From NCBI GenBank assembly GCA_028818695.1, contig JAPPNK010000026.1, positions 62,001-126,000 on the forward strand: a stretch of 64,000 bases of DNA, read 5' to 3'. Positions 1 through 64,000 of this stretch are shown in pieces. The notes below the pieces were generated by a model, which did no database searches, was not told the origin of the DNA, and was given only the letters and a program-made list of their open reading frames with translations. Each line of letters starts with the position of its first letter. Position 1 is the first letter of the stretch. The position numbers were made by a program, and so were the translations under genes. Source of the stretch: Candidatus Poribacteria bacterium (GTDB taxonomy: Bacteria > Poribacteria > WGA-4E > GCA-2687025).

Positions 1-273
1 GCACCGAGTCCCGTTCAGGCGGGCGGCGCGGCGCTTCTGTTTCGTCTCGGCGCCGGCGCCGATTCGGTCGTTGCCGATATTTATGCGGCGTCCGGGCGGC
101 GGGTTGCGCGGTTGGAGGGCGGGCAATTTCCGGCGGGGCGGGCGGAGCTGTTTTGGGACGGGCGCGGCTCGGACGGGAGCCTCTTGGCAAACGGCGCATA
201 CTACTTCCGCCTCACCGCCCGACTGAACGGCGACATCCGCCAAGCGGTCGGCAAGTTCGCTGTCGCCCGTTGA
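1..273 (+). CDS. C-terminal fragment of a FlgD-Ig-like domain surface protein
   Basis: The reading frame is open from base 1 to the TGA at 271-273, so only the last 90 residues are visible. The segment reads as a FlgD-like Ig fold used as a C-terminal module in secreted proteins: an I-Y-x-A-x-G-R-R-V-A-R-L strand pair, then F-W-D-G-R-x-S-D-G-S-L-L-A-N-G-A-Y-Y-F-R. Such modules commonly end large extracellular proteins in Bacteroidetes-like and Poribacteria-like genomes, where they can act as sorting or anchoring domains. The start and the rest of the protein lie outside the window, so its function is unknown. Confidence 0.75.
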   Translation, partial: APSPVQAGGAALLFRLGAGADSVVADIYAASGRRVARLEGGQFPAGRAELFWDGRGSDGSLLANGAYYFRLTARLNGDIRQAVGKFAVAR

Positions 274-337
274 CTCGGTCGATGAACCGCCGCATCATGC
301 GAATCGAGACGAGACGCCGCAACGCAAGGAGCTTCCG

Positions 338-1192
338 ATGATCATCGACGCGCACACCCACTTTTACGACCCGACGCGCCCTGAGGGAGTCCCATGGCCG
401 CCGAAAGAGAACGCGCTTCTCTACCGCCCGACGCTGCCTGATCGGTTCAAGGCGCTCGCCGAGCCGCTCGGCGTGACAGGAACGGTTGTCGTGGAGGCAA
501 GCCCGCGGATTGACGACAATCAATGGATCCTTAACCTGGCAAAAGAGGAGCCGATGATCGTCGGCTTTGTGGGAAAACTGCCTCTGGAAATGGAGCATTT
601 GGAAGCGTATCTGAAACGGTTCACGCGCAATCCGCTTTTTCGGGGAATCCGCGCCCACGCCTCCGAACTGGGCAGCAGGGGGGCGGTGAAGGCTCTGCGC
701 CTGTTAGAAAGGGCGGACCTGTCGCTCGATCTGCATGTGAACGCGGAGTCGCTGCCGAACGCGGTTCGCGCCGCGGCGGCGTTTCCGAAACTGCGCATCG
801 TGTTGAATCATACCGCGCAGGCGCGGATTAACGGCGAACCGCCGGACGACCTCTGGCTGGAACGCATGAAAGCGGCGGCTCAGCAGGAGAATGTGTATTG
901 CAAGGCGTCTGCGCTGGCGGAAACGGCGGCGCAACAGCCGGCGCCCGCGGAGGCGGAGTACTACCGCCCCGTTCTGGACGCGCTCTGGGAGCTGTTTGGA
1001 GAGCGGCGGCTCATCTACGGCAGCAACTGGCCGGTCTGTGAACTCGGCGCCGATTACGAGACCGTCTTTCAGATTGTGGACAGCTACTTTTCTGAAAAGG
1101 GAGAGCGCGCGCGTCAACGCTATTTTGCTGAAAACGCGCGCGCCGCTTACAAGTGGATCGACAGGCGGAACCTCAATCGCGCCGCTCAATGA
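338..1192 (+). CDS. Amidohydrolase family 2 (TIM-barrel lactonase-like) protein
   Basis: A 284-residue metal-dependent hydrolase of the amidohydrolase-2 / COG3618 type, whose members hydrolyse sugar lactones or decarboxylate related compounds. The N-terminus carries the metal-binding H-T-H (residues 6-8, in DAHTHFYDP). A later strand gives I-V-L-N-H-T-A, and near the C-terminus I-Y-G-S-N-W-P-V supplies the usual strand-8 signature. The length is typical for the family. AAGGAG at 326-331 precedes the ATG at suitable spacing. The last 20 bases overlap the 3' end of the convergent lipoprotein gene. Its 3' end recurs twice as relics (about 2110-2165 with 2332-2370, and about 3287-3337), so it lay at the edge of a tandem duplication. 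The exact substrate cannot be told. Confidence 0.8.
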   Translation: MIIDAHTHFYDPTRPEGVPWPPKENALLYRPTLPDRFKALAEPLGVTGTVVVEASPRIDDNQWILNLAKEEPMIVGFVGKLPLEMEHLEAYLKRFTRNPLFRGIRAHASELGSRGAVKALRLLERADLSLDLHVNAESLPNAVRAAAAFPKLRIVLNHTAQARINGEPPDDLWLERMKAAAQQENVYCKASALAETAAQQPAPAEAEYYRPVLDALWELFGERRLIYGSNWPVCELGADYETVFQIVDSYFSEKGERARQRYFAENARAAYKWIDRRNLNRAAQ

Positions 1193-2078
1193 CGCCCAGG
1201 TCCATCTCGATCACCTTGTAGCCAGGATCGCTCGGGTTGCCAAACCCGTACCGACGAACGAAATTGAACAACGGACCCTTGCCGCTTAGGATCTTAATCT
1301 CCGAGCGCACCCATTCCAGCTCCTCGTTCAAGGGAGCCTTCTCGCTTTCGGACGAGGAATCGTTCAGCTGTTTCAGCAGCTCCTTCTCCCGCTCTCGAAA
1401 CGCCGCCAGCTCCTTCTTGCCCGATTCGGTGAGCTTCCCCCGCTTTTGAAACTTCACGACCAGCTCCGTATTCTCCTTCAGATCGTGGACCTTGCCGTTC
1501 GGAAGCTTGATCTCGTTGCGCAGATCGGAGGCGGGCAGCTTGCCGATGCGCGCCAAAAGCTTTTTTCCTTGCCATGCGGACCTTGGAATGTCTCCGAGAA
1601 ACGGCTTGATCGCCGCTCTCAACTCAGGATACTTATTTTCCTCGTAATATTTTTTAAATACCCTGGCTGCAGCCATAGCCACAGACATACCGCGAATGGC
1701 TTTCTGCGTTGGAGGTCGCTGCCACTCCATTTGCAGACCTTCCTTCATGACCTGGTCGTATTCGATGCCGACCAGATGCGCGTATTCTTCCATGGCGTCT
1801 TCCCATGTCTTGAAGTCATAGGCGGATTGAAAATCGACGCTTTCTTTCTGCTGTAAAGCGGGCGCGCCGCCGCCTTCAGACAACGCTTCGGAAGTTTCAG
1901 GCGCAGGGCGGTAGCGCGGCGTCTGATCTTCAGGTCTCAACCCGTTGATGGACTGCGCTGTCGAGTCGCGCCGCTCGATTTCATCTTCAGTATCGTCCGC
2001 CCATCTGCCGCATCCATTCAGCGAAAGCAGCCACCCCGCCGCCAACAGAACGCATGCGATTTTGCCAATAATATTCAT
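1173..2078 (-). CDS. Predicted lipoprotein, tandem paralogue 1
   Basis: A 301-residue protein with a lipoprotein signal peptide: a hydrophobic segment, then L-S-L-N-G-C with the lipidated Cys at residue 23. The mature part is hydrophilic, with a charged K/E-rich C-terminal half likely to be helical, ending in V-R-R-Y-G-F-G-N-P. I recognise no family. AAAGGAG lies just upstream of the ATG. The gene is about 1.18 kb from a close paralogue of identical length on the same strand (2350-3255). The duplication includes upstream DNA as well as the gene. Its 3' end overlaps the amidohydrolase stop by 20 bp. The function is unknown; an envelope location is inferred from the lipobox. Confidence 0.75.
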   Translation of the reverse strand: MNIIGKIACVLLAAGWLLSLNGCGRWADDTEDEIERRDSTAQSINGLRPEDQTPRYRPAPETSEALSEGGGAPALQQKESVDFQSAYDFKTWEDAMEEYAHLVGIEYDQVMKEGLQMEWQRPPTQKAIRGMSVAMAAARVFKKYYEENKYPELRAAIKPFLGDIPRSAWQGKKLLARIGKLPASDLRNEIKLPNGKVHDLKENTELVVKFQKRGKLTESGKKELAAFREREKELLKQLNDSSSESEKAPLNEELEWVRSEIKILSGKGPLFNFVRRYGFGNPSDPGYKVIEMDLGVIERRD

Positions 2079-2109
2079 GACTTCTCCTTTATGTTACGGC
2101 TGTAAGGAA

Positions 2110-2370
2110 AAATGAGCGTCAGCTCTATTTTACTGAAAATGCGCGGCGCTTACAAGCGGATCGACCGATCTCATGGGTAAAGCTGGGACATTTGAACAAA
2201 TGATCGCTTTATTTATGGGAAAAAGGCGCCGCCAACCAGGCCGTCATTCCCGCGAAAGCGGGAATCCAGAGGCGCCGCAGAAACCGTCCGCGTTCGCCAG
2301 GCGGAATGTCCCAACTAAAGCGCTAAGGTCAGGATCGACAGACGAAGCCTCAATCGCTCCGCTCAATGAC
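2110..2370 (+). pseudogene. Relic of the amidohydrolase 3' end, split by a MITE
   Basis: Bases 2113-2165 match the amidohydrolase tail at about 1111-1165 (codons for R-Q-x-Y-F-x-E-N-A-R). The match resumes at 2332-2370, ending in the same CCGCTCAATGACGCCCAGG junction with the lipoprotein gene. Bases 2166-2331 between them are a MITE. This is debris of the tandem duplication that created the second lipoprotein gene, not an expressed gene. Confidence 0.75.
2166..2331 (-). mobile_element. Family A MITE, complete copy with 8-bp target duplication
   Basis: This 166-bp element has imperfect inverted ends: CGATCTCATG...AGCTGGGACATT on the left and AATGTCCCAACT...CTAAGGTCA on the right. A hairpin core reads ATTCCCGCGAAAGCGGGAAT. 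It is bracketed by a perfect 8-bp direct repeat, ggatcgac, at 2158-2165 and 2332-2339. The empty site is still visible in the paralogous sequence near 1156-1165 (the 3' end of the amidohydrolase gene), so this copy interrupts the amidohydrolase relic. There is no coding capacity. Confidence 0.85.
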
Positions 2371-3255
2371 GCCCAGGTCCATCTCGATCACCTTGATATT
2401 GGGATCGTTCGGATTGCCAAACCCGTACCGGCGAACGAAATCGAACAACGGACCCTTGCCGCTTAGATTTTCAATCTGCGGACGCAGCCATTCCAGCTCT
2501 TCGTTGATCGATTCCCTCTCGCTTTCGGACGGGGAATCGTCCAGCTGTTTCAGCAGCTCCGCTTTCCGCTCTTTAAACGCCGCCAGCGCCCGTTTGCCCG
2601 ATTCGCTGAGCTTCCCCCGTTTTTGAAACTTCACGACCAGCTCCGTATTCTCCTTCAGATCGTACATCTTGCCGTTCGGAAGCTTGATCTCGTTGCGCAG
2701 ATCGGAGGCGGGCAGCTTGCCGATGCGCTCCAACATTTTTACCGAATCCCATTCTGCCTCCGGGACATCCTTGTGAAACGGCATGATCGCCGCCTTTAAC
2801 TCAGGGTACTTATTTTCGTCGTAAAACCGTTTAAACACCCTTCCTGCAGCTTCATGCGCCATGAAAATGCGAACGGTTTTTGGACTGGGCGGCCGATTCC
2901 ATTTCGTTTTCAGACCCTCTTTCTTGACCTGCTCGTATTCAAGACCGACCAGATGCGCGTATGCTACCAGGGCGTCTTCCCATGTCTTGAAATCGTAGGC
3001 GGGTTGGAAATCGGCGCTTTCTTTCTGCTGTAAAGCGGGCGCGCCCTCTCCTTCAGTCAACGATTCAGAAGCGTCCGGCGCAGGGCGGTAGCGGGGCGTT
3101 TGATCTTCAGGTCTCAACCCGTTGATGGACTGCGCTGTCGAGTCGCGCTTTTCGATCTGATCTTCGTTATCGTCCGCCCATCTGCCGCATCCGTTCAGCG
3201 AAAGCAACCATCCCGCCGCCAATAGAACGGACGCGATTTTGCCAATAATATTCAT
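2350..3255 (-). CDS. Predicted lipoprotein, tandem paralogue 2
   Basis: A 301-residue paralogue of the neighbouring lipoprotein, with the same signal peptide and lipobox (L-S-L-N-G-C, Cys23) and the same conserved C-terminus. The middle, about residues 110-180, diverges most; the last 100 residues and the leader are nearly identical. AAAGGAG is conserved upstream. A further copy of the amidohydrolase tail lies upstream at about 3287-3337, implying a third repeat unit now lost and replaced by repeat debris. The function is unknown. Two intact copies with a diverged central region could mean specialisation or ongoing gene conversion. Confidence 0.75.
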   Translation of the reverse strand: MNIIGKIASVLLAAGWLLSLNGCGRWADDNEDQIEKRDSTAQSINGLRPEDQTPRYRPAPDASESLTEGEGAPALQQKESADFQPAYDFKTWEDALVAYAHLVGLEYEQVKKEGLKTKWNRPPSPKTVRIFMAHEAAGRVFKRFYDENKYPELKAAIMPFHKDVPEAEWDSVKMLERIGKLPASDLRNEIKLPNGKMYDLKENTELVVKFQKRGKLSESGKRALAAFKERKAELLKQLDDSPSESERESINEELEWLRPQIENLSGKGPLFDFVRRYGFGNPNDPNIKVIEMDLGVIERSD

Positions 3256-3344
3256 GACCTCTCCTTTATGTTACGGCTGTAAGGAAAAATGAGCGTCAGC
3301 TCTATTTTACTGAAAATGCGCGGCGCTTACAAGCGGGTCAACTG

Positions 3345-3700
3345 ACTTTAAGGATTTAGCTGGGACATGTCGGCATGCGAACGCGTCCGCCCCTTCAGGA
3401 TTCCCAGACCTTAGCGCTTTAGTTGGAACATTCGCCTAGGCGAACGCAGACGGTTTCTGCGGCGCCTCCGGATTCCCGCTTTCGCGGGAATGACGACCCT
3501 CTGGCGCAGCAATGTTCTCCAATAATCCTGTCAATCTTTCCAATCCTAGTTCAGACAAACAGCGCGTCCAACCCTTCTAGATTCCCGCTTTCGCGGGAAT
3601 GACGACCTTCTGGCGCAGCAATCTTTCCAATCCTAGTTCAGACAAACAGCGCGCCAGTCTCTTCTGGATTCCCCCTTTCGCGGTTATTTGGCAGATGCCG
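3345..3700. repeat. Nested family A MITE fragments and short tandem duplication
   Basis: This fills the 528-bp gap between 3256 and 3783. Fragments of family A ends (tgactttaaggatttagctgggacatg; cttagcgctttagttggaac) surround three copies of the hairpin core (ATTCCCGCTTTCGCGGGAAT and a degenerate version near 3667). The stretch gacgaccytctggcgcagcaat ... cttctagattcccg is tandemly duplicated at about 3489-3600 and 3540-3680. No open gene was found here apart from the promoter of the next gene. Confidence 0.7.
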
Positions 3701-3711
3701 CGCGCCGACTC

Positions 3712-3740
3712 TTGACGATTCCGCTCTTTTTTGGCATGAT
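3712..3740 (+). promoter_or_regulatory. Sigma70-type promoter for the GH32 operon
   Basis: TTGACG at 3712-3717 is followed by 17 bp and CATGAT at 3735-3740. It lies 44 bp upstream of the GH32 start and just after the repeat block. Confidence 0.5.
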
Positions 3741-3783
3741 GCATTTGTATGACGCCGGCGCATGTTCAACAAAGGAAAGAAGC

Positions 3784-5328
3784 ATGGCAAACGAGCAATC
3801 TCCTCCAGACTACACATCCCGCGTCCCGCAATACGAATTTGCCGACACATTAGAGGAGCAAGAGGCGCAGCTCGCCGAAAACCCGCTCCTGAAACGCATG
3901 AACGAATCGCGCAAATCGTATGAAGGCGACCCGCACCGCCCGATCTACCATTACGTCAACCCCGAAGCGATGCTGAACGACCCGAACGGGCTTTGCTTCT
4001 GGCAGGGGCGGTGGCACCTGTTTTACCAGGCATACCCGCCCGAAGACACGCGCCAGCACTGGGGGCATGCCGTCAGCGACGACCTTGTCCACTGGCGCGA
4101 CCTGCCGCCCGCCATCTATCCGAACCCCGAACACTGCTGCTTCTCAGGCTCCACGCTCGTTGAAGAGGACCGCGTCATCGCCATGTACCACGGCACGCGC
4201 GTCGGCAACATGGTCGCCGTCTCAAGCGACCCGCTCCTGCTCAACTGGGAAAAAGTGTCCGGCAAGGCGGTCATCCCAGGCTCGCATCCGAGCGGCTTTC
4301 CGCTTCCCTACCGCGTCTTCGATCCATGCATCTGGAAAAAGGACGATGTTTACTACTCGCTCTCCGGCGGGACGCTCCCTCACGGGCCGGACGGACGCCC
4401 CGTCCGCGCCAACTTCCTTCTCCGCTCCAAAGACCTCGCCAACTGGCAGTATCTCCACCCGTTTGTGGAGAACGACCGGTTCACGCTGAACGGCGACGAC
4501 GGCGCATGCCCTTACTTCTGGCCGATCGGCGATCAGCACATCCTGCTTTTCTTTAGCCATATGAGCGGCGGACAGTATCTCATCGGCGACTACGACAAAG
4601 GGCGCGACAAACTGGTCGCCACGGCGCATGGCAAGTTCAATTTCGGTCCTGTCGGTCCCGGCGGCGTCCACGCGCCTTCCGCATGCCCCGACGGCGACGG
4701 CGGGGTCGTCGTCCTCTTCAACATGAACCCCGCCAAGTCGACGCACCGCTGGAACCAGATCATGACGCTTCCGCGCCGGCTGACGCTCCCCGAACGCAAC
4801 CAGCTGGTCATTGCGCCCATTGAGGCGTTGAAGTCGCTGCGGCGCGAGCATACGCATGTCGGGCAGACAACGCTGCCGGCAAACGAGGAGGTCGTCTTTG
4901 AAAATGTGAACGGCAACGCGATGGAGGTGGAGGTGGAGATCGCGCCGACGGGGGCGCAGATGATTGAGCTGAACATGCTCCGCTCGCCGAACGCCGAAGA
5001 GGTGACGCGCGTCATGTTCTTCAAAGGGAGAGACCACCGCGGCGGCGATGTGTTGACGATCGACTCTTCCCGTTCGTCGATCCTGCCGGACGCGCGCTCG
5101 CGGGCGCCGGAGACGGGACCGGTGCGCATCGGCGGGGACGAGCCGATACGCCTGCGCGCCTTTGTCGACCGCAGCGTCATTGAGGTGTTCATCAACGAGC
5201 GGCAGTGCGTTGCGCAGCGCGTCTATCCAGGGCGGGAGGACAGCGTCGGGGTGTCGCTGCGCTCGCAGGGCAGCGATTCGGTCATGAATTCGCTGGACGC
5301 ATGGCAGATGGAGAACATTTACGCATGA
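3784..5328 (+). CDS. Glycoside hydrolase family 32-like protein
   Basis: A 514-residue protein resembling GH32 beta-fructosidases (sucrose, levan or inulin cleavage): a five-bladed propeller followed by a beta-sandwich. N-D-P-N-G (residues 65-69) carries the nucleophile Asp. V-F-D-P stands for the R-D-P transition-state motif. The usual E-C-P acid/base motif is replaced by D-G-A-C-P-Y-F-W-P, so the acid/base Glu is not in its normal place. A V-D-R-S-V-I-E-V-F segment in the C-terminal part is typical of GH32 sandwich domains. The start at 3784 follows an AAAGGAAAG ribosome site; an upstream in-frame start would read through the promoter. No signal peptide is seen. It heads a run of overlapping genes through 8755. 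It may act on another glycoside or be an inactive homologue. Confidence 0.8.
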   Translation: MANEQSPPDYTSRVPQYEFADTLEEQEAQLAENPLLKRMNESRKSYEGDPHRPIYHYVNPEAMLNDPNGLCFWQGRWHLFYQAYPPEDTRQHWGHAVSDDLVHWRDLPPAIYPNPEHCCFSGSTLVEEDRVIAMYHGTRVGNMVAVSSDPLLLNWEKVSGKAVIPGSHPSGFPLPYRVFDPCIWKKDDVYYSLSGGTLPHGPDGRPVRANFLLRSKDLANWQYLHPFVENDRFTLNGDDGACPYFWPIGDQHILLFFSHMSGGQYLIGDYDKGRDKLVATAHGKFNFGPVGPGGVHAPSACPDGDGGVVVLFNMNPAKSTHRWNQIMTLPRRLTLPERNQLVIAPIEALKSLRREHTHVGQTTLPANEEVVFENVNGNAMEVEVEIAPTGAQMIELNMLRSPNAEEVTRVMFFKGRDHRGGDVLTIDSSRSSILPDARSRAPETGPVRIGGDEPIRLRAFVDRSVIEVFINERQCVAQRVYPGREDSVGVSLRSQGSDSVMNSLDAWQMENIYA

Positions 5329-5843
5329 AGGTTTGCCGGTCGATGAGGCGGACGGCTTTCTGGGCGGCGCTTGCGGCCGCGGCTTGCGGTCTGTTGTCGG
5401 GCTGCGAAGGCAAGCGCATCTCCGATCTGGGCGCCATTTCGGGGTATACCGAATTTAGAGCGGACGGCGTCTATCTGCGGTTGAACCTGCTGACGGCGGA
5501 AGGGTCGCATCTGGTCTGGACGTCGGACAATTTCAGCGGCGGCGGCGTTCTGCATGAGTCGGAGCTGGACACGCGCGTTCAGGTCTATTCGCTCAAAGAC
5601 GGACAGCGAAACAAAAAGGTGTTTTCAGGGCGGCTGCGCTCCCTGCGGTGGAACGCGGCGCGTATAAACTCCTTCCGCGCTCTCGTCGGCGTCGTCCCTT
5701 CGTCGCTGACGGAGTTTGACCCTGAAGCGGACGGGCCGACGGGCGAAATCGATGCGACGCTCATCACGCCGAATCAGGGCGAGTTTGAAACGACGGTGTA
5801 CGGCGCGCAGATCTATCCGGCGTCGCTCTTTTTAGACAGATGA
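5325..5843 (+). CDS. Small predicted lipoprotein
   Basis: A 172-residue protein whose ATG overlaps the GH32 stop codon (ATGA), implying translational coupling. The N-terminus is an Arg-containing, Ala-rich hydrophobic segment ending in L-L-S-G-C, with the lipidated Cys at residue 27, so it is probably a lipoprotein. The mature part is rich in beta-forming residues (for example D-G-V-Y-L-R-L-N-L-L and T-R-V-Q-V-Y-S-L-K-D-G-Q), suggesting a small beta-sandwich. No family is recognised. A downstream ATG at 5343 is an alternative start that would shorten the leader. Confidence 0.65.
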   Translation: MKVCRSMRRTAFWAALAAAACGLLSGCEGKRISDLGAISGYTEFRADGVYLRLNLLTAEGSHLVWTSDNFSGGGVLHESELDTRVQVYSLKDGQRNKKVFSGRLRSLRWNAARINSFRALVGVVPSSLTEFDPEADGPTGEIDATLITPNQGEFETTVYGAQIYPASLFLDR

Positions 5844-5854
5844 AAGAGAGGAAT

Positions 5855-6346
5855 ATGGCGCGCTGGGCGGTGGAAGTCGCCGCAAAACAACATGAAAACG
5901 ACAGCGAAGCCGCCCGCCTGCTGGCAGAAGCGCGCGACCTCGGCGAAACAGGGCTGAAAACAGCGCGCGTCTCCCGCATGTACTGGATCGAAGCGGAAGG
6001 CAGCGGACGGCAAGAGGCGCAGACGCTGGCGGAGTCCCTGCTCGCCGATGCGGTCCTGGACCTTTACAGCGTCAATGCGGACGCGCTCGCCTTTCCAGAC
6101 GCGGCGAACGGCTGGATCGTCGAAATACGGCACAAGCCGGGCGTCGCCGATCCCGTCTCTGAAACGGTCGTCAAGGCGGCAGCCGACCTCGGCGCGCTCC
6201 CGCCTCTCCATGCGGAGACGGGGCGCAAGGCGTACCTCGTCGGTCCGCTGAACGAGACGCAGGCGCGCTCGCTCATTGAGCGGCTGCTCATGAACGCTGT
6301 CATACAGACCTATGAACTGCGGCATCTCCGCGCCGCGAAAGGATGA
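5855..6346 (+). CDS. Tandem PurS-like domain protein
   Basis: A 163-residue protein made of two PurS-like halves. The second half has the clearest match to the PurS pattern of FGAM synthase: I-V-E-I-R-H-K-P-G-V-A-D-P-V-S-E-T-V, then a D-L-G turn, then L-L-M-N-A-V-I-Q-T-Y-E-L. The first half (W-A-V-E-V-A ... A-R-D-L-G ... L-L-A-D-A-V-L-D-L-Y-S-V) repeats the layout. PurS bridges PurL and PurQ in purine synthesis, but neither purL nor purQ is in the window, so the role here is unclear. The start at 5855 follows GAGAGGAAT; an ATG at 5840 that overlaps the previous stop is possible. It may be the detached N-terminal part of a large PurL. Confidence 0.55.
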   Translation: MARWAVEVAAKQHENDSEAARLLAEARDLGETGLKTARVSRMYWIEAEGSGRQEAQTLAESLLADAVLDLYSVNADALAFPDAANGWIVEIRHKPGVADPVSETVVKAAADLGALPPLHAETGRKAYLVGPLNETQARSLIERLLMNAVIQTYELRHLRAAKG

Positions 6347-6350
6347 TCAT

Positions 6351-7778
6351 ATGAAACGCCCCCCGTTTTACGCCTTCTGCATACTGGGCGCCCTTGCGTG
6401 GATGTCCGCGCTGTCGGCGTTCGCCCTGTCTGAAGAAATCGCGGCGCTCATCGCGCGCCCGACGCAGCTGAACGCGGATGTCGGCTCCCCGAATCATCCC
6501 GCGACGACCGACAGCGAACAGGCGCAGGCGTTTTACAACCAAGGGCTGGGATGGACGCACAGCTACTTCTGGATCGAGGCGGCGCGCTCCTTCCGGCAGG
6601 CGCTTGAGCATGACGAAAACCTTGCCCTCGCCCATGTCGGCATGGCGCTCGCCTACCGGCAGCTCGGCGACATGGAAGCGTCAAAAGAGCGCATGGCGCG
6701 GGCGATGGAGCTGCGCGAGCAGGCGAGCGACCGAGAGCGGCGTTACATTGAAGCGCGGCAGACGCAGTGGAGCGCCGATCAAGCGAAAGGGGAGGAGCGG
6801 GGAAATCTGATGAATCAGTACCGTTCCGAGTTGACGCGCCTGGTTGAAGATTATCCGTGGGACGCGGAGCTGTGGGTTGCGCGGGGGCAGGCGGAGGAGT
6901 CGGGAACGCGCGGCATCGGACAGCGCGGGCGCGCCAAACAGGCGGCTTGGTATGAGGCGGCTCTCGCGCGAGACCCGTCCCATATCGGCGCGCTTCATTA
7001 CTTAACCCACTGCTACGAAAACATCCGCGCCTATGAGCTGGCGGTCAACCGCGCCGAAAAATACGGCAACCGGGCAAAGGCGGCTCCGCACGCGCAGCAT
7101 ATGGTCGGGCATGTTCTGCCGCGCGCCGGGCGCTGGGAGGACGCCGCCCGCCGTTTCGCCAGAGCGCATCGGCTGGAAATGAACTACTTCAAGGCGGAGA
7201 ATGTGAAGCCGGGCGTGGAGTGGCACCATCTGCATAACCTGCATCTTTACGGGATGGCGCTCATGCGGCTCGGAAAGGAGCGGCAGGCGCGGCAGATCCT
7301 GCAGCGCGCCCTGGACATACGCAAGGGCGGCGGAGAGGCGCGCCGATACTGGGAATGCTTGCTTCATTTTGAGCGGTACGACCAGGTTCTGAAATTGACA
7401 GGCGAATGGGAGCAGGACAGGAATTTCGCCGAAGCGTACGCTATCGAAGCGCTGCTGCTTGCGGGTCAGCTGGAGAAGGCGCGGGAGCGGCTGGCGGAGC
7501 TGGAAAAGGATGAGAACTCGGAGCGGCGCCTGGAGCTGTTGAAGGCGAAAACCGCCCTGTTTTCAGAAGACGAAGAGGAACGGAAAAAAGGGGAGGAAAA
7601 GCTGCTGGAACGCGCCGGGCAGATGTCGCGCAAGGCAAGCTTTGACGGCTGGGGCGACGGACTCTTCAACATCGCGCGCATGATGAAGGCGGCGCAGCTC
7701 GCCCAAAACGACGCCCTGCTGCAAGGTCTGACCGCGGAGCTGCGCCGAATTGACCCCGTCTACGACCCGCTCCAATGA
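6351..7778 (+). CDS. Secreted TPR-repeat protein
   Basis: A 475-residue protein starting with a signal peptide (M-K-R-P-P-F-Y-A-F-C then a hydrophobic stretch ending A-F-A-L-S). Helical tetratricopeptide repeats follow, for example F-Y-N-Q-G-L-G-W-T-H-S-Y-F-W-I-E-A-A-R-S and L-A-L-A-H-V-G-M-A-L-A-Y-R-Q-L-G-D. The early H-S-Y-F-W-I-E-A-A-R-S-F-R-Q-A motif and later H-Y-L-T-H-C-Y-E recur in a broad family of bacterial periplasmic TPR proteins of unknown function. The start at 6351 is the first ATG in front of a proper signal peptide. The gene overlaps the downstream SDR gene by ATGA. A scaffold role is inferred from the fold only. Confidence 0.75.
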   Translation: MKRPPFYAFCILGALAWMSALSAFALSEEIAALIARPTQLNADVGSPNHPATTDSEQAQAFYNQGLGWTHSYFWIEAARSFRQALEHDENLALAHVGMALAYRQLGDMEASKERMARAMELREQASDRERRYIEARQTQWSADQAKGEERGNLMNQYRSELTRLVEDYPWDAELWVARGQAEESGTRGIGQRGRAKQAAWYEAALARDPSHIGALHYLTHCYENIRAYELAVNRAEKYGNRAKAAPHAQHMVGHVLPRAGRWEDAARRFARAHRLEMNYFKAENVKPGVEWHHLHNLHLYGMALMRLGKERQARQILQRALDIRKGGGEARRYWECLLHFERYDQVLKLTGEWEQDRNFAEAYAIEALLLAGQLEKARERLAELEKDENSERRLELLKAKTALFSEDEEERKKGEEKLLERAGQMSRKASFDGWGDGLFNIARMMKAAQLAQNDALLQGLTAELRRIDPVYDPLQ

Positions 7779-8755
7779 AAACGCTCATCACCGGCGCGAC
7801 AGGGTTTGTCGGCAGCCGACTGACGGAGCTGCTGGTTGAACGGGGAGCCGAGGCGACCTGCCTTGTGCGGAAGACAAGCGACCTGCGCTGGATCGAAAAT
7901 CTGCCGGTTCGGCGCGTTGTGGGCGAGCTGTCGCAGCCCGAAACGCTCAAAGCCGCGATGGAGGGTCAGGAGCGCGTTTTTCATCTGGCGGCGGTACTGA
8001 AGGCGCCGTCGCTCCAGGTTTTTGACGCCGTCAACCGGCAGGGAACCTTCAACGCGATGCAGGCATGGACGCAGTACGGCGACCCAAGCGGGCGGTTCGT
8101 CTATTGCAGCAGCCTCGCCGCCGCGGGACCGACGCAGCGCGGACGGCGCATCAATGAGACGCATCCGCCGCGCCCGATCAGCGACTACGGAACGACGAAG
8201 CTGGCGGGCGAAGAGGCGGTTCGTCAACTCGCGGGCGGGCGGCTCTCCTATGCGGTTGTGCGTCCGCCCGCCGTGTACGGTCCGCGCGATACGGACATCC
8301 GCATCTTTTTTCAATTGATACGCAACGGCGCCGCGCCCCGACTCGGCCGCGGCGACCGCGAGATCGACATTCTCTATGTGGACGACCTGGCGGAGGCGCT
8401 GATTCTCGCGGCGGAGCGTCCGGAAGCGCATCGGCAGACCTATTTTGTGAACGACGGCGGGACGCATACGTGGGAGAGCATGTCGGAGGGGATTGCGTCG
8501 GCTCTGGGCGTCCGTCCGTTGAAGATACCGATTCCGATGGCGTTGGCGAAGTTGGCGGCGCGCGCGTCGGAGCTGCTGTCGACGAGCGGAAAGACGCCGA
8601 CATTCAACCGCCGTAAGCTGAACGAGATGGCGCAGGAGGCGTGGATCTGCGACGCCTCCAAAGCGCGCCGCGAACTCGGCTTTGAGCCGAAGACGGACGC
8701 AGGAGCCGGCTTTGAGCTGACAGCGCGCTGGTATGAGGAGCATGGGTGGAAATGA
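7775..8755 (+). CDS. NAD(P)-dependent epimerase/dehydratase (extended SDR)
   Basis: A 326-residue extended short-chain dehydrogenase/reductase. The Rossmann glycine motif G-A-T-G-F-V-G is at residues 7-13, F-H-L-A-A-V is the strand-4 motif, and S-D-Y-G-T-T-K-L-A-G-E gives the catalytic Y-x-x-x-K. V-R-P-P-A-V-Y-G-P-R-D and the C-terminal region fit the nucleotide-sugar epimerase / 3-beta-HSD branch. Its ATG overlaps the stop of the TPR gene (ATGA). It is the last gene of the GH32 operon. The substrate (a nucleotide sugar or a dihydroflavonol-like alcohol) cannot be told. Confidence 0.85.
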   Translation: MKTLITGATGFVGSRLTELLVERGAEATCLVRKTSDLRWIENLPVRRVVGELSQPETLKAAMEGQERVFHLAAVLKAPSLQVFDAVNRQGTFNAMQAWTQYGDPSGRFVYCSSLAAAGPTQRGRRINETHPPRPISDYGTTKLAGEEAVRQLAGGRLSYAVVRPPAVYGPRDTDIRIFFQLIRNGAAPRLGRGDREIDILYVDDLAEALILAAERPEAHRQTYFVNDGGTHTWESMSEGIASALGVRPLKIPIPMALAKLAARASELLSTSGKTPTFNRRKLNEMAQEAWICDASKARRELGFEPKTDAGAGFELTARWYEEHGWK

Positions 8756-8776
8756 GCGCGGTTCGCCGTCCGCGCA

Positions 8777-8795
8777 GAAAAACGCGCGAGCGCGT
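8777..8795 (-). terminator. Rho-independent terminator of ssrA
   Basis: Read on the minus strand, ACGCG-CTCG-CGCGT followed by TTTT forms a short GC stem with a T run, starting about 20 bases past the tmRNA 3' end. Confidence 0.6.
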
Positions 8796-8814
8796 CTTAA
8801 AATTGAAAATAAAA

Positions 8815-9170
8815 TGGTGGAGGCGGCGAGAGTCGAACTCGCGTCCGCGAACGCCGCTGAAAAGGCTCTACGTGTTTATCCCGCGTTTAATGTTCGCTTG
8901 CGCCGTCCCCGCGGGCAGGGAATGCGTTCGCTAGCCGCATTTGATGTCGCGTCAGGCCGCTTGCGGCGCGCTCCCGACGCCTAGCCTACTAAACAACGCC
9001 CGACATGCTCCTCATAGGCAAAGAAGCAGCGGACGGCCGCTTTACTTAAGCGGCAAGCGCCATTTCATGGTTGGCATTTTGATTGATTCCGCCTTTTTTA
9101 CGAGGCCTGGCGGACCCTCGACATGCAACCTTTTCCGCTGATCGATCGCGTCGAAACCAATTACGCCCCC
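8815..9170 (-). ncRNA. ssrA: Transfer-messenger RNA (tmRNA)
   Basis: The minus strand begins GGGGGCGTAATTGGTTTCGA and ends GTTCGACTCTCGCCGCCTCC plus an encoded CCA. The 7-bp acceptor stem GGGGGCG pairs with CGCCTCC. The T-arm G-A-G-T-T-C-G-A-C-T-C is intact. The tag reading frame ends in G-G-I-N-Q-N-A-N-H-E-M-A-L-A-A followed by TAA (about 9046-9092), with the A-L-A-A tail recognised by ClpXP-type proteases. tmRNA rescues stalled ribosomes and marks the nascent chain for degradation. The length of 356 nt is normal, and it is a one-piece tmRNA. A terminator follows. Confidence 0.95.
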
Positions 9171-9371
9171 GTCTAGGTTTGAAACAACAACGGCAGCGCA
9201 GAGCCATGACCCCCGCGCCGCTCGCTTCTACATATATCATAACGTCATTCGCAGCAAACAGCAAGCGAAATGCGCAAAATACGGCGGATTAGGATCAAAT
9301 CGCCGCGAAATATGCGCCATGCGGCGAATTAATGTGGCTCCGACAGCGGTTGTCAAGGGCGAAAACTGATC

Positions 9372-9650
9372 TTAGGGCTTTAGCATGCGAACGCGGACGT
9401 CGTCTGTTGGACTCTGGATTCCCACTTGCGCGGGAATGGCGGTCTAATTGACAAAACCTTTTTCCATAAAGAGAGAGGTCGTTCGTTCAAATGTCCAACT
9501 TTAGGCGTGAAGTCAATGAAAACAGACTCTCTCCGCGGCGCTCTAGATTCCCGCGCCCGTCTGCGCGGGAAGACAGCCTGGCAAGCGGGGCTGATCGGCA
9601 GTTTGAAACATTCCGCTCCAAATTCCTAACTTAAAGGGCTTGGTCAGTCA
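9372..9650. repeat. Two diverged family A MITE copies in the ssrA-LamG gap
   Basis: At 9372-9515 the sequence runs gatcttagggctttag ... ATTCCCACTTGCGCGGGAAT ... ttcaaatgtccaactttaggcg. At about 9520-9650 a second, more diverged copy has a longer core (ATTCCCGCGCCCGTCTGCGCGGGAA) and ends in aattcctaacttaaagggc. The gap from 9171 to 9762 otherwise shows nothing coding. Confidence 0.65.
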
Positions 9651-9762
9651 AACAGTTGCGCCGACCGGCAATTCATGGGATGATCTTTTCATGCCAGTAT
9701 GTTATTTTTTGAAAAGTGCGCTATACTGGGCGCATCAAGCTCAACCTTTGAAGGAGGCGTTT

Positions 9763-10572
9763 ATGTTTTACAGATCTAAATGGTCGCCGCTGGCTGCTGT
9801 TGCGGCGGCGCTGCTCTGGGCGGGATCGGCCGCCGCCGGCGTCGGAATTCCGGACCCCGATGTATCGTGGCTCTTTGATGAAGGCGAAGGCGACATGGTC
9901 GGCGACTCCATCGGCGAAGTCCACGGCACAGCGTCCGGCGATTACGCCTGGGGCAACGGAACGATGATCTTCGACGGCGTTTCTGCCGGCGTCAAGTTTC
10001 CCGACTCGCCGCTCATCAACACAACCGGCCCGTTCATGAATCGCACCGTTGTCGCCATCTTCAAGCCGACCGACGCAAACAACAGCGAAACAAAACAGGT
10101 CGTCTTTGATGAAGGCGGACGAACGCGCGGAGCCGTCATCTATGTCTTCGACGGGCATGTATATGCCGCAGCATGGAACCGCGCCGAGTATCAATGGGCG
10201 GGTGAATTCCCAATGGCTCCCGTCCGGAACAACCAGTGGCACGCCGCCGCGTTTGTGATCAGGGACGCGATCAACGCCGTTGAAGACGGCAGATTTGAAA
10301 TGTGGGCGGACGGCGAAATGGTCGCCTCGCTCCCCGGCGGGCAGCTCTTCGCCCATGGCGACGACACCGGCGTCGGACACACGAACCAGAATACCGTGTT
10401 CCACGATGACGACGGAACCGGCACCAACCGCGACTATTTCGCCGGCGAAATCGACGAAATCAGCGTTTGGAACGTCGCCCTGCTCCCAGAGGCGCTCATG
10501 CAGCGAGCCACCTCCGTGGATCCTGCCGGCAAACTTGCCCTTCAATGGGGATCGCTCAAATCGGATCGATAA
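9763..10572 (+). CDS. Secreted LamG-domain protein, paralogue 1
   Basis: A 269-residue protein with a signal peptide (ends A-G-S-A-A-A-G) and a single LamG/concanavalin-like sandwich: W-L-F-D-E-G-E-G-D near the start, then V-K-F-P-D-S-P-L-I-N-T-T-G-P, and a C-terminal G-E-I-D-E-I-S-V-W-N strand. LamG domains bind carbohydrates or proteins outside the cell. The very C-terminus, G-K-L-A-L-Q-W-G-S-L-K, is shared with the next gene and, after frame correction, with the TolB-like protein at 62646. AAGGAGG precedes the ATG at ideal spacing. The paralogue lies 70 bp downstream in the same direction. Confidence 0.85.
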   Translation: MFYRSKWSPLAAVAAALLWAGSAAAGVGIPDPDVSWLFDEGEGDMVGDSIGEVHGTASGDYAWGNGTMIFDGVSAGVKFPDSPLINTTGPFMNRTVVAIFKPTDANNSETKQVVFDEGGRTRGAVIYVFDGHVYAAAWNRAEYQWAGEFPMAPVRNNQWHAAAFVIRDAINAVEDGRFEMWADGEMVASLPGGQLFAHGDDTGVGHTNQNTVFHDDDGTGTNRDYFAGEIDEISVWNVALLPEALMQRATSVDPAGKLALQWGSLKSDR

Positions 10573-10642
10573 GGCGCAGTCTGAAAGGTCGGGGTTCCTC
10601 CAACGGCGCCCCGACCCTTCGCAACATAGAAAGGAGAAAACC

Positions 10643-11446
10643 ATGCAGCGGACGATGCTTTGCGCGGCGGTCCTGTGGATAGCCGCCGCGACTGTTCTCC
10701 CGGCGGCGACGCCGGTCGTTGAGTGGCTGTTCAACGACAACGACAACCTCGGAAACGACTCCTCCCAAGAAGGAAAAGTCCACGCGACAGCCCACGGCGC
10801 CGACTGGACGGCGACTCCAATCGACGGAGGCGCTCTGCTGGACGGCAAAAGCGGCTATCTCAGAGCTCCCGATTCGGCGCTCATCAACACAACTGGTCCT
10901 TTCCCGAAACGCACCGTCGTTGCCGTCTTTAAAGTGGACGACGCCCGCATTTCAACCCGCAAGCAGGTTGTCTTTGAAGAGGGCGGACGAACGCGCGGAG
11001 CCGTCATCTATGTCTTCGACGGCGAGGTCTACGTCGGCGCATGGAACCGCGCGGAATATCACTGGCAAGGCGAATGGATCAGCGCGGGGATTCAGTCGAA
11101 CCGCTGGTACCATGTCGCGCTTCTCATTCGAGACGCCAAGGGCGCCGTTGAGGACGACAAGTTTGAGATGTGGCTTGACGGATCGCTCGTCGAAAAGCGT
11201 CCGGGCGGGCAGCTCCACGCCCACGGAGACGACACCGGCATCGGCGCTGTCGTTCAAAACGTCTTCTTCCATGACGAAGGCGGATCCGGCACTCTCACCG
11301 ACCATTTTGGAGGCGTCATCGAAGAGCTGCGCATCTACAACGAATCCCTGACGCGCGCCGAGATGGAAGATGACGCGCGCTCCTTCTTGTCGGTTGAATC
11401 AAGAGGCAAGGTCGCCGTCCGATGGGGTGTGTTGAAAACCGACTAA
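10643..11446 (+). CDS. Secreted LamG-domain protein, paralogue 2
   Basis: A 267-residue close paralogue of the preceding gene, with signal peptide, W-L-F-N-D-N-D-N-L-G-N-D, R-A-P-D-S-A-L-I-N-T-T-G-P, F-E-E-G-G-R-T-R-G-A-V-I-Y-V-F-D-G and a terminal G-K-V-A-V-R-W-G-V-L-K. AAAGGAG precedes the ATG. The two genes are probably co-transcribed and came from one tandem duplication; the block around E-G-G-R-T-R-G-A is conserved while signal peptides and surface loops differ. The 3' end overlaps the convergent ppx gene by 4 bp. Binding partners are unknown. Confidence 0.85.
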   Translation: MQRTMLCAAVLWIAAATVLPAATPVVEWLFNDNDNLGNDSSQEGKVHATAHGADWTATPIDGGALLDGKSGYLRAPDSALINTTGPFPKRTVVAVFKVDDARISTRKQVVFEEGGRTRGAVIYVFDGEVYVGAWNRAEYHWQGEWISAGIQSNRWYHVALLIRDAKGAVEDDKFEMWLDGSLVEKRPGGQLHAHGDDTGIGAVVQNVFFHDEGGSGTLTDHFGGVIEELRIYNESLTRAEMEDDARSFLSVESRGKVAVRWGVLKTD

Positions 11447-12399
11447 GGCGGGTTGACGAACCTGTCTAGAAACACGCCGTAGCGCAAGCCGCGCGCGCTC
11501 ACGATCATTCTCTCGCTTTGGAACCGTTTCATGACGGTTTCAGCGATGAGCGCGCCGGCTAGGATCACGTCGGCGCGCTTTGGGTCTAAGCCTTCGATCT
11601 GTGTCCGACGCTCCGTCGGCATCGAGGCGAACAGCGCAATCTGCTCCGAAGCGTTCCGGCGCGTGAGCGCGCATCCGTGCGGGGAACGGTCGGAGCCTCC
11701 GGCTCGCAGGGCGATGCATGCCAGCGTCGTGATTGTTCCGCCGACTCCGATGAGCTCCTCTGCTTCGTTGGCGGGCGGCGCGTCTTCAAACGCCTCGGTC
11801 AGGTATTCTCTCAGGGCGGCGGTTTCGCTTGCGGCGGGCGGGTCGTTTTTCAAAAACATCTCCGTCAGGCGCACCGAGCCGACATCCAGGCTGGCGACCT
11901 GCCGTATCCTGTCGGCGCCGACGGTCAGCTCCGTACTGCCGCCGCCAATGTCCGCGACGACGCACAGCGCCTCCGGCGGTATCGGCAGCGAGTCGTCCCG
12001 CCGGACGGCAAGGTAGGAGAGCCGCGCCTCCTCCTCGCCCGGTATGATCTCCACCTCGACGCCATGCTCCTCCTGCGCCGTGTCGACGAATTCGGCTCCG
12101 TTTTCGGCGTCTCGGAGCGCGCTCGTCCCTGTGACGACAATCTCCTCCGCCCGCTCCTCGCCGCATATCGCCATAAAACGCGCGACGGCGTCCAGCGTCC
12201 GTTTCATCGCTTTGGGGGGCAGTTCGCCGGCGGCGTAAAAACCCTGCCCCAACTGCGTGATGACCGCTTCGTCGCGCACGATTTCGTAGCCGCCGGACGC
12301 GCGCGTCTCTCCAATCAGAAGCAGGCAGGTGTTTGTTCCGATGTCAATGACGGCGCGCCGTTTCATCCGCGCCCATGGGAAGCGCGACGATCTGCCCAT
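11443..12399 (-). CDS. Exopolyphosphatase / guanosine pentaphosphatase (Ppx/GppA family)
   Basis: A 318-residue ASKHA-fold phosphatase. A-V-I-D-I-G-T-N-T (phosphate loop 1) and V-V-A-D-I-G-G-G-S-T-E-L (loop 2) are both intact. The length matches the short Ppx/GppA form lacking the C-terminal HD domain. The chosen ATG directly abuts the TGA of the upstream CHAD gene, with AAGGAG 9 bases before it, so translation is likely coupled; an internal ATG at 12366 also precedes the fold. The enzyme releases phosphate from polyphosphate or pppGpp. Pairing with a CHAD protein, a family known to bind polyphosphate, supports a polyphosphate role. Confidence 0.9.
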   Translation of the reverse strand: MGRSSRFPWARMKRRAVIDIGTNTCLLLIGETRASGGYEIVRDEAVITQLGQGFYAAGELPPKAMKRTLDAVARFMAICGEERAEEIVVTGTSALRDAENGAEFVDTAQEEHGVEVEIIPGEEEARLSYLAVRRDDSLPIPPEALCVVADIGGGSTELTVGADRIRQVASLDVGSVRLTEMFLKNDPPAASETAALREYLTEAFEDAPPANEAEELIGVGGTITTLACIALRAGGSDRSPHGCALTRRNASEQIALFASMPTERRTQIEGLDPKRADVILAGALIAETVMKRFQSERMIVSARGLRYGVFLDRFVNPP

Positions 12400-13773
12400 T
12401 CATGGGGTCTCCTTGTTGCGCGCGGCGAACGATCTCCACCGTTTCAAAAAGTCGGACCGCGCTTTTGTTTGCCTGCGCCGAAGCCCCGCGCACAGCAGCT
12501 CCAGCGCGCGTTTCTCTTCAAAAGGAAGAGAGGGGTTGTCGTTCAGAAAACGCTCAATATACTCCTCTTGAAGCGCCGCGTCCCGGTCGTCTCCAAGCAG
12601 ATCCTGAAACTCAATCAGCGGCTCCGTCAAACGGCGCGCCTTTTTCGGCAGCTGCCCGCTCAACGCCTCCACCGCATAACGCAGACGCTTCGAAGCGATG
12701 CGCATCACATGCAGCCTGTCCATATCGGCAGAATCGATGTTTTCGCCCAGCTGAATAAGTCCTTGCAAATGCCGCTGAACGAGCCGCCGCCCCTCGACGC
12801 TCAACTTCGACTGCGCCTCAACCCGCTCAATGCGCCGATTCATCGGATGAAGCGCCTCCAGCAGAGCCGCATACTCCGCCTTGAACTGATCAATCGCGCC
12901 GTCGTCCAGGGTTTGGCGGCTCTGTTGAAACGCCTTTTCCCTGTCGTTCGACGCGAATTGGGAGAGACTCGGACAGTTCGCGTCATGTATGAGCTGTTGA
13001 AGCGAGTCCAGTTCGCGCGTTTGGTTGGAGGGTCGGGAGACGGCGCGAGCCGCTTTTTCCAGCGGTTTCAGCGTCTCCTTGCCGAGAACGGAGCGGAAGG
13101 TTTGCAAGACCGAACGCAGGCGCCGAGAGCAGACGCGAAACTGATGAACGCTGCGCGCGCCGCTGTCTTGGCGGAGCGTCTCCTCGCGTTCGTTCCATTC
13201 TCGATGAAGTATGAGGAGCGTCTTGTACGCCGCCGCCTGCATCGTGTCGCCGGGGCGCAGATAGCGTTGTTTTGAGCCGTCGTCATGAACGAAGCGCGCC
13301 TCTCTCGGCAGGGCGAGGTTCCATACCGCCGCCGCTCGGTTCGCCGCCGGCGCCGCCCTCTGCGCGTTCGGACCTGCGATGTAAATTTGAAGCCTGGGTC
13401 GCGTGTCGTCCACGAACGCGACGGCGCATTCGGTCAGCGCCTCGGCGGGGCGCGACAACGCCGCCGCGATAAAGGCGAGCCGCTGCGCCTCTTCGCTCAT
13501 CTGGGCGAAGCGCATGCGCGTTTCGCTGTTGGCGCGTTTCGGGTCGCCCAGCGCCGCCGCGGACAGGGCGGCTTGCGCGTGTTCGCTCGGCATATCAGGG
13601 GGAGGGTCAGGGCGTACGGTCGGGTTTGCGCGCGCCTTTGCGGCTAAAAGCGCGATCGGGCGCGCGGCGCCGGGCAGATGAAGCGGTTTTTGGCAGGCGT
13701 CAAACAGCCTTGTCGCCGCCGCTTCCGGTCCGTCGCTCTCGCCGTTTGGAGGAATCTTTTGAGGCTGGTTCAT
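12400..13773 (-). CDS. CHAD-domain protein with a Ppx-C-like N-terminal region
   Basis: A 457-residue protein. The C-terminal 280 residues are a CHAD domain: H-Q-F-R-V-C-S-R-R-L-R-S near residue 200 and M-R-I-A-S-K-R-L-R-Y-A-V-E-A-L near 370, the basic helices that bind polyphosphate. The N-terminal 190 residues (A-L-S-A-A-A-L-G-D-P-K-R ... R-L-A-F-I-A-A-A-L-S-R-P) resemble a decayed version of the HD-type C-terminal domain of long Ppx/GppA enzymes, without its His-Asp residues. The gene ends one base before the ppx start, so the Ppx C-terminal part may have moved into this protein. The N-terminal assignment is inference. Confidence 0.75.
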   Translation of the reverse strand: MNQPQKIPPNGESDGPEAAATRLFDACQKPLHLPGAARPIALLAAKARANPTVRPDPPPDMPSEHAQAALSAAALGDPKRANSETRMRFAQMSEEAQRLAFIAAALSRPAEALTECAVAFVDDTRPRLQIYIAGPNAQRAAPAANRAAAVWNLALPREARFVHDDGSKQRYLRPGDTMQAAAYKTLLILHREWNEREETLRQDSGARSVHQFRVCSRRLRSVLQTFRSVLGKETLKPLEKAARAVSRPSNQTRELDSLQQLIHDANCPSLSQFASNDREKAFQQSRQTLDDGAIDQFKAEYAALLEALHPMNRRIERVEAQSKLSVEGRRLVQRHLQGLIQLGENIDSADMDRLHVMRIASKRLRYAVEALSGQLPKKARRLTEPLIEFQDLLGDDRDAALQEEYIERFLNDNPSLPFEEKRALELLCAGLRRRQTKARSDFLKRWRSFAARNKETP

Positions 13774-13774
13774 T

Positions 13775-14521
13775 TTATGAGCGCGTTTGTAAAACGATGC
13801 CGCGTTTTTTTGCCAGGTCCCGCGCGAGCGGAGTCACCACTGCATTTGAGGGTACCACAATTGTTTGAGTCGCGCTGCGCAGATTTTCGATCATCGCTTC
13901 GGTGATGAGCGGGCGCTCGCTGCTGTTCGGCACATGCAGCGTCGCTCCGCCGCCCGCCGCGTTCAGATCCGCCGCCGCGGCGAGATGAATTTCGCCCGGC
14001 GCCGTCCATTGAACGCCAAGGCGTTCGCATGCGCGCCGTATCTCCTCGACGGCGCGCCCGGCGGGCGAATCGGACTCTCCGCCAAAACCGAACCCAGGCG
14101 ACGCAAACGCCGCCGCCCCGTTTGAAAGAGCCGTCCAGATCCATTCAGCCGGCAGGTCGTCCAGAATGCAGCCCGCCAGTTTCGCCGCGTCGCCGAGGCT
14201 CAACGTCGGCGCGGCGACCGCTTGAATGCCGGCAGGCAACGGATGCGGCTCGCATCCGCACACCGCCTCAAAACCATGCTTCCGAACCGCCTCGTACAGC
14301 GTTTCAGGCGCCCGATGCGCGCAGCCGACGATTGAAACGGAGCATCCGTTTTGGAGAAGCAGACGCGCCGCCTCGTCTGCCGCTTTCGGGGAGGCGGCGG
14401 CGCTCAACGCAACGGCGACGGACGGCGCAGACGCGGACTCCTCCGCCTCTTCCGTTTTCGCGTCCGCCTTCTCAAGCGTCTCGATGATGATGCGCCGAAT
14501 CAGCCGCTCGTCTATGTTCAT
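13775..14521 (-). CDS. Putative microcompartment-associated protein of unknown function
   Basis: A 248-residue protein. The first 18 residues (M-N-I-D-E-R-L-I-R-R-I-I-I-E-T-L-E-K) form an amphipathic helix, followed by an acidic Ala-rich linker, the layout of an encapsulation peptide that directs enzymes into bacterial microcompartments. The core looks Rossmann-like with Ala/Gly-rich strands (A-L-S-N-G-A-A-A-F-A-S-P-G-F-G-F-G-G). The tail V-V-T-P-L-A-R-D-L-A-K-K-R-G-I resembles a motif in Eut/Pdu-type proteins such as EutT. The gene lies between pduL and the CHAD gene, starting 35 bp after the pduL stop and ending 1 bp before the CHAD start. The specific reaction is unknown. Confidence 0.5.
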   Translation of the reverse strand: MNIDERLIRRIIIETLEKADAKTEEAEESASAPSVAVALSAAASPKAADEAARLLLQNGCSVSIVGCAHRAPETLYEAVRKHGFEAVCGCEPHPLPAGIQAVAAPTLSLGDAAKLAGCILDDLPAEWIWTALSNGAAAFASPGFGFGGESDSPAGRAVEEIRRACERLGVQWTAPGEIHLAAAADLNAAGGGATLHVPNSSERPLITEAMIENLRSATQTIVVPSNAVVTPLARDLAKKRGIVLQTRS

Positions 14522-14556
14522 CTAAACCCGCTTTGGTGTGAAATTCCAAACAATTT

Positions 14557-15285
14557 TCAACAGATGATCAACTCAATGCCTTCGCCGCCCCGCAAGCCGG
14601 CGGCGTTTGCGTCGTCCGTATCCAGATGCGCCTGCGCGATGACATCTGGATGTACGCGTATGCGCACGTTGCCGAGCGTCAAGGACCTGGCTCCGCCGAC
14701 GCGGATTTGCACGACGTCCTGGTTTTGAACGCCGTAGTAGTCGGCTTCGGAAGGGTTCAAGTGAATATGGCGCGTCGGGGAGATGGCAGCCCTGATGTAA
14801 AGCGATCCTTTCGGTCCGACCAGCGTGATCGATTCGGCGTCCTCCAGGTCGCCGGAGGTTCGTATCGGCGGGTTGATGCCAAGCGCGACGCAGTCGGTCG
14901 GCGCCAGCTCTATCTGGGTGTACCGGCGCGTCGGGCCGAGGATGCGCACTCGTTCAATGGCGCGCATGCGCGGACCGATTGCCGCGACCGTTTCGTTGGC
15001 GGCGAATTCTCCCGGCTGGTACAGCGGCGCGTAGGAGGTGAGCCTGCTTCCCGGTCCGTAAAGCATCTCCAGATGCTCCTGCGTCACATGCGCATGGCGC
15101 GCCGACACGCCGACAGGGATCAGGCGCAGCCCCGCCGTTGTTCGGCACGCTTCCGCTTCTTCCGCAAAACTGCGGAACTGGACGCGGTCATGCTCGCCGT
15201 TGAGCCTGGACGCGTTCACCGCGGGGGCGTTCAGCTCGCTCTTCACGCGCGCTGTGATGAGATCAACGAGAGATTTATCCACCAA
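14557..15285 (-). CDS. pduL: PduL-type phosphate acyltransferase
   Basis: A 242-residue enzyme that moves acyl groups between CoA and phosphate, as in propanediol-type microcompartments. Both metal-binding histidine motifs of the duplicated beta-barrel are present: V-S-A-R-H-A-H-V-T and A-I-S-P-T-R-H-I-H-L. Q-P-G-E-F-A-A-N-E-T-V and the terminal D-T-D-D-A-N-A-A-G are family signatures. The N-terminus V-D-K-S-L-V-D-L-I-T-A-R-V-K-S-E-L is an amphipathic encapsulation-type helix. No ATG is available: the start must be the TTG at 15285 or the adjacent GTG, because a stop lies 21 bases upstream. No shell-protein genes occur in the window. It heads a minus-strand run with the unknown, CHAD and ppx genes. 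Confidence 0.85.
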   Translation of the reverse strand: MVDKSLVDLITARVKSELNAPAVNASRLNGEHDRVQFRSFAEEAEACRTTAGLRLIPVGVSARHAHVTQEHLEMLYGPGSRLTSYAPLYQPGEFAANETVAAIGPRMRAIERVRILGPTRRYTQIELAPTDCVALGINPPIRTSGDLEDAESITLVGPKGSLYIRAAISPTRHIHLNPSEADYYGVQNQDVVQIRVGGARSLTLGNVRIRVHPDVIAQAHLDTDDANAAGLRGGEGIELIIC

Positions 15286-15468
15286 TTCCGACTGGCCGCA
15301 GGCTTATGTTCATGTTCACAAGAACAGCATACCAGCCTTCGCCCGCATGTTCAACCCCGCCTTCCGACCCGGCGGCGCTGCGCGGGAACGGAATTTAGAC
15401 GGCAATGAAGGGAGCGGTCCGTTGGGCGGTCCTTTCATTCTTCGGGAATTCTACAGCGGCGTTTCCAG

Positions 15469-15497
15469 TTGACGCGCTAAGCGCCCCTCTATATAAT
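15469..15497 (+). promoter_or_regulatory. Strong sigma70-type promoter
   Basis: TTGACG (15469-15474), a 17-bp spacer, then a perfect TATAAT (15492-15497). It lies 36 bp upstream of the coiled-coil gene that leads into the HNH/DEW genes. Confidence 0.8.
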
Positions 15498-15533
15498 CTA
15501 TAAAAATAAGAAGGGCAGGTCAGCGGAATCGTC

Positions 15534-16097
15534 ATGATCAAGGCATGGGCAATTGCTCTGTGCGCATTGACGGCATGGGCAGCAGCAGCTGCCCAGACAA
15601 CGTCGTCGTCTAAAGAGGTTTTTCAGGTGGAAGACGGGCGCGTGGTTGAAGGAACGGCGCTCGCTACCAAAGCGGACTTGGAAGCGACCGAAGCATCGCT
15701 CCGCGCTGATTTAGAAGAGACAGAAACAACGCTTCGTTCAGAAATAAAAGCGAGCGAAACATCGCTCCGCGCTGATTTGAAAACGACAGAAACTACGCTT
15801 CGCTCTGAAATAGAAGCGAGCGAAACAACGCTCCGCGCTGAGATAAAAGCGAGCGAAACATCGCTCCGCGCTGAGATGCAGGTTCTCCGCGCTGAGATGC
15901 GCTGGATGCTTGGACTATTGACCGCCGCATTTTTAGCAGTGGCTGGGTTCTTCTGGAAAACTCTTTGGGACATGAAGGCGCAACTTTCAGCAATTGCGGA
16001 ACGGCTGCGGATTGCGACTCCGATCATCGACCCGACGCAGGACGAACAAGGGCGTTTTGATCTCACCGCCGCAGGAAATAAGACGGAATCGGGATGA
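15534..16097 (+). CDS. Exported hendecad coiled-coil protein with a C-terminal membrane segment
   Basis: A 187-residue protein. A signal peptide (A-L-C-A-L-T-A-W-A-A-A-A-A-Q) is followed by six perfect-length 11-residue repeats of the form A-D-L-x-x-T-E-T-T-L-R / S-E-I-K-A-S-E-T-S-L-R, then a membrane helix (W-M-L-G-L-L-T-A-A-F-L-A-V-A-G-F-F-W) and a short tail. Hendecads favour a right-handed or straight coiled coil. Similar A-T-K-A-D-L-E-x-T repeats occur in DUF1640-like and phage-associated proteins. A strong promoter precedes it, and the HNH/DEW genes follow within 50 bp in the same direction, so they may share a transcript. Function unknown. Confidence 0.7.
   Translation: MIKAWAIALCALTAWAAAAAQTTSSSKEVFQVEDGRVVEGTALATKADLEATEASLRADLEETETTLRSEIKASETSLRADLKTTETTLRSEIEASETTLRAEIKASETSLRAEMQVLRAEMRWMLGLLTAAFLAVAGFFWKTLWDMKAQLSAIAERLRIATPIIDPTQDEQGRFDLTAAGNKTESG
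15672..15869 (+). repeat. Six 33-bp in-frame tandem repeats
   Basis: Six units of exactly 33 bp encode the hendecad repeats. Units 3 and 6 are nearly identical at DNA level (gcgagcgaaacatcgctccg) and units 2 and 4 are closely similar, so the array has probably expanded by duplication of two-unit blocks. Confidence 0.85.
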
Positions 16098-16100
16098 TCA

Positions 16101-16139
16101 GTGAACGGGCTGAATAGGACGGATAAACGGCGGGCGGCG
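16101..16139 (+). repeat. Leader repeat of the DEW-gene array, copy 1
   Basis: The stretch gtgaacgggctgaat ... acggataaacggcgggcgg is nearly identical to 18312-18350 and weakly similar to 17490-17530. It encodes the T-D-K-R-R-A-A start of a DEW-type protein, but here the frame stops at 16158 inside the HNH cassette. Confidence 0.7.
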
Positions 16140-16143
16140 AAGC

Positions 16144-17493
16144 ATGGCAAGGCAAAATAGCGACCGCTATCCGCCTCCCCGCAGCCAACATCCACGGCTG
16201 CTGGAAAAGTACGGCGCCTACTGCCAAGGCTGCGGATGCGATTTCACCGACAAACCCAACGACCTAGAAGTTGACCACATCCGACCCAAATCGGACGGCG
16301 GAACGGACGCATACGAAAACCTAACCCTGCTATGCCCTCCATGCAACCGTTCCAAAAGCGACACAATGACGCTGACAGGCTTGCAGCAGCGCAATCGGCG
16401 CGAAGGCATTTTACGACCCGAAAATGAAATCAATCTGAAACTGGGGCGCGGCGCAAACAATAAGTGGCGGGCGGCGTTTACGGCGGTCCAGGAGCTGTTG
16501 GCGGCGGAGGCGTCTGATGAATGGGCGGCGTATAAGATGGCAGAGGCGCAGTTGGCTCGGACGTATCCTGATGAGTGGATGGGGTTGGTTGTATCGGACT
16601 GGACGGATAAGCGGTCGGCGGACGCAAGGCTGGAACGTGAGAAGGCAAAGCTGAAAATAGCAGCGCCGCCTGATGAGTGGGCGGCGCTTGAGGAATATGA
16701 GTCGAAAATGGCCAAGCTGAAGACAGCCAAGCTGAAGGCGGAGGCGCAGTTGGCTCGGACGTATCCTGATGAGTGGACGGCGTATAAGGCGTATGATTCC
16801 TCGGAGGTGCGGCAAGTGGCGACGTTGCACGGGGCATTGTGGGTGGTGAAGGGAGGAGCGACACATGAGGAGGCGTATCAGAAGTATCATGCGCTGAAGG
16901 CAGAGGCGAAGGCAGCGCTGAAGGCGGCGATGGGTGCAGCGGCGCCAGAAGAATGGGCGGCGGCGCATGATGAATGGAAGGCGTATGAGTCTGCGTATAA
17001 GGAATATGAGGCGATGTATGATGATGCATGGGTTTGTCCTGAGATATGGGCGGGAAAGATGGCGTCTGATGCTTTGTTGGGCAGTGAGCAGCGTTCGGCG
17101 CTATACGGGACGCCGGAGGGGTCGGAAAGGAAGGCGGCAATGGAGGAATATATGGCGGCGCATAAGGCTGAATATGAGCGGCATATTGAGGAGTATGAGG
17201 CGATGACGCCTGATGAGTGGATGGATGTGAAGATGTGTTATCTGTGGGGAGAATTTGGGAGTCCTGTTTATGATGCGGAGAAGGCGCTTCGGCAGGCGGC
17301 GCCTGATAAGTGGGCGGCGTATGAGAAAGCGAAGAAGGCGGTTGACATAAGGATGGTTTGGGCAGCGAATATTTCTGATGTATATAAGGGATGGACAGCG
17401 GCGATGAATGCATTGGCGGCGGCAGCGCCTGATGCGGCGGATGTGTATTTTGCGCTGCGGTCGGCGTATCGGGACGCGCAGGCGCGCAAGTGA
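16144..17493 (+). CDS. HNH endonuclease fused to DEW-motif helical repeats
   Basis: A 449-residue protein. Residues 1-105 are an HNH domain: C-Q-G-C-G (zinc Cys pair), [13 protein letters not shown] (catalytic His) and L-L-C-P-P-C-N-R (second Cys pair). It closely matches the C-terminus of the methyltransferase at 23076-24674, through to N-L-K-L-G-R-G-A. Residues 106-449 are alpha-helical, built on a recurring [AYPT]-P-D-E-W-x-A-Y-x-x-A motif seen at least eight times (S-D-E-W-A-A-Y, Y-P-D-E-W-T-A-Y, A-P-E-E-W, T-P-D-E-W, A-P-D-K-W-A-A-Y). No membrane segment or signal is seen. The stop overlaps the start of the next gene by GTGA. The HNH part is probably a DNA nuclease; the repeat part is unknown. 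Confidence 0.75.
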   Translation: MARQNSDRYPPPRSQHPRLLEKYGAYCQGCGCDFTDKPNDLEVDHIRPKSDGGTDAYENLTLLCPPCNRSKSDTMTLTGLQQRNRREGILRPENEINLKLGRGANNKWRAAFTAVQELLAAEASDEWAAYKMAEAQLARTYPDEWMGLVVSDWTDKRSADARLEREKAKLKIAAPPDEWAALEEYESKMAKLKTAKLKAEAQLARTYPDEWTAYKAYDSSEVRQVATLHGALWVVKGGATHEEAYQKYHALKAEAKAALKAAMGAAAPEEWAAAHDEWKAYESAYKEYEAMYDDAWVCPEIWAGKMASDALLGSEQRSALYGTPEGSERKAAMEEYMAAHKAEYERHIEEYEAMTPDEWMDVKMCYLWGEFGSPVYDAEKALRQAAPDKWAAYEKAKKAVDIRMVWAANISDVYKGWTAAMNALAAAAPDAADVYFALRSAYRDAQARK

Positions 17494-18314
17494 GCAGGGC
17501 GTGTATAACGGATAAGCAGCGAGCGGCGTTTGCGGCGGTTGAGGAGCTGTTGACGCAGGAGGCTCCTGATGAGTGGAAGGCGTATCAGGCGGCATGGGAG
17601 GAGTGGGAGGCGTATGCGGCAATGCCTGTTGAATGGTCGTGGACAGCGCCGAAGGCTCCTGATAAGTGGACGGCAAGGGAGGCGGCGTTGGAGGCGGCAT
17701 GGGCGCAGGTGAAGGCATATGCAGGGATGCCTGATGAGCAGACAGTGCGGAAGGCGTTGATGGCGGCGCTGGAGATGAAGTGGACGGCGGAGGCGGCGGA
17801 GGCAGCGTATACGGAGGCAGATGGTGCGGCGGAAGCTGCGTACAGTACGCTGGAGGATGCGTGGGCGGCGCTGGAGGATGCGGCGCCTGATGTGTGGGCG
17901 GCGGCATATGAGGAGAGGGTGGAACCGCCTAATACGTTGGCGGCAGCATATGAGGAGGGAATGGATGCGGGGGATGCGTGGGGGGCAGTGGCGGCGGCGG
18001 CGCCAGATGCATTGGCGGCGTATAAGACGGCGGCGGCTGAATATGAAGCTGCGATAGATGTGCGGGAGGCGTATCGCGAGGCGGCAGCCGAACTTGAATC
18101 GGAGCTGGATGCGGCGTATAAAAAGTTTGAGTCCAAGATGGCTTCGATGACGGCGCGGGCGCTGAATGATTCTGCTGTGCATAAAGCGTATGGGGCAGCG
18201 CGGGAGGCGCTGGAGGCGGCGGCGCCCGCGGCGGCTAATGTATATTTTGCGCTGCAGTCGGCGTTTCCTGACGAGTGGCGGGCGTATCACGAGGCGCGAC
18301 GGCCGCGCAAGTGA
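17490..18314 (+). CDS. DEW-motif helical repeat protein without HNH domain
   Basis: A 274-residue protein starting at a GTG that overlaps the previous stop. It opens T-D-K-Q-R-A-A-F-A-A-V-E-E-L-L-T-Q-E-A-P-D-E-W-K-A-Y, matching the first repeat of the preceding gene. It continues with A-P-D-K-W, M-P-D-E-Q, A-P-D-V-W, A-P-D-A-L-A-A-Y and F-P-D-E-W-R-A-Y. The C-terminus (A-N-V-Y-F-A-L-Q-S-A-F) parallels that of the upstream protein (A-D-V-Y-F-A-L-R-S-A-Y). It is extremely Ala/Glu-rich and probably all helical. Composition bias alone can look protein-like, but conserved motif spacing and coupling to the HNH gene support a real product. No known family is recognised. Confidence 0.65.
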   Translation: MSRACITDKQRAAFAAVEELLTQEAPDEWKAYQAAWEEWEAYAAMPVEWSWTAPKAPDKWTAREAALEAAWAQVKAYAGMPDEQTVRKALMAALEMKWTAEAAEAAYTEADGAAEAAYSTLEDAWAALEDAAPDVWAAAYEERVEPPNTLAAAYEEGMDAGDAWGAVAAAAPDALAAYKTAAAEYEAAIDVREAYREAAAELESELDAAYKKFESKMASMTARALNDSAVHKAYGAAREALEAAAPAAANVYFALQSAFPDEWRAYHEARRPRK

Positions 18315-18326
18315 ACGGGGCTGAAC

Positions 18327-18407
18327 ATGGCGGATAAAAGGCGGGCGGAAGCAGCCCTAAAACCTCTCAAAAAAGAGCCGCCTATTTCCGATCTCCGCCA
18401 GCCATAA
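18327..18407 (+). pseudogene. Remnant of a third DEW-family gene
   Basis: An ATG at 18327 opens a 26-codon frame starting M-A-D-K-R-R-A-E-A-A-L-K-P-L-K-K-E. It aligns with the opening of the DEW proteins and is preceded by the same leader repeat (18312-18350). It stops before the first D-E-W motif and runs into the 3' end of the opposing gene. Confidence 0.5.
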
Positions 18408-18933
18408 ACGCGGACATATCGCGTATCATCTCCTCCATCTGTCCGTCCATGTCCACGATGCTTTTGAAGTAATATCGATCCAGCTCATCGATCTGCTCTA
18501 GCAGCAGGATGCATTGATCCTTGACGCGGACGCTTTTTGAAGCGCGGTACAGATCGGTCAAAATGTCTCTGGCGATCACGCTGTAAGCCTGTTTTTGCTT
18601 TACTCTCCTGAAGAACGCATGGATGAGGGCGATATGCAGCTGCGCCGCTTCATAGGCGCTTTGAGATTCTTGCGCTTCAATCGCGTCGAAATGCGCAAGC
18701 GCGCTCTCGAAGTCTGAAACGGGATCTCTCGATTTCCAATTGAGAGCTTCTGCGCATCCTTTTGTGTAAGATTCCAGTCCGGCGCTAAGGTTTGCGTTTG
18801 ACTTCGACAGCGCGTCGTTCGCGTCCGTTACGCGAACGCGCGCGGACACATAATCATGAACAACCGCGGCGAATACCAGTATGGAAACGCCTGCTAACAA
18901 AGAGAACAAATGCTTTTTTCGGACGCTGCGCAT
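18382..18933 (-). CDS. Predicted membrane-anchored helical protein
   Basis: A 183-residue protein with a basic start (M-R-S-V-R-K-K-H) and one membrane helix (L-F-S-L-L-A-G-V-S-I-L-V-F-A-A-V-V), followed by a soluble, probably periplasmic helical region. It ends E-E-M-I-R-D-M-S-A-F-M. The start at 18933 was chosen because GGGAG precedes it and the leader fits; 24 more in-frame codons upstream look non-coding. No family is recognised. Its 3' end overlaps the DEW remnant on the other strand. Confidence 0.6.
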   Translation of the reverse strand: MRSVRKKHLFSLLAGVSILVFAAVVHDYVSARVRVTDANDALSKSNANLSAGLESYTKGCAEALNWKSRDPVSDFESALAHFDAIEAQESQSAYEAAQLHIALIHAFFRRVKQKQAYSVIARDILTDLYRASKSVRVKDQCILLLEQIDELDRYYFKSIVDMDGQMEEMIRDMSAFMAGGDRK

Positions 18934-19012
18934 GCTGCCGCTCCCATCGCTGTCTTGCTGTTTGCTGTCTATCACACTATACGCTGCGCTGCGCCTTGCT
19001 GTCAACGGGGGC

Positions 19013-19137
19013 TGACCTTAATTTAGTTGGGACATGTCGACATGCGAATGCAGACGTCGTCTGTTGGACTCTGGATTCCCGCTTTCGCGGGAATGACACA
19101 ATCGGCTCGGCGTGTTGGCGGGTTAAACCAACAAAAC
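19013..19137 (+). mobile_element. Family A MITE, partial or diverged copy
   Basis: It starts TGACCTTAATTTAGTTGGGACATG and contains the hairpin core ATTCCCGCTTTCGCGGGAAT. The right half is diverged and the canonical AGGTCA end is missing where it meets the serine hydrolase gene. It fills the gap between 18934 and 19138. Confidence 0.65.
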
Positions 19138-20169
19138 CTAAGCGAACGCGGCGGCAAAAAACTCGCGCCGAAACGGAATGATGCCCGTTTTCGTCGCGTC
19201 CGGGTGAATGCGGTTCGTCAGCAGCGCGGCGGCGGCTTTCCGCTCTGGATGCCACTGCAGCGCCGTTCCCGTGAAGCCCGTATGCGTTCGGCGCCCGTCT
19301 TCAAGGATGATCCAGGCGAGGGAGCGGGTCGTTTCGCCGTCGTCCGCCGCCGGTTCCGTCAGCTGCCGGTATACGTTTTGCGAATAGACGGGTTTGCCCT
19401 CGTTCAGCAGACACCGCGCATAGGTTTCCATATCCGACAACGTGGAGAAAAGCCCCGCGTTGCCGCTGACTCCGCCTAAAAAATGCGCGTTCTCGTCATG
19501 GACATCCCCGCATATGACGTCCGCCCTAGGCGTGTAGTTCGCCTTGCGTTTTTGGGCTTCGGCGGCGCCTTCCGTCGCGGCGCACTCCGAAGCCCATTCT
19601 TCCGGCGGGTTGAAGCGGGTTCGCTTCATGTTGAGCGGCTGAAAGATTCGCTCCGACGCTTCTCGGTCCAACGAACGCCCCCCCGCCCGCGCAATGAGCC
19701 GTTCTAGAACGATGTAGCCGAGGCAGCTGTACACGATGCGCCCGTCCGCCGCGGACGGCTCCATCCGCCCCAGCCGCTGCAGGACGCGCCCCCGTTCGCC
19801 TGGGTCAATGTAAAGCGGTTTCCACGCGGGCAGCCTGGAGGTGTGCGTCAGCAGGTTTCGGGGCGTAACGTCCGCGCGTTCAAATTCAGGCAGCGTCTCG
19901 CAGACGGGCGCGTCCAGATCGATTCGCCCCTCTTCCGCCAGCATGAGCGCGACGGAGGCGCATGCGATCGGCTTTGTGAGCGAAGCGAGATCGAAGACGG
20001 TGTCGAGCCGCATCGGTCGCGGTTCAGGTATGACCATGCGCCGCCCCGCGCAGAGGCGCAGCGCCGGCTCCCCTTCCCGCAGAACGAACGCCGCCGCCCC
20101 AGGAAAAATGCCGTCCTGAATGCCCCGCTCTATGAGCGCCTGAAGTTGTTCCCGTTTCGTCGCTGTCAT
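19138..20169 (-). CDS. Beta-lactamase-family serine hydrolase
   Basis: A 343-residue protein of the class C beta-lactamase / penicillin-binding fold. S-L-T-K (Ser63, Lys66) is the catalytic tetrad start, Y-S-C-L-G-Y carries the second-motif Tyr, and H-T-G-F-T-G-T stands for the K-T-G box. Family members include esterases, D-aminopeptidases and peptidoglycan-modifying enzymes, so antibiotic resistance should not be assumed. No signal peptide is evident, suggesting a cytoplasmic location. The start at 20169 gives a normal N-terminus; GGGCGG is a weak ribosome site. It is divergent from the Gfo/Idh/MocA gene. Confidence 0.8.
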   Translation of the reverse strand: MTATKREQLQALIERGIQDGIFPGAAAFVLREGEPALRLCAGRRMVIPEPRPMRLDTVFDLASLTKPIACASVALMLAEEGRIDLDAPVCETLPEFERADVTPRNLLTHTSRLPAWKPLYIDPGERGRVLQRLGRMEPSAADGRIVYSCLGYIVLERLIARAGGRSLDREASERIFQPLNMKRTRFNPPEEWASECAATEGAAEAQKRKANYTPRADVICGDVHDENAHFLGGVSGNAGLFSTLSDMETYARCLLNEGKPVYSQNVYRQLTEPAADDGETTRSLAWIILEDGRRTHTGFTGTALQWHPERKAAAALLTNRIHPDATKTGIIPFRREFFAAAFA

Positions 20170-20186
20170 TTCATGCCGCCCTATAG

Positions 20187-20215
20187 TTGACCCGTTCCGC
20201 AACCTGCTTTACACT
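20187..20215 (+). promoter_or_regulatory. Sigma70-type promoter for the Gfo/Idh/MocA gene
   Basis: TTGACC (20187-20192), a 17-bp spacer and TACACT (20210-20215), 45 bp before the start codon. Confidence 0.6.
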
Positions 20216-20260
20216 GTTTGCCGTTCATTGTCAACCCGCTCAGTCGAAACAGGAGTGAAC

Positions 20261-21358
20261 ATGGCCACCGCAAACCGAACCATTAAAGTCGGCGTCATCG
20301 GAACCGGCGGAATCTCGCGGGCGCATTACAACGCTTATCAGAAGGCGGGCGGTTTTGAGATCGTCGCCGTCTGCGACAAGATACGCGCCGCCGCCGTCCG
20401 CGCCGCCAACGAATGGAACGTGCCGAAAAACCGCATCTTCACCAGCTACAACAAAATGCTGGAGCTGGACGAGATCGAAACGGTCAGCGTCTGCACATAC
20501 AACCAAGCGCACGCGCGCCCGACCGTCGCCGCTCTCCGAGCCGGCAAACATGTCTTCTGCGAAAAACCGATGGCTGCAAGATTGACCGACGCTACCGCCA
20601 TGACGAGAGCCGCCAAAGAGACCGGCAACATACTCCAGATCGGGCTGCATAGCGCCTTCCGCCCCAACGTCCAATTCGCCCGAAAAGTTGTCCAAGAAGG
20701 CATACTCGGCGACATCTACTACTCCGAGACGGCGGGCTGCAGACGGCGCGGCATCCCAGGCCACACCTTCATTTACAAAAAAACTGCAGGCGCCGGCGCC
20801 GTCGTCGACATCGGCGTTTACAACATGCACGAGGCGCTTTACATCATGGGGTACCCGAAGCCTGTTCGCGTCTCGGCGATCACCGCGGACTACCTCGCCC
20901 GCCAAAATCCCCGATGGGACGCGATGGATGTCGAAGAGTTCGGCGCCGCGTGGGTGCGCTTTGAAAACGGCGGCGTCATGGTGTTCAAAATCTCATGGGC
21001 TGTCCATGCGGACACGCTCGGGCCGCTCTTCTTTTTAGGAAAACAGGCGGGACTCTCCATGAGCGGACCGACCGTCTTTGCCGACGAGGTCCCAAAAGAT
21101 CTGAAAAAACTGGCGAAAGCAGAGGGCGCCGAGCTGGATCCGAACCCGCCCGAAGGCATGACCTCCATCCGCGTCGGCGGCTTGGGAGGCGTGGATGTGT
21201 GGACGGCGCAGATGACTGCTTTCCGCGAGTCGGTGCTGACCAACTCCCCTTCCGTCCTGCCGCCTGAGGGCGTCCTGTTGACGAATGTCATCATGGACGG
21301 CATGTTCCGCTCGCACGCGACCGGCAAGGAGGTAACGGCGCGCAACCCTGAACTGTAA
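20261..21358 (+). CDS. Gfo/Idh/MocA family oxidoreductase
   Basis: A 365-residue NAD(P)-dependent sugar dehydrogenase-type protein. V-G-V-I-G-T-G-G-I-S near the N-terminus binds the dinucleotide, and H-V-F-C-E-K-P-M-A carries the E-K-P motif with its catalytic Lys. The C-terminal half matches the usual alpha/beta sheet domain of the family. AGGAG lies upstream of the ATG at 20261. It is followed by a sulfatase in the same direction, a common pairing in genomes that degrade sulfated glycans, though a repeat fragment separates them. The substrate is unknown. Confidence 0.88.
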   Translation: MATANRTIKVGVIGTGGISRAHYNAYQKAGGFEIVAVCDKIRAAAVRAANEWNVPKNRIFTSYNKMLELDEIETVSVCTYNQAHARPTVAALRAGKHVFCEKPMAARLTDATAMTRAAKETGNILQIGLHSAFRPNVQFARKVVQEGILGDIYYSETAGCRRRGIPGHTFIYKKTAGAGAVVDIGVYNMHEALYIMGYPKPVRVSAITADYLARQNPRWDAMDVEEFGAAWVRFENGGVMVFKISWAVHADTLGPLFFLGKQAGLSMSGPTVFADEVPKDLKKLAKAEGAELDPNPPEGMTSIRVGGLGGVDVWTAQMTAFRESVLTNSPSVLPPEGVLLTNVIMDGMFRSHATGKEVTARNPEL

Positions 21359-21399
21359 ATCTGCGCGGCGCATGTTGAATTGCCTACAGCGTCTCCTCT

Positions 21400-21500
21400 A
21401 TGGAGGACATGGCTTAATGTCAAAGCGGACGGCGTCTGCGGCGCTCTGGATTCCCGCTTTCGCGGGAATGGCGGGTTTTGGGCGCCGTCCATTTTTAAAA
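21400..21500. repeat. Family A core fragment
   Basis: The stretch gcggacggcgtctgcggcgctctgg is followed by ATTCCCGCTTTCGCGGGAAT and ggcg. Only the central part of family A is present; the terminal repeats are missing. Confidence 0.55.
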
Positions 21501-21525
21501 AAAGAGATACAACCAAGGAAACTGC

Positions 21526-22863
21526 ATGAAACCGAACATACTGTTCCTGTTCGCCGATCAGATGCACGCCTTCGCCATGCGATGCATGGGAACGGACGAC
21601 ATCCACACGCCCAACCTTGACCAGCTCGCAAGCGAGGGGGTTCTGTTCCGAAACTCCTACTCGAACGCGCCCGTCTGCACGCCGTACCGCGGGACGCTCT
21701 TCACCGGCAAATACGCGAGCCAGACAGGCATGTTCGGCAACCAAGCGGCGCTCCCAAAAGGCGAGCCGACCCTCGCCGACAGCCTGAACGAAGCCGGCTA
21801 TCTCACCAGTTATGTCGGAAAGTGGCACATCGGCGACACATGGAACCAGTGGGTTCCGCCGAATCTGCGCGGCGGTTTCACCGAATTCATCGGCTATCAG
21901 GCGCACAACAACTTCATCGAAGATGTGTGGTTTTTTGATGAGGAAGGGAACAAGCGGGAATTTGACAAGCACCGCACCGACGCGACAACCGACATCGTCA
22001 TCGAGAAGCTGGAGAACTATCAGAAGCGGGCGGAGAAGCCGTTTGCGCTGTTCGCGTCGTACCAAAATCCGCACTACCCTGAACAGCCCGACGCGCAATA
22101 CGAAGCGCTGTATGAGGGGGTTGAGATTCAGCGGCGGCCGAACAGCCAGGATATAGAGCCTTACACGGGGACGCACAGCCCGCCCAGCCCGAAACCGCGC
22201 GAGAACGATCCTGTGTACCAAAAATACGGGGGCGATCTGGGCGCCTATCTGCGGGCGTACTATGCGATGGTGACGCAGCTGGACGACAATGTCGGGCGCG
22301 TCATGCGCGCGCTGGACGAGCTCGGTTTGCGAGACAACACGATCGTTGTGTTCACCTCCGACCACGGCGATATGCAGGGCAGCCACGGGCTGAAAAACAA
22401 AAGCCTCGCGTGGGAGGAATCGAGCCGCGTTCCGCATATTGTGCGCGCGCCGGGCGGCTTGGAGGGGCATGTCTCGGACGCGGTTGCGTCGGGCATTGAC
22501 CATTATCCGACGCTGCTCGATTTTGCGGGCGGAGAGACGCCGTCCGACAAAGAGGGCTTCAACCTTGCGCCGCTCATACGGGGCGAGACGGCGGAGACTC
22601 CGCAGACCGTTTTTTGTGAAATGAGCGGCTGGGGCAGCCGACGCGCCTGGCGGATGATTCGAAAGGGACCATGGAAGTTGACATGCAACTGGGCGGACCC
22701 TGAAAACGGTTCGGAAGGCGGTTTAAGAACCGTTCATCTGTTCGACCTCTCCGTCGATCCGTATGAGATGAACAACCTGGTCGACTCGGAGGCGCATCAG
22801 ACGCTCCGAACGGCGCTGCAGTCGGAGCTGAAAGCATGGGCGCTTCGGGTGAGAGCGAAATAA
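21526..22863 (+). CDS. Sulfatase (type I, formylglycine-dependent)
   Basis: A 445-residue alkaline-phosphatase-fold sulfatase. N-I-L-F-L-F-A-D-Q is the first metal strand. C-T-P-Y-R (Cys51) is the C-x-P-x-R site whose Cys is converted to formylglycine, followed by G-T-L-F-T-G-K-Y. G-K-W-H, F-T-S-D-H-G-D-M and a C-terminal K-L-T-C-N-W complete the family pattern. No signal peptide is seen, so it may be cytoplasmic. AAGGAAA precedes the ATG. Likely substrates are sulfated sugars; the sulfatase subfamily cannot be assigned by eye. Confidence 0.9.
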   Translation: MKPNILFLFADQMHAFAMRCMGTDDIHTPNLDQLASEGVLFRNSYSNAPVCTPYRGTLFTGKYASQTGMFGNQAALPKGEPTLADSLNEAGYLTSYVGKWHIGDTWNQWVPPNLRGGFTEFIGYQAHNNFIEDVWFFDEEGNKREFDKHRTDATTDIVIEKLENYQKRAEKPFALFASYQNPHYPEQPDAQYEALYEGVEIQRRPNSQDIEPYTGTHSPPSPKPRENDPVYQKYGGDLGAYLRAYYAMVTQLDDNVGRVMRALDELGLRDNTIVVFTSDHGDMQGSHGLKNKSLAWEESSRVPHIVRAPGGLEGHVSDAVASGIDHYPTLLDFAGGETPSDKEGFNLAPLIRGETAETPQTVFCEMSGWGSRRAWRMIRKGPWKLTCNWADPENGSEGGLRTVHLFDLSVDPYEMNNLVDSEAHQTLRTALQSELKAWALRVRAK

Positions 22864-22902
22864 GGCGCATCGGGTGAAGCGCTAGCCCAGACTCTCTGAT
22901 TA

Positions 22903-23051
22903 GCAGCCTCTACAGGCGATGATATATAAAAATCCTGTTCAAATCGGGCAGGTCGCCATTCCCGCGAAAGCGGGAATCCAGAGTTCTCCTAAACAGCCTC
23001 CGTATTCCAAAACGGCTCTCTAAAATCAACGCCATCGCCTATAGAGGCTGC
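22903..23051. mobile_element. Family B MITE, complete copy
   Basis: This 149-bp element has 19-bp inverted ends: gcagcctctacaggcgatg on the left and catcgcctatagaggctgc on the right, differing at one position. Inside is the ATTCCCGCGAAAGCGGGAAT core that family A also carries. A truncated second copy lies at 31572-31670. No coding capacity. Confidence 0.8.
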
Positions 23052-23075
23052 CTCCAGACGGCGGTTGTTGGAATC

Positions 23076-24674
23076 TCACCGCCGCCTCTTCGGGGCGCCG
23101 CGCCCTAGTTTCAGGTTCGGATCGTTCTCGCGCAGAAGATGTCCGTCCCGCCGATTCTGGATCTGCAGACCCGTCAAGGTCATTCTGTCCATCTTGACGC
23201 GGTTGCATGGCGGGCAGAGCAGCGTCAGGTTGTCGTAGGCGTCGCTTCCGCCGTCCGATTTTGGGCGGATATGATCAACTTCTAGGACGCGCGGATCGAA
23301 GCGGTAGTCGCGCCCGCAGCCCTGGCAAAAGGCGCCAAACTGCTCCAGCAGCTTCCCATGCTGCGAACGCGGACTCGGATGGCGGGGGCGTTTTCGTCCT
23401 GTCGGCGTTTGAATATAAGCGGCCGTCTCGTCTACGCCGTCCGTCCGCTTGGGCGGCTCCGTTTCATAATGGACGGCGTCAAAACCGAAACGCCCCTGCC
23501 GCTCCAGATCGGGATTGACCTCGTCCGCCGCTAAGCCTTCCTTCGCAAACTCAGACAAAACCAGATCATGCGCTTCATTCCAAATGTCCATTCCAACCCA
23601 TTGACGCTTTAATTTTTCAGCCGCGACAAGCGTCGTCGCGCAGCCGCAAAACGGATCCAACACCATATCGCCCTCATTCGAGGAGGCTCCAATGATGCGC
23701 ATATACAAGTCCAGCGGCTTTTGGGTCGGGTATCCCGTTCTTCTGTTTCTTGAAACGGGCGGGATGTCGAAAAAAAGATCGTTCACCTTTGTTCCTGGAT
23801 AGGCGTCAGCATATTGCTTGATATTCGGCGTTCCGCTTTTTGACCATTCGATCATGTCCTCCTTCTCTAGCTTCTCTAGCCTTTCGTGGATCGATGCGAT
23901 CTCTCGAAAGCCGGGGATGACGTTCTGATCAATCCATTCCGCATAATTGCCCGTTTTTGGAACGCTCCAGCATCGTCCGATTTTGGTCGGGTCATACCCT
24001 TTATACGGCTCTCCGCTTTTGCCGCTTGACACCCCAGGTCCTGTTAAATCCGTGCGCCTGTATTTTCCCCGATCATCGCTGTATCTAAAGGTTTTTCTAA
24101 TGTATTCGGGATCGTCCACATACACATTTTTCCATGTGTATGTTTTCGATTTCGTATAAAAGAGGAGGATGTCGTGGATTCTGCCGTACCGTTTCCCGTC
24201 GCCCCGTCCGAGCGTTCGTTTCCACACGATCTCATTTCTAAAATTCGCGTGTCCGAAGACGGCGTCCAGCAGCATTTTGAGATAGTGGCTCGCCGTCGGG
24301 TCGCAATGGAGGTAGAGGCTTCCGTCATGCCGCAGGACGCGATGCATCTCAATGACGCGGACGCCCATGAAGCACAGATAGGCGGCGAGGTCGTCCCCGT
24401 AAACCTTCTTCGCCGCCATGACCGCGTTCCAGACTTCAGGGTGATCGTCCCTTATTTTGGTAAGCCATTCGTCATGGATGTCGTCGCGCCATGACCATCG
24501 GTCTTGGAAGCTGGCGCCGGCGGCGAGGCTGTCGGGCGTCGCGTGGAAATCGCGCGATTTGTTGAAAGGCGGATCGGTGGCGACAAGGTGAACCGTTTCG
24601 CTGTTCATGCCGCGCAGGAAGGCGAGGTTGTCGCCGTGGTATAAAGTGCGGTTTTGGAAGTTAGGCGCGGGCAT
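23076..24674 (-). CDS. Beta-class DNA methyltransferase fused to an HNH nuclease
   Basis: A 532-residue fusion. The N-terminal part is an amino-methyltransferase: D-P-P-F at residues 34-37 (motif IV) precedes D-P-F-C-G-C-A-T-T near residue 340 (motif I, SAM binding), the beta-class order, which methylates adenine N6 or cytosine N4. G-Y-P-T-Q-K-P-L is the motif before it. The C-terminal 100 residues are an HNH domain ([20 protein letters not shown]), nearly identical to the N-terminus of the HNH/DEW protein at 16144. The start at 24674 follows GAAAGAG; a start at 24710 is possible. One polypeptide could therefore modify and cut DNA. Specificity is unknown. Confidence 0.85.
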
Positions 24675-24747
24675 ACGTCTCTTTCGGCGGTTGAATGGAC
24701 GGAAGCGCATGTTACCGCTCCCGCTGGACGCTGTCAAGAAGCATGCG

Positions 24748-24776
24748 CTGACCTTAAGGCTTGGTTGGGACATGCT
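24748..24776 (+). repeat. Family A terminal remnant upstream of copA
   Basis: The segment ctgaccttaaggcttggttgggacatg is the left end of family A without the rest of the element. Confidence 0.5.
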
Positions 24777-24864
24777 GCGCGGAATGGACGGGCTGGCGCA
24801 GATGACGAAAGCCCCCTCCAAGCGCTACAATGAACAAGAAGCCGAACGGCGCAAAGGAGGCAGC

Positions 24865-27108
24865 ATGAGCAGTCCTGTCGAAACCAAAACGATACCCATC
24901 GCTGGAATGAACTGCGCAAACTGCGCGCGCTCCATCGAACAGAGCCTGTCGCGCCATCCGGGCGTCGCCTCCGCCTCCGTCAGCTACGCCAATGAAACGG
25001 CAATCGTCGCATACGACCCAGGCGCCGTCAGCTTTGACCGCATCATCGAAGCGGTTCGGCAGCTTGGCTTTCGCGCCGCCCGCGCCGACAACCCCGACGA
25101 CCTCGCCCAAGAAGAAGCCGCCCATGTGCGCGCCGACCGGCGCCGATTTGTTGTCGGCATGCTTTTCACAGCCCCGCTCTTTGCGCTCAGCATGTCGCGC
25201 GACTTCGGACTGATCGGAGAATGGGCGCATGCAGACTGGGTCAACATGCTCATGTGGGCTTTGGCGACGCCTGTTCAGTTCTACACAGGCAGCTCCTATT
25301 ACGTCGGCGGATACCGTTCGCTCCGCGCCGGCTCGGCGAATATGGACGTCCTCGTCGCTCTCGGCTCCACGGTCGCATACGCATACAGCGCCGCCGTAGC
25401 GCTCCTTCTCGCGTCGGGCAGCTCCGCCGCCGGCGGTCATGTCTATTTTGAAACCTCCGCCGTCATCATCGTTCTGATTCGTTTGGGCAAGCTGCTCGAA
25501 TCGCGTTCAAAGGCGCAGGCGGGGTCTGCCGTCCGCTCGCTTCTGTCGATGCAGGCAAAAACGGCGCGCCTTCTCTTGGACGGCGGCGAGGAGCGCGATG
25601 TGCCGATTGAGCAGGTCTCCCCAGGCGACATCGTTCTTGTGCGCCCCGGCGAACGCATTCCTGTCGATGGGCGCATCTTGGAGGGCGCGACGGCGATCGA
25701 CGAATCGATGATGACGGGCGAAAGCATGCCGGTCGACAAGGGAAAGGGAGACCCTGTTTTAGGCGGAACCGTCAACGGGCATGGCGCGCTCAAAGCGGTC
25801 GCCGAGCGCGTCGGAAGCGACACCGCGCTTGCCCAGATCGCGCGTCTCACCAAACAGGCGCTCGCAAGCAAGCCTCCCGTTCAGCGTTTGGCGGACCGCG
25901 TCTCTGCGGTCTTTGTGCCTGCCGTTGTGTTGATCGCGCTCGCGTCGTTTTTCGCGTGGCATTTTGGGGCGGGGGAGGGGTTTGCCGTCTCCGTTCCGCG
26001 TCTTGCGGCAGTGCTGGTGGTTGCCTGTCCGTGCGCGCTCGGTCTGGCGGCGCCGATGGCGGTCATGGTCGGCGCGGGAAGAGGCGCCGAAAACGGCATT
26101 CTGTTCCGAACCGGCGCCGCCGCGCAGCGTCTCAGCCAGGTGAACGCCGTTCTGCTCGACAAAACGGGAACGCTCACGCGCGGACGCCCAGAGGTCTCCG
26201 ACATACTCTGCGCGGACGAACAGACGGAGCCTGAAGAGGCGCTGCGCCTCGCCGCCGCCGTTGAACGCATGAGCGAACATCCGCTGGCGGAAGCCATTGT
26301 GCGCAAGGCGAAGGAAAGCGGCGTTGAGATTCCGGAAGCGTCCAACGTTCAGGCGGAAACGGGCTGCGGCGTCCGCGGCGAGCTGAACGGAGAGGCGGTG
26401 CGCGTCGGCAGCGGGCTGTGGATGCGCCAGGAAGGCATCGACATCTCGCCGTTGGACGAGGAAGCGCTCGCGCTGTCGAGGTCGGCTAAGACGGTCGTCT
26501 GGGTCGCGCGGGGAAGCTCGATTGTCGGCGCCGCCGCGCTTTCCGACACGCTCAAACCGGGGGCGCGTTCCGCCGTTCAGCAGTTCAAGGATCTTGGTCT
26601 TCAGACCGCCATTCTCACGGGCGATCATCGGGACGCGGCGCGCGCTGTCGCCGAGCAGGTCGGCATTGAAACGGTCATCGCCGGCGCGCGCCCGGCGGGG
26701 AAGGCGGAAGCGGCGCGCCGACTGCGCCAAAAGGGATCCCGAGTCGTCATGATCGGAGACGGCATCAACGACGCGCCCGCCCTGGCGGAAGCGGATGTCG
26801 GCATCGCTGTCGGAACAGGCGCGGACGCGGCGCTGGAGACGGCAGACATCGCGCTCATTGGGGACGACCTCGCCGCGGCGGCGCGCGCCGTGCGCCTCTC
26901 CCGAAGCATGATGCGCGCCATCAAGCAGAACCTGTTCTGGGCGTTCGCCTACAACGCGGCGCTGATTCCGCTCGCCGCCGGGGCGTTTGCGCTTGTCGGT
27001 TTCTCTTGGAAGCTTCATCCGATCATGGCGGCGGCGGCGATGGCGTTCTCCTCGCTCACCGTCGCCGCAAACAGCCTCCGCCTGCGGTATGCGCGGATAG
27101 ACGCATGA
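24865..27108 (+). CDS. copA: Copper-transporting P1B-type ATPase
   Basis: A 747-residue heavy-metal P-type ATPase that exports Cu+ across the inner membrane. One N-terminal HMA domain carries G-M-N-C-A-N-C (Cys17, Cys20). The membrane metal site is C-P-C-A-L-G-L in the Cu+/Ag+ type context. D-K-T-G-T-L-T-R is the phosphorylation site, S-E-H-P-L-A the nucleotide-domain H-P motif, and [10 protein letters not shown] the hinge. About eight membrane segments are expected. The ATG at 24865 follows GGAGG; longer in-frame extensions are not credible. The stop overlaps the next gene by ATGA. No copper regulator is adjacent. Confidence 0.93.
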
Positions 27109-28037
27109 GCCGTCCGGCGCTCCTTGCGGTTTCGGCGCTGGCGCTCGCCGGGTGGACAACGGCTGCTTCCTGCGCGTTTCTGGACTCCTTCGCCGAAGCG
27201 CGCCTGATGGGCATGGGCGGCGTCGGCGCGGCGCTCTCGAACGGAGCGGCAAGCCTCTGGACAAACCCCGCCGGACTCGCCCTGCTAAAAGACGCGGAAC
27301 ATCCGCGCTCCGCCAGCGCCGTTTACGCCCCGATCGCCTCCAATCTGGACGACGGAAACGACCTCGCCCAGAGCATGCTCGCCTATGCGCAGTCGCCCGG
27401 CGTCGGCGTCGCTTGGAAACGTCTGCAGGCGGGAAGGCTGTACTCTGAAAACAACCTCGCCGCCGGCTACGGATGGAAGGCGCTGTCGGGCGAGGAGGGA
27501 AAGGGGCGGCTGCTCGCGGGCGTCAAGATCGAGATCGTCTCCTGGGACGCGGCGCCGACCGCTCCCTCCGGCGGCTCCGTCATCGAAAATCTGAACGGGC
27601 CGGCGCGCATGAGCGTCTCCGCCGGGCTGATCTACACGCTCGCCTCGCGCGGCGGTTCGCATGTCCCTATCGGGTTCGCCGTCCGCCATCTGAACCGCCC
27701 GGACGTCAGCTCCGCCGCCTCAAAACGCCCTGAACAGCTCCCCGCTCAATACCTGCTGGGCATCGGCGCCGTCAGCGAAAAGGCGCTCTGGGGCTTGGAC
27801 ATCGAAATGAGCGGGCGCGACGTCGATGTGCGCACAGGCGTTGAATGGAAAGCCGTCTCGAATGCGCTGCGCCTCCGCGGCGGCTTTCGCCTTGAGGGTC
27901 TCGCCTACGGAACGAACCTGACCTTCGGCGCGGGGCTGCGCGTCTCGCCGTCCGTGTCGCTCGATTACGCCTTCTGGCTGCCTGTCGGCGGAACGGGCGC
28001 GCGCCCGCAGCGCGTCAGCCTAGAATACAGGTTTTGA
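27105..28037 (+). CDS. PorV/PorQ-like outer-membrane beta-barrel protein
   Basis: A 310-residue protein with a signal peptide ([14 protein letters not shown]), then [28 protein letters not shown], the hallmark opening of PorV/PorQ (UPF0164/FadL-like) barrels. The rest alternates short amphipathic strands and ends in L-E-Y-R-F, an aromatic C-terminus typical for outer-membrane insertion. The start overlaps the copA stop, and another probable outer-membrane protein follows 2 bp after its own stop. A role in export or surface attachment is inferred by analogy with PorV. Confidence 0.75.
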
Positions 28038-28039
28038 CG

Positions 28040-30358
28040 ATGCGCGTATGGGCGTGGGGAGTCCTTTTTTGGGTTATGGCGGGAGCCGCGGCGGCGCAGC
28101 TGACCGACCCGCTCGGCAACCCGCTCTTCTTCGGACGGGGAACGCCGATTTACGACCTGAACGCCACCTACGAACTGCTCGGCGGCGGCTCCTCCATCCA
28201 TCGAAACAAGCTCTTTGGAGAAAAAACGGGCGGGCTGAACTACTTCACCTTCAACAGCGACCGCCCAAGCGTCCGCCACCAGATCTCCGTCGGCAACTTT
28301 TTAACCAAATTCTCCTCCTTCACCTTGAACCGCGAGCTGTTCGACGCCGCAAGATGGACCGTGACGGTTCCAAAAGCGCAAGGCTCCTCCACCGTCTTTC
28401 TGGGCAGGCTCACGAACAACACCTTCACCCCCAGCGGCAGTCCGATCGTGAACCGAACGATCTCCAGTACGGGCGACTGGTTCATGACGGGTTTGCGCGT
28501 CGAAGCGAACCTCGGCTCATGGACATTCAACCTAGGGCGGTTCGGCGAGGCGACGGCGCCGCTGCCGCAAATCGGAGTCAGCTTCGCAAAAAGGTTCTTC
28601 ACCAACTACGATCTGTCCGACGCGGCGAACCCGTTTCAAGGCGTCGTCCAAGGACCGCCGCCCGACCGAATCGTTCTCCGCTTCAAGGACGACTCGCCCG
28701 AAGACGGCGGCGGCGCGCTCATCTACAGGGCGCGCGTCTGGATCGACGGACAATTGCGCTACGACATCGCCGGCGGAAAAGAGCCGCCGGGCATACTCAT
28801 GGACGAGCAGAACGCGAGCCGCGTCGCCGTCGACAGGACCTCCCGCCGCATTGGCCGAGCCGCAGACGGAACAGCGGTCTTCTCCTATGTCTTTCCGCTG
28901 CTCAATCCGCAGGACATCCAGTCGGTTGAAATCGCTGTCGAAGCGGCGAACGATTACCGCATCGAATTGCTGACGCCGCCGGAGTATCCGAGCTCGGAGC
29001 CGCTGTTTGAACGCAGGGCGCAGGCGGAAGGCAATGTCAAGGACGGCTCCAACCGTACGACGGAGCGGTTCTTCTTCGGCAGCTTGACGGACGAATCGAC
29101 GCTTGGAATCGACCTGCAAACCTCGCTTCTCGGCTTCTCCATCGAGGCGGAGCGGGCATGGCACAACCGCGTCTATCAATACCCGCTCTACAACGCGGAG
29201 CGGAGCGGCGTCGGCCGCGGCGCATGGTTTGTGGATATGAACAGGCGTTTCGGTCCTGTCTTTTGGAGAGGCGAATACACGCACATCGACCCGTTCTACA
29301 CCGCCGCCAACTTTGTGGACGACAACGACAACGACGATCCGTACCGCGACGCGCGCGAGGCGACCGTCCCGTTCGCCGGCAGCGACAAGGACGACCGCGA
29401 CCGCGACGGCGTCAAGGACTGGGACGACGACTTTCTGATGTTCTTCGCCGACCCGCCCAGCTTCGTTCTTGGGTTGAGCCGAGAGTCGATCGATTTCAAC
29501 AACAACGGGACGCCCGACAACCTAGAGGACGACCGGCTTCCGAATTACCGGCTCGATTACGACGAGGGGACAAACGGGTTCCACACCTACGCCGTCATGA
29601 ACGCGCCGGCGCTGGAGGGGCTGCGCGTCATACCGGGCTACTATGAAAAAAACGCGCTTCTGAACGGAACGAACGCGCGCGGCTTCTACAACATTCTCAG
29701 CTATGAGCCGAAGCGAATACGCGACTTCGGGACGGTCAGGGCGCGGCACACGCTGCGCCGGTCCAAAGACCAGATACCGGATAATTTCATACAGCGCGGG
29801 CGCGAGGTGGTGGACGATCTGCGGTTGAGCGACTACTTGGGGCATATTCTCACCTTCATCGTCAACTACGACCAGATCAAGAATTTGACGATCGCCGCCA
29901 AGTTCAAATATGAAAACAACACGCTATACAATCTGCGGGAGAACTCCATCGACACGCAGCTCATTTACCAGCTGCGGTATGTGTACGAGGCGCCGAACGG
30001 GATGACGTTGTCGCCAGCGTTCCGGAGCGACCGTTCGATCGGGTATCGGGAGCCGTATCAACGCGTCGCCGAGATCGATTCGCTGCGGAATGTGTTTATA
30101 CTCACCTTTGCGCATAAGGTTGCGGACGAGCTGTTGCTGAGCGCGGGGCTTCAATACCTGACGTGGCGCGACTATACGGAGGCGCGGAACGATTACAATC
30201 GGCGGGTCGGTTTTTTGGAGCTGGTGTTAAAGGGCTCCGCTTTCGGGCAGCAGTTGGGGCTGATTGGCGCCATTGATTACTCGACGCAGAGTTACCTGCG
30301 CCCTGTCGGGGGCGATTCCCGCCAGACGCAGATATCTGTCAGCCTGTTTTTGCTGTAA
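28040..30358 (+). CDS. Large predicted outer-membrane protein with acidic Asp-rich loop
   Basis: A 772-residue protein with a signal peptide (V-L-F-W-V-M-A-G-A-A-A-A-Q) and long beta-strand-rich sequence ending Q-I-S-V-S-L-F-L-L, a plausible barrel terminus. In the middle, D-N-D-N-D-D-P-Y-R-D and S-D-K-D-D-R-D-R-D-G-V-K-D-W-D-D-D-F resemble calcium-binding thrombospondin type 3-like loops. The start follows the PorV-like stop by 2 bp, so the two are co-translated. I do not recognise the family; an envelope structural or transport role is inferred from the pair. Confidence 0.65.
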   Translation: MRVWAWGVLFWVMAGAAAAQLTDPLGNPLFFGRGTPIYDLNATYELLGGGSSIHRNKLFGEKTGGLNYFTFNSDRPSVRHQISVGNFLTKFSSFTLNRELFDAARWTVTVPKAQGSSTVFLGRLTNNTFTPSGSPIVNRTISSTGDWFMTGLRVEANLGSWTFNLGRFGEATAPLPQIGVSFAKRFFTNYDLSDAANPFQGVVQGPPPDRIVLRFKDDSPEDGGGALIYRARVWIDGQLRYDIAGGKEPPGILMDEQNASRVAVDRTSRRIGRAADGTAVFSYVFPLLNPQDIQSVEIAVEAANDYRIELLTPPEYPSSEPLFERRAQAEGNVKDGSNRTTERFFFGSLTDESTLGIDLQTSLLGFSIEAERAWHNRVYQYPLYNAERSGVGRGAWFVDMNRRFGPVFWRGEYTHIDPFYTAANFVDDNDNDDPYRDAREATVPFAGSDKDDRDRDGVKDWDDDFLMFFADPPSFVLGLSRESIDFNNNGTPDNLEDDRLPNYRLDYDEGTNGFHTYAVMNAPALEGLRVIPGYYEKNALLNGTNARGFYNILSYEPKRIRDFGTVRARHTLRRSKDQIPDNFIQRGREVVDDLRLSDYLGHILTFIVNYDQIKNLTIAAKFKYENNTLYNLRENSIDTQLIYQLRYVYEAPNGMTLSPAFRSDRSIGYREPYQRVAEIDSLRNVFILTFAHKVADELLLSAGLQYLTWRDYTEARNDYNRRVGFLELVLKGSAFGQQLGLIGAIDYSTQSYLRPVGGDSRQTQISVSLFLL

Positions 30359-30412
30359 GACGAACGCCTCCGCCGCATACGAAACCCCAGCCCTCTTGTA
30401 GATAGGGCTGGG

Positions 30413-30574
30413 CTGACCTTTTTAGTTGGGACATTCGCCTGGGCGAACGCAGGCGGTTTCTGTGGCGCCTCTGGATTCCCGCTTTCGCGGGAATGACGGC
30501 CTGGTTGGCAGCGCCTTTTTCCCATCAATAGAGCGATCATTCGTTCAAATGTCCCAACTTTACGCATGAGGTCG
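30413..30574 (+). mobile_element. Family A MITE, complete copy with 8-bp target duplication
   Basis: This 162-bp copy runs from CTGACCTTTTTAGTTGGGAC to CCCAACTTTACGCATGAGGTCG. The flanks gggctggg (30405-30412 and 30575-30582) are a perfect 8-bp direct repeat. It carries the core ATTCCCGCTTTCGCGGGAAT and is the cleanest reference copy in the window. Confidence 0.88.
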
Positions 30575-30615
30575 GGGCTGGGGGTTTTCTGCCATGCCGT
30601 CCTTTCCGCGCAGGC

Positions 30616-30696
30616 TCATGACATATAACGCGCCAGCAGCGCCGCTGTCACCGTCGCCCATATCGTCAATCCAGCGAGACACATGATCCATCGCAT
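30616..30696 (-). CDS. 26-residue predicted membrane peptide
   Basis: A tiny gene just downstream of the sigma factor on the same strand. The ATG is preceded by AAAGGAAAG at good spacing. The peptide has a short start (M-R-W-I-M-C), a single hydrophobic span (L-A-G-L-T-I-W-A-T-V-T-A-A-L-L) and ends A-R-Y-M-S. A peptide of this size could modulate a membrane partner or be a leader. The ribosome site and pure transmembrane composition support expression, but there is no homologue to compare. Confidence 0.5.
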   Translation of the reverse strand: MRWIMCLAGLTIWATVTAALLARYMS

Positions 30697-30727
30697 CTTC
30701 TTTCCTTTCCGCGCAGGAGCCTTGAAC

Positions 30728-31390
30728 TCAAGCCGCCGCCAGAGGCGAACCCATCCAGGCGCGTATTTTTTGAAACGCGCTGGTCTTGATCTGGTGGACG
30801 CGCTGCCGCGTGACGCCCATCTCGCGGGCGATCTCGGCGCAGTTGTATTCTTCCAGCAGTTTCTCTGCGACATACCGTTCATTGGGAGCCAATCGTTTGA
30901 TGAGGTTGTGAAGTTCGCGGGCGTCCATTTCGCGCCAAAGATGCTCATCCCGCGCGACGCGCCCCGGCGAGAAGCAGGACGCGCGTGAAACGGAGGCGTG
31001 CGCCTGATGGTCAAGTTCGCATTCGCCTGGTTCGGCGCCTTCGGGAGACAGGTTCTGGGCGTAAAGGGCGGCAGAAAGATCGTCGCCGCCGTCGCGCTTG
31101 CGTTCGCGCCACATGCGTTCGGGGATCGAAAACGCGCCCGAATTGCGCCGGCAGTAATGAAGCGCCGCCCATCGAGCGCGCGGTATCAGGTAGGCGATAA
31201 AAGGCGCGCCCGACGACGCGTCGTACTTGGACGCCGCCTCCACGCACGCCATCCACGCCTCCTGGAGCGCGTCCTCAATCAGCTCCGACCTCCCAGCCCG
31301 AAGGCAGACATGGCGCACGACCTGCTCAAGGTCGCGTTTGAGGTTGGGATCGGTCAAGCGTTCGTTCCGTTCAGTGATGGTCATGTTCAT
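30728..31390 (-). CDS. Sigma-70 family RNA polymerase sigma factor
   Basis: A 220-residue sigma factor lacking region 1.1, of roughly ECF/SigB-like size. Region 2 is seen as L-I-E-D-A-L-Q-E-A-W-M-A-C-V-E-A-A-S-K-Y-D, followed by A-R-W-A-A-L-H-Y-C-R. Region 4 ends with the helix-turn-helix C-A-E-I-A-R-E-M-G-V-T-R-Q-R-V-H-Q-I-K. Start choice is uncertain: the ATG at 31390 has AAAGG upstream, while one 27 bp further upstream does not. An operator-like array lies upstream and a divergent HTH protein gene follows it. No anti-sigma factor is apparent unless the small membrane peptide acts in that role. Confidence 0.85.
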   Translation of the reverse strand: MNMTITERNERLTDPNLKRDLEQVVRHVCLRAGRSELIEDALQEAWMACVEAASKYDASSGAPFIAYLIPRARWAALHYCRRNSGAFSIPERMWRERKRDGGDDLSAALYAQNLSPEGAEPGECELDHQAHASVSRASCFSPGRVARDEHLWREMDARELHNLIKRLAPNERYVAEKLLEEYNCAEIAREMGVTRQRVHQIKTSAFQKIRAWMGSPLAAA

Positions 31391-31440
31391 TAAACATTCG
31401 CCTTTCGCTGCGCTCATACGCGCATGTTAGATAACGTTTA

Positions 31441-31456
31441 GGCTAACAAGTTAGCC
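31441..31456. promoter_or_regulatory. Perfect palindrome GGCTAACAAGTTAGCC
   Basis: A 7+2+7 bp perfect inverted repeat 51 bp upstream of the sigma-factor start, in the intergenic region shared with the HTH gene. It is a plausible dimer operator. Confidence 0.6.
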
Positions 31457-31482
31457 AACATATACCCTAACGAACGCCGTTT

Positions 31483-31720
31483 GTTTAGGTTACAGCCGTT
31501 TCGGTTTTTTTTGAGTCGGGGGCGAAAAAGCCGCTTGGAGGTCTCGGCGCGGGAAGGAGGAAGAGAGAGGGGCAGTCTCTACAGACGATGGTTTTGATTT
31601 TAGAGCCGTTTTGGAATGTGGAGGCTGTCTGGGAGATCTCTGGATTCCCGCTTTCGCAGGAATGGCGTACTTGACGTAACCTGAACGATAGGCGAACGTT
31701 ACCATGTACGTAACCGAAAC
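31483..31720. promoter_or_regulatory. Dispersed 11-bp motif array (GTTTAGGTTAC-like)
   Basis: GTTTAGGTTAC occurs at 31483-31493 and, in inverted orientation, as GTAACCTGAAC at 31676-31686 and GTAACCGAAAC at 31710-31720. GAACGTTAC at 31694-31702 and CCTAACGAAC near 31465 are partial matches. The last copies lie 30-75 bp before the HTH gene. The 358-bp gap between 31391 and 31749 holds these sites plus a family B fragment and no gene. Confidence 0.5.
31572..31670. repeat. Family B MITE, truncated copy
   Basis: It starts gcagtctctacagacgatgg, continues attttagagccgttttggaa and gaggctgtctgggaga, and ends at ATTCCCGCTTTCGCAGGAAT. The right inverted end is absent. Confidence 0.65.
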
Positions 31721-31749
31721 ACGCGCTTATCCGGCAAAGGAGACGACCC

Positions 31750-32229
31750 ATGAGCGAGCGAGACGGCGCCCATACCCTCCATGAAGAAAAGATGTACAGC
31801 TTGCGCGACGCGGCGCAACTGCTCAACATGACTGAAGCGGCATTGCGCATGCGCATCAAACGCAACTCGATACAGGCGGAGCAGGAGCCGATGGGCGACC
31901 CGAATTCGGGGCGTTACAAGCTCATGATTCCGCAAAACGAAATGACGCGCCTGATGCAGCGACTGGAAGCGAAAACGCAGCGCGGCGAGTCGACCTCCGC
32001 CGCCTTGACCAGCCCGGCGCCGGCGCCCGAAACGCAGCGCCCCCCCATCCGCACGCCTCATACGGAGGATGTCCGACTGGAGGACGCGCTGCGGCGCATT
32101 GACCAGATGGAGCAGGAGCTGCGCCACGCGCGGGAAGAGCGCGAAATGATGCGTCAACTCATACAGTCTATGCAGACGCAGTTCGCGCTTTTAGAAAAGT
32201 TGGCGGGGGCGGCGTTCGACCGTTCTTAG
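31750..32229 (+). CDS. Helix-turn-helix (excisionase/MerR-like) DNA-binding protein with coiled coil
   Basis: A 159-residue protein. Residues 15-70 fit a winged-helix excisionase/MerR-type domain: Y-S-L-R-D-A-A-Q-L-L-N-M-T-E-A-A-L-R-M-R-I-K-R, then a wing with S-G-R-Y-K-L-M-I-P. A Pro/Thr-rich linker (about 75-105) leads to a coiled coil (L-E-D-A-L-R-R-I-D-Q-M-E-Q-E-L) likely to dimerise. AAAGGAG precedes the ATG. It is divergent from the sigma factor across the motif array, so auto- and cross-regulation is a reasonable inference. Confidence 0.75.
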   Translation: MSERDGAHTLHEEKMYSLRDAAQLLNMTEAALRMRIKRNSIQAEQEPMGDPNSGRYKLMIPQNEMTRLMQRLEAKTQRGESTSAALTSPAPAPETQRPPIRTPHTEDVRLEDALRRIDQMEQELRHAREEREMMRQLIQSMQTQFALLEKLAGAAFDRS

Positions 32230-32240
32230 CCGCGCCGCGC

Positions 32241-32246
32241 TATAAT
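32241..32246 (+). promoter_or_regulatory. TATAAT -10 element before gmhA
   Basis: A perfect TATAAT sits 29 bp before the gmhA start. No good -35 is seen at the usual spacing, so it may be weak or activator-dependent. Confidence 0.35.
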
Positions 32247-32274
32247 AGTAACGTGAATCGAGGCGGGGCGGGCA

Positions 32275-32850
32275 ATGCGGGACGAAATTGAACGGCAGCT
32301 GCGCGACGGAGCCGAGCTGAAACTGCGCGTCGCAGAGGAGCTGTCCGGACAGATACAATCTGCCGCTGAGGCGCTCATCGAATGCGTTCAAGGCGGAGGC
32401 AAGGCGCTCTTTTGCGGCAACGGCGGGAGCGCCGCGGACGCGCAGCATCTCGCCGCGGAGCTGATCGGCCGTTTTAAAAAAGAGCGCGCCGCCATACCGG
32501 CTGTCGCGCTCACAACCGACAGCTCCGTTCTCACCGCGCTCGGAAACGACTACGGGTATGAGCGCGTCTTTTCTCGACAGGTGGAGGCGCTCGGACAGGC
32601 GGGCGATCTGCTTGTCGCCATCTCCACCAGCGGACGCAGCCCGAATGCGCTCCTTGCGGCGAAAGCCGCCCGCCGGCGCGGCATGAAAACCGTCGCGCTG
32701 ACAGGGCGGGGCGGAGGCAAACTGGGCGCGCTCGCCGACATCTGCATACCGATACCCTCGACGGACGCGGCGCGCATTCAGGAGGCGCATATCGCCGTCG
32801 GGCATATTCTGTGCGACCTGCTTGAACAGCGCATCGGGGCGGCGTCATGA
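32275..32850 (+). CDS. gmhA: Sedoheptulose 7-phosphate isomerase (SIS domain)
   Basis: A 191-residue SIS-fold isomerase of the GmhA/DiaA group, making D-glycero-D-manno-heptose 7-phosphate in the first step of activated heptose synthesis. F-C-G-N-G-G-S-A-A-D-A-Q-H-L-A-A-E-L is the family signature, with I-S-T-S-G-R-S-P-N as the phosphate-binding loop and Q-E-A-H-I-A-V-G-H near the C-terminus. The length is normal. The next gene overlaps by ATGA, and ManC/Gmd follow, so activated-sugar synthesis for surface glycans is likely. No heptokinase is in the window. Confidence 0.85.
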   Translation: MRDEIERQLRDGAELKLRVAEELSGQIQSAAEALIECVQGGGKALFCGNGGSAADAQHLAAELIGRFKKERAAIPAVALTTDSSVLTALGNDYGYERVFSRQVEALGQAGDLLVAISTSGRSPNALLAAKAARRRGMKTVALTGRGGGKLGALADICIPIPSTDAARIQEAHIAVGHILCDLLEQRIGAAS

Positions 32851-33905
32851 GCGTGTCGCTTCACGCCGCCGTTCTCGCGGGAGGCATGGGAATGCGCTTC
32901 TGGCCGTTGAGCGTTCCGGAACGGCCGAAGCAGTTTCTGCGCCTTCTCGGCGAGCGCACTTTTTTACAGGCGACCGCCGACCGCGCCGCGCCGTTGACGG
33001 GCTGGGATCGGATATGGGTGTCGACAAGCGCGCCGCTGGCGGACGAGGCGGCGCGGCAGCTCCCGAATCTCAACCCCGACCGGTTCGTTGTGGAGCCGAC
33101 GGGGCGCAACACGCTTCCGTGTATCGCGTTGACCTTCGGGGCGGCGCGGCGCAGCGATCCAGAGGCTGTGGCGGCGGCGCTTCCGTCCGACCACCGCATT
33201 GCGGACGCGCCCGCTTTTCGCTCCGTGTTGGGCGCGGCGGGAGAGATCGCGGAGCGCACAGGGCGGGCGGTTCTGATCGGCTGCGCGCCGACGCGGCCGG
33301 AAACAGGGTACGGCTATATCCGTTTTGGCGGGCGCGCGGCTGAAGCGAACGGCGTTGAAGCGCGGCAGGTGCTGCAGTTCACCGAAAAACCGGACAGAGA
33401 GACGGCAGAAGAATTTCTTTCGTCGGGCGAATATCTGTGGAACTGCGGCATCTTCGTGTGGAAGGCGTCCGCTTTTTTTGAAGAACTTTGGAGACGCGCC
33501 CCAGAAATCGCCGGACCCATTGAAGAGGCGCTGGAGGAGCCTGACCGGCTGGACGCGCTCTACCGCGCCTTGCCGTCCGTCTCCATCGACAAGGGTCTCA
33601 TCGAAAAAATGGACGGCGCGCTCGTCATACCGGCGGAATTCGGCTGGGACGACATCGGCAGCTGGTCGTCCGTCTGGTCGGCGCTTCCGCATGACGCGGA
33701 CGGAAACGCGGCTCAGGGGCGGCATACGGCGCTGGACACGCGCAACTGCTTGATTTTCAGCCAAAACAAGCCTATTGTAACGTTGGGCGTTGAGGCGCTG
33801 GCGGTCATCGAAACGGACGAGGCGGTCATGGTTTGTCCGCTGGATCGTTCGCAGGATGTGCGGGAACTGGCGCGTCTCTTTTATTCGCAAACGAACAACG
33901 ATTGA
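32847..33905 (+). CDS. manC: Mannose-1-phosphate guanylyltransferase
   Basis: A 352-residue nucleotidyltransferase of the ManC type without the C-terminal isomerase domain. V-L-A-G-G-M-G-M-R-F-W-P-L-S with P-K-Q-F is the nucleotide-binding signature, F-T-E-K-P-D the sugar-phosphate site, and Y-L-W-N-C-G-I-F-V-W the conserved core. It makes GDP-mannose from mannose 1-phosphate and GTP, which the next gene can use. The ATG overlaps the gmhA stop. A guanylyltransferase acting on heptose 1-phosphate is an alternative given the gmhA partner. Confidence 0.88.
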   Translation: MSVSLHAAVLAGGMGMRFWPLSVPERPKQFLRLLGERTFLQATADRAAPLTGWDRIWVSTSAPLADEAARQLPNLNPDRFVVEPTGRNTLPCIALTFGAARRSDPEAVAAALPSDHRIADAPAFRSVLGAAGEIAERTGRAVLIGCAPTRPETGYGYIRFGGRAAEANGVEARQVLQFTEKPDRETAEEFLSSGEYLWNCGIFVWKASAFFEELWRRAPEIAGPIEEALEEPDRLDALYRALPSVSIDKGLIEKMDGALVIPAEFGWDDIGSWSSVWSALPHDADGNAAQGRHTALDTRNCLIFSQNKPIVTLGVEALAVIETDEAVMVCPLDRSQDVRELARLFYSQTNND

Positions 33906-33911
33906 GCGAGC

Positions 33912-34892
33912 ATGGCAAAAAAAGCGTTGATCACAGGCATCACAGGGCAGGACGGCTCCTACCTCGCCGATCTGCTGACCGAAAAAGGGTATGAGGTGTA
34001 CGGCGTCGTTCGCCGGGCGAGCGCTTTCAACACCTCGCGCATTGACCATCTTTTCCGCAACACGCAGGAGCGCTCGCGGCTGATCTACGGCGACATCACC
34101 GACACGACAAGCCTCATCAGCGCGATTGAGGCGGCGGAGCCGGACGAGATCTACAACCTTGCGGCGCAGAGCCATGTGCATGTGAGTTTTAGCCAGCCCG
34201 AATATACCGGGTGCGTGACGGGCATCGGCGCGGCGCGTCTTCTCGAAGCGATGCGGACGGTCGGCAGCCCCGCGCGGTTTTATCAGGCAAGCAGCTCCGA
34301 AATGTTTGGCAAAGCAGCCGAGACGCCGCAGACGGAGCAGACGCCGTTTAGACCGAAAAGCCCCTACGGCGCGGCGAAGCTTTACGCGCACTGGATCGCC
34401 GTCAACTACAGGGAGGCGTACGGGATGCGCGCCAGCTCCGGGATCCTTTTCAACCATGAAAGTCCGCGGCGCGACCCGCGCTTTGTAACGCGCAAGATCA
34501 GCATGGCGGCGGCGCGCATCAAGAAAGGGCTTCAAAAGGAGATTCGGCTTGGAAACCTGGACGCGAAGCGGGACTGGGGCTTCGCGGGCGACTATGTCCA
34601 TGCGATGTGGCTCATGCTTCAGCAGGAGGAGGCGGACGATTATGTCGTCGCGACGGGCGAGATGCATTCGGTGCGCGACTTTCTGGAGGTTGCTTTTGGC
34701 TATCTAGACCTGGATTACCGCGATTTTGTGGAAACGGACCCGCGCTTCATGCGTCCTGCGGAGGTGGATGTTCTCTGCGGGGACGCTTCAAAGGCGCGGG
34801 CGGCGCTGGGCTGGACGCCGAACTACACGTTTGAGGACCTTGTGCGGATGATGGTGAACGCAGATATGCGCGCTTTAGAAGAGCCGCGGTAG
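33912..34892 (+). CDS. gmd: GDP-mannose 4,6-dehydratase
   Basis: A 326-residue extended SDR that converts GDP-mannose to GDP-4-keto-6-deoxymannose, the precursor of GDP-fucose, rhamnose or perosamine. [10 protein letters not shown] is the Rossmann motif, N-L-A-A-Q-S-H-V follows, S-S-S-E-M-F-G supplies the catalytic Ser/Thr-Glu, and Y-G-A-A-K gives Y-x-x-x-[10 protein letters not shown] matches the Gmd substrate-binding segment. It starts 6 bp after manC. No downstream GDP-sugar reductase is in the window. Confidence 0.92.
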
Positions 34893-34907
34893 GGGCGAGA
34901 GCGGTCC

Positions 34908-35549
34908 TTGAATCAAACCGCCGCGCTGCTGATTGTTTTCGGCTTCACGCTTTTTGACCATGCGGGAACTCCCAACGCTTATGTGATTGCGATGGCGGTT
35001 GCAAAGTCGGAAAGTTGGGACCCATATGCGGTGTTTGCGGCGGGGTTTCTGTCGGTTCTGCTGTATGAAAACGCGGTGTACTGGCTCGGCAGGTATGTGC
35101 GCCGGACGAAGGGGAAGGCGCGCGGCCGTTTGACGCGGTATGTTCTGCAGTCGGCGCATCATGTGAATAAGTGGCTGGAGGACGGCTCGCTTTTGTGGCT
35201 AATGTTTGGGCGTTTCGTCGCGTTCGCGGGTCTGTATGTGCCGTTTGGGGCGGGGCATATGGGGTTAAAGTACGGGCGTTTTTTGGCGTGGACGACGGTC
35301 GGAAGCGTCTTGCAGATGTCGGCGTTCGGCATTTTGGCGTATCAGCTTGGGCGGCAATTCGAGGACTTGATCAAGAAGTGGGGCTGGACGGGTCTTGCGG
35401 CGGCGGTTGTGTTGATGGGGGTCTGGTCGTTGTTGAAGCGTCTTCGGCGGCGGCGGAAGCGTCGGCGTTCGGCGGAGGGGGGCGTTTCAGCGGAGCAGGC
35501 TGGCGATGAACTGCAGAATGATAAGAGCGATGATAGGCGAGAAGTCTAG
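34908..35549 (+). CDS. DedA/VTT-family membrane protein
   Basis: A 213-residue multi-spanning protein of the DedA (SNARE-associated Golgi, VTT) family. Hydrophobic spans include A-A-L-L-I-V-F-G-F-T-L-F, F-A-A-G-F-L-S-V-L-L and L-A-A-A-V-V-L-M-G-V. G-R-F-V-A-F-A-G-L-Y-V-P-F-G-A-G matches the conserved re-entrant loop. The start is a TTG after GGGGCGAGAG; no ATG is available in the leading segment. The tail is basic, then polar, and overlaps the 3' end of the opposing yggT gene. DedA proteins act in lipid-carrier or membrane homeostasis. Confidence 0.75.
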   Translation: MNQTAALLIVFGFTLFDHAGTPNAYVIAMAVAKSESWDPYAVFAAGFLSVLLYENAVYWLGRYVRRTKGKARGRLTRYVLQSAHHVNKWLEDGSLLWLMFGRFVAFAGLYVPFGAGHMGLKYGRFLAWTTVGSVLQMSAFGILAYQLGRQFEDLIKKWGWTGLAAAVVLMGVWSLLKRLRRRRKRRRSAEGGVSAEQAGDELQNDKSDDRREV

Positions 35550-35771
35550 CCCGATGCGCATGGAGACGGGCGACAAGACCTCGCGTATCGGTCCGAGCAG
35601 CGGCTCGGTCGCCTTGGAGAGCAGCTCATAGAAGCGGTGAACGCTTGGATGCCCCTCTCCTCCGATCGTGAACCATGAGAATAGAACGGTGATGAAAATT
35701 GCGATCGTGTAAACATGGATCACAAGTTGCAGCAGCTCAACGATGATTTCAACGACCGGGTTAGAAGGCAT
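35487..35771 (-). CDS. YggT family membrane protein
   Basis: A 94-residue protein with two membrane segments (Y-T-I-A-I-F-I-T-V-L-F-S-W-F and P-I-I-A-L-I-I-L-Q-F-I-A-S-L-L). Between them is L-S-K-A-T-E-P-L-L-G-P-I-R, the family signature. The length is typical of single-repeat YggT proteins, which are linked to cell division or osmotic homeostasis in other bacteria. It overlaps the DedA 3' end convergently. Confidence 0.85.
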   Translation of the reverse strand: MPSNPVVEIIVELLQLVIHVYTIAIFITVLFSWFTIGGEGHPSVHRFYELLSKATEPLLGPIREVLSPVSMRIGLDFSPIIALIILQFIASLLR

Positions 35772-35830
35772 GTCTATAGGATAACGCGGTCGGGGGCGGA
35801 GGTCAAGGTTTCGGCGGCGCGCTTTCCGCC

Positions 35831-35859
35831 TTGACGCGCCGCCCAGCGTCTTTTATGCT
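35831..35859 (+). promoter_or_regulatory. Sigma70-type promoter for the WD40 gene
   Basis: TTGACG (35831-35836), 17-bp spacer, TATGCT (35854-35859), 27 bp before the start codon. Confidence 0.6.
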
Positions 35860-35886
35860 CATAAACAGGCTCAAAAGGAGACGCCC

Positions 35887-37779
35887 ATGAACAGGTCCCT
35901 CTCTTGGATCGGCGCATTCTTCTTGGTCTGTTGCGTCTGGGCGGCGGCGGCGGCGGCGTCGGACCCTGAGCCGTCGCCTTACATTTCTCGTCTGTCGCTG
36001 CCGGACGGCGCCAAGATGCGCATCGGCAAAGGTCGGGTCAACTTCATCGCCTATTCGCCGGACAGCAAGCGAATCGCCGCCGCGAGCGCCATCGGCGTAT
36101 GGATTTACGACGCGGGTTTCGGCAAGGAGATCGCGCTGCTGCGGGGGCATACAAGGCGCGTCAACTCGGCGGCGTATTCCCCGGACGGAAAGCGGATTGT
36201 CAGCACAAGCTGGGACGGCACGATTCGGGTGTGGGACGCAGCGTTCAACCGCGCGGAGGATGCGCTTCTTTATACCCTTCAACAAAGCGCTAGAGCGGCG
36301 GCGTATTCCCCGGATGGCAAGACGATCGCCAGCGCCGGCAGCGACAACGCGATTCGACTATGGAATGCGGGTGACGGCGCGCTTCTCAATACGCTGGAAG
36401 GGCATATCGGCGAGGTACATTCAACAGCGTATTCTCCGGACGGCAAAACAATCGTGAGCGGAAGCGGCGACGGAACGGCGCGCATCTGGGACGCCGAAAG
36501 CGGCGATCTTCTCCGCGTCCTTGAAGAGCGTTCGTCCAATGCCGGAGGCGCGTTCGGCATCGGGTCGGTCGCGTATTCTCCGGACGGCAAGACGATTGTG
36601 AGCAGCGGCGGTGAAGCGCGCATCTGGGATGCCGAGACCGGCGATCTTCTCCATACCCTTGGAGCGGCGGATCCTTCTGTCGCGTATTCGCCGGACGGGA
36701 GGCTGATAGCATTCAGCGGGTTCTACGAAGGTCGGAATGGAATTGATTACGGGATTCGTATATGGAACGTCGCCTACGGCTCGCCTCTCCAGCCATTCGA
36801 TTTAAACACTGCCCACAATTGGGTCGCGTTTTCCCCGGACGGGCATAACTTAGCGGCAGGGAACTACTCTGGAATTTATATCTGGAATATCGAGATCGGC
36901 GAACGCATCCATAGAATCAGCGGACATGGGAGCGACGTTCAGTACGCTATGCTCACGCCGGACGGAAGCGGGATCGCCGTTGCTCACTTCACAGAACCGC
37001 TGCGTATATGGGATCCCAAAACCGGAGCGCTCCTCAAAGAGGTTCAAAAGGCTGACGGCAAGATGGGAGCCATTTCGCCGGACGGAAAGCTCGCAGCCGA
37101 CGTAGAAAACTTCGGCGAGACGATACGCATCATTGATATTGAGACCGATTCAGAGATACATACGCTCAACGGGCATACGAAGCGGATCACTGCAACGGCG
37201 TTTTCGCCGGACGGGAAAACGCTTGTCTCTTCAAGCAGCGACAAAACTGTTCGGCTCTGGAACGTCAAGACCGGCGCTCCGCTCCACACGCTGAAAGAGC
37301 ATACAGGCGCGGTCTATTCGGCTGCATACTCCCCCGACGGCAAAACGATCGTTACCGCCGCCGGCGATAAGACGGTACGAATTTGGAACGCCGAGACCGG
37401 CGAACTTCTGAAAACATTGAAAGAACATACAGGCTGGGTCTATTCAGCTGCATACTCTCCTGACGGCAAAACGATCGTTACTGCCGGCCGCGATATGACG
37501 GTACGAATTTGGAACGCCGAGACCGGCGAACTTCTGAAAACGCTGGAAGGACATACAAATGATGTCGTCTGCGCGGCGTATTCCCTCGATGGAAAGACGA
37601 TCGCCAGCGCGGGCGACGATCTGACGATACGCATTTGGAACTCCGAGACGGGCGAACTTCTGAAAACGCTGGAAGGGCATACCTCCCGCGTCAAATGGGT
37701 AGGGTATTTGTCGGACGGCAAGACGCTCGCCAGCGCCAGCGATGATGGAACCGTCCTTATCTGGGATGTGTCCGATTAA
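35887..37779 (+). CDS. Exported WD40-repeat protein
   Basis: A 630-residue protein with a signal peptide (F-F-L-V-C-C-V-W-A-A-A-A-A-A-S) and about thirteen WD40-type blades of the form A-Y-S-P-D-G-K-T-I-V-S-A-x-x-D-x-T-V-R-I-W-N. The last repeats (about 37270-37700) are nearly identical at DNA level (acatacaggc...gtctattc), showing recent expansion; the early ones are more diverged. Two propellers of 6-7 blades are likely. AAAAGGAG precedes the ATG. Such exported propellers act as binding scaffolds; the partner is unknown. Confidence 0.85.
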   Translation: MNRSLSWIGAFFLVCCVWAAAAAASDPEPSPYISRLSLPDGAKMRIGKGRVNFIAYSPDSKRIAAASAIGVWIYDAGFGKEIALLRGHTRRVNSAAYSPDGKRIVSTSWDGTIRVWDAAFNRAEDALLYTLQQSARAAAYSPDGKTIASAGSDNAIRLWNAGDGALLNTLEGHIGEVHSTAYSPDGKTIVSGSGDGTARIWDAESGDLLRVLEERSSNAGGAFGIGSVAYSPDGKTIVSSGGEARIWDAETGDLLHTLGAADPSVAYSPDGRLIAFSGFYEGRNGIDYGIRIWNVAYGSPLQPFDLNTAHNWVAFSPDGHNLAAGNYSGIYIWNIEIGERIHRISGHGSDVQYAMLTPDGSGIAVAHFTEPLRIWDPKTGALLKEVQKADGKMGAISPDGKLAADVENFGETIRIIDIETDSEIHTLNGHTKRITATAFSPDGKTLVSSSSDKTVRLWNVKTGAPLHTLKEHTGAVYSAAYSPDGKTIVTAAGDKTVRIWNAETGELLKTLKEHTGWVYSAAYSPDGKTIVTAGRDMTVRIWNAETGELLKTLEGHTNDVVCAAYSLDGKTIASAGDDLTIRIWNSETGELLKTLEGHTSRVKWVGYLSDGKTLASASDDGTVLIWDVSD

Positions 37780-37784
37780 GATTC

Positions 37785-37960
37785 CCGTTTTCACGGGAAT
37801 GACGATCTGGAGGGGCGCGCGGGAAGGACGATCTGAGAGGCGCGCGGGAAGGACGATCTGGAGGGGCGCGCGGGAAGGACGATCTGAGAGGCGCGCGCGG
37901 GAATGACGATTTAAGGAGCGCGCAGAATGACGGTCTGATCGGAGGAATGACGCGGAATGT
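37785..37960. repeat. Tandem 25-bp-class repeat grown from a MITE core
   Basis: After ATTCCCGTTTTCACGGGAAT, units of 24-27 bp starting gacgatctg and ending gcgcgcgggaag repeat about five times, degrading toward the 3' side. Each unit ends in GGGAA(T/G)GACG, the family A core edge, suggesting slippage from a core fragment. Confidence 0.75.
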
Positions 37961-38048
37961 TGAGGCGCGGGAAAGGCGCTCCCTTTGACGATTCCCGCCG
38001 CATGTGGCACTATAACCTTCAACGTTGTCGCTCAACAGGCTGGGAAAT

Positions 38049-39683
38049 ATGCATATCCCGCGTCATCTCGTTCCATTTGACACGCGGCGCATTCAGCGCA
38101 TCGAAACCGACTTTCTAATCGTCGGAAGCGGAAACGCGGGGCTGCGCGCCGCCATCGAAGCCAGCGGCGAAGGCTCCGTCGTTCTCCTCTCAAAAGAAAA
38201 CGTCAACGAAGGCGCCACCCGATACGCCCAAGGCGGAATCGCCGTCGTCATGAACAAAGAGGACACCATCGAAGCGCATGTCCGCGACACGCTGGACGCC
38301 GGCGCGGGGCTGTGCCATCTGCCTGCCGTTCAAACGATGGTCGCGGAGGGCGTCGACCGGGTCGCCGAGCTGCTCGAATGGGGCGCCGAATTTGACCGCG
38401 ACAAAGAGGGGCTTGCCTTCGGCTTAGAAGGCGCGCACAGCGTCCGAAGGGTCGCGCACAAGGGCGACTCCACCGGCGAAGAGATGCAGTCCGCACTCGC
38501 CAAAAAAGCGCTCTCCCATCCCAACGTCTCCGTCTTAGAACACACCTTCGTCATCGACCTTCTCACCGACAGCGGGGCGTGCGTCGGGGCGTTGGCGCTG
38601 CGTCCAGACGGCGAGCTGACCGCCGTATTCGCCAAAGCGACGATCCTTGCCGCGGGCGGACTCGGGCAGCTCTACAAACGCACCTCCAACCCGTCCGTCG
38701 CGACGGGGGACGGAATGGCGATGGCGTTTCGCGCGGGCGCGGCGCTGACCGACATGGAATTTTTTCAGTTTCATCCGACCGCGCTTTATATGGAAGGCAA
38801 GCCGCGCTTTTTGATCTCCGAGGCGGCGCGCGGCGAGGGGGCGCAGCTGCTCAACATACGCGGCGAGCGGTTCATGATCGCCTACGACGAGCGGGAGGAA
38901 CTTGCCCCGCGCGACATCGTCACAAGGGCGGTCTTGGCGGAGACGATGCGCGCGCGGCACCCGTGCGTCTATCTAGACCTGACGAAGCATAGCCGAGAGT
39001 TTTTAGAGAAACGTTTCCCGAACATACTCTGCACGCTCCGCTCCTACGGCGTTGAGATCTGGCGCGATGTGATCCCCGTTCAGGCGGCGGCGCATTTCAT
39101 GATGGGCGGCGTCTGGACGGACAGGCGCGGGCGCACCTCCCTTCCGAACCTGTTTGCGTGCGGCGAGGCGGCATGCAGTATGGCGCACGGAGCGAACCGC
39201 CTCGCCAGCAATTCGCTTCTGGAGGGGCTTGTGTTTGGCAGAAGAGCGGGGCGCAGCGCTGTCAAGGCGGCGAGGCGGCATGAGGGACCTGTATGGAAGC
39301 CGCTGTCGGCGGACGCTTCCGAGACGCCTCCGCCGCGCGGCGCGCAGGAATTGCGGGAGCGGCTTCAGGAGCGTATGTGGGAAGAGGCGGGCATTTTGCG
39401 CTCGGCGGAGAGCCTTGAGAGCGCGCTGAACGCCTTAGAAAAGATGCCGTTGAGCGGCGGAACGGACCGCGCAGACATCGAATACAGCAACATGCGCATC
39501 TTGGGAGAGCTGTTGGCGCGGGCGGCGCTGGAGCGGGTTGAATCGCGCGGGGCGCATTTTCGGTTAGACCGCCCCGAACGCGACGACGCAAACTGGAAAC
39601 GCCGCGTGTACTTCGCCCGCGGCGAAAACGGAACGGTACGCATGCGCGTCAGCCGACGCGGGCCGAAAGGAGAAAACAGATGA
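38049..39683 (+). CDS. nadB: L-aspartate oxidase
   Basis: A 544-residue flavoenzyme that oxidises L-aspartate to iminoaspartate, the first step of de novo NAD synthesis. F-L-I-V-G-S-G-N-A-G-L-R-A-A-I-E-A-S is the FAD-binding motif. T-R-Y-A-Q-G-G-I-A-V-V, H-S-V-R-R-V-A-H and E-F-F-Q-F-H-P-T-A-L are L-aspartate oxidase signatures, and A-A-H-F-M-M-G-G-V is near the active site. The partner nadA is about 5.5 kb downstream (45150-46235, minus). The ATG at 38049 gives a normal N-terminus. The stop overlaps the next gene by ATGA. Confidence 0.93.
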   Translation: MHIPRHLVPFDTRRIQRIETDFLIVGSGNAGLRAAIEASGEGSVVLLSKENVNEGATRYAQGGIAVVMNKEDTIEAHVRDTLDAGAGLCHLPAVQTMVAEGVDRVAELLEWGAEFDRDKEGLAFGLEGAHSVRRVAHKGDSTGEEMQSALAKKALSHPNVSVLEHTFVIDLLTDSGACVGALALRPDGELTAVFAKATILAAGGLGQLYKRTSNPSVATGDGMAMAFRAGAALTDMEFFQFHPTALYMEGKPRFLISEAARGEGAQLLNIRGERFMIAYDEREELAPRDIVTRAVLAETMRARHPCVYLDLTKHSREFLEKRFPNILCTLRSYGVEIWRDVIPVQAAAHFMMGGVWTDRRGRTSLPNLFACGEAACSMAHGANRLASNSLLEGLVFGRRAGRSAVKAARRHEGPVWKPLSADASETPPPRGAQELRERLQERMWEEAGILRSAESLESALNALEKMPLSGGTDRADIEYSNMRILGELLARAALERVESRGAHFRLDRPERDDANWKRRVYFARGENGTVRMRVSRRGPKGENR

Positions 39684-40477
39684 CGGTCGCTTGCAGTTCG
39701 CTTTGTTTCACGCAGCAGTCGTTTGAGCGCGCGTGCAGCCACATGGCGCGCATGGGTTTCAAGACCGTTGATGTCGCCGTTCTTCAGAACTGGGCGCACT
39801 TTAGCCCGAAAGAGCTGGCGGAAGATCTGGACGCGCAGGTGGAACGCGCGCAGGAGGCGATGGCGGCGGCTGGGCTGAAAGCGGCCGCCCTGAACGCCAG
39901 CGCAGGCGCGAGCGACCGCAAAACAGAAACGAAGCGGTTCAAGGCGATCTGCGAGTTTGCGAACGCGCTGGAGGCGCCGGTCATCTGTTATGCGGCGCCG
40001 CTCGGCATCATCGAGTATGAGAAGACGCTGGCGCGGTACGGGCCGCTGCTTGAGACGGCGCAGAAAGCGGGCGTTGCGCTGGCGGTGGAGGCGCATGCGC
40101 GCACGCTTTTAGAGATGCCGGAGGACGCCGCGAAGTTCTGCGACGACCTGGAAGGAATGCGGTTGACGCTCGACCCAAGCCATATGTGGGCGGGCGAAAA
40201 TCAGGGCAAGCCGTTCGATGCGCTGTACCCGTATGTGTCGCACACGCACTGGCGCGACAGCGGGGACGCCTGGGAGCGGTGCCAGGTTCCGGTGCGGGAG
40301 GGGGTCGTCGACTTTGCGAGCGTGTTGAAAGGGTTGTTTCAGACCGGCTACCGAGGCGCCTATTCGGTGGAGTATATCGACACCTTCCCAAATGGCGGAG
40401 AACGCAACATTTTGACGATGAAGCGGCTTTTAGACGAGTGGGTGCGGCTTGTTGAGAGGTCGTTTTCGGAGTCTTGA
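39680..40477 (+). CDS. Sugar phosphate isomerase/epimerase (xylose isomerase-like TIM barrel)
   Basis: A 265-residue AP-endonuclease-2-like barrel. V-E-A-H-A-R-T supplies metal-ligand residues, L-T-L-D-P-S-H-M-W-A-G-E is the strand-6 motif, and S-H-T-H-W-R-D-S carries a further His ligand; S-V-E-Y-I-D-T ends the barrel. Family members isomerise or epimerise sugars and are often next to Gfo/Idh/MocA genes in these bacteria. Here the start overlaps the nadB stop (ATGA), so the two are co-transcribed although their chemistry is unrelated. Substrate unknown. Confidence 0.8.
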   Translation: MTVACSSLCFTQQSFERACSHMARMGFKTVDVAVLQNWAHFSPKELAEDLDAQVERAQEAMAAAGLKAAALNASAGASDRKTETKRFKAICEFANALEAPVICYAAPLGIIEYEKTLARYGPLLETAQKAGVALAVEAHARTLLEMPEDAAKFCDDLEGMRLTLDPSHMWAGENQGKPFDALYPYVSHTHWRDSGDAWERCQVPVREGVVDFASVLKGLFQTGYRGAYSVEYIDTFPNGGERNILTMKRLLDEWVRLVERSFSES

Positions 40478-40627
40478 AGTTGGCGCGCCGCTCTTCTGAT
40501 AGAGAAAGGGCGGACGTTCTTGCCAAACGATCCAAAGCGTCTCTTGTTCAAGAACGCTCAGATTCCCGCAAACGCCCGTTAGCGCCATACTGAAGAGCAG
40601 GACGCAACGGAGCGAAAGGAGGCATCC

Positions 40628-41425
40628 ATGATACCCTACGGCGAACCGGGTCCGATGTCCGACCGAGAGCGGTATATCTTCGACTGCGCCGGCTATCTCG
40701 TCATTCCGAACGCGCTCACCCAAGAGGAGGCGCAAGCGGCGCTGGAGGCGTGCGAACGGCTTCACCGAGACCTGCCCCAAGACCAGTGGCGGCAGATTGG
40801 CGGCGCCTACGAAAAGGAGCCTGCCCTAGAAGCGCTGATTGACCATCCTTCCATTCTCCCGAAGGCGAGAGCGCTGTTCGGCGACCGGTTCATACTCCAA
40901 AGCAGCTGGGCGACGGCGGTTCCGGCGGGCTTCCGCGGCGGCGGCTTCCATGAGGACGGCTCCAGCGCTTACCCGTTCAGCAAGCTGGCTGAAGCGACGC
41001 CGCTGATTCAGCTGCGCACCGGGTTTATTTTGACCGACCAGAGCGAGCCGGGCGTCGGAAACCTCGCGCTCATACCCGGCAGCCACCGCGCCAAAGCGAG
41101 CCTCCCCGACGGCGCGAACCGCCGCAACCTCCCGAACGCCCACGTAACGACCGGACCGCCGGGAACCGCCGTCATGTTCCACCAAGGAACCCACCATTGC
41201 GGAACCGAAAACGAGCGCCCTTACCCAAGACATATGTACCACACGATCTACGCGCCGCCGTGGCTGCATTTGACCGACCGATGGGGCAACTGCGAGCGGT
41301 TTTTGGAGCGGACGACGCCGATGCGGCGCGCCCTCGCGGGGGTATGGGGCGACGAGACGGCGTCGTTTCATATGCCGCCGCTGCCGTGGCAAGAATGGGA
41401 GGCGGAGCGCGGCGCCGATGCCTGA
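40628..41425 (+). CDS. Phytanoyl-CoA dioxygenase (PhyH) family protein
   Basis: A 265-residue Fe(II)/2-oxoglutarate dioxygenase. The facial triad is visible: F-H-E-D (His108, Asp110) and a distal His in the G-T-H-H-C-G / H-M-Y-H-T-I-Y region. G-V-G-N-L-A-L-I-P-G-S-H is the classic PhyH loop and R-T-G-F-I-L-T-D precedes it. AAAGGAGG lies upstream of the ATG. Bacterial members hydroxylate small molecules; the family is expanded in several marine and sponge-associated bacteria. It overlaps the next gene by 8 bp. Confidence 0.88.
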   Translation: MIPYGEPGPMSDRERYIFDCAGYLVIPNALTQEEAQAALEACERLHRDLPQDQWRQIGGAYEKEPALEALIDHPSILPKARALFGDRFILQSSWATAVPAGFRGGGFHEDGSSAYPFSKLAEATPLIQLRTGFILTDQSEPGVGNLALIPGSHRAKASLPDGANRRNLPNAHVTTGPPGTAVMFHQGTHHCGTENERPYPRHMYHTIYAPPWLHLTDRWGNCERFLERTTPMRRALAGVWGDETASFHMPPLPWQEWEAERGADA

Positions 41426-41972
41426 CCTCTCCGCCTATTTCAAGCTGTTTTTGGAGCTGCTGCTGTCGCCGAACGGGATGCTGACCGCGGGGGCTGCAGT
41501 CGCGGCGGCGTGGCTGGCGCGGCTCTATTTTAAAAAAAAGCGCATACCGGGGCTGGTTGTCGAAACGATCCCGGAGGACACATGGTTCGTTCATCGGGAC
41601 GACAACCGCCGCCTGTCGATCGTGATCGCGCTTCGGCTTGTGAACAAAAGCGGGCGCGAGGCGCGCATTCGGAGCGTCCGTTTCAGCGGCTATTCCGCGG
41701 CTCAAGAGGCGCCGCCGATCCTGCTGGAAGGGGCGCAAACGAGCGCGCCGCTGCCGTATCCGAAGGGGGAGCAGTACCGCGCCGGCATGGAGTTCCGCAT
41801 TCCGCCGTATTCGACGCAGACAGCGTGGGCGTTGTATGTGTCGAAGAGCGTGGATCTGCGGAATCGAATGTCGGCGCCGCTTACGATACGCTCCATGGAC
41901 GGGAAGCGGACGGCTCTGCGGGTGGAGCTGCGCCGGCATCCGTGGCAGATCGCGCTCTATAGCGCCGCATGA
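41418..41972 (+). CDS. Membrane-anchored hypothetical protein
   Basis: A 184-residue protein whose ATG lies inside the 3' end of the PhyH gene. One membrane segment (M-L-T-A-G-A-A-V-A-A-A-W-L-A-R-L-Y-F) is followed by a basic K-K-K-R and a soluble beta-rich domain (R-L-S-I-V-I-A-L-R-L-V-N-K-S-G-R-E-A-R-I). The latter could be a small Ig-like or CARDB-type sandwich. No family is recognised. Confidence 0.6.
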   Translation: MPDLSAYFKLFLELLLSPNGMLTAGAAVAAAWLARLYFKKKRIPGLVVETIPEDTWFVHRDDNRRLSIVIALRLVNKSGREARIRSVRFSGYSAAQEAPPILLEGAQTSAPLPYPKGEQYRAGMEFRIPPYSTQTAWALYVSKSVDLRNRMSAPLTIRSMDGKRTALRVELRRHPWQIALYSAA

Positions 41973-42072
41973 GGATGGAGGTGTTGTCCGCCATTTCAAG
42001 CAGCATGTCGTATTTCGTAATAAATAATGGGTGGGCATCGCTATAATTTATCGAACGATTAATGTAAAATAG

Positions 42073-42087
42073 TTGCCATTTCGGCAA
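42073..42087. promoter_or_regulatory. Short inverted repeat TTGCCATTTCGGCAA
   Basis: A 5-5-5 bp inverted repeat in the AT-rich stretch before the DEW-type gene; it could be an operator or a leader hairpin. A TATAAT occurs at 42042-42047 without a good -35 element. Confidence 0.35.
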
Positions 42088-42151
42088 TGTCAATGCTAAC
42101 CTATACACGTTATGGAACGGGTGTCGAACTCGAAGTGTGAAAGGACGGACG

Positions 42152-42574
42152 ATGAACGAAAACTCAACAAATGAAAGACAAACCGCAATTGATGCGGTCA
42201 TCGCCATCTTCAAAAAAGAAGTACCTGATGAGTGGGCGACATATGTGGCTGCGCAAAAGGCTTTACACGCCGCAAACACAATCGGCCTTGCCAGAGACAT
42301 AAACAATGCCGAGGCTGCGCTAAAGGACGTCTTTGAGAAACTAGGAACAGATGATTCACAAGTCGGCCGGTCGGAATTTGTCACACGATTAGCGTTGGAG
42401 GCATTCCACCCAAGCCATCACGCAGCAACTCAAGCGCTTCGGCATGCAGCAGCAGACATGTACGCAAAAGCCGCGCTTCAACTAAAAACGGCAGCACCCC
42501 AGACATTTGAGGCATACATGGCTTTGCCAAAAGTGTCTGGAACATCAACTCAAAATAGGAAAGACGAAAAATGA
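42152..42574 (+). CDS. Small DEW-family protein beside a methyltransferase-HNH gene
   Basis: A 140-residue protein opening E-R-Q-T-A-I-D-A-V-I-A-I-F-K-K-E-V-P-D-E-W-A-T-Y, which aligns with the start of the proteins at 16144 and 17490. A second degenerate motif (A-P-Q-T-F-E-A-Y-M-A-L) is near the C-terminus. It is probably all helical and soluble. The start at 42152 was preferred over an in-frame GTG at 42137. Its DNA and upstream region are visibly more AT-rich than the surroundings, suggesting acquisition. It ends 5 bp from the 3' end of the convergent methyltransferase-HNH gene. Confidence 0.65.
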   Translation: MNENSTNERQTAIDAVIAIFKKEVPDEWATYVAAQKALHAANTIGLARDINNAEAALKDVFEKLGTDDSQVGRSEFVTRLALEAFHPSHHAATQALRHAAADMYAKAALQLKTAAPQTFEAYMALPKVSGTSTQNRKDEK

Positions 42575-42579
42575 AGGGG

Positions 42580-44091
42580 CTATCCGTTCGGCGGCTCCTG
42601 TTTGCCGTGACCGATGACCTCTTTCCGCCGCTTGATCCAGCCCTTGTCGGTCAACAGAATGATCAGCTCCTCGTGCGACTTTTTGCCTTTATGCGCGTTG
42701 CATGACGCGCACAGCAGCTGCAGATTGCTGATATGGTCGTTCCCGCCCTTCGCGCGCGGGACGATATGATCCACCTGCAGATGCCGCGGTTCAAAATGCG
42801 TCTCGCATCCGTTGCAGTAACCGCCCTGCTCCCCGTAAAGATAACGGCGATTCTTGGCGCTGTTGTACCGCGGGATTTTGCCTAAGTCGGTCCGGTTCGG
42901 TATGTCGGTTCGATGCGCGCCTTGATACATCAGCCCGACCTCCTCCCGCAGACGCGACTGAACAAGATCCGCCGCCTTTTCGGAGATGTCGATGCCGACC
43001 CAGCGACGCTGGAGCTGCTCGGCGGCAATGCATGTTGTCGCGCAGCCGCAAAACGGATCCAAAACCATATCGCCCTCGTTCGAGGACGCCTTGACGACGC
43101 GGTGGAGAAGCGCCAACGGCTTCTGCGTCGGATAGCCCGTCCGCTCTTTCGACTGCGAACTAATTGGCGGAATGTCAGTTATCAGGTCGCTGGCATAGCG
43201 TCCCTTGAGGGTTGAAAGGTACTTTTTATAGCGAGGCATCCCGCCGCGTTTCTTCGGCCAATAGATGAGACCTGCCTCGTCAAGCGCCTTGCATTTCTCT
43301 AGTTGGTTAAGCGTCTCGTAATTGGCTGGCAAGCGACGCTGCAGCTCTGGCGGAAACTTGTCTCTCACAGGCGGCGCCCATGCGCGTCCGGCGGAGGGCG
43401 ACACGCCGTTGAACATCTCATACGCAGCCGGTCCACCCGCTCTGCCGCCCGTTAAGTCCCCTGTTTCCCATTTTCCATATTCATCTTCGCGCCAATCCGC
43501 CCCGTAGCCTGGCTCAAACGCATCATACTGCTGATTCCACGTGCGCTTTTTACCCCGGCTATAGTACAGAAGCCGATCGCAATTTTGGACATACCGGGTC
43601 GGGTTCAAGCCTTTGCCGCGCGTGCGCTGCCATGTGATCTCGTTCTGATAATTTTCTTTCCCGAAGATGTCGTCCATCAGCAGTTTCAGATAGTGGCTCG
43701 CCGTCGTATCGCAATGGAGATAAATGGAGCCGTCCGGTTTCAACAGCCTGCGCATCTCCATGATGCGTATGGACATGTAGATCAGGTAGCTCATCATGGA
43801 GGCGCCGTGTATGTCGCGCGTCGCGGTCAAGAGGGCATAGAGGCCTGGATACTCATGCTTGATCTCGCCATGCCAGACCAGTTTGACGTCGTCCAGCCCC
43901 CATGTGTCTTTGAAGGCGGCGCCGGCGGCTTTGCTTCCGATGGGCGCGGCGTAGTTCGCCTTGCTGTTGAAGGGCGGGTCTAAGTAGATCAGGTCGACGC
44001 TGTCGGAGTTCATGCCGCGCATGATGTCCAGGTTGTCGCCCGTCCAGATCGTTTGTGAGGCAAAATTAAGCGGCGCGCGTTTCTTGTCCAT
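42580..44091 (-). CDS. Beta-class DNA methyltransferase fused to an HNH nuclease
   Basis: A 503-residue fusion with the same architecture as the protein at 23076 but clearly different sequence. L-D-P-P-F (residues 37-41) is motif [13 protein letters not shown] and D-P-F-C-G-C-A-T-T the SAM region, and C-N-G-C-E ... L-Q-V-D-H-I-V-P-R-A-K-G-G ... L-L-C-A-S-C-N the HNH. GGAGGAC precedes the ATG at 44091; longer in-frame starts lack a ribosome site. It would methylate N6-adenine or N4-cytosine and possibly cut DNA. The DEW-type protein is its immediate 3' neighbour on the other strand. Confidence 0.85.
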   Translation of the reverse strand: MDKKRAPLNFASQTIWTGDNLDIMRGMNSDSVDLIYLDPPFNSKANYAAPIGSKAAGAAFKDTWGLDDVKLVWHGEIKHEYPGLYALLTATRDIHGASMMSYLIYMSIRIMEMRRLLKPDGSIYLHCDTTASHYLKLLMDDIFGKENYQNEITWQRTRGKGLNPTRYVQNCDRLLYYSRGKKRTWNQQYDAFEPGYGADWREDEYGKWETGDLTGGRAGGPAAYEMFNGVSPSAGRAWAPPVRDKFPPELQRRLPANYETLNQLEKCKALDEAGLIYWPKKRGGMPRYKKYLSTLKGRYASDLITDIPPISSQSKERTGYPTQKPLALLHRVVKASSNEGDMVLDPFCGCATTCIAAEQLQRRWVGIDISEKAADLVQSRLREEVGLMYQGAHRTDIPNRTDLGKIPRYNSAKNRRYLYGEQGGYCNGCETHFEPRHLQVDHIVPRAKGGNDHISNLQLLCASCNAHKGKKSHEELIILLTDKGWIKRRKEVIGHGKQEPPNG

Positions 44092-44211
44092 CTGTCCTCC
44101 TGGAGAAAGCGCAACAGACCTTGACGCTTCCAAGTTACATGAACGCTCAGAATTGCGCAAACAGAACCGTCTGCAGAAGTATTTTCGACTCGATATGCCG
44201 AAAAGCGCTAA

Positions 44212-44637
44212 CTAACGCCTCCTATGCGAAAACGAAAACCACCACTCCGACGCCGTTTCCCACCAACTTCCTGGCAGACCGTCCGGCGGCGCAAGGCGCA
44301 CATACAGCCCAGTCTCAATCTCTTCGGAACCTTCCAGTATCGCCGCGATAGAATGAAAGCGGGTCGCCTCCTTCACCTCAAGAAGCCCGACAGGCTCCAA
44401 ACGCACGCGCGACAAGCGCCCCGTCGCAGGGTGCGTCTCCTCCTCGGCGACCCGAAACACCATCAGGCGCGTTCCCTTCGCCGCCTTCTCGTCGGAGCCG
44501 AGGTTGGTCAGCGCATGCTCCTCGGCGATCTCCAGCGTCTGACCTGTGACGTAGTAGGGGCTTTCCAGCGCGCGGCGCGAAGCGCAGCCCGCCAGCGTCA
44601 AACAGATCAGCGCCGCCGACAACAACGAAGCGCGCAT
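44212..44637 (-). CDS. Small lipoprotein
   Basis: A 141-residue protein with a lipoprotein leader (A-L-I-C-L-T-L-A-G-C-A-S). The mature part contains Y-Y-V-T-G-Q and L-E-P-V-G-L-L-E-V-K-E, beta-rich, resembling small outer-membrane lipoproteins that modulate a surface structure; no family match is certain. Its ATG lies immediately after the stop of the rubredoxin-like gene, so they form a two-gene unit. Confidence 0.65.
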   Translation of the reverse strand: MRASLLSAALICLTLAGCASRRALESPYYVTGQTLEIAEEHALTNLGSDEKAAKGTRLMVFRVAEEETHPATGRLSRVRLEPVGLLEVKEATRFHSIAAILEGSEEIETGLYVRLAPPDGLPGSWWETASEWWFSFSHRRR

Positions 44638-44892
44638 TTATTCGCGGTTCGCCCCGACAAGCGCAAACCGAATATGCGCCGACAACGCCGAATTGGCAGC
44701 GCGCAGATCCGCGCCCTCCGCGTCGGGATACATCACATGCGCGGCGACCGCCTTTTTAACCCAGGACTCCAAACGCTGATCGTACGGGACAAACTTTTCG
44801 GGGTCCGCCGTGCAAGCGGGGTATTCTTCAGGCAGATCCTCCGCCTTCTCCACATCCTCAAACAGATAGCCGCACGCCGAGCATACAAACAT
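44638..44892 (-). CDS. Rubredoxin-like protein with an incomplete cysteine set
   Basis: An 84-residue protein starting F-V-C-S-A-C-G-Y-L-F-E-D, the first half of a rubredoxin metal knuckle. The second half reads E-Y-P-A-C-T-A-D-P-E-K-F-V-P, where the normal C-P-x-C-G has lost its first Cys (Tyr instead), leaving three Cys. A helical C-terminal extension (Y-D-Q-R-L-E-S-W-V-K-K-A) follows. It may bind zinc or iron with another ligand, or be inactive. It is coupled to the lipoprotein gene downstream. Confidence 0.6.
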   Translation of the reverse strand: MFVCSACGYLFEDVEKAEDLPEEYPACTADPEKFVPYDQRLESWVKKAVAAHVMYPDAEGADLRAANSALSAHIRFALVGANRE

Positions 44893-44966
44893 CGCATTCT
44901 CCTTTTAAAGAAACCGCTCACAGGCGCATTCTACACAGCGCGGCGCCGGCATGCAACCCGCAGCCC

Positions 44967-45133
44967 TGACCTTATGTCTTTAGTTGGGACATATCGGAGG
45001 GCGGATGCGGACGGTTTCTGCGGCGCCTCTAGATTCCCGCTTTCGCGGGAATGACGGTCTGGTTGGCGGCGCCTTTTTCCCATCAATAGAGAGATCATTC
45101 GTTCAACGGTCCCAACTTTATGCATGAGGTCAG
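44967..45133 (+). mobile_element. Family A MITE, complete copy with 7-bp target duplication
   Basis: It runs from TGACCTTATGTCTTTAGTTG to CAACTTTATGCATGAGGTCA. The flanks gcagccc (44960-44966 and 45134-45140) form a 7-bp direct repeat. The core is ATTCCCGCTTTCGCGGGAAT. Confidence 0.85.
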
Positions 45134-45149
45134 GCAGCCCCGCGTCCCG

Positions 45150-46235
45150 CTACACAATCGACAGCATGCGGTTCAACGCCGTCAACGCCCACTCGGCGAC
45201 CGCCGGATCGACCGTGATCTGGTTGACGACCCGATCCTCCAACAGGTTGTCCAAAACCCAAGACAGATGCGGCGGATCAATCCGATTCATCGTCGTGCAG
45301 AGGCACATGTTCGGATCGACCGACACGATCGTCTTGTCGGGATGCTCCTTCGCCAGTCGGTTCACGAGGTGCAGCTCCGTCCCGATCGCCCATTTTGACC
45401 CAGGCTCCGCCTCCTCAATCGTCTTGACGATATAGGCGGTTGAGCCGTAGAGGTCCGCCTCGCGCAGCGCTTCATGGCGCACTTCGGGGTGGACGAGTAT
45501 GTGGATGTCCTCAAACATTTCGCGCATGCGCTGAATCTGTTTGACGGTGAACAGCTGATGGACGGGGCAGTTTCCCTTCCACAGCACGATGCGGGAGCGT
45601 TCGATCTGCTCTGGCGTGTTGCCGCCGAGGGGCAGGCGCGGGTCCCAGACCGTCATCTCGTCTAGGGGGATGCCCATCGCCCATCCGGTGTTGCGTCCGA
45701 GATGTTCGTCTGGGAAGAAGAGCGCTCGCTCCGCTTTGTCAAACGCCCATTCTAGGACGGCGGCGGCGTTGGAGGAGGTGCAGACGGCGCCATCGTTCTC
45801 GCCGACAAACGCTTTCAGGTTGGCGGCGGAATTCATATAGGTGATCGGCGTCGCCGCGCCGGGGGCGATCTCCTCCAGCTCGTCCCAGCACTCTTCGACG
45901 GCGTCAATCTCCGCCATGTCCGCCATGTGGCATCCCGCTTTCAGGTCGGGCAGGACCACTTTTTGGTTGGGCTGGCTCAGGATGTCGGCGCTTTCCGCCA
46001 TGAAATGAACGCCGCAAAAGACGATGTATTCGGCGTCGGCTCGCTCTGCCGCCAGTTGCGACAGCTTGAACGAGTCGCCGCGGAAGTCGGCAAATTGGAT
46101 GATTTCGTCCCGCTGGTAATGGTGTCCAAGGATGACAAGGCGGTCGCCCAGTTCGTTTTTGGCGGCGCGAATCCGCTCTTCCAGCTCTTCATCGGTCAGC
46201 TGATAATATTTTTCGGGTATCGGCAAAAAGTACAT
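45150..46235 (-). CDS. nadA: Quinolinate synthase
   Basis: A 361-residue iron-sulfur enzyme that condenses iminoaspartate with dihydroxyacetone phosphate to quinolinate, the second NAD step after NadB. I-L-G-H-H-Y-Q, V-F-C-G-V-H-F-M-A-E, V-C-T-S-S-N-A-A and D-P-N-M-C-L-C-T-T-M-N supply the conserved residues, including three [4Fe-4S] Cys candidates. The start at 46235 follows AGGAAGGG. The length is normal for the family. Confidence 0.93.
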   Translation of the reverse strand: MYFLPIPEKYYQLTDEELEERIRAAKNELGDRLVILGHHYQRDEIIQFADFRGDSFKLSQLAAERADAEYIVFCGVHFMAESADILSQPNQKVVLPDLKAGCHMADMAEIDAVEECWDELEEIAPGAATPITYMNSAANLKAFVGENDGAVCTSSNAAAVLEWAFDKAERALFFPDEHLGRNTGWAMGIPLDEMTVWDPRLPLGGNTPEQIERSRIVLWKGNCPVHQLFTVKQIQRMREMFEDIHILVHPEVRHEALREADLYGSTAYIVKTIEEAEPGSKWAIGTELHLVNRLAKEHPDKTIVSVDPNMCLCTTMNRIDPPHLSWVLDNLLEDRVVNQITVDPAVAEWALTALNRMLSIV

Positions 46236-46336
46236 GGTCAACCCTTCCTGTAAGTCGAATTTGCCTTGAGGCTGCCGCTTGAGATTTCGGTACGGTTCAT
46301 GTTGGGAGCTCTCTTGGGCTGCGCCTGAATTCTCGC

Positions 46337-46657
46337 TCAGTCGGCTTTCTGTTCCGCGTCGTTGAAGACGACGTAGACGTCTCCGTCCTGCACTTCGACC
46401 GCGTATGTTTTGATGTTGATGCCGGGCGGCCAGACCCCCGCGCCGTCGCACAGCCGAAATTCCCAGCCGTGCCATGGACAGACCACAGTGCCTTCATCTG
46501 TGATCCAGCCGGTCGCGAGCGATCCGCCCATATGCGGGCAGGTGTCGTTGATGGCGACAGGCTGCCCGTCCCGCAGCAGCACGGCGATATAATCGCCGCC
46601 CCGCTGGATGACTCGATTTTGCCCTTCTTTCAGTTCAGACAGCGGGCAGACTTTCAT
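46337..46657 (-). CDS. Rieske [2Fe-2S] ferredoxin-type protein
   Basis: A 106-residue small Rieske protein. D-T-C-P-H-M-G-G-S and V-V-C-P-W-H-G-W-E-F give the two C-x-H / C-x2-H ligand pairs. The size and absence of a membrane anchor match NirD-like or dioxygenase-ferredoxin subunits, which pass electrons to an oxygenase or reductase. No partner is adjacent; the PhyH gene is 5 kb away and uses 2-oxoglutarate instead. The start at 46657 gives the standard N-terminus. Confidence 0.88.
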   Translation of the reverse strand: MKVCPLSELKEGQNRVIQRGGDYIAVLLRDGQPVAINDTCPHMGGSLATGWITDEGTVVCPWHGWEFRLCDGAGVWPPGINIKTYAVEVQDGDVYVVFNDAEQKAD

Positions 46658-46743
46658 GCGTTCCACAAAACTCTCCGTTAGGTCGGGATTGCATATTTTG
46701 CCTATCTTAGCGGAAGCGGGGCGCAAAACGCAACTTTTTATTT

Positions 46744-46812
46744 TGACGGCGCTTGAGTTGGGCATGTTCAATTCATTCGTTCAAGCGCCCAACTTAAGAG
46801 GATGATCAGACA
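46744..46812. repeat. Minimal family A derivative
   Basis: CTTGAGTTGGGC (46752-46763) and GCCCAACTTAAG (46787-46798) are inverted ends with only about 23 bp between them, so the element has lost its core. It lies just upstream of the duplicated Lon promoter. Confidence 0.6.
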
Positions 46813-46819
46813 ACGGAGC

Positions 46820-46848
46820 TTGAAATGCAACCGCAAATGCGTCATAAT
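46820..46848 (+). promoter_or_regulatory. Promoter of the Lon N-domain copy
   Basis: TTGAAA (46820-46825), 17-bp spacer, CATAAT (46843-46848). It is conserved in the intact lon promoter (47946-47974). Confidence 0.6.
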
Positions 46849-46902
46849 AGAAATGAACATACAACCGATCGCGCAAGCTGCTAACCAAAGGCGGCGAAAA
46901 AC

Positions 46903-47787
46903 ATGGCGGCTGATCAAAGCGCCTTGACCCGCTACCGATATATGGAAACCGTTCAGGGCATACCGGTTCTCGGCTTGAAGGAGTACGTCGTCCTGCCGCT
47001 CGGCGCGTTTCCCAAGACGGGCTTGAGAGCGGGTCGAAAACGGAGCATCAACGCCGTCCGGTGGGCGTTGCAAAACAACAACGGCAAGGCGCTGCTTCTG
47101 GCGCAAAAAAACGCCTCCACCTATCCAAGCACAGACGACTTTTACGATGTCGGCGTCGTCGCCGAGCTCACCGAGCCGATGGAGGTCAACGAGGAGATTC
47201 AGTTCATACCGATTGCCAAGTCGCGCGCTGTCGTCACGCGCCTGGACGACAGCGGCGACATTCTCACCGCCGATGTGCGCGTCGTCCAAGAGGGACCGAT
47301 ACCCTCGTCCGAAAAAAGTGAGGCGGAACAGCTCTCCCAAAAACTGCTCACGGCGTTCGAATACTACTGCTTAAAAGCAAACCGAGAACTCAGCTCCGAC
47401 GATCAGACCAACCTCGCCAGTGAGACGGAACCGGGGCGCTTCGCGGACCGCATCGCGTTTTACTGCTACAAACCGAAAGATTCGCGCAACCTCCATCTGA
47501 CCTACCAACAGCTCCAGCGCGTTCTGGACGCGCTCGACCCGCGCGAACGGCTCCAGACCGTGTATGAGATGACGATGGAGCTGCTTGAGGAGCTGCTTGA
47601 CCATGGCTCCATTGAGGAGACTCTCAGGGAGTTGCTCGTTCAACTGTCCCTACTTCAGAAGACTTTGCTCCAACTTCAGAAGACTTTGCAGGATTCCCAT
47701 TTGCTCGTTCAACTGTCCCTACTTCAGAAGATTTTGTTCCTATTTCAGAAGATTTTGCAGGATTCTTTTCCGACCTTAAAGCCTTAG
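46903..47787 (+). CDS. Truncated Lon N-domain duplicate
   Basis: The first 230 residues match the N-domain of the intact Lon downstream at about 90% identity, including [14 protein letters not shown] and [15 protein letters not shown]. After that the ATPase and protease domains are missing. They are replaced by a short repeat-encoded tail (L-L-V-Q-L-S-L-L-Q-K ... I-L-Q-D-S). The frame is open for 294 codons and keeps its own promoter, leader and ATG. The Lon N-domain recognises substrates and forms oligomers, so a stand-alone version could compete with or tune Lon. It may equally be a decaying duplicate. Confidence 0.65.
   Translation: MAADQSALTRYRYMETVQGIPVLGLKEYVVLPLGAFPKTGLRAGRKRSINAVRWALQNNNGKALLLAQKNASTYPSTDDFYDVGVVAELTEPMEVNEEIQFIPIAKSRAVVTRLDDSGDILTADVRVVQEGPIPSSEKSEAEQLSQKLLTAFEYYCLKANRELSSDDQTNLASETEPGRFADRIAFYCYKPKDSRNLHLTYQQLQRVLDALDPRERLQTVYEMTMELLEELLDHGSIEETLRELLVQLSLLQKTLLQLQKTLQDSHLLVQLSLLQKILFLFQKILQDSFPTLKP
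47631..47767 (+). repeat. Two-unit 68-bp tandem repeat at the Lon-copy 3' end
   Basis: TTGCTCGTTCAACTGTCCCT followed by repeated acttcagaagaytttg occurs twice, in frame, each unit ending caggattc. It probably marks the breakpoint where the Lon copy was truncated. Confidence 0.75.
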
Positions 47788-47934
47788 TTGAGGCATGTCG
47801 GCATGCGAATGCGGACGTCGCACGCTGAACTCTGGATTCCCGCTTGCGCGGGAATGGCGATCCGATTGGCGAAGCCCTTTTCCGTAAATGAAGCTGCCCG
47901 CCTGTCCAAGCGCCCCAACTCAAGAAGCTGATCA
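47770..47934 (+). mobile_element. Family A MITE, diverged copy
   Basis: It starts CGACCTTAAAGCCTTAGTTG, has core ATTCCCGCTTGCGCGGGAAT and ends CCCCAACTCAAGAAGCTGAT. It separates the Lon N-domain copy from the intact lon gene. Confidence 0.7.
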
Positions 47935-47945
47935 GACGGGGGTAC

Positions 47946-47974
47946 TTGCAATGCAGCCGCATATGCGTCATAAT
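47946..47974 (+). promoter_or_regulatory. Promoter of lon
   Basis: TTGCAA (47946-47951), 17-bp spacer, CATAAT (47969-47974), matching the paralogous promoter at 46820-46848. Confidence 0.6.
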
Positions 47975-48028
47975 AGGAATGAACATACAACCGATCACGC
48001 AAGTTGCTAACCGAAGGCGGCGAAAAAC

Positions 48029-50560
48029 ATGGCGGCAGATCAAAGCGCCTCGACCCACTACCGATATATGGAAACCGTTCAGGGCATACCGGTTCTCGGC
48101 TTGAAGGAGTACGTCGTCCTGCCGCTCGGCGCGTTTCCCAAGACGGGCTTGAGAGCGGGTCGAAAACGGAGCATCAACGCCGTCCGGTGGGCGTTGCAAA
48201 ACAACAACGGCAAGGCGCTGCTTCTGGCGCAAAAAAACGCCTCCACCTATCCAAGCACAGACGACTTTTACGATGTCGGCGTCGTCGCCGAGCTCACCGA
48301 GCCGATGGAGGTCAACGAGGAGATTCAGTTCCTTCCGCTTGCCAAGTCGCGCGCTGTCGTCACGCGGTTGGACGACATCGGCGATATTCTCACCGCCGAT
48401 GTGCGCGTCGTCCAAGACGGATCGATACCCTCGTCCGAAAAAAGAGAGGTGGAGCAGCTCTCCCAAAAACTGCTCAAGGCGTTCGAATACTACTACCAAA
48501 AAACAAACCGGGGACTCAGCTACGACGATCAGACCAGCCTCGCCAACGAGACGAAACCGGGGCGCTTCGCCGACCGCATCGCGTTTTACTGCTACAAACC
48601 GAAAGATTCGCGCAACCTCCATCTGACCTACCAACAGCTCCAGCGCGTTCTGGACGCGCTCGACCCGCGCGAACGGCTCCAGACCGTGTATGAGATGACG
48701 ATGGAGCTGCTGGACCTCGCCTCCATTGAGGAGAAGCTTTCGGCGCAGGTGAAGGAGCAGGTCGAAAAAACGCAGCGCGAATACTACCTGAGCGAAAAAC
48801 TGAAGGCGATCCAAAAGGAGCTCGGACGCGACGGCAGCGACACCGAAGAGCTGCGCGAACGCGTCGAAGAAGCGAACATGAGCGACGAGGCGGAAGAGAA
48901 GGCGCTCAAAGAGATTGACCGGCTCGACATGCTGCCGCCGATGTCGTCCGAGGCGGGCGTCGCGCGCAGCTATGTGGACTGGCTGCTGTCGCTTCCGTGG
49001 GACAAGAAAAGCGACGCGACGGTCGATATCGGCGTCGCCGCTGAAATGCTGGACGAAGACCATTACGGGTTGAAGAAGGTGAAGGAGCGCATCCTTGAGT
49101 ACCTCGCCGTCATGAAACTGGCGGGCGAGTCGCGCGGTCCGATTCTTTGCTTCACAGGTCCCCCCGGCGTCGGCAAGACCTCTCTGGGCCGCTCCATCGC
49201 GCGGGCGACAGGGCGCGAGTTTGTGCGCATGTCCCTCGGCGGAGTGCGCGACGAAGCCGAAATACGCGGACACCGCCGAACCTACATCGGAGCCATACCG
49301 GGCCGCGTCATGCATGGCATACGCGACGCGAAAACGAAAAACCCGTTCTTCCTGCTGGACGAGGTGGACAAGATGGGGCGCGACTTTAGAGGCGACCCCG
49401 CCGCGGCGCTCCTGGAAGTTCTTGACCCTGAGCAGAACAACACCTTCCGCGATCATTATCTGGACGTCGCGTTCGACCTGTCCGACGTCATGTTTTTGAC
49501 GACAGCGAACGTCCTGCCGGCGATACCGCCGGCTCTGCAAGACCGCATGGAGATCATTGAGCTGCCTGGGTATACGGAGTTTGAAAAAGGCAAGATTGCG
49601 CGCCATTTTCTGATTCCGAAACAGATCAAGCAGCACGGCTTGCAGGACGCGGACATCCGCATCACGGACGGGGCGGTCAGCGCGGTCATTCAGTCCTACA
49701 CGCGCGAGGCGGGCGTGCGCGGCCTTGAGCGCGAAATGACGAAGATATGCAGAAAGATCGCCCGGCAAATTGTGGACAACTCGCCCAAAAAGAAAGCAAA
49801 AGAGCGCAAGGACGACGCCGAAAAAGAGAACGCCAAAGAGAAAAAAGGCGTCTCCGTCACGGCGCGCAACATCTCCCAGTATCTCGGACCGCCCCAATAT
49901 ACCGCGACAAAAGCGGAGCTGACCGACCATGTCGGCGTCGCGCAGGGGCTTGTCTATACGCAGGTCGGCGGCGATGTGATCTCCATTGAAACGACCATGA
50001 TGCAGGCGTCGGCGGACAAGGCGGAGCTGACCCTGACCGGCCGACTCGGCGAGGTGATGCGCGAAAGCGCCCAGACCGCCCTCAGCTGCATACGCTCCAA
50101 GACGAAGGAGTACGACCTTGAGTCGTTCGACTTTAAGCGTTGGGATATGCATATCCATGTGCCGGAGGGCGCCGTGCCGAAGGAGGGACCATCCGCCGGC
50201 ATCACGCTCGCGACGGCGATGCTCTCCTCGTTGACCGGGCGCCCCGTGCGCAAGGATGTGGCGATGACGGGCGAGATCACCCTGCGCGGCAATGTGCTGC
50301 CGATCGGCGGAATCAAAGAAAAACTGCTTGCGGCGCACCGCGTCGGCATCAAGGAGGCGCTCATACCGAAAGGCAACGTCAAGGACCTGGAAGACATCCC
50401 GTTGGACATCCGCCAGGACATGAAGATTCAACCGGTCGATCATATTGATCAGGTCATTGAGCGCGCGCTTTTGCCGAAGGTTGTTGAAGAAAGCGGCGTG
50501 GACCCGCCGGCTGCATTCCCGGCCGCGCCGCCGAACCCGACTCTTCCTCCACCGAATTGA
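48029..50560 (+). CDS. lon: Lon ATP-dependent serine protease
   Basis: An 843-residue LonA. The N-domain (1-220) is followed by a coiled-coil linker, the AAA module ([10 protein letters not shown] Walker [10 protein letters not shown] Walker B) and the protease domain with [14 protein letters not shown], where Ser is the nucleophile; the paired Lys lies about 40 residues later. A charged K/E insert ([15 protein letters not shown]) sits before the protease domain. It degrades misfolded and regulatory proteins. The ribosome site precedes ATG 48029. An N-domain duplicate lies upstream. Confidence 0.95.
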
Positions 50561-50578
50561 CCTTCGGCTTCGTTCTCG

Positions 50579-52300
50579 ATGGACTTGCGCAAGCAGCTCA
50601 TCACCGCGCTGGGGTTGGCGGCAATCCTGGCGGTTCTTGCGGCAGCTTATCTGTTTCTGAACGGAAACGGAGACGAGAACAGCCGCGAACTGACGCCGCT
50701 CGGCGACGCATACGGAATCGCTCTCGCCGACATTCAGAAGGCGCAGTTTCGATACGCCGACCCGTCCCTGCCCGATATGACGCTGGAGCGGGTCGACGGC
50801 GAATGGCGTCTCACGGAGCCGATACAGGCGCCCGCCGTACAAGAGCGCGCTGAAGCGCTGCTCCGCTTTTTGAAACAGCCCGTCCGCAAGCGCGTTCAGG
50901 GCGACATGTCCGAATTCGGGCTGACGGAGCCGACCGCCTCGGCAACGCTTCATACGCCGTCCAAAACGTTCTCCTTTCTGTTTGGGCGAAAAAGCGTCAG
51001 CTACGGAATGTATGTGAAAGAAAAGAGCGAGAGCGAAGCCTTCATCATGGAGGCGTTTCTCATAGACGATATACTCGCCTCGCCGTCCGATGTGCGCGAC
51101 CGCAGGCTCATGCAGTTCTCGTCCGACAAGGCGGCGCGCGTTCAGATTGAGCGCGGCGGCAAGCCTGTCGTCTCCATAGAGCGCGCCGACGCGGACGCGG
51201 ACTGGCAGCTTGTTTCGCCGGTCAAGGCGGGGGCTGATCAGGCGGCTGTTCAGCGTTTTCTGGACGCGCTGTTGAGCCTCAACGCCGAGCAGTTTCTTCC
51301 GCCGGTTGAGACGAGTCTGTCCGAGTGGAGCGCGGCGGTCGAAACGTTTGATGGCGCGCGGCGCGTTCTTCATATGGAGCGGAGCGCCGTCGAGGGGCGG
51401 CTTCTTGCGGTGGACGAGAACGGCTATGCGTATGAGGCTGCCGATTCGTTTTTGACGCTGCTGCCAAAAGAGGCGTTTGCGTGGCGGGAGAAGCGCGTCG
51501 CCGACTTTCAGCGCACCGAGACGACGCGCGTCGACGTGGAGAATCGATACGGCGCGTTTGCGCTGGAGCGTCCGTCGACGGCCGGCAACGAATGGCGCAT
51601 CGTTCAACCAGCGGAGCGCCCGGCGGACGGCGGGCAGATGAGCGATCTGCTGTTTCAGCTCGATTCGGCGCAGGCGCTGCGCATCTTGAGCGAGGACGGA
51701 AAGGACGCGGCGGCATACGGCTTCAACCGCCCCCGCGTACGTATACGTTTTAATGGCGGCGCGACCATTGAGATTGGGGCGGCGGTTGAAGGCGGGGCGG
51801 CGGTCCGCTCCTCCAAGTCGCCTCTGATTGGCGCGTATCGGATGGAAGACCTGCGCGGATGGATGGAAGGTCCCGCGGCGTTCCGAAGCAAGCGCCTGTT
51901 CGATCATGAAACAAGCGATGCGAAGCGCATTGAGATCGACAACGGGGGCGAATCGTTCGCCCTGGCGCGGGGAGGCTTTGTGCAGTGGCGCATCGAGAAG
52001 CCGTACCCTGAAGCGGCGAACACCGAAGCGGTTGAACAGATCAACATCGGGCTGCGCGATCTGCGCGCCGCGCGGTTTTATTCGGAGCCGCCGCCCGTTT
52101 CAAAGACGGGCTTAGACCGCCCGCGCCTGACCGCCGCGTTGACGCTTAAGAACGGGCGCAGGATCAAGCTGCTTTTTGGAAAGGAGGCGCCGGACGGCGT
52201 TTACGCGCGAATGGAGGGGGACGCGGACGTTTTTGCCGCGCCGAAGGAGGCGTTTGAGCTGCTGAACGCAAGCCTGGACGATCTGCGCGCGAAGCGGTGA
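50579..52300 (+). CDS. DUF4340-domain membrane-anchored protein
   Basis: A 573-residue protein. One N-terminal membrane segment (L-I-T-A-L-G-L-A-A-I-L-A-V-L-A-A-A-Y-L-F) is followed by repeated DUF4340-type units. Each includes a L-E-R-V-D-G-E-W-R-L-T-E-P-like stretch, then F-G-L-T-E-P-T-A-S-A-T-L; similar elements recur at about residues 180, 320 and 450. DUF4340 proteins often accompany gliding or ABC-type GldG modules, but none is here. It follows lon by 18 bp and overlaps the SAM hydrolase gene by GTGA. Confidence 0.8.
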   Translation: MDLRKQLITALGLAAILAVLAAAYLFLNGNGDENSRELTPLGDAYGIALADIQKAQFRYADPSLPDMTLERVDGEWRLTEPIQAPAVQERAEALLRFLKQPVRKRVQGDMSEFGLTEPTASATLHTPSKTFSFLFGRKSVSYGMYVKEKSESEAFIMEAFLIDDILASPSDVRDRRLMQFSSDKAARVQIERGGKPVVSIERADADADWQLVSPVKAGADQAAVQRFLDALLSLNAEQFLPPVETSLSEWSAAVETFDGARRVLHMERSAVEGRLLAVDENGYAYEAADSFLTLLPKEAFAWREKRVADFQRTETTRVDVENRYGAFALERPSTAGNEWRIVQPAERPADGGQMSDLLFQLDSAQALRILSEDGKDAAAYGFNRPRVRIRFNGGATIEIGAAVEGGAAVRSSKSPLIGAYRMEDLRGWMEGPAAFRSKRLFDHETSDAKRIEIDNGGESFALARGGFVQWRIEKPYPEAANTEAVEQINIGLRDLRAARFYSEPPPVSKTGLDRPRLTAALTLKNGRRIKLLFGKEAPDGVYARMEGDADVFAAPKEAFELLNASLDDLRAKR

Positions 52301-53097
52301 AGCCGAACGGAATCGTCGCGCTGCTGACCGATTTTGGCGTTGCCGATCCGTTTGTCGGCGTCATGAAGGGCGTTATTTTGAGCGCGGCGCCAGGGGCGTC
52401 CGTTGTGGACATCGCGCATGGAGTCGCGCCTCAAAATGTGGAGGCGGGGTCTCTTTTTTTGGCGTATTCGGCGCCGTATTTTCCGGTCGGAACGACGATC
52501 GCCGCGGTCGTTGATCCAGGCGTCGGGACGAGTCGGCGCGCTGTCGCCGTGGAGACGGACCGCGGCTGGCGCGTCGCCCCTGACAACGGGCTGCTGACGC
52601 GGCTGCTGCGTTCGGAGAGGCGGCGCGCCGCCGTGGAGCTGACGAACGCGGCAATGCTGCTGCCGAATGTGAGCGAGACCTTTCACGGACGGGACATCTT
52701 CGCGCCGGCGTCGGCTCGGCTGGCGGCAGGCGTTCCGCTTGAACAGATGGGCGAGCCTGTCGACGATCTGGTTGAGCTGCCGATAGATCCGCCTAAGAGG
52801 CGCGGGAGGGTCGTCCATGCGCGCGTTCTGTTTGCGGATCGGTTCGGCAACCTGACAACGAATCTGTCGATGGAGGAGGCGCCGGGCGGCGTTGAACAGG
52901 CGTCGCTGGGCGAGATGAATTTTGGAGCGCCGCGCTTTTCGTACGGATATGCGGAGCAGGGCGCGCCCGTGTGCGTCTGGAACAGCTTCGGGCTGCTTGA
53001 GCTGGCGCTGAACGGAGGCAATCTAGCGGCGCATATCGGCTGGAGCGGCGGGGAGAGGCGGACGGCGACGGCGGTCTTGGCGTCCGCCTCTCCCTAA
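52297..53097 (+). CDS. SAM hydroxide adenosyltransferase (DUF62 family)
   Basis: A 266-residue protein of the fluorinase/chlorinase superfamily whose common members hydrolyse S-adenosylmethionine to adenosine and methionine. L-L-T-D-F-G-V-A-D-P-F-V-G, V-V-D-P-G-V-G-T-S-R-R and V-A-P-D-N-G-L-L are the family motifs; the second Asp and the Arg-His pattern indicate hydrolase rather than halogenase. The GTG start overlaps the DUF4340 stop. Why SAM turnover is coupled to a surface-type protein is not clear. Confidence 0.88.
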   Translation: MKPNGIVALLTDFGVADPFVGVMKGVILSAAPGASVVDIAHGVAPQNVEAGSLFLAYSAPYFPVGTTIAAVVDPGVGTSRRAVAVETDRGWRVAPDNGLLTRLLRSERRRAAVELTNAAMLLPNVSETFHGRDIFAPASARLAAGVPLEQMGEPVDDLVELPIDPPKRRGRVVHARVLFADRFGNLTTNLSMEEAPGGVEQASLGEMNFGAPRFSYGYAEQGAPVCVWNSFGLLELALNGGNLAAHIGWSGGERRTATAVLASASP

Positions 53098-53105
53098 AGT
53101 CCCCG

Positions 53106-54215
53106 TCACTGAAGCCCAGCCGCCGCCCGAAATTCTGCGTCGTCCCTTACGCCGGCAAACATCGGCATTTCCAGAAAGCGCTCCGCAACCATATCGGGAT
53201 TCTGGTTGATCGAAGTGTTCCGCGCCTTCTTCAGATGATGAAGAGCCTTGCCTCTGTCCTTCTCGCCCGCCAAGACGGCCGCCGCCAGAAAAAGATGCGT
53301 TCCGGCATGGGCGATGTCGCCCGCGTCCTCAACCTCAGTCGCTTTTTCCAAAAAGTAAGCGGCTTTCCGGTACTGCTCTGTCCCAAGAATTATGCAGCAG
53401 CCGATGTCATGGCACGCCCACCAGAGCTGGGAGATGTCGACAGGCTCGCCGGCGCTCCGTTTTTGCAGCTCCGCTTCGATATAGGCGCGCGCCTCCTTCT
53501 CCGTCTCGCTGAATAGATCCCACTCTTCCCGCCGCCCGTAAATGATGAGTCGATTCGAGACGCAAGCCAGCCAGAATTCGAAATAGCCGCTCCAATCGGG
53601 GTCGTCGTTCGCCTGCTCCAGAGCGGCTTGACGGCGCAGCGCGTCGTCCAGCATCCCGTTCGCCCTGCAGACCTCCATCCATGACTGTAAAAAGATGCAG
53701 CGGGCGTTTCGGCTCGCTTCGGGGCTGTTGAGCTCCCGCCCCGCCTCTTCGTAGAGCTGAAGCCACTCGTCCAGCCGCCCTTCCGCCGCCCAGCAAGCCG
53801 CCTGGGAGGTGTCGCTCAGCGCCGTTAGGGCGTAATGATGAGGCGAAGCGGCGCTCGCCCAGCGATATAACCGCTTCATCTCTTCAATCGTCTCCTGATT
53901 GCGTTTCAGCGCGGCGAGCGCGTCCGCCATCTCCCAGTGCGACCAGTACCGCTCGTCAACGTCTAAGTCGCTCTTGAGATAGCGGCGGTGGAGCTGGACG
54001 CGCTTTTCCCATCCGACGCGCCCTTTGTACCCATAGATGTCATGCGCGAGATGCGCCAGCTCGCGGGTGAGCGTTTCCTCCAGTGCCCGCTCGATCTTGT
54101 TGAACGCCTCATTCAACAGTCCGCCGGCGGAGGCGGGGTCTTTTTCATCTTGCGCCAAGAATGCGTCAAACGCGCGGCGCGTCTCTTGGATCGAATCTGC
54201 CGTCGAATTTGTCAT
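53106..54215 (-). CDS. Helical-repeat protein, paralogue 1
   Basis: A 369-residue protein of TPR-like helical hairpins. The N-terminus shares F-D-A-F-x-A-Q-x-x-K-D-P and T-L-T-R-E-L-A-H-L-A-H-x-x-Y-G-Y-K-G with the gene at 56347, and both end A-E-F-R-A-A-A-G-L. A-C-H-D-I-G-C-C occurs in the middle. No signal peptide. The start at 54215 follows AAGGAG. The two paralogues, on the same strand, flank a cluster of TPR and toxin-like genes on the opposite strand. Function unknown. Confidence 0.65.
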   Translation of the reverse strand: MTNSTADSIQETRRAFDAFLAQDEKDPASAGGLLNEAFNKIERALEETLTRELAHLAHDIYGYKGRVGWEKRVQLHRRYLKSDLDVDERYWSHWEMADALAALKRNQETIEEMKRLYRWASAASPHHYALTALSDTSQAACWAAEGRLDEWLQLYEEAGRELNSPEASRNARCIFLQSWMEVCRANGMLDDALRRQAALEQANDDPDWSGYFEFWLACVSNRLIIYGRREEWDLFSETEKEARAYIEAELQKRSAGEPVDISQLWWACHDIGCCIILGTEQYRKAAYFLEKATEVEDAGDIAHAGTHLFLAAAVLAGEKDRGKALHHLKKARNTSINQNPDMVAERFLEMPMFAGVRDDAEFRAAAGLQ

Positions 54216-54302
54216 GGGAAGGTCTCCTTGCATGCTGCGGTTTCAAGTTGAAGCGACCGACGTGTGATTAATACACCGCGCGCCTTCGCGTCGGCAAACA
54301 GC

Positions 54303-54468
54303 CGACCTCATGCGTAAAGTTGGGACATTTGAAACGAATGATCGCTCTATTGATGGAAAAAGGCGCCGCCAACCAGGCCGTCATTCCCGCGCAAGCGGGA
54401 ATCCAGAGGCGCCGCAGAAACCGTCCGCGTTCGCCAGGCGGAATGTCCCAACTAAAGCGCTAAGATCA
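54303..54468 (-). mobile_element. Family A MITE, complete copy
   Basis: It runs from CGACCTCATGCGTAAAGTTG to CCCAACTAAAGCGCTAAGATCA, with core ATTCCCGCGCAAGCGGGAAT. A clear target duplication was not found. Confidence 0.8.
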
Positions 54469-54478
54469 GAAACGCCGC

Positions 54479-54506
54479 TTGACAGCGTCCTGCGGCGCGG
54501 TATAAA
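54479..54506 (+). promoter_or_regulatory. Promoter of the TPR/toxin unit
   Basis: A perfect TTGACA (54479-54484), 16-bp spacer and TATAAA (54501-54506). The downstream leader (gcattggcggagagcgatc) is duplicated before the paralogous gene at 55763. Confidence 0.75.
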
Positions 54507-54535
54507 CTTCAGAGACGCATTGGCGGAGAGCGATC

Positions 54536-55366
54536 ATGCCGTATTTAAGAGGATCGGAAGGCGATTTGTTTTCGGCGAACTGGGGCGAACTGCCGGCGGC
54601 AGCATTGGAGTCTGAAGCTTTGATGCAAAAGAGCTCGTCGTCAGAAGTTAGCGATAGAGGCGCGGAGCTTGTAGCGGAGTTGAACAGCGCAGGGGCTGCC
54701 CTTGAGCAGGCTCAAGCGGCGCATATGGACGCAGTAGAACGCGGCGTTCATCCAAAAGCTGCCCGGCCGCCGCTCATGAAGGCGGCTGAGCGTTACGCCT
54801 CGGCGATTCGTCTGCTGAAGCGGCTCGATTTCGGAAAAGAGGCGGACGCCCTGTTGGCATCTTATTACATATCCCGCGGCATGATCGTGTTGACGCTGAA
54901 CATAATAGAGCGCGAAATGAAGGAGCGCAGCCCTGTCCATCTTAATAGGGCGATTGACGACTTTCTTAAGTCAGCGAAATTGAACCCCGACGCCAGGACC
55001 TACCTGCGCCTGGGCGAAGCATATGCGCTGGAGGGCGATCTGGACGCCGCGATTGAGAGCCTTGAAAAAGCGACGCGGTTAGATTTCGATTGCGCGGAGG
55101 CGTACCTTTTAAAGGGCCTCATCCACCAAGAAAGAGGCGAAGCGGAAGACGCCCACGAAGGTATCTACTACGCGATTGCGATCAACCCTGACCTTTACAG
55201 AGAAGAATTTGAGCCGATCATGCAGGCGGAAAGGGAGTCGGAAGCGATATGGGACGAGCTGCTGAGCCGGCCCGAAGCGCAGGAGATGCTGCAAGAATGG
55301 GCGGAAGAGGCGCGGGAAGCATATCGCGCAGGCAAAACGACGCCGATCGTTTTTGAAGACGAGTGA
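54536..55366 (+). CDS. TPR protein with an antitoxin-like C-terminus
   Basis: A 276-residue protein. Residues about 70-210 are TPR-like: A-R-T-Y-L-R-L-G-E-A-Y-A-L-E-G-D-L-D-A-A-I-E is a textbook repeat. The last 45 residues (W-D-E-L-L-S-R-P-E-A-Q-E-M-L-Q-E-W-A-E-E-A then R-A-G-K-T-T-P-I-V-F) resemble the C-terminal helix and strand of RelB/ParD-type antitoxins. The stop overlaps the start region of a RelE/ParE-like gene. The paralogue at 55763 lacks this tail and has no toxin. I infer that the tail neutralises the toxin, while the TPR part is a sensing or binding module. Confidence 0.6.
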   Translation: MPYLRGSEGDLFSANWGELPAAALESEALMQKSSSSEVSDRGAELVAELNSAGAALEQAQAAHMDAVERGVHPKAARPPLMKAAERYASAIRLLKRLDFGKEADALLASYYISRGMIVLTLNIIEREMKERSPVHLNRAIDDFLKSAKLNPDARTYLRLGEAYALEGDLDAAIESLEKATRLDFDCAEAYLLKGLIHQERGEAEDAHEGIYYAIAINPDLYREEFEPIMQAERESEAIWDELLSRPEAQEMLQEWAEEAREAYRAGKTTPIVFEDE

Positions 55367-55653
55367 TGCGCTCGCGGCGCTGTCCTCGATATTGGAAAGA
55401 ATACAACCGTCTCCAAAAGCAGCTACAAAAGCAAGCCGACAAAGCCCTGCGCCTTTTCAACGCCTACCCAAGCCATAACGGCCTTAACTATAAGTCTGTC
55501 GCGCCAGGTCTATATTCTATACGCATCAATCAGAAGTATAGAATTCTCGGCTTCTTGGAGGGAAGCATCGAAGACGGAGAAATCGTGTGGTTCTGGGTAG
55601 GACCGCATGCTGAGTGCGATAAGCAGATACAGAGATGGAGGCGGTCGAGATAA
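55366..55653 (+). CDS. RelE/ParE-like toxin
   Basis: A 95-residue basic protein. L-Y-S-I-R-I-N-Q-K-Y-R-I-L-G-F-L-E-G and I-V-W-F-W-V-G-P-H-A-E-C-D-K match the strand-loop core of ParE/RelE-type toxins (usual Y-R-x-L-G-x-x-x-x-x-x-I-V-W-x-W-I-G). The ATG overlaps the upstream stop (TGATG); a GTG at 55363 is an alternative. Members cut mRNA on the ribosome or inhibit gyrase; which is unknown. Coupling to the TPR/antitoxin-like gene fits a type II toxin-antitoxin order (antitoxin first). Confidence 0.65.
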   Translation: MRSRRCPRYWKEYNRLQKQLQKQADKALRLFNAYPSHNGLNYKSVAPGLYSIRINQKYRILGFLEGSIEDGEIVWFWVGPHAECDKQIQRWRRSR

Positions 55654-55707
55654 GTCTTTCCCAAAAGCCTTTCTTAGCGTCGCTAAGACGCTGTCGGCAA
55701 GCGGCGC

Positions 55708-55734
55708 TTGACATGCCCAGAGGCGCGGTATAGA
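55708..55734 (+). promoter_or_regulatory. Promoter of the second TPR gene
   Basis: TTGACA (55708-55713), 15-bp spacer, TATAGA (55729-55734). It and its leader resemble the promoter at 54479. Confidence 0.6.
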
Positions 55735-55762
55735 CTCATACACGCATTGGCGGAGAGCGATC

Positions 55763-56296
55763 ATGCGGTATCTAAAGAAGCCGGAAGGCCGCTACGACTT
55801 CTCAGCGGTTGAAAGGGAATTGGAAGGCGCGGACGCCGCCCTTGAGACAGCGGACGCGGAGATCGACAACGCAGACAAGCGCGGCGCCAGGCGCGCGCTC
55901 ATGAAGGCGGTGGAGCATCTGAACGCGGCGGTGGAGCTGTCGGTTCAGCTCGACTTTGGCAAAGAAGCGGACGGCGTGCTGGCGCGGCTTTACTACTGCC
56001 GCGGCCATGCTGCGGCTTTACTGAACAAATTAGAGCGCGGCTCGGTCAACATGACTAGGGCGATTGCGGACCTCGTCAAATCGGCGGAGCTGAAGCCCAA
56101 CGCCAGGACCTACCTGCGCTTGGGCGAAGTGTATGCGCTGGCGGACAACCTGGACGCCGCGCTTGACAGCTTTGAAAAAGCGATCCGCCTAGACTTCAAT
56201 TGCGCGGAGGCGCATATTTTAGCAAAACTCATCCGCGAAAAGAGAGGCGAAACGGAAGACCCCTACGAAGACATCGAGGAGCCGATCGTCTTTTAG
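55763..56296 (+). CDS. TPR protein, shortened paralogue
   Basis: A 177-residue paralogue of the protein at 54536, sharing the leader, the D-F-G-K-E-A-D-G-V-L-A segment and A-R-T-Y-L-R-L-G-E-V-Y-A-L. It lacks the last 80 residues, keeping only a short acidic end that re-converges on P-I-V-F. No toxin gene follows. It could be a loose competitor or a relic of tandem duplication. Confidence 0.6.
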   Translation: MRYLKKPEGRYDFSAVERELEGADAALETADAEIDNADKRGARRALMKAVEHLNAAVELSVQLDFGKEADGVLARLYYCRGHAAALLNKLERGSVNMTRAIADLVKSAELKPNARTYLRLGEVYALADNLDAALDSFEKAIRLDFNCAEAHILAKLIREKRGETEDPYEDIEEPIVF

Positions 56297-56346
56297 AACG
56301 ATGCGCATCAGGCGGAGATAAGCCTATTCCCAAAGCCTTCCCCGCC

Positions 56347-57429
56347 TCATTCAAGCCCCGCCGCCGCCCGAAACTCCGCGTCCTTCCTCACATTCTTAAA
56401 CGCATATTCGTTTAAGAAATTCCGGCCGATCATGCCGCGGTTCGTGTTGAGCGTGAAATCGGTCGCCCTTTTCAGATGACGGAGCGTCTTCTCCTTGTCC
56501 TTCTCGCCCGCCCAGACGGCCGCCGAGAGAAAAAAGTGCGTATGAGCGTCGCTGTCTTCAACCAGTATCGCTTTTTCCAGAAACTCTGCCGCCTCATGAA
56601 ACCGCCCCGACCAAAGCATGCAGCAGCCGATGTTATGACACGCCCAGCGCAGCTGAAAAATGTTGATGCTCTTCCCGCCGTCTCGTTTCTCCAGCTGCGC
56701 GTCGATATACGCCCGCGCCTCTTCCGCCGCCGCGTTAAATACCGCTTCATCCCGTCCCCAGTGGATCAGCAGGCGGTTCTCGATTCCCGCCAGCCAGAAG
56801 CGGAAATGGCCGCTCCAATCAGGGTCGTCGTTCGCTTGCTCCATAGCGTCCAGATAACGCAGCGCGCCGTCCGTATCTCCGCCAAACCCCCGGGATACTT
56901 CCATACCCGCCTGTAAAAAACTGCAGCGCCGATATCGGCTCACTTCGGGGCTGTCGAGAATCTGCGCCGCCTCTTCGTAGAGCTGAAACCATTCGTCCAG
57001 CCGCCGTTCCGCCTTCCAGCAGCGCGCCTGCGTTGTGTCGTCCAGCGCTTTCAGGGCAAACTCATGCGGCGACACTTTCCGCGCCCATCGGTAAAGCCGC
57101 TCCTGTTCCTCAACCGTCTCCTTGCTTCGCCGCAGGACGGCGAGCGCGTCCACCATCTCCCACCAGGACCAGAACCGTTCCTTGTCGTCTAGGTCTCCCT
57201 CCAAATACCGCCGATGCAGCTGAACGCGCTTTGCCCAGCCCAGCTTTCCTTTGTAGCCGTAAACCTTGTGAGCGAGATGCGCCAGCTCGCGCGTCAGCGT
57301 TCCCTCCAGCGCCGTCTCGACCTGATCATAAGCCTCGTTCAGCAGATTGTCGCCGGAGGTTGGGTCTTTTCGCGCCTGCGCTGTAAACGCATCGAAGGCG
57401 CGGCGTATCTCTTGGAGCGGGTCTGTCAT
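56347..57429 (-). CDS. Helical-repeat protein, paralogue 2
   Basis: A 360-residue paralogue of 53106-54215: F-D-A-F-T-A-Q-A-R-K-D-P, E-L-A-H-L-A-H-K-V-Y-G-Y-K-G-K-L-G-W, A-C-H-N-I-G-C-C and terminal A-E-F-R-A-A-A-G-L-E are shared. Start 57429 follows AGGAG. With its partner it brackets the TPR/toxin genes, giving a nested paralogue layout. Function unknown. Confidence 0.65.
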   Translation of the reverse strand: MTDPLQEIRRAFDAFTAQARKDPTSGDNLLNEAYDQVETALEGTLTRELAHLAHKVYGYKGKLGWAKRVQLHRRYLEGDLDDKERFWSWWEMVDALAVLRRSKETVEEQERLYRWARKVSPHEFALKALDDTTQARCWKAERRLDEWFQLYEEAAQILDSPEVSRYRRCSFLQAGMEVSRGFGGDTDGALRYLDAMEQANDDPDWSGHFRFWLAGIENRLLIHWGRDEAVFNAAAEEARAYIDAQLEKRDGGKSINIFQLRWACHNIGCCMLWSGRFHEAAEFLEKAILVEDSDAHTHFFLSAAVWAGEKDKEKTLRHLKRATDFTLNTNRGMIGRNFLNEYAFKNVRKDAEFRAAAGLE

Positions 57430-57502
57430 GGGGGGTCTCCTGTTGAAATTTGGGACTGCCGCATGATACACCATGCGCCTTCGAATCGGCAAACGCGGCG
57501 CT

Positions 57503-57531
57503 TACAATGGGGCGCTGTTTCGGATATGATA
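57503..57531 (+). promoter_or_regulatory. Promoter of the tricorn gene
   Basis: TTACAA (57503-57508), 17-bp spacer, TATGAT (57526-57531), 38 bp before the start. Confidence 0.55.
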
Positions 57532-57569
57532 GAAAAGGCATATTGTTTCAATCGTAAGGAGCCTTTTGC

Positions 57570-60500
57570 ATGGCAGGTTATTACCGCTCACCCGCGTTGT
57601 TTGGCGACGATGTCACCTTTGTTTGCGAAGACGATCTATGGATCGTGCCGGTCGGCGGAGGAATTCCGCGCCGCTTGACATCCAACTTAGGGCCTGTTTC
57701 GTGGCCGCGCGTCTCGCCGGACGGAACGCAAACCGCGTTTATCGCGCGGGAAGAAGGGCCGAGCGAAGTATACATCATGCCGTCCCTCGGCGGAGAGGCG
57801 AAGCGGCTCACCTACCAGGCAGGCAACGCCGCAACCGCCGCATGGAACCCAGAAGGCGAGATCGTTTACTCCTCCAACGCGCATGGTCCCTACGCCCATG
57901 TCCAAGAGCTTTGGACCGTCTCGCCGGAGGGAGACTTGCCGAAAAAACTGCCCTACGGACCCGCCGCCCGCATCGCCTACGGACCGGACGGACAGGTCGT
58001 ACTCGGACGCCATGCCGGACGCGACCCGTCATGGTGGAAACGGTACCGCGGCGGAACCGCCGGACAGCTCTGGATCGACGCGGACGGAGACGGCGTCTTT
58101 GAACGGCTCAACCCTGTCGACGCGAACTACACCGCTCCGATGTGGATCGACGGGCGCGTCTATTTCATCGCCGACCATGAGGGGTTCGGCAACATCTACT
58201 CCTGCCTGCCGAACAGCGAAGACCTGCGCCGGCATACCGACCATGAAACGTACTACGCCCGCGCGGCGTCCCGCCATGAAAACCGCATCGTGTACCACGC
58301 CGGCGCCGATCTGTTCTTTTTAGACCTGAACGACGGCAAAAACCGCAAAATCGAGATCGACTACCGCAGCCCGTTCATACAGCGGCAGCGCAAGTTTGTG
58401 AACGCGTCCCAGTATCTGCATGGGCATGCGCTGCATCCGGACGGGCATGCGGTCGCCGTCGCGGCGCGGGGAAAGCTGTTTTCGATGGCGAACTGGGAGG
58501 GCGCCGTCGCGCAGCACGGCGAGCGGGACAGCGCGCCCTTTGCGGCGCGGCGCCGACTCGCGGGATGGCTGAACGACGGCAAGCGCATCGCCGCGGTCTC
58601 GGACGCGGGCGGCGAGGAGACGATTGAAATACATGCCGCAGACGGCAAATCGGAGCCTGTGCGCCTGGAGGGGCTGGACATCGGGCGGCCGAACCGTCTC
58701 GAAGTGTCGCCCAAAAAAGACCAGCTCCTGCTGACGAACAACCGCTTTGAGCTGCTGCTCATCGATCTGGAAGAAAAGACGCTGAAGGTACTCGATAAGA
58801 GCGAATACCGCGGCGTCGGCGGAGCGGTCTGGTCGCCGGACGGGCGCTGGATCGCCTACGGGTTCGCCGCCACCCGCCAGACCGCCTCCATCAAGATCGT
58901 CGATGTCGAGACGGGCGAGGCGCGCGTCGTCACCCACCGCGAGTTCATAGACGGCTCGCCCGGCTGGGACCCTGACGGCAAGTATCTTTACTTCATCTCC
59001 AATCGGGAGTTCAACCCGATCTATAATGAGCGTCATTTTGGACTCACTTTTTTGAAAACGATGCGTCCGTATCTGCTGACATTGAAGGCGGACGAGCTGA
59101 ACCCGTTCATCCCGCAGCCGCGCCCGATCGACAAGAAGGACGAGAAGAAAAAGAAGGACGGCAAGGAAGAAAACGCGGAAAAGAAGGAAGGAAACGGGAA
59201 CGAATCGGAAAACAGCGAAAAAACGGATGAAAAAGCCGAGGAGAGCGGCGAGAAAAAAGAAAAGAAAAAGGACGAGAAGAAAGAGAAGCGCATCGAGATC
59301 GACTTTGAGGGCATTGAACGGCGGACGATCGCGTTTCCGTTCCCTGCCGGCGTGTACTCGCAGATCGACGGGATTGAAGGAAAAGCGCTCATTGTGTCGC
59401 GCCCGTCGCCGGGGGGCGGTTCCGGAATCGAGATGCATTCATACGAATTTAAAAACCAGAAAAAAGAGGTTCTGGTGAAGGGCTTGGACGGGTTCAGCCT
59501 GTCGCGCGACCGCAAGACGCTCTCCTACCGTTCCGGCAACCGAATCCGCGTCGTCAAGGCGGGAGCGAAACCGGGCGACGGCGGCGGAACGAACCGCGCC
59601 GAGGGCTGGATCGACCTGAATCGCGTCAAACCCTCCGTCGTTCCTCTTCACGAATGGCGGCAGATGTACCGCGAGGCGTGGCGGCTCCAGCGCGACCATT
59701 TCTGGACGGACGACATGTCCGGCGTCGACTGGGAGCGCGTCTATGAGCGGTATCTGCCGATGCTGGAGCGCGTCGGAACGCGAACCGAGTTTGCCGATCT
59801 CATGTGGGAGATGCAGGGCGAGCTGGGGACGTCGCATGCGTATGAGATGGGCGGCGATTACCGTTCGCATCCGGACTACGGGCAGGGCTTTCTCGGCGCC
59901 GACTTTGAGCGGGTTGAAAACGGGTTTGCCGTGCGGCGCATCGTGGAGGGGGACTCCTGGAGCGACGGCTCCGATTCGCCGTTGAGCCGCGCGGGCGCGA
60001 AGATCAAGCCGGGGGATGTGATCGCGTCGGTTGCGGGCTTGCCGGCTGCGGAGCTGTCGTCGCCGAGCGAGGCGCTGGTGAACCTCGCCGGACAGGAGAC
60101 GGAGCTGGTCGTCCGCGGCGAAGACGGCAACGAGCGCGTCGTCGTCGTGAAGCCGATCGGTTCCGAAGCGGGCGCGCGTTACCGCGAATGGGTCGTCCAA
60201 AACCGCCGATATGTCCATGAGCGGACGGACGGGCAGGTCGGGTATGTCCATATACCGGACATGGGCGTGCGCGGATACGCCGAGTTTCACAGGGCGTATC
60301 TCGCGGAGCTGGACTTCCCGGCGCTCATTGTGGATGTGCGGCACAACCGCGGCGGACATGTGTCGCAGCTGCTGCTGGAGAAGCTGGCGCGGAAGCGCAT
60401 CGGATACACGCAGCCGCGGTACGGCGAAGCGCGGCCGTACCCAGGCGACTCGGTGCTGGGACCGATGGCAGCCCTGACAGATGAAAACGCCGGCTCGGAC

Positions 60501-60863
60501 GGCGACATCTTTTCGCACTGCTTCAAGCTGATGGGACTCGGACCGCTCATCGGGATGCGCACATGGGGCGGCGTCATCGGCATCAGCCCGAAGTCGCGCT
60601 TTGTCGACAGCGGACATACGACGCAGCCTGAGTACTCGTTCTGGTTTGAGGATGTGGAGTGGGGCGTGGAGAACTATGGGACGGACCCTGACATTGAGGT
60701 TCCGTATGCGCCGCATGATTATGTCGCCGGCAGGGACCCGCAGATGGAGCGGGGGATCGAGGTCATTTTGGGGTTGATAGAGGAGAATCCGCCGCGCGCG
60801 CCGGAGTTGCAGCGGCGTCCGCGCCTTACGCTGCCGACGCTTCCGCCCCGCTCGGAGGATTGA
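57570..60863 (+). CDS. Tricorn-type protease
   Basis: A 1097-residue tricorn protease homologue. Two beta-propellers (W-S-P-D-G and P-D-G-H-A-type blades, residues about 20-500) are followed by a helical domain (W-R-L-Q-R-D-H-F-W), a PDZ domain (G-A-K-I-K-P-G-D-V-I-A-S-V) and a C-terminal peptidase S41 core with R-H-N-R-G-G-H and E-N-A-G-S-D-G-D-I-F, the latter holding the nucleophile Ser. Around residues 515-575 lies a very charged K/E insert (about 59140-59300). It trims peptides from larger proteases. No signal peptide, so likely cytoplasmic. Confidence 0.93.
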   Translation: MAGYYRSPALFGDDVTFVCEDDLWIVPVGGGIPRRLTSNLGPVSWPRVSPDGTQTAFIAREEGPSEVYIMPSLGGEAKRLTYQAGNAATAAWNPEGEIVYSSNAHGPYAHVQELWTVSPEGDLPKKLPYGPAARIAYGPDGQVVLGRHAGRDPSWWKRYRGGTAGQLWIDADGDGVFERLNPVDANYTAPMWIDGRVYFIADHEGFGNIYSCLPNSEDLRRHTDHETYYARAASRHENRIVYHAGADLFFLDLNDGKNRKIEIDYRSPFIQRQRKFVNASQYLHGHALHPDGHAVAVAARGKLFSMANWEGAVAQHGERDSAPFAARRRLAGWLNDGKRIAAVSDAGGEETIEIHAADGKSEPVRLEGLDIGRPNRLEVSPKKDQLLLTNNRFELLLIDLEEKTLKVLDKSEYRGVGGAVWSPDGRWIAYGFAATRQTASIKIVDVETGEARVVTHREFIDGSPGWDPDGKYLYFISNREFNPIYNERHFGLTFLKTMRPYLLTLKADELNPFIPQPRPIDKKDEKKKKDGKEENAEKKEGNGNESENSEKTDEKAEESGEKKEKKKDEKKEKRIEIDFEGIERRTIAFPFPAGVYSQIDGIEGKALIVSRPSPGGGSGIEMHSYEFKNQKKEVLVKGLDGFSLSRDRKTLSYRSGNRIRVVKAGAKPGDGGGTNRAEGWIDLNRVKPSVVPLHEWRQMYREAWRLQRDHFWTDDMSGVDWERVYERYLPMLERVGTRTEFADLMWEMQGELGTSHAYEMGGDYRSHPDYGQGFLGADFERVENGFAVRRIVEGDSWSDGSDSPLSRAGAKIKPGDVIASVAGLPAAELSSPSEALVNLAGQETELVVRGEDGNERVVVVKPIGSEAGARYREWVVQNRRYVHERTDGQVGYVHIPDMGVRGYAEFHRAYLAELDFPALIVDVRHNRGGHVSQLLLEKLARKRIGYTQPRYGEARPYPGDSVLGPMAALTDENAGSDGDIFSHCFKLMGLGPLIGMRTWGGVIGISPKSRFVDSGHTTQPEYSFWFEDVEWGVENYGTDPDIEVPYAPHDYVAGRDPQMERGIEVILGLIEENPPRAPELQRRPRLTLPTLPPRSED

Positions 60864-60999
60864 CGCGCCTGCGCGTTCGCCAACCGCCGTTCAATTTCCA
60901 GAGCTGTATCTTGGCGTTTGGAATTGACGCCGAAGTCCAATTCTGGTTAAATTAAGAACGGCATGGGAGAAGTTTTTTGGCGCATCGGCAAAAAAGATG

Positions 61000-61028
61000 T
61001 TGATCCAAAGAAGAACCTGCGCTATGCT
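61000..61028 (+). promoter_or_regulatory. Promoter of the Ig-like protein gene
   Basis: TTGATC (61000-61005), 17-bp spacer, TATGCT (61023-61028), 62 bp before the ATG at 61091. Confidence 0.55.
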
Positions 61029-61058
61029 TGAACACAACCGAGAATTGTTTCGACACAC

Positions 61059-61072
61059 GGCGGAAAACCGCC
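61059..61072 (+). promoter_or_regulatory. Leader hairpin before the ribosome site
   Basis: GGCGG-AAAA-CCGCC forms a 5-bp stem ending 4 bases before AAAGGAG. It could modulate translation. Confidence 0.4.
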
Positions 61073-61090
61073 AGAAAGGAGTACGCAAAT

Positions 61091-62610
61091 ATGCGTCATT
61101 TGAATAAAATCGCGCGATCGCTCATGACCCCCCCCCCCGCGAGAGTCGGCTGCGTAAAGCGGCGCTGACCTTGCTTGTTGCGGCGACTGCCGCTGTCTTC
61201 GTCTGCGCGCCGGTCGGCGCTGCTGTGCCAGGTCAGCGGCCGCCAATTGATGAGCCGCCGACAATTAAGATTATCTCCATCGGCCCTTACTTCAGCGGAT
61301 ACGACTCCTTTGAAGGCGACTACCGCAGCATGTACGTCAACACCAACATGAACTTCGACACCGTCGATTGGTACGTCAATGACAGCTTTGTCTGGACATC
61401 CGATGGTCCGAACAAGACGAGCGTCTTCAGCCATGACTACCCCGATCTCGGTTCAACGACCGGCGCAGCCGTCGTCGTCAAAGCCGTAGCTACCGACGCC
61501 GACGGCAACACCGACACTGACCAGGCAACCATCAACGTCTGGACGAAATCAGAAACGGTCGCGATAACTTCTCAAACCAACGATCAGGACTACATTGACG
61601 CCGCAATAAGCAATATCGCTGTCCAAACGGACGTGGGCTTTTACCGCGTCGACTGGTCCATTGACGGAGGGTCTCCAATCAGCGACAACGGACCTGATCT
61701 GGAAAGCCAAATCATGTACGACTTCTCAACCGTTCCGCACGGCAAAACCGTCACGTTCACGGCGACCCCTTACGGCGTCAACGCGGACGGCGAAGCTGTC
61801 GCCGGCGAGGCAGCGACGATCAAGATCACTGCTTGGAAAACAATACGGATCGATTTTGATTACCAAACAAGGTGCGTGGAAGGCGAGAGCATTCGGTTGT
61901 CGGCATACACCACCGTTCCCTTCACGCGGGTTGAATACACCGTCAACGGAAAGACGGTTGAGCCGGACTACAGCGACGGACCTTTGGACACTTTCAGCCA
62001 GACGTCGTACTTGCTGGATTTAAGAGACGAGGAAGGCTCCAGAGAGGGAAGTACCTATTCGACGACAGCGGTTGCGTTCGCCATGGTTGCGGGGGAAGAG
62101 ATAAGCAGCGAGAAGGATATCGGCCAAATCACCGTTTACGCCGACCGCGGCTACATTTGGAAAACGACGACAGCAAGTATCGACTCGATTGATGCCACCA
62201 ACATGAATGAGCATGAGTACATACTGAGAACGGAGCATACCGTCAGCTACTACAACGACACTGGAGAAGTCCAGGAGCAGGACATCAAGACCTCTCTAGC
62301 ATGGGCGGAGGGGTTGGAACCTGACAAAATGGGTGGATGGGAAGGCGTTGAAGATTTCCATGACGCCCAGGAGGAGCGCGTTTTCTACGGACAGGCGGAT
62401 ATCCCGCTCCAATATTTACCGCGGACGTTGACACCAGGGAGATGGTACAGCGTCGCGGCGTACACGAATCTGGTCTCCGACCAAAACGCCCAGGTAAGTG
62501 TCGATTCTGGCGATGGGGTACAATACGACCTGGACATGAATCTTCCGCCCACCGGGCAGTACGGTTATAAAGATAACAAGAGCAATGAGGCGAAGTTCCT
62601 TTTCGAATGA
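61091..62610 (+). CDS. Exported Ig-like repeat protein with a frame break in a poly-C tract
   Basis: ATG 61091 follows AAAGGAG, but its frame hits a stop at 61166 because of an 11-C run at 61127-61137. With 12 C the frame joins the long downstream frame, giving R-K-A-A-L-T-L-L-V-A-A-T-A-A-V-F-V-C-A-P, the missing signal peptide. The mature part has three Ig-like units, each with a V-D-W-Y-V-N / V-D-W-S-I-D / V-E-Y-T-V-N strand, and a C-terminal non-repeat region. The tract could be a phase-variation switch or a sequencing error. An intact start in the downstream frame would need the TTG at 61171, inside the signal peptide. Surface role inferred. Confidence 0.65.
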
Positions 62611-62645
62611 TTCTGACGCGCGTTCGATCAGGAAAGGAATTGACC

Positions 62646-63734
62646 ATGCGCCGCATATTGCTCTCTGCGATCTTGGCAGCTTTCGAGTTGCTGACGCCGC
62701 TCTTCGCCGAAGCGCAGCTTCCAGCTCCCAGGGAGGATGCGGCGAAGCTGACCAAGCCGACCATCTGTTACAACTCGTACGACAACTACGAAATTCGGCT
62801 CATGGACTGGGACGGGCAGAACGACCGACTCTGGCTGGGCGACGGGAAGATAAGATTCTCAAGCGGAATGCAATGGGCGCCGAACGGCAAACGCGCCGCT
62901 GTGATGACCTTCGATTCGGAGGACTGGAGCTACACGCCGCATGTGATCGACCTGAAGACTGGGCGCTCCAAAAACCTGATGGATTTAGGGATTCCCAAAT
63001 CCAAGGAAGGATACCGCAGATTGTCTTGGTCGCCGGACGGGCGTTGGCTGACGCTGGTCGATACCTGGTATGTCACCAATATCATCGTCCATGGGTACCT
63101 CTATAAAGTGAATGTCGACAACGGAAATTTTATCCGTCTCACCAAACAACCATGGATGAATCCCGATCTTTCGGCATGGTCGCCGGATGGCAAGAGGATC
63201 GCGTTCGGCGCTTTGAAGGAGCCTAAAGTAGAGGGCTTCCCTTCCAACAGCGACATCTACGCGATGAACGCCGACGGTTCGGATATGGTCAACTTGACAG
63301 ACCATCCCGCATGGGAAGAGTACCCGGCATGGTCGCCGGACGGGAAAAAGATCGCGTTTCGCGCGTACCGGGACAATGAAGACCTTGAGGTTGAGCGTCC
63401 GGTGGGGCGGGTGGAGTTGTACATCATGGACCCTGACGGCTCGAATGTGGAGCGGCTTACCCACAATGCGGGTTGGGAAGGCGGGGTCAGTTGGTCGTCC
63501 GATTCCCAATGGCTTGTTTACCGGGCGGGACCTGTCAATCGGGACGATCCAACGTTAGAGGGCGTTTACCGCATGCATATCCCGACAAAAAAGACCGTTC
63601 TGATCAAACAGGCGCGTGTTCGGGGTCCGATGTGGGTTTTGGCGGGCAAGAGCCGCTTCCTTTCCGTTGACCCTGCGGGTAAAAAAAAAAGCGCAATGGG
63701 GCAAAATAAAAGAGGCGGGCGGCAGCCCGAATAA
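62646..63734 (+). CDS. Exported TolB-like beta-propeller protein
   Basis: A 362-residue protein with a signal peptide (I-L-A-A-F-E-L-L-T-P-L-F-A-E-A) and PD40/TolB blades: S-W-S-P-D-G-R-W-L-T, W-S-P-D-G-K-R-I-A-F, W-S-P-D-G-K-K-I-A-F. The annotated end follows a 10-A run at 63681-63690. Removing one A gives a frame ending A-Q-W-G-K-I-K-E-A, which matches the W-G-x-L-K ends of the LamG proteins at 9763 and 10643. The true end is therefore probably about 63758. AGGAAAGGA precedes the start. It may be co-transcribed with the Ig-like gene 36 bp upstream. Confidence 0.75.
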   Translation: MRRILLSAILAAFELLTPLFAEAQLPAPREDAAKLTKPTICYNSYDNYEIRLMDWDGQNDRLWLGDGKIRFSSGMQWAPNGKRAAVMTFDSEDWSYTPHVIDLKTGRSKNLMDLGIPKSKEGYRRLSWSPDGRWLTLVDTWYVTNIIVHGYLYKVNVDNGNFIRLTKQPWMNPDLSAWSPDGKRIAFGALKEPKVEGFPSNSDIYAMNADGSDMVNLTDHPAWEEYPAWSPDGKKIAFRAYRDNEDLEVERPVGRVELYIMDPDGSNVERLTHNAGWEGGVSWSSDSQWLVYRAGPVNRDDPTLEGVYRMHIPTKKTVLIKQARVRGPMWVLAGKSRFLSVDPAGKKKSAMGQNKRGGRQPE

Positions 63735-63906
63735 TCCAACTTCGCAAGACGGCGAATGACAATCGGGGAAGGTTCATACCCTCGCGCAGGCGGGGATATG
63801 CCTTCCCTTTCCATCTTAACAAAACCGCGCCAGTTCCGCCACCCCGCATTTTCTGATATAGTGCCGTTGCAGCCGACGCGCTCTCATCAACATGGAAAGG
63901 TTGCTT

Positions 63907-64000
63907 ATGAAAAAAGTTGCGATACTCGGACCGCGCAACGCGGGGCTGATTGACGCGCCGGACCCGAAGCCTGTCAAAGACTGGGCGCTTGTCAAGGTGC
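63907..64000 (+). CDS. N-terminus of a zinc-type alcohol dehydrogenase-like protein
   Basis: The 31 visible residues (M-K-K-V-A-I-L-G-P-R-N-A-G-L then D-P-K-P-V-K-D-W-A-L-V-K-V) look like the start of a medium-chain dehydrogenase. The gene runs off the window edge. AAGG lies shortly upstream of the ATG. Confidence 0.55.
   Translation, partial: MKKVAILGPRNAGLIDAPDPKPVKDWALVKV

Follow-up and report, generated by a model that had tools for sequence, protein, structure and literature searches.

The window, that is, the whole stretch of 64,000 nucleotides of a Candidatus Poribacteria contig that was analysed, contains at positions 16101 to 18407 an array of three successive units with a common leader (Table 1). 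The first unit encodes an HNH nuclease head fused to a tail of repeats here denoted DEW (protein W1), the second one encodes a free-standing DEW-repeat protein (W2), and the third one is a remnant. The two open reading frames (ORFs) and the remnant are located where the original prediction placed them, and its claim that unit 1 carries an HNH nuclease cassette is borne out by a match to PF01844, with the module and the repeats fused in one ORF. The array is one of about 15 DEW loci that are dispersed over the genome.

Table 1. Features of the window discussed in the text (all coordinates are window positions).
Feature	Coordinates	Strand	Remarks
Sigma-70-like promoter match, TTGACG-17-TATAAT	15469..15497	+	11/12 positions match; upstream of the coiled-coil gene
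Exported coiled-coil protein, 187 aa	15534..16097	+	signal peptide, heptad/hendecad repeats, TM segment; not a DEW protein
Unit 1 leader, GTG mini-ORF VNGLNRTDKRRAAKHGKAK followed by a stop	16101..16160	+	counterpart of the unit 2 start
W1, HNH-DEW fusion protein, 449 aa	16144..17493	+	codon score 92; GTGA overlap with the next gene
W1 HNH nuclease head	16168..16464	+	zinc CxxC pairs, DH...N...N
W1 DEW-repeat tail, ~340 aa	16465..17490	+	7 profile-scored units; net charge -15; all-helical prediction, low confidence
W2, free-standing DEW-repeat protein, 274 aa	17490..18314	+	net charge -24; codon score 70
Unit 3 remnant	18312..18407	+	leader and 26 codons (MADKRRAEAALKPL...), without repeat
N6/N4 DNA methyltransferase with C-terminal HNH	23076..24821	-	nearest relative of the W1 head in the window
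Second DEW locus, 145-aa ORF	42137..42574	+	one strong unit (KKEVPDEWATYVAAQKAL); convergent with the adjoining MTase-HNH gene
Second MTase-HNH gene, 526 aa	42580..44160	-	
Palindrome ATTCCCGC-N-GCGGGAAT	2248, 3474, 3583, 19077, 21452, 22960, 30477, 45035, 47838, 54385		

The leader common to positions 16101, 17490 and 18312, which had been predicted, is recovered in all three pairwise comparisons, with alignment scores above those of shuffled controls: the leaders of units 1 and 3 are the strongest pair (61 vs a null maximum of 35), followed by units 2 and 3 (43 vs 31) and units 1 and 2 (43 vs 39). The stop codon of W1 is overlapped by the start of unit 2 in the GTGA at 17490. The protein opening TDKxRAA, in contrast, is shared less widely than predicted: it is present in unit 2, whereas in unit 1 it lies outside the 449-aa protein, as TDKRRAA in a 19-codon ORF with a stop just within the HNH ORF, and unit 3 starts with MADKRRAEAALKPL, not TDKxRAA. 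Units 1 and 2 also have similar ends (PDAADVYFALRSAY vs PAAANVYFALQSAF), and are thus tandem duplicates of a whole unit. Given that the unit 1 leader stops inside the HNH ORF and that unit-2-like sequence resumes downstream of the HNH module (NKWRAAFTAVQELL vs DKQRAAFAAVEELL), unit 1 looks like a DEW gene the start of which was replaced or interrupted by this module.

The DEW unit has the consensus x-A-L-x-x-A-A-P-[DEA]-E-W-x-A-[YF]-x-x-A. Two profiles were used, A1, with 36 columns and built from 22 units of proteins of this genome, and A4, a broader one with 33 units, and family membership was defined by at least one unit ALxxAAP[DEA]EWxA[YF] scored by A1/A4. W1 and W2 reach 109 and 39 bits, respectively, and members outside the profile building 17-47 bits, vs at most 4.3 bits for 1046 scored shuffles. 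Synonymous codons vary at conserved residues (for example, the proline is encoded by CCT 17, CCG 12, CCC 5 and CCA 2 times), and the codon-usage scores of most DEW ORFs resemble those of ordinary genes. Taken together, the shuffle scores, the synonymous variation and the codon usage indicate that the DEW repeat is real, coding and conserved at the protein level. A low-complexity artefact, the refuting case that the original prediction itself had raised, is ruled out by the shuffles and the codon variation, and a DNA-level repeat or mobile element is ruled out as well, the flanks not being common to the loci.

As had been suspected, the repeats could be assigned to no family of Pfam, NCBIfam or PHROGs and to no PDB sequence; we also found no paper on the DEW repeat. 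The W-x-x-Y spacing within a helix and the proline before the helix are reminiscent of the HAT and TPR repeats, and paired helices are likely, but a Pfam search for HAT, TPR or Sel1 in DEW proteins yielded no match up to E 0.5-1. Furthermore, the repeats do not form a regular array, the spacing of PDEW in unit 1 ranging from 18 to 63 aa. Single-sequence structure models are all-helical, with many helices beginning at PDEW, and are of low confidence (mean pLDDT 45 and 58). The proline-acidic pair would provide the cap and the starting point of a helix, with the Trp/Tyr packing against the neighbouring helix; a Trp/Tyr pair three residues apart combined with such a helix start would suit helix-hairpin packing. 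The DEW tails are mostly acidic. Between duplicates, the dN/dS of the DEW domains is 0.42-0.61, that is, the constraint is mild, and part of the family may be drifting.

The DEW family comprises some 19-20 genes, which are distributed over 15 loci and 12 contigs of one genome, with profile A1 giving 49 matches at a threshold of E 0.01 and 64 at E 1. Besides the two loci in the window, DEW genes are found on the same contig (C26) at 15-17 kb (two genes) and at 187 kb, and on contigs C3, C12, C13 (two genes), C15, C18, C19, C20, C23, C24, C29 (one intact, one broken) and C35. The coding status of the second window locus is less certain, this ORF being absent from the genes picked by codon score. 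A lipobox signal peptide, as read by eye, is intact in eight members, and the other members are plain soluble proteins. No DEW matches were detected in 57 other genomes of the class with profile A1, nor in 83 other genomes of the phylum (5 of the same family, none of the same genus) with both profiles; a narrow screen of 84,980 species, for which six seeds of 8 residues from a DEW lipoprotein were used, detected no relative, viral contigs yielded no DEW relatives, and plasmids no relatives of W2. Within the sensitivity of these searches, which is limited for very divergent repeats, the DEW family, as found so far, is private to one genome.

At the C20 locus, the DEW gene is flanked by a DUF1501 gene on one side and a gene without a Pfam match at 1e-10 on the other. 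In three relatives (G005, G006 and G012), these two flanking genes are adjacent, only some 90-230 bp apart, implying that the DEW gene was gained there. At locus L092 (4282-4957), a DEW lipoprotein gene that is broken into two parts, with ORFs of 115 and 84 aa, adjoins an intact one, and the HNH-DEW gene on C24 is followed by an open stretch (L009, 6524-6672; VKREEKALKRTRSAHETARSESRRAL...) that is possibly a unit remnant like unit 3. DNA similarity between DEW loci is found mainly in the repeat units, the HNH module and a genome-wide palindrome, ATTCCCGC(TTTC/GAAA)GCGGGAAT; this palindrome, common to some DEW loci, has a frequency of about one per 9 kb in the sequence stretches that were read. 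No terminal repeats or common flanks of the kind expected of a mobile element were found to link the DEW loci.

The DEW genes could be selfish or accidental, that is, short, low-constraint coding repeats expanded by recombination, with HNH-DEW being a chance fusion without a cellular role. Such an origin would account for the private and dispersed distribution, the variable repeat number, the tandem duplicates, remnants and broken copy, the mild constraint on DEW and the gain of one gene at an intact operon boundary. Nevertheless, we consider it unlikely, given the intact lipobox signals in eight copies, the loci that no terminal repeats or common flanks connect and the HNH heads, which have evolved under a low dN/dS (0.12) after a shared fusion.

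The HNH head of W1 matches PF01844 over residues 27-73 with 57.4 bits (E 1.6e-15), vs a curated cut-off of 21.4, and the corresponding modules on C24 and C19 score 59 and 60 bits. The catalytic D-H and N residues and the zinc cysteines are present in W1 and are kept in C24 and C19; the W1 head presumably still cuts or nicks DNA. The C24 HNH-DEW protein consists of 668 aa, and its gene stands alone. The C19 protein (L099, 5462-6481) is 339 aa long from its likely start, with a DEW lipoprotein gene coupled just upstream, and its tail is Trp-rich, helical and strongly acidic (AWDQYTEATDEAWDQYS) and does not score with the DEW profile. The junction between HNH and tail reads GRGANN[KE]WR[AT]A in W1 and C24, and LRAYKKWRKAF in C19. 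When 34 HNH domains are placed in a tree, the W1, C24 and C19 heads form one clade beside the clade of methyltransferase-HNH (MTase-HNH) enzymes, with a support of 93/92, which is just under the usual cut. The dN/dS of the HNH is 0.12 (95% 0.06-0.25) between W1 and C24, and 0.29 (0.14-0.52) between C24 and C19; the former value indicates that selection preserved the head, whereas the tails diverged so far that they are difficult to align.

The fused proteins aside, the closest relatives of the W1 head in its own genome are the C-terminal HNH domains of N6/N4 methyltransferases (PF01555 + PF01844). HNH modules at four further sites of the genome share 67-79% identity with the head. The head is about 70% identical to that of the methyltransferase encoded some 5.6 kb downstream at 23076-24821, and has the flanking motif RSQH...GLQ..NRR.G...NLKLGRG in common with the MTase-HNH enzymes. 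Unlike these enzymes, W1 lacks a methyltransferase domain (only nuclease families score above the Pfam cut-off), and its HNH is N-terminal, with the DEW repeats following, whereas the MTase-HNH enzymes have it at the C-terminus. The zinc CxxC pairs and the motif VDHI.P...GGTDAYENL.L.C..CN..K resemble Cas9 and IscB, and the best PDB sequence match of the head is a Cas9 HNH (8d2k, E 1.3e-8), but W1 has no RuvC, bridge helix or guide-RNA parts, and the NCBIfam IscB model matches the HNH only, with 50 bits vs a curated cut-off of 175. The distribution of these genes suggests that the module moved from an MTase-HNH to a DEW gene, so that an MTase-HNH enzyme was probably the donor of the head.

More MTase-HNH fusion enzymes are encoded at loci L048, L049, L053 and L054, with many copies in the genome and across the class, and a search of named genomes retrieved 42 loci, mostly from Chloroflexota MAGs and some from proteobacterial MAGs. 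The gene at 23076-24821 has a second copy on the same contig (C26:266 kb, 266608), with 97% DNA identity over 1.7 kb. In a Dehalococcoidia MAG, a 147-aa HNH protein of the same HNH subfamily is encoded directly after an MTase-HNH gene (L105, 4593-5036), a possible free intermediate of HNH capture. A group II intron maturase was suspected as the donor from frames of about 460-490 aa in relatives; those read turned out to be N6/N4-type methyltransferases. The proposed clustering of DEW genes with methyltransferase genes did not materialize: only the ORF at 42137-42574 abuts an MTase-HNH gene, and an MT-A70-like ORF was recognized by eye near the DEW pair at C26:15-17 kb, which we judged to be too few cases. 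Methyltransferases thus appear to be linked to DEW by the origin of the HNH module, not by clustering.

The resemblance of the head to phage HNH and group II maturase HNH domains (the phage matches of W1 are mainly to its HNH part) and the three copies at unrelated sites raise the question whether HNH-DEW is a free-standing homing-type endonuclease gene that spreads itself, with the tail serving for DNA recognition. This appears highly improbable: acidic tails (net charges -15 and -21) would be atypical of DNA-binding domains, the copies are intergenic rather than inserted into introns, inteins or conserved genes, and the same repeat is found in lipoproteins.

Upstream of the array, the predicted exported coiled-coil gene is indeed present, its product reading as a signal-peptide, coiled-coil, transmembrane protein that has no relative in its own genome except the query itself; it is possibly the first gene of the operon. 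The strong promoter predicted there is less secure: the TTGACG-17-TATAAT site exists, but chance alone would yield 1.9 sites of this kind in the region. An exported coiled-coil/TM gene with the same layout lies directly before the C3 DEW gene (L094, 5224-5649, minus strand), and the recurrence at these two loci is a weak hint of a unit.

The original prediction combined the nuclease, the repeat proteins and the membrane component into one system, possibly for defence or DNA processing. If HNH-DEW, the DEW protein and the exported coiled-coil protein formed an anti-phage unit, with the DEW tails sensing the invader, the fast evolution of the tails would be explained, as would the direct coupling of two of the three HNH loci to another DEW protein (the window, and C19 with the lipoprotein gene preceding the HNH gene) and the coiled-coil gene at C3; in addition, the heads are matched by profiles of defence HNH proteins, PtuB among them (E 2.6e-9). 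The similarity to Septu is, however, that of the HNH fold of PtuB (PADLOC E 2.6e-9) and is confined to the HNH region, no PtuA ATPase partner being recognized next to W1 in the gene list around 11-20 kb. Moreover, a system of nuclease, repeat proteins and membrane component is not supported: HNH is found at only 3 of the approximately 15 DEW loci, the majority of which thus lack a nuclease, the HNH-DEW gene on C24 has no such companions, and the family is limited to one genome. The defence-island context that had been envisaged did not emerge either: the scanned neighbours at other loci are metabolic or housekeeping genes, such as those for sugar oxidoreductase, isomerase, sulfatase, UvrA, glycosyltransferase, penicillin-binding protein and guanylate kinase. 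Because of these neighbours, and because the PADLOC profiles align with W1 and W2 in the HNH fold or in long helices, a defence role is possible but unsupported, and we regard the anti-phage unit as improbable.

The genes around the array, at 11-20 kb, include Ppx/GppA, CHAD, PTAC and beta-lactamase. The PTAC gene (PduL-type phosphate propanoyltransferase; 14557-15285, minus strand), which has a possible microcompartment link, adjoins a gene without a Pfam match (13775-14521). PhyH and WD40 genes are also present in the window; at 37291-37736 and 37794-37938, there are near-identical 126-bp repeats in a WD40 protein gene and, just downstream, a 26-bp tandem array. Poribacteria that are sponge symbionts encode eukaryote-like repeat proteins (ANK, TPR, LRR), PhyH proteins and microcompartments (PMC3909097), and the PTAC, PhyH and WD40 genes of the window would suit this picture. 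The DEW proteins resemble the symbiont repeat proteins in being a lineage expansion with some exported members, but DEW is none of the repeats named in that work.

Altogether, the explanation that we favour, and hold to be reasonably likely, is that the array is a tandem DEW duplicate within a lineage-private family of alpha-helical repeats, in which an HNH module was captured once and then duplicated, with the head remaining under selection and the tails diverging fast. Specifically, an HNH related to the C-terminus of MTase-HNH enzymes would have been joined once to the start of a DEW gene, and the fusion subsequently duplicated, giving rise to the copies in the window, on C24 and, with a different, Trp-rich helical tail, on C19. 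A single capture followed by duplication is the simplest reading of the sequences. The presence of the DEW domain behind both a lipid anchor and a nuclease, along with its acidity, argues for protein docking over DNA binding, and our best guess is that the DEW tail is a protein-docking scaffold that would bring the HNH head or the lipid anchor to a partner; the fast divergence of the tails would fit a rapidly changing role in partner recognition. It is a much bolder proposition, to which we give only a slim chance, that the DEW arrays constitute a modular scaffold for recognition that evolves fast and is specific to this lineage, where it would be used both in lipoproteins at the surface or in the periplasm and as a tail that targets captured HNH nucleases, and would be directed, for example, at host, phage or neighbour-cell surfaces.

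The locus represents a clean case of a new repeat-protein family that arises and expands in one bacterial lineage and recombines with an existing enzyme domain; MTase-HNH enzymes are abundant in related genomes, and a single genome displays both the likely donor and the recipient. Should the tails turn out to target the nuclease or to bind partners at the surface, the family would provide a natural scaffold based on a repeat absent from Pfam, NCBIfam and PHROGs.
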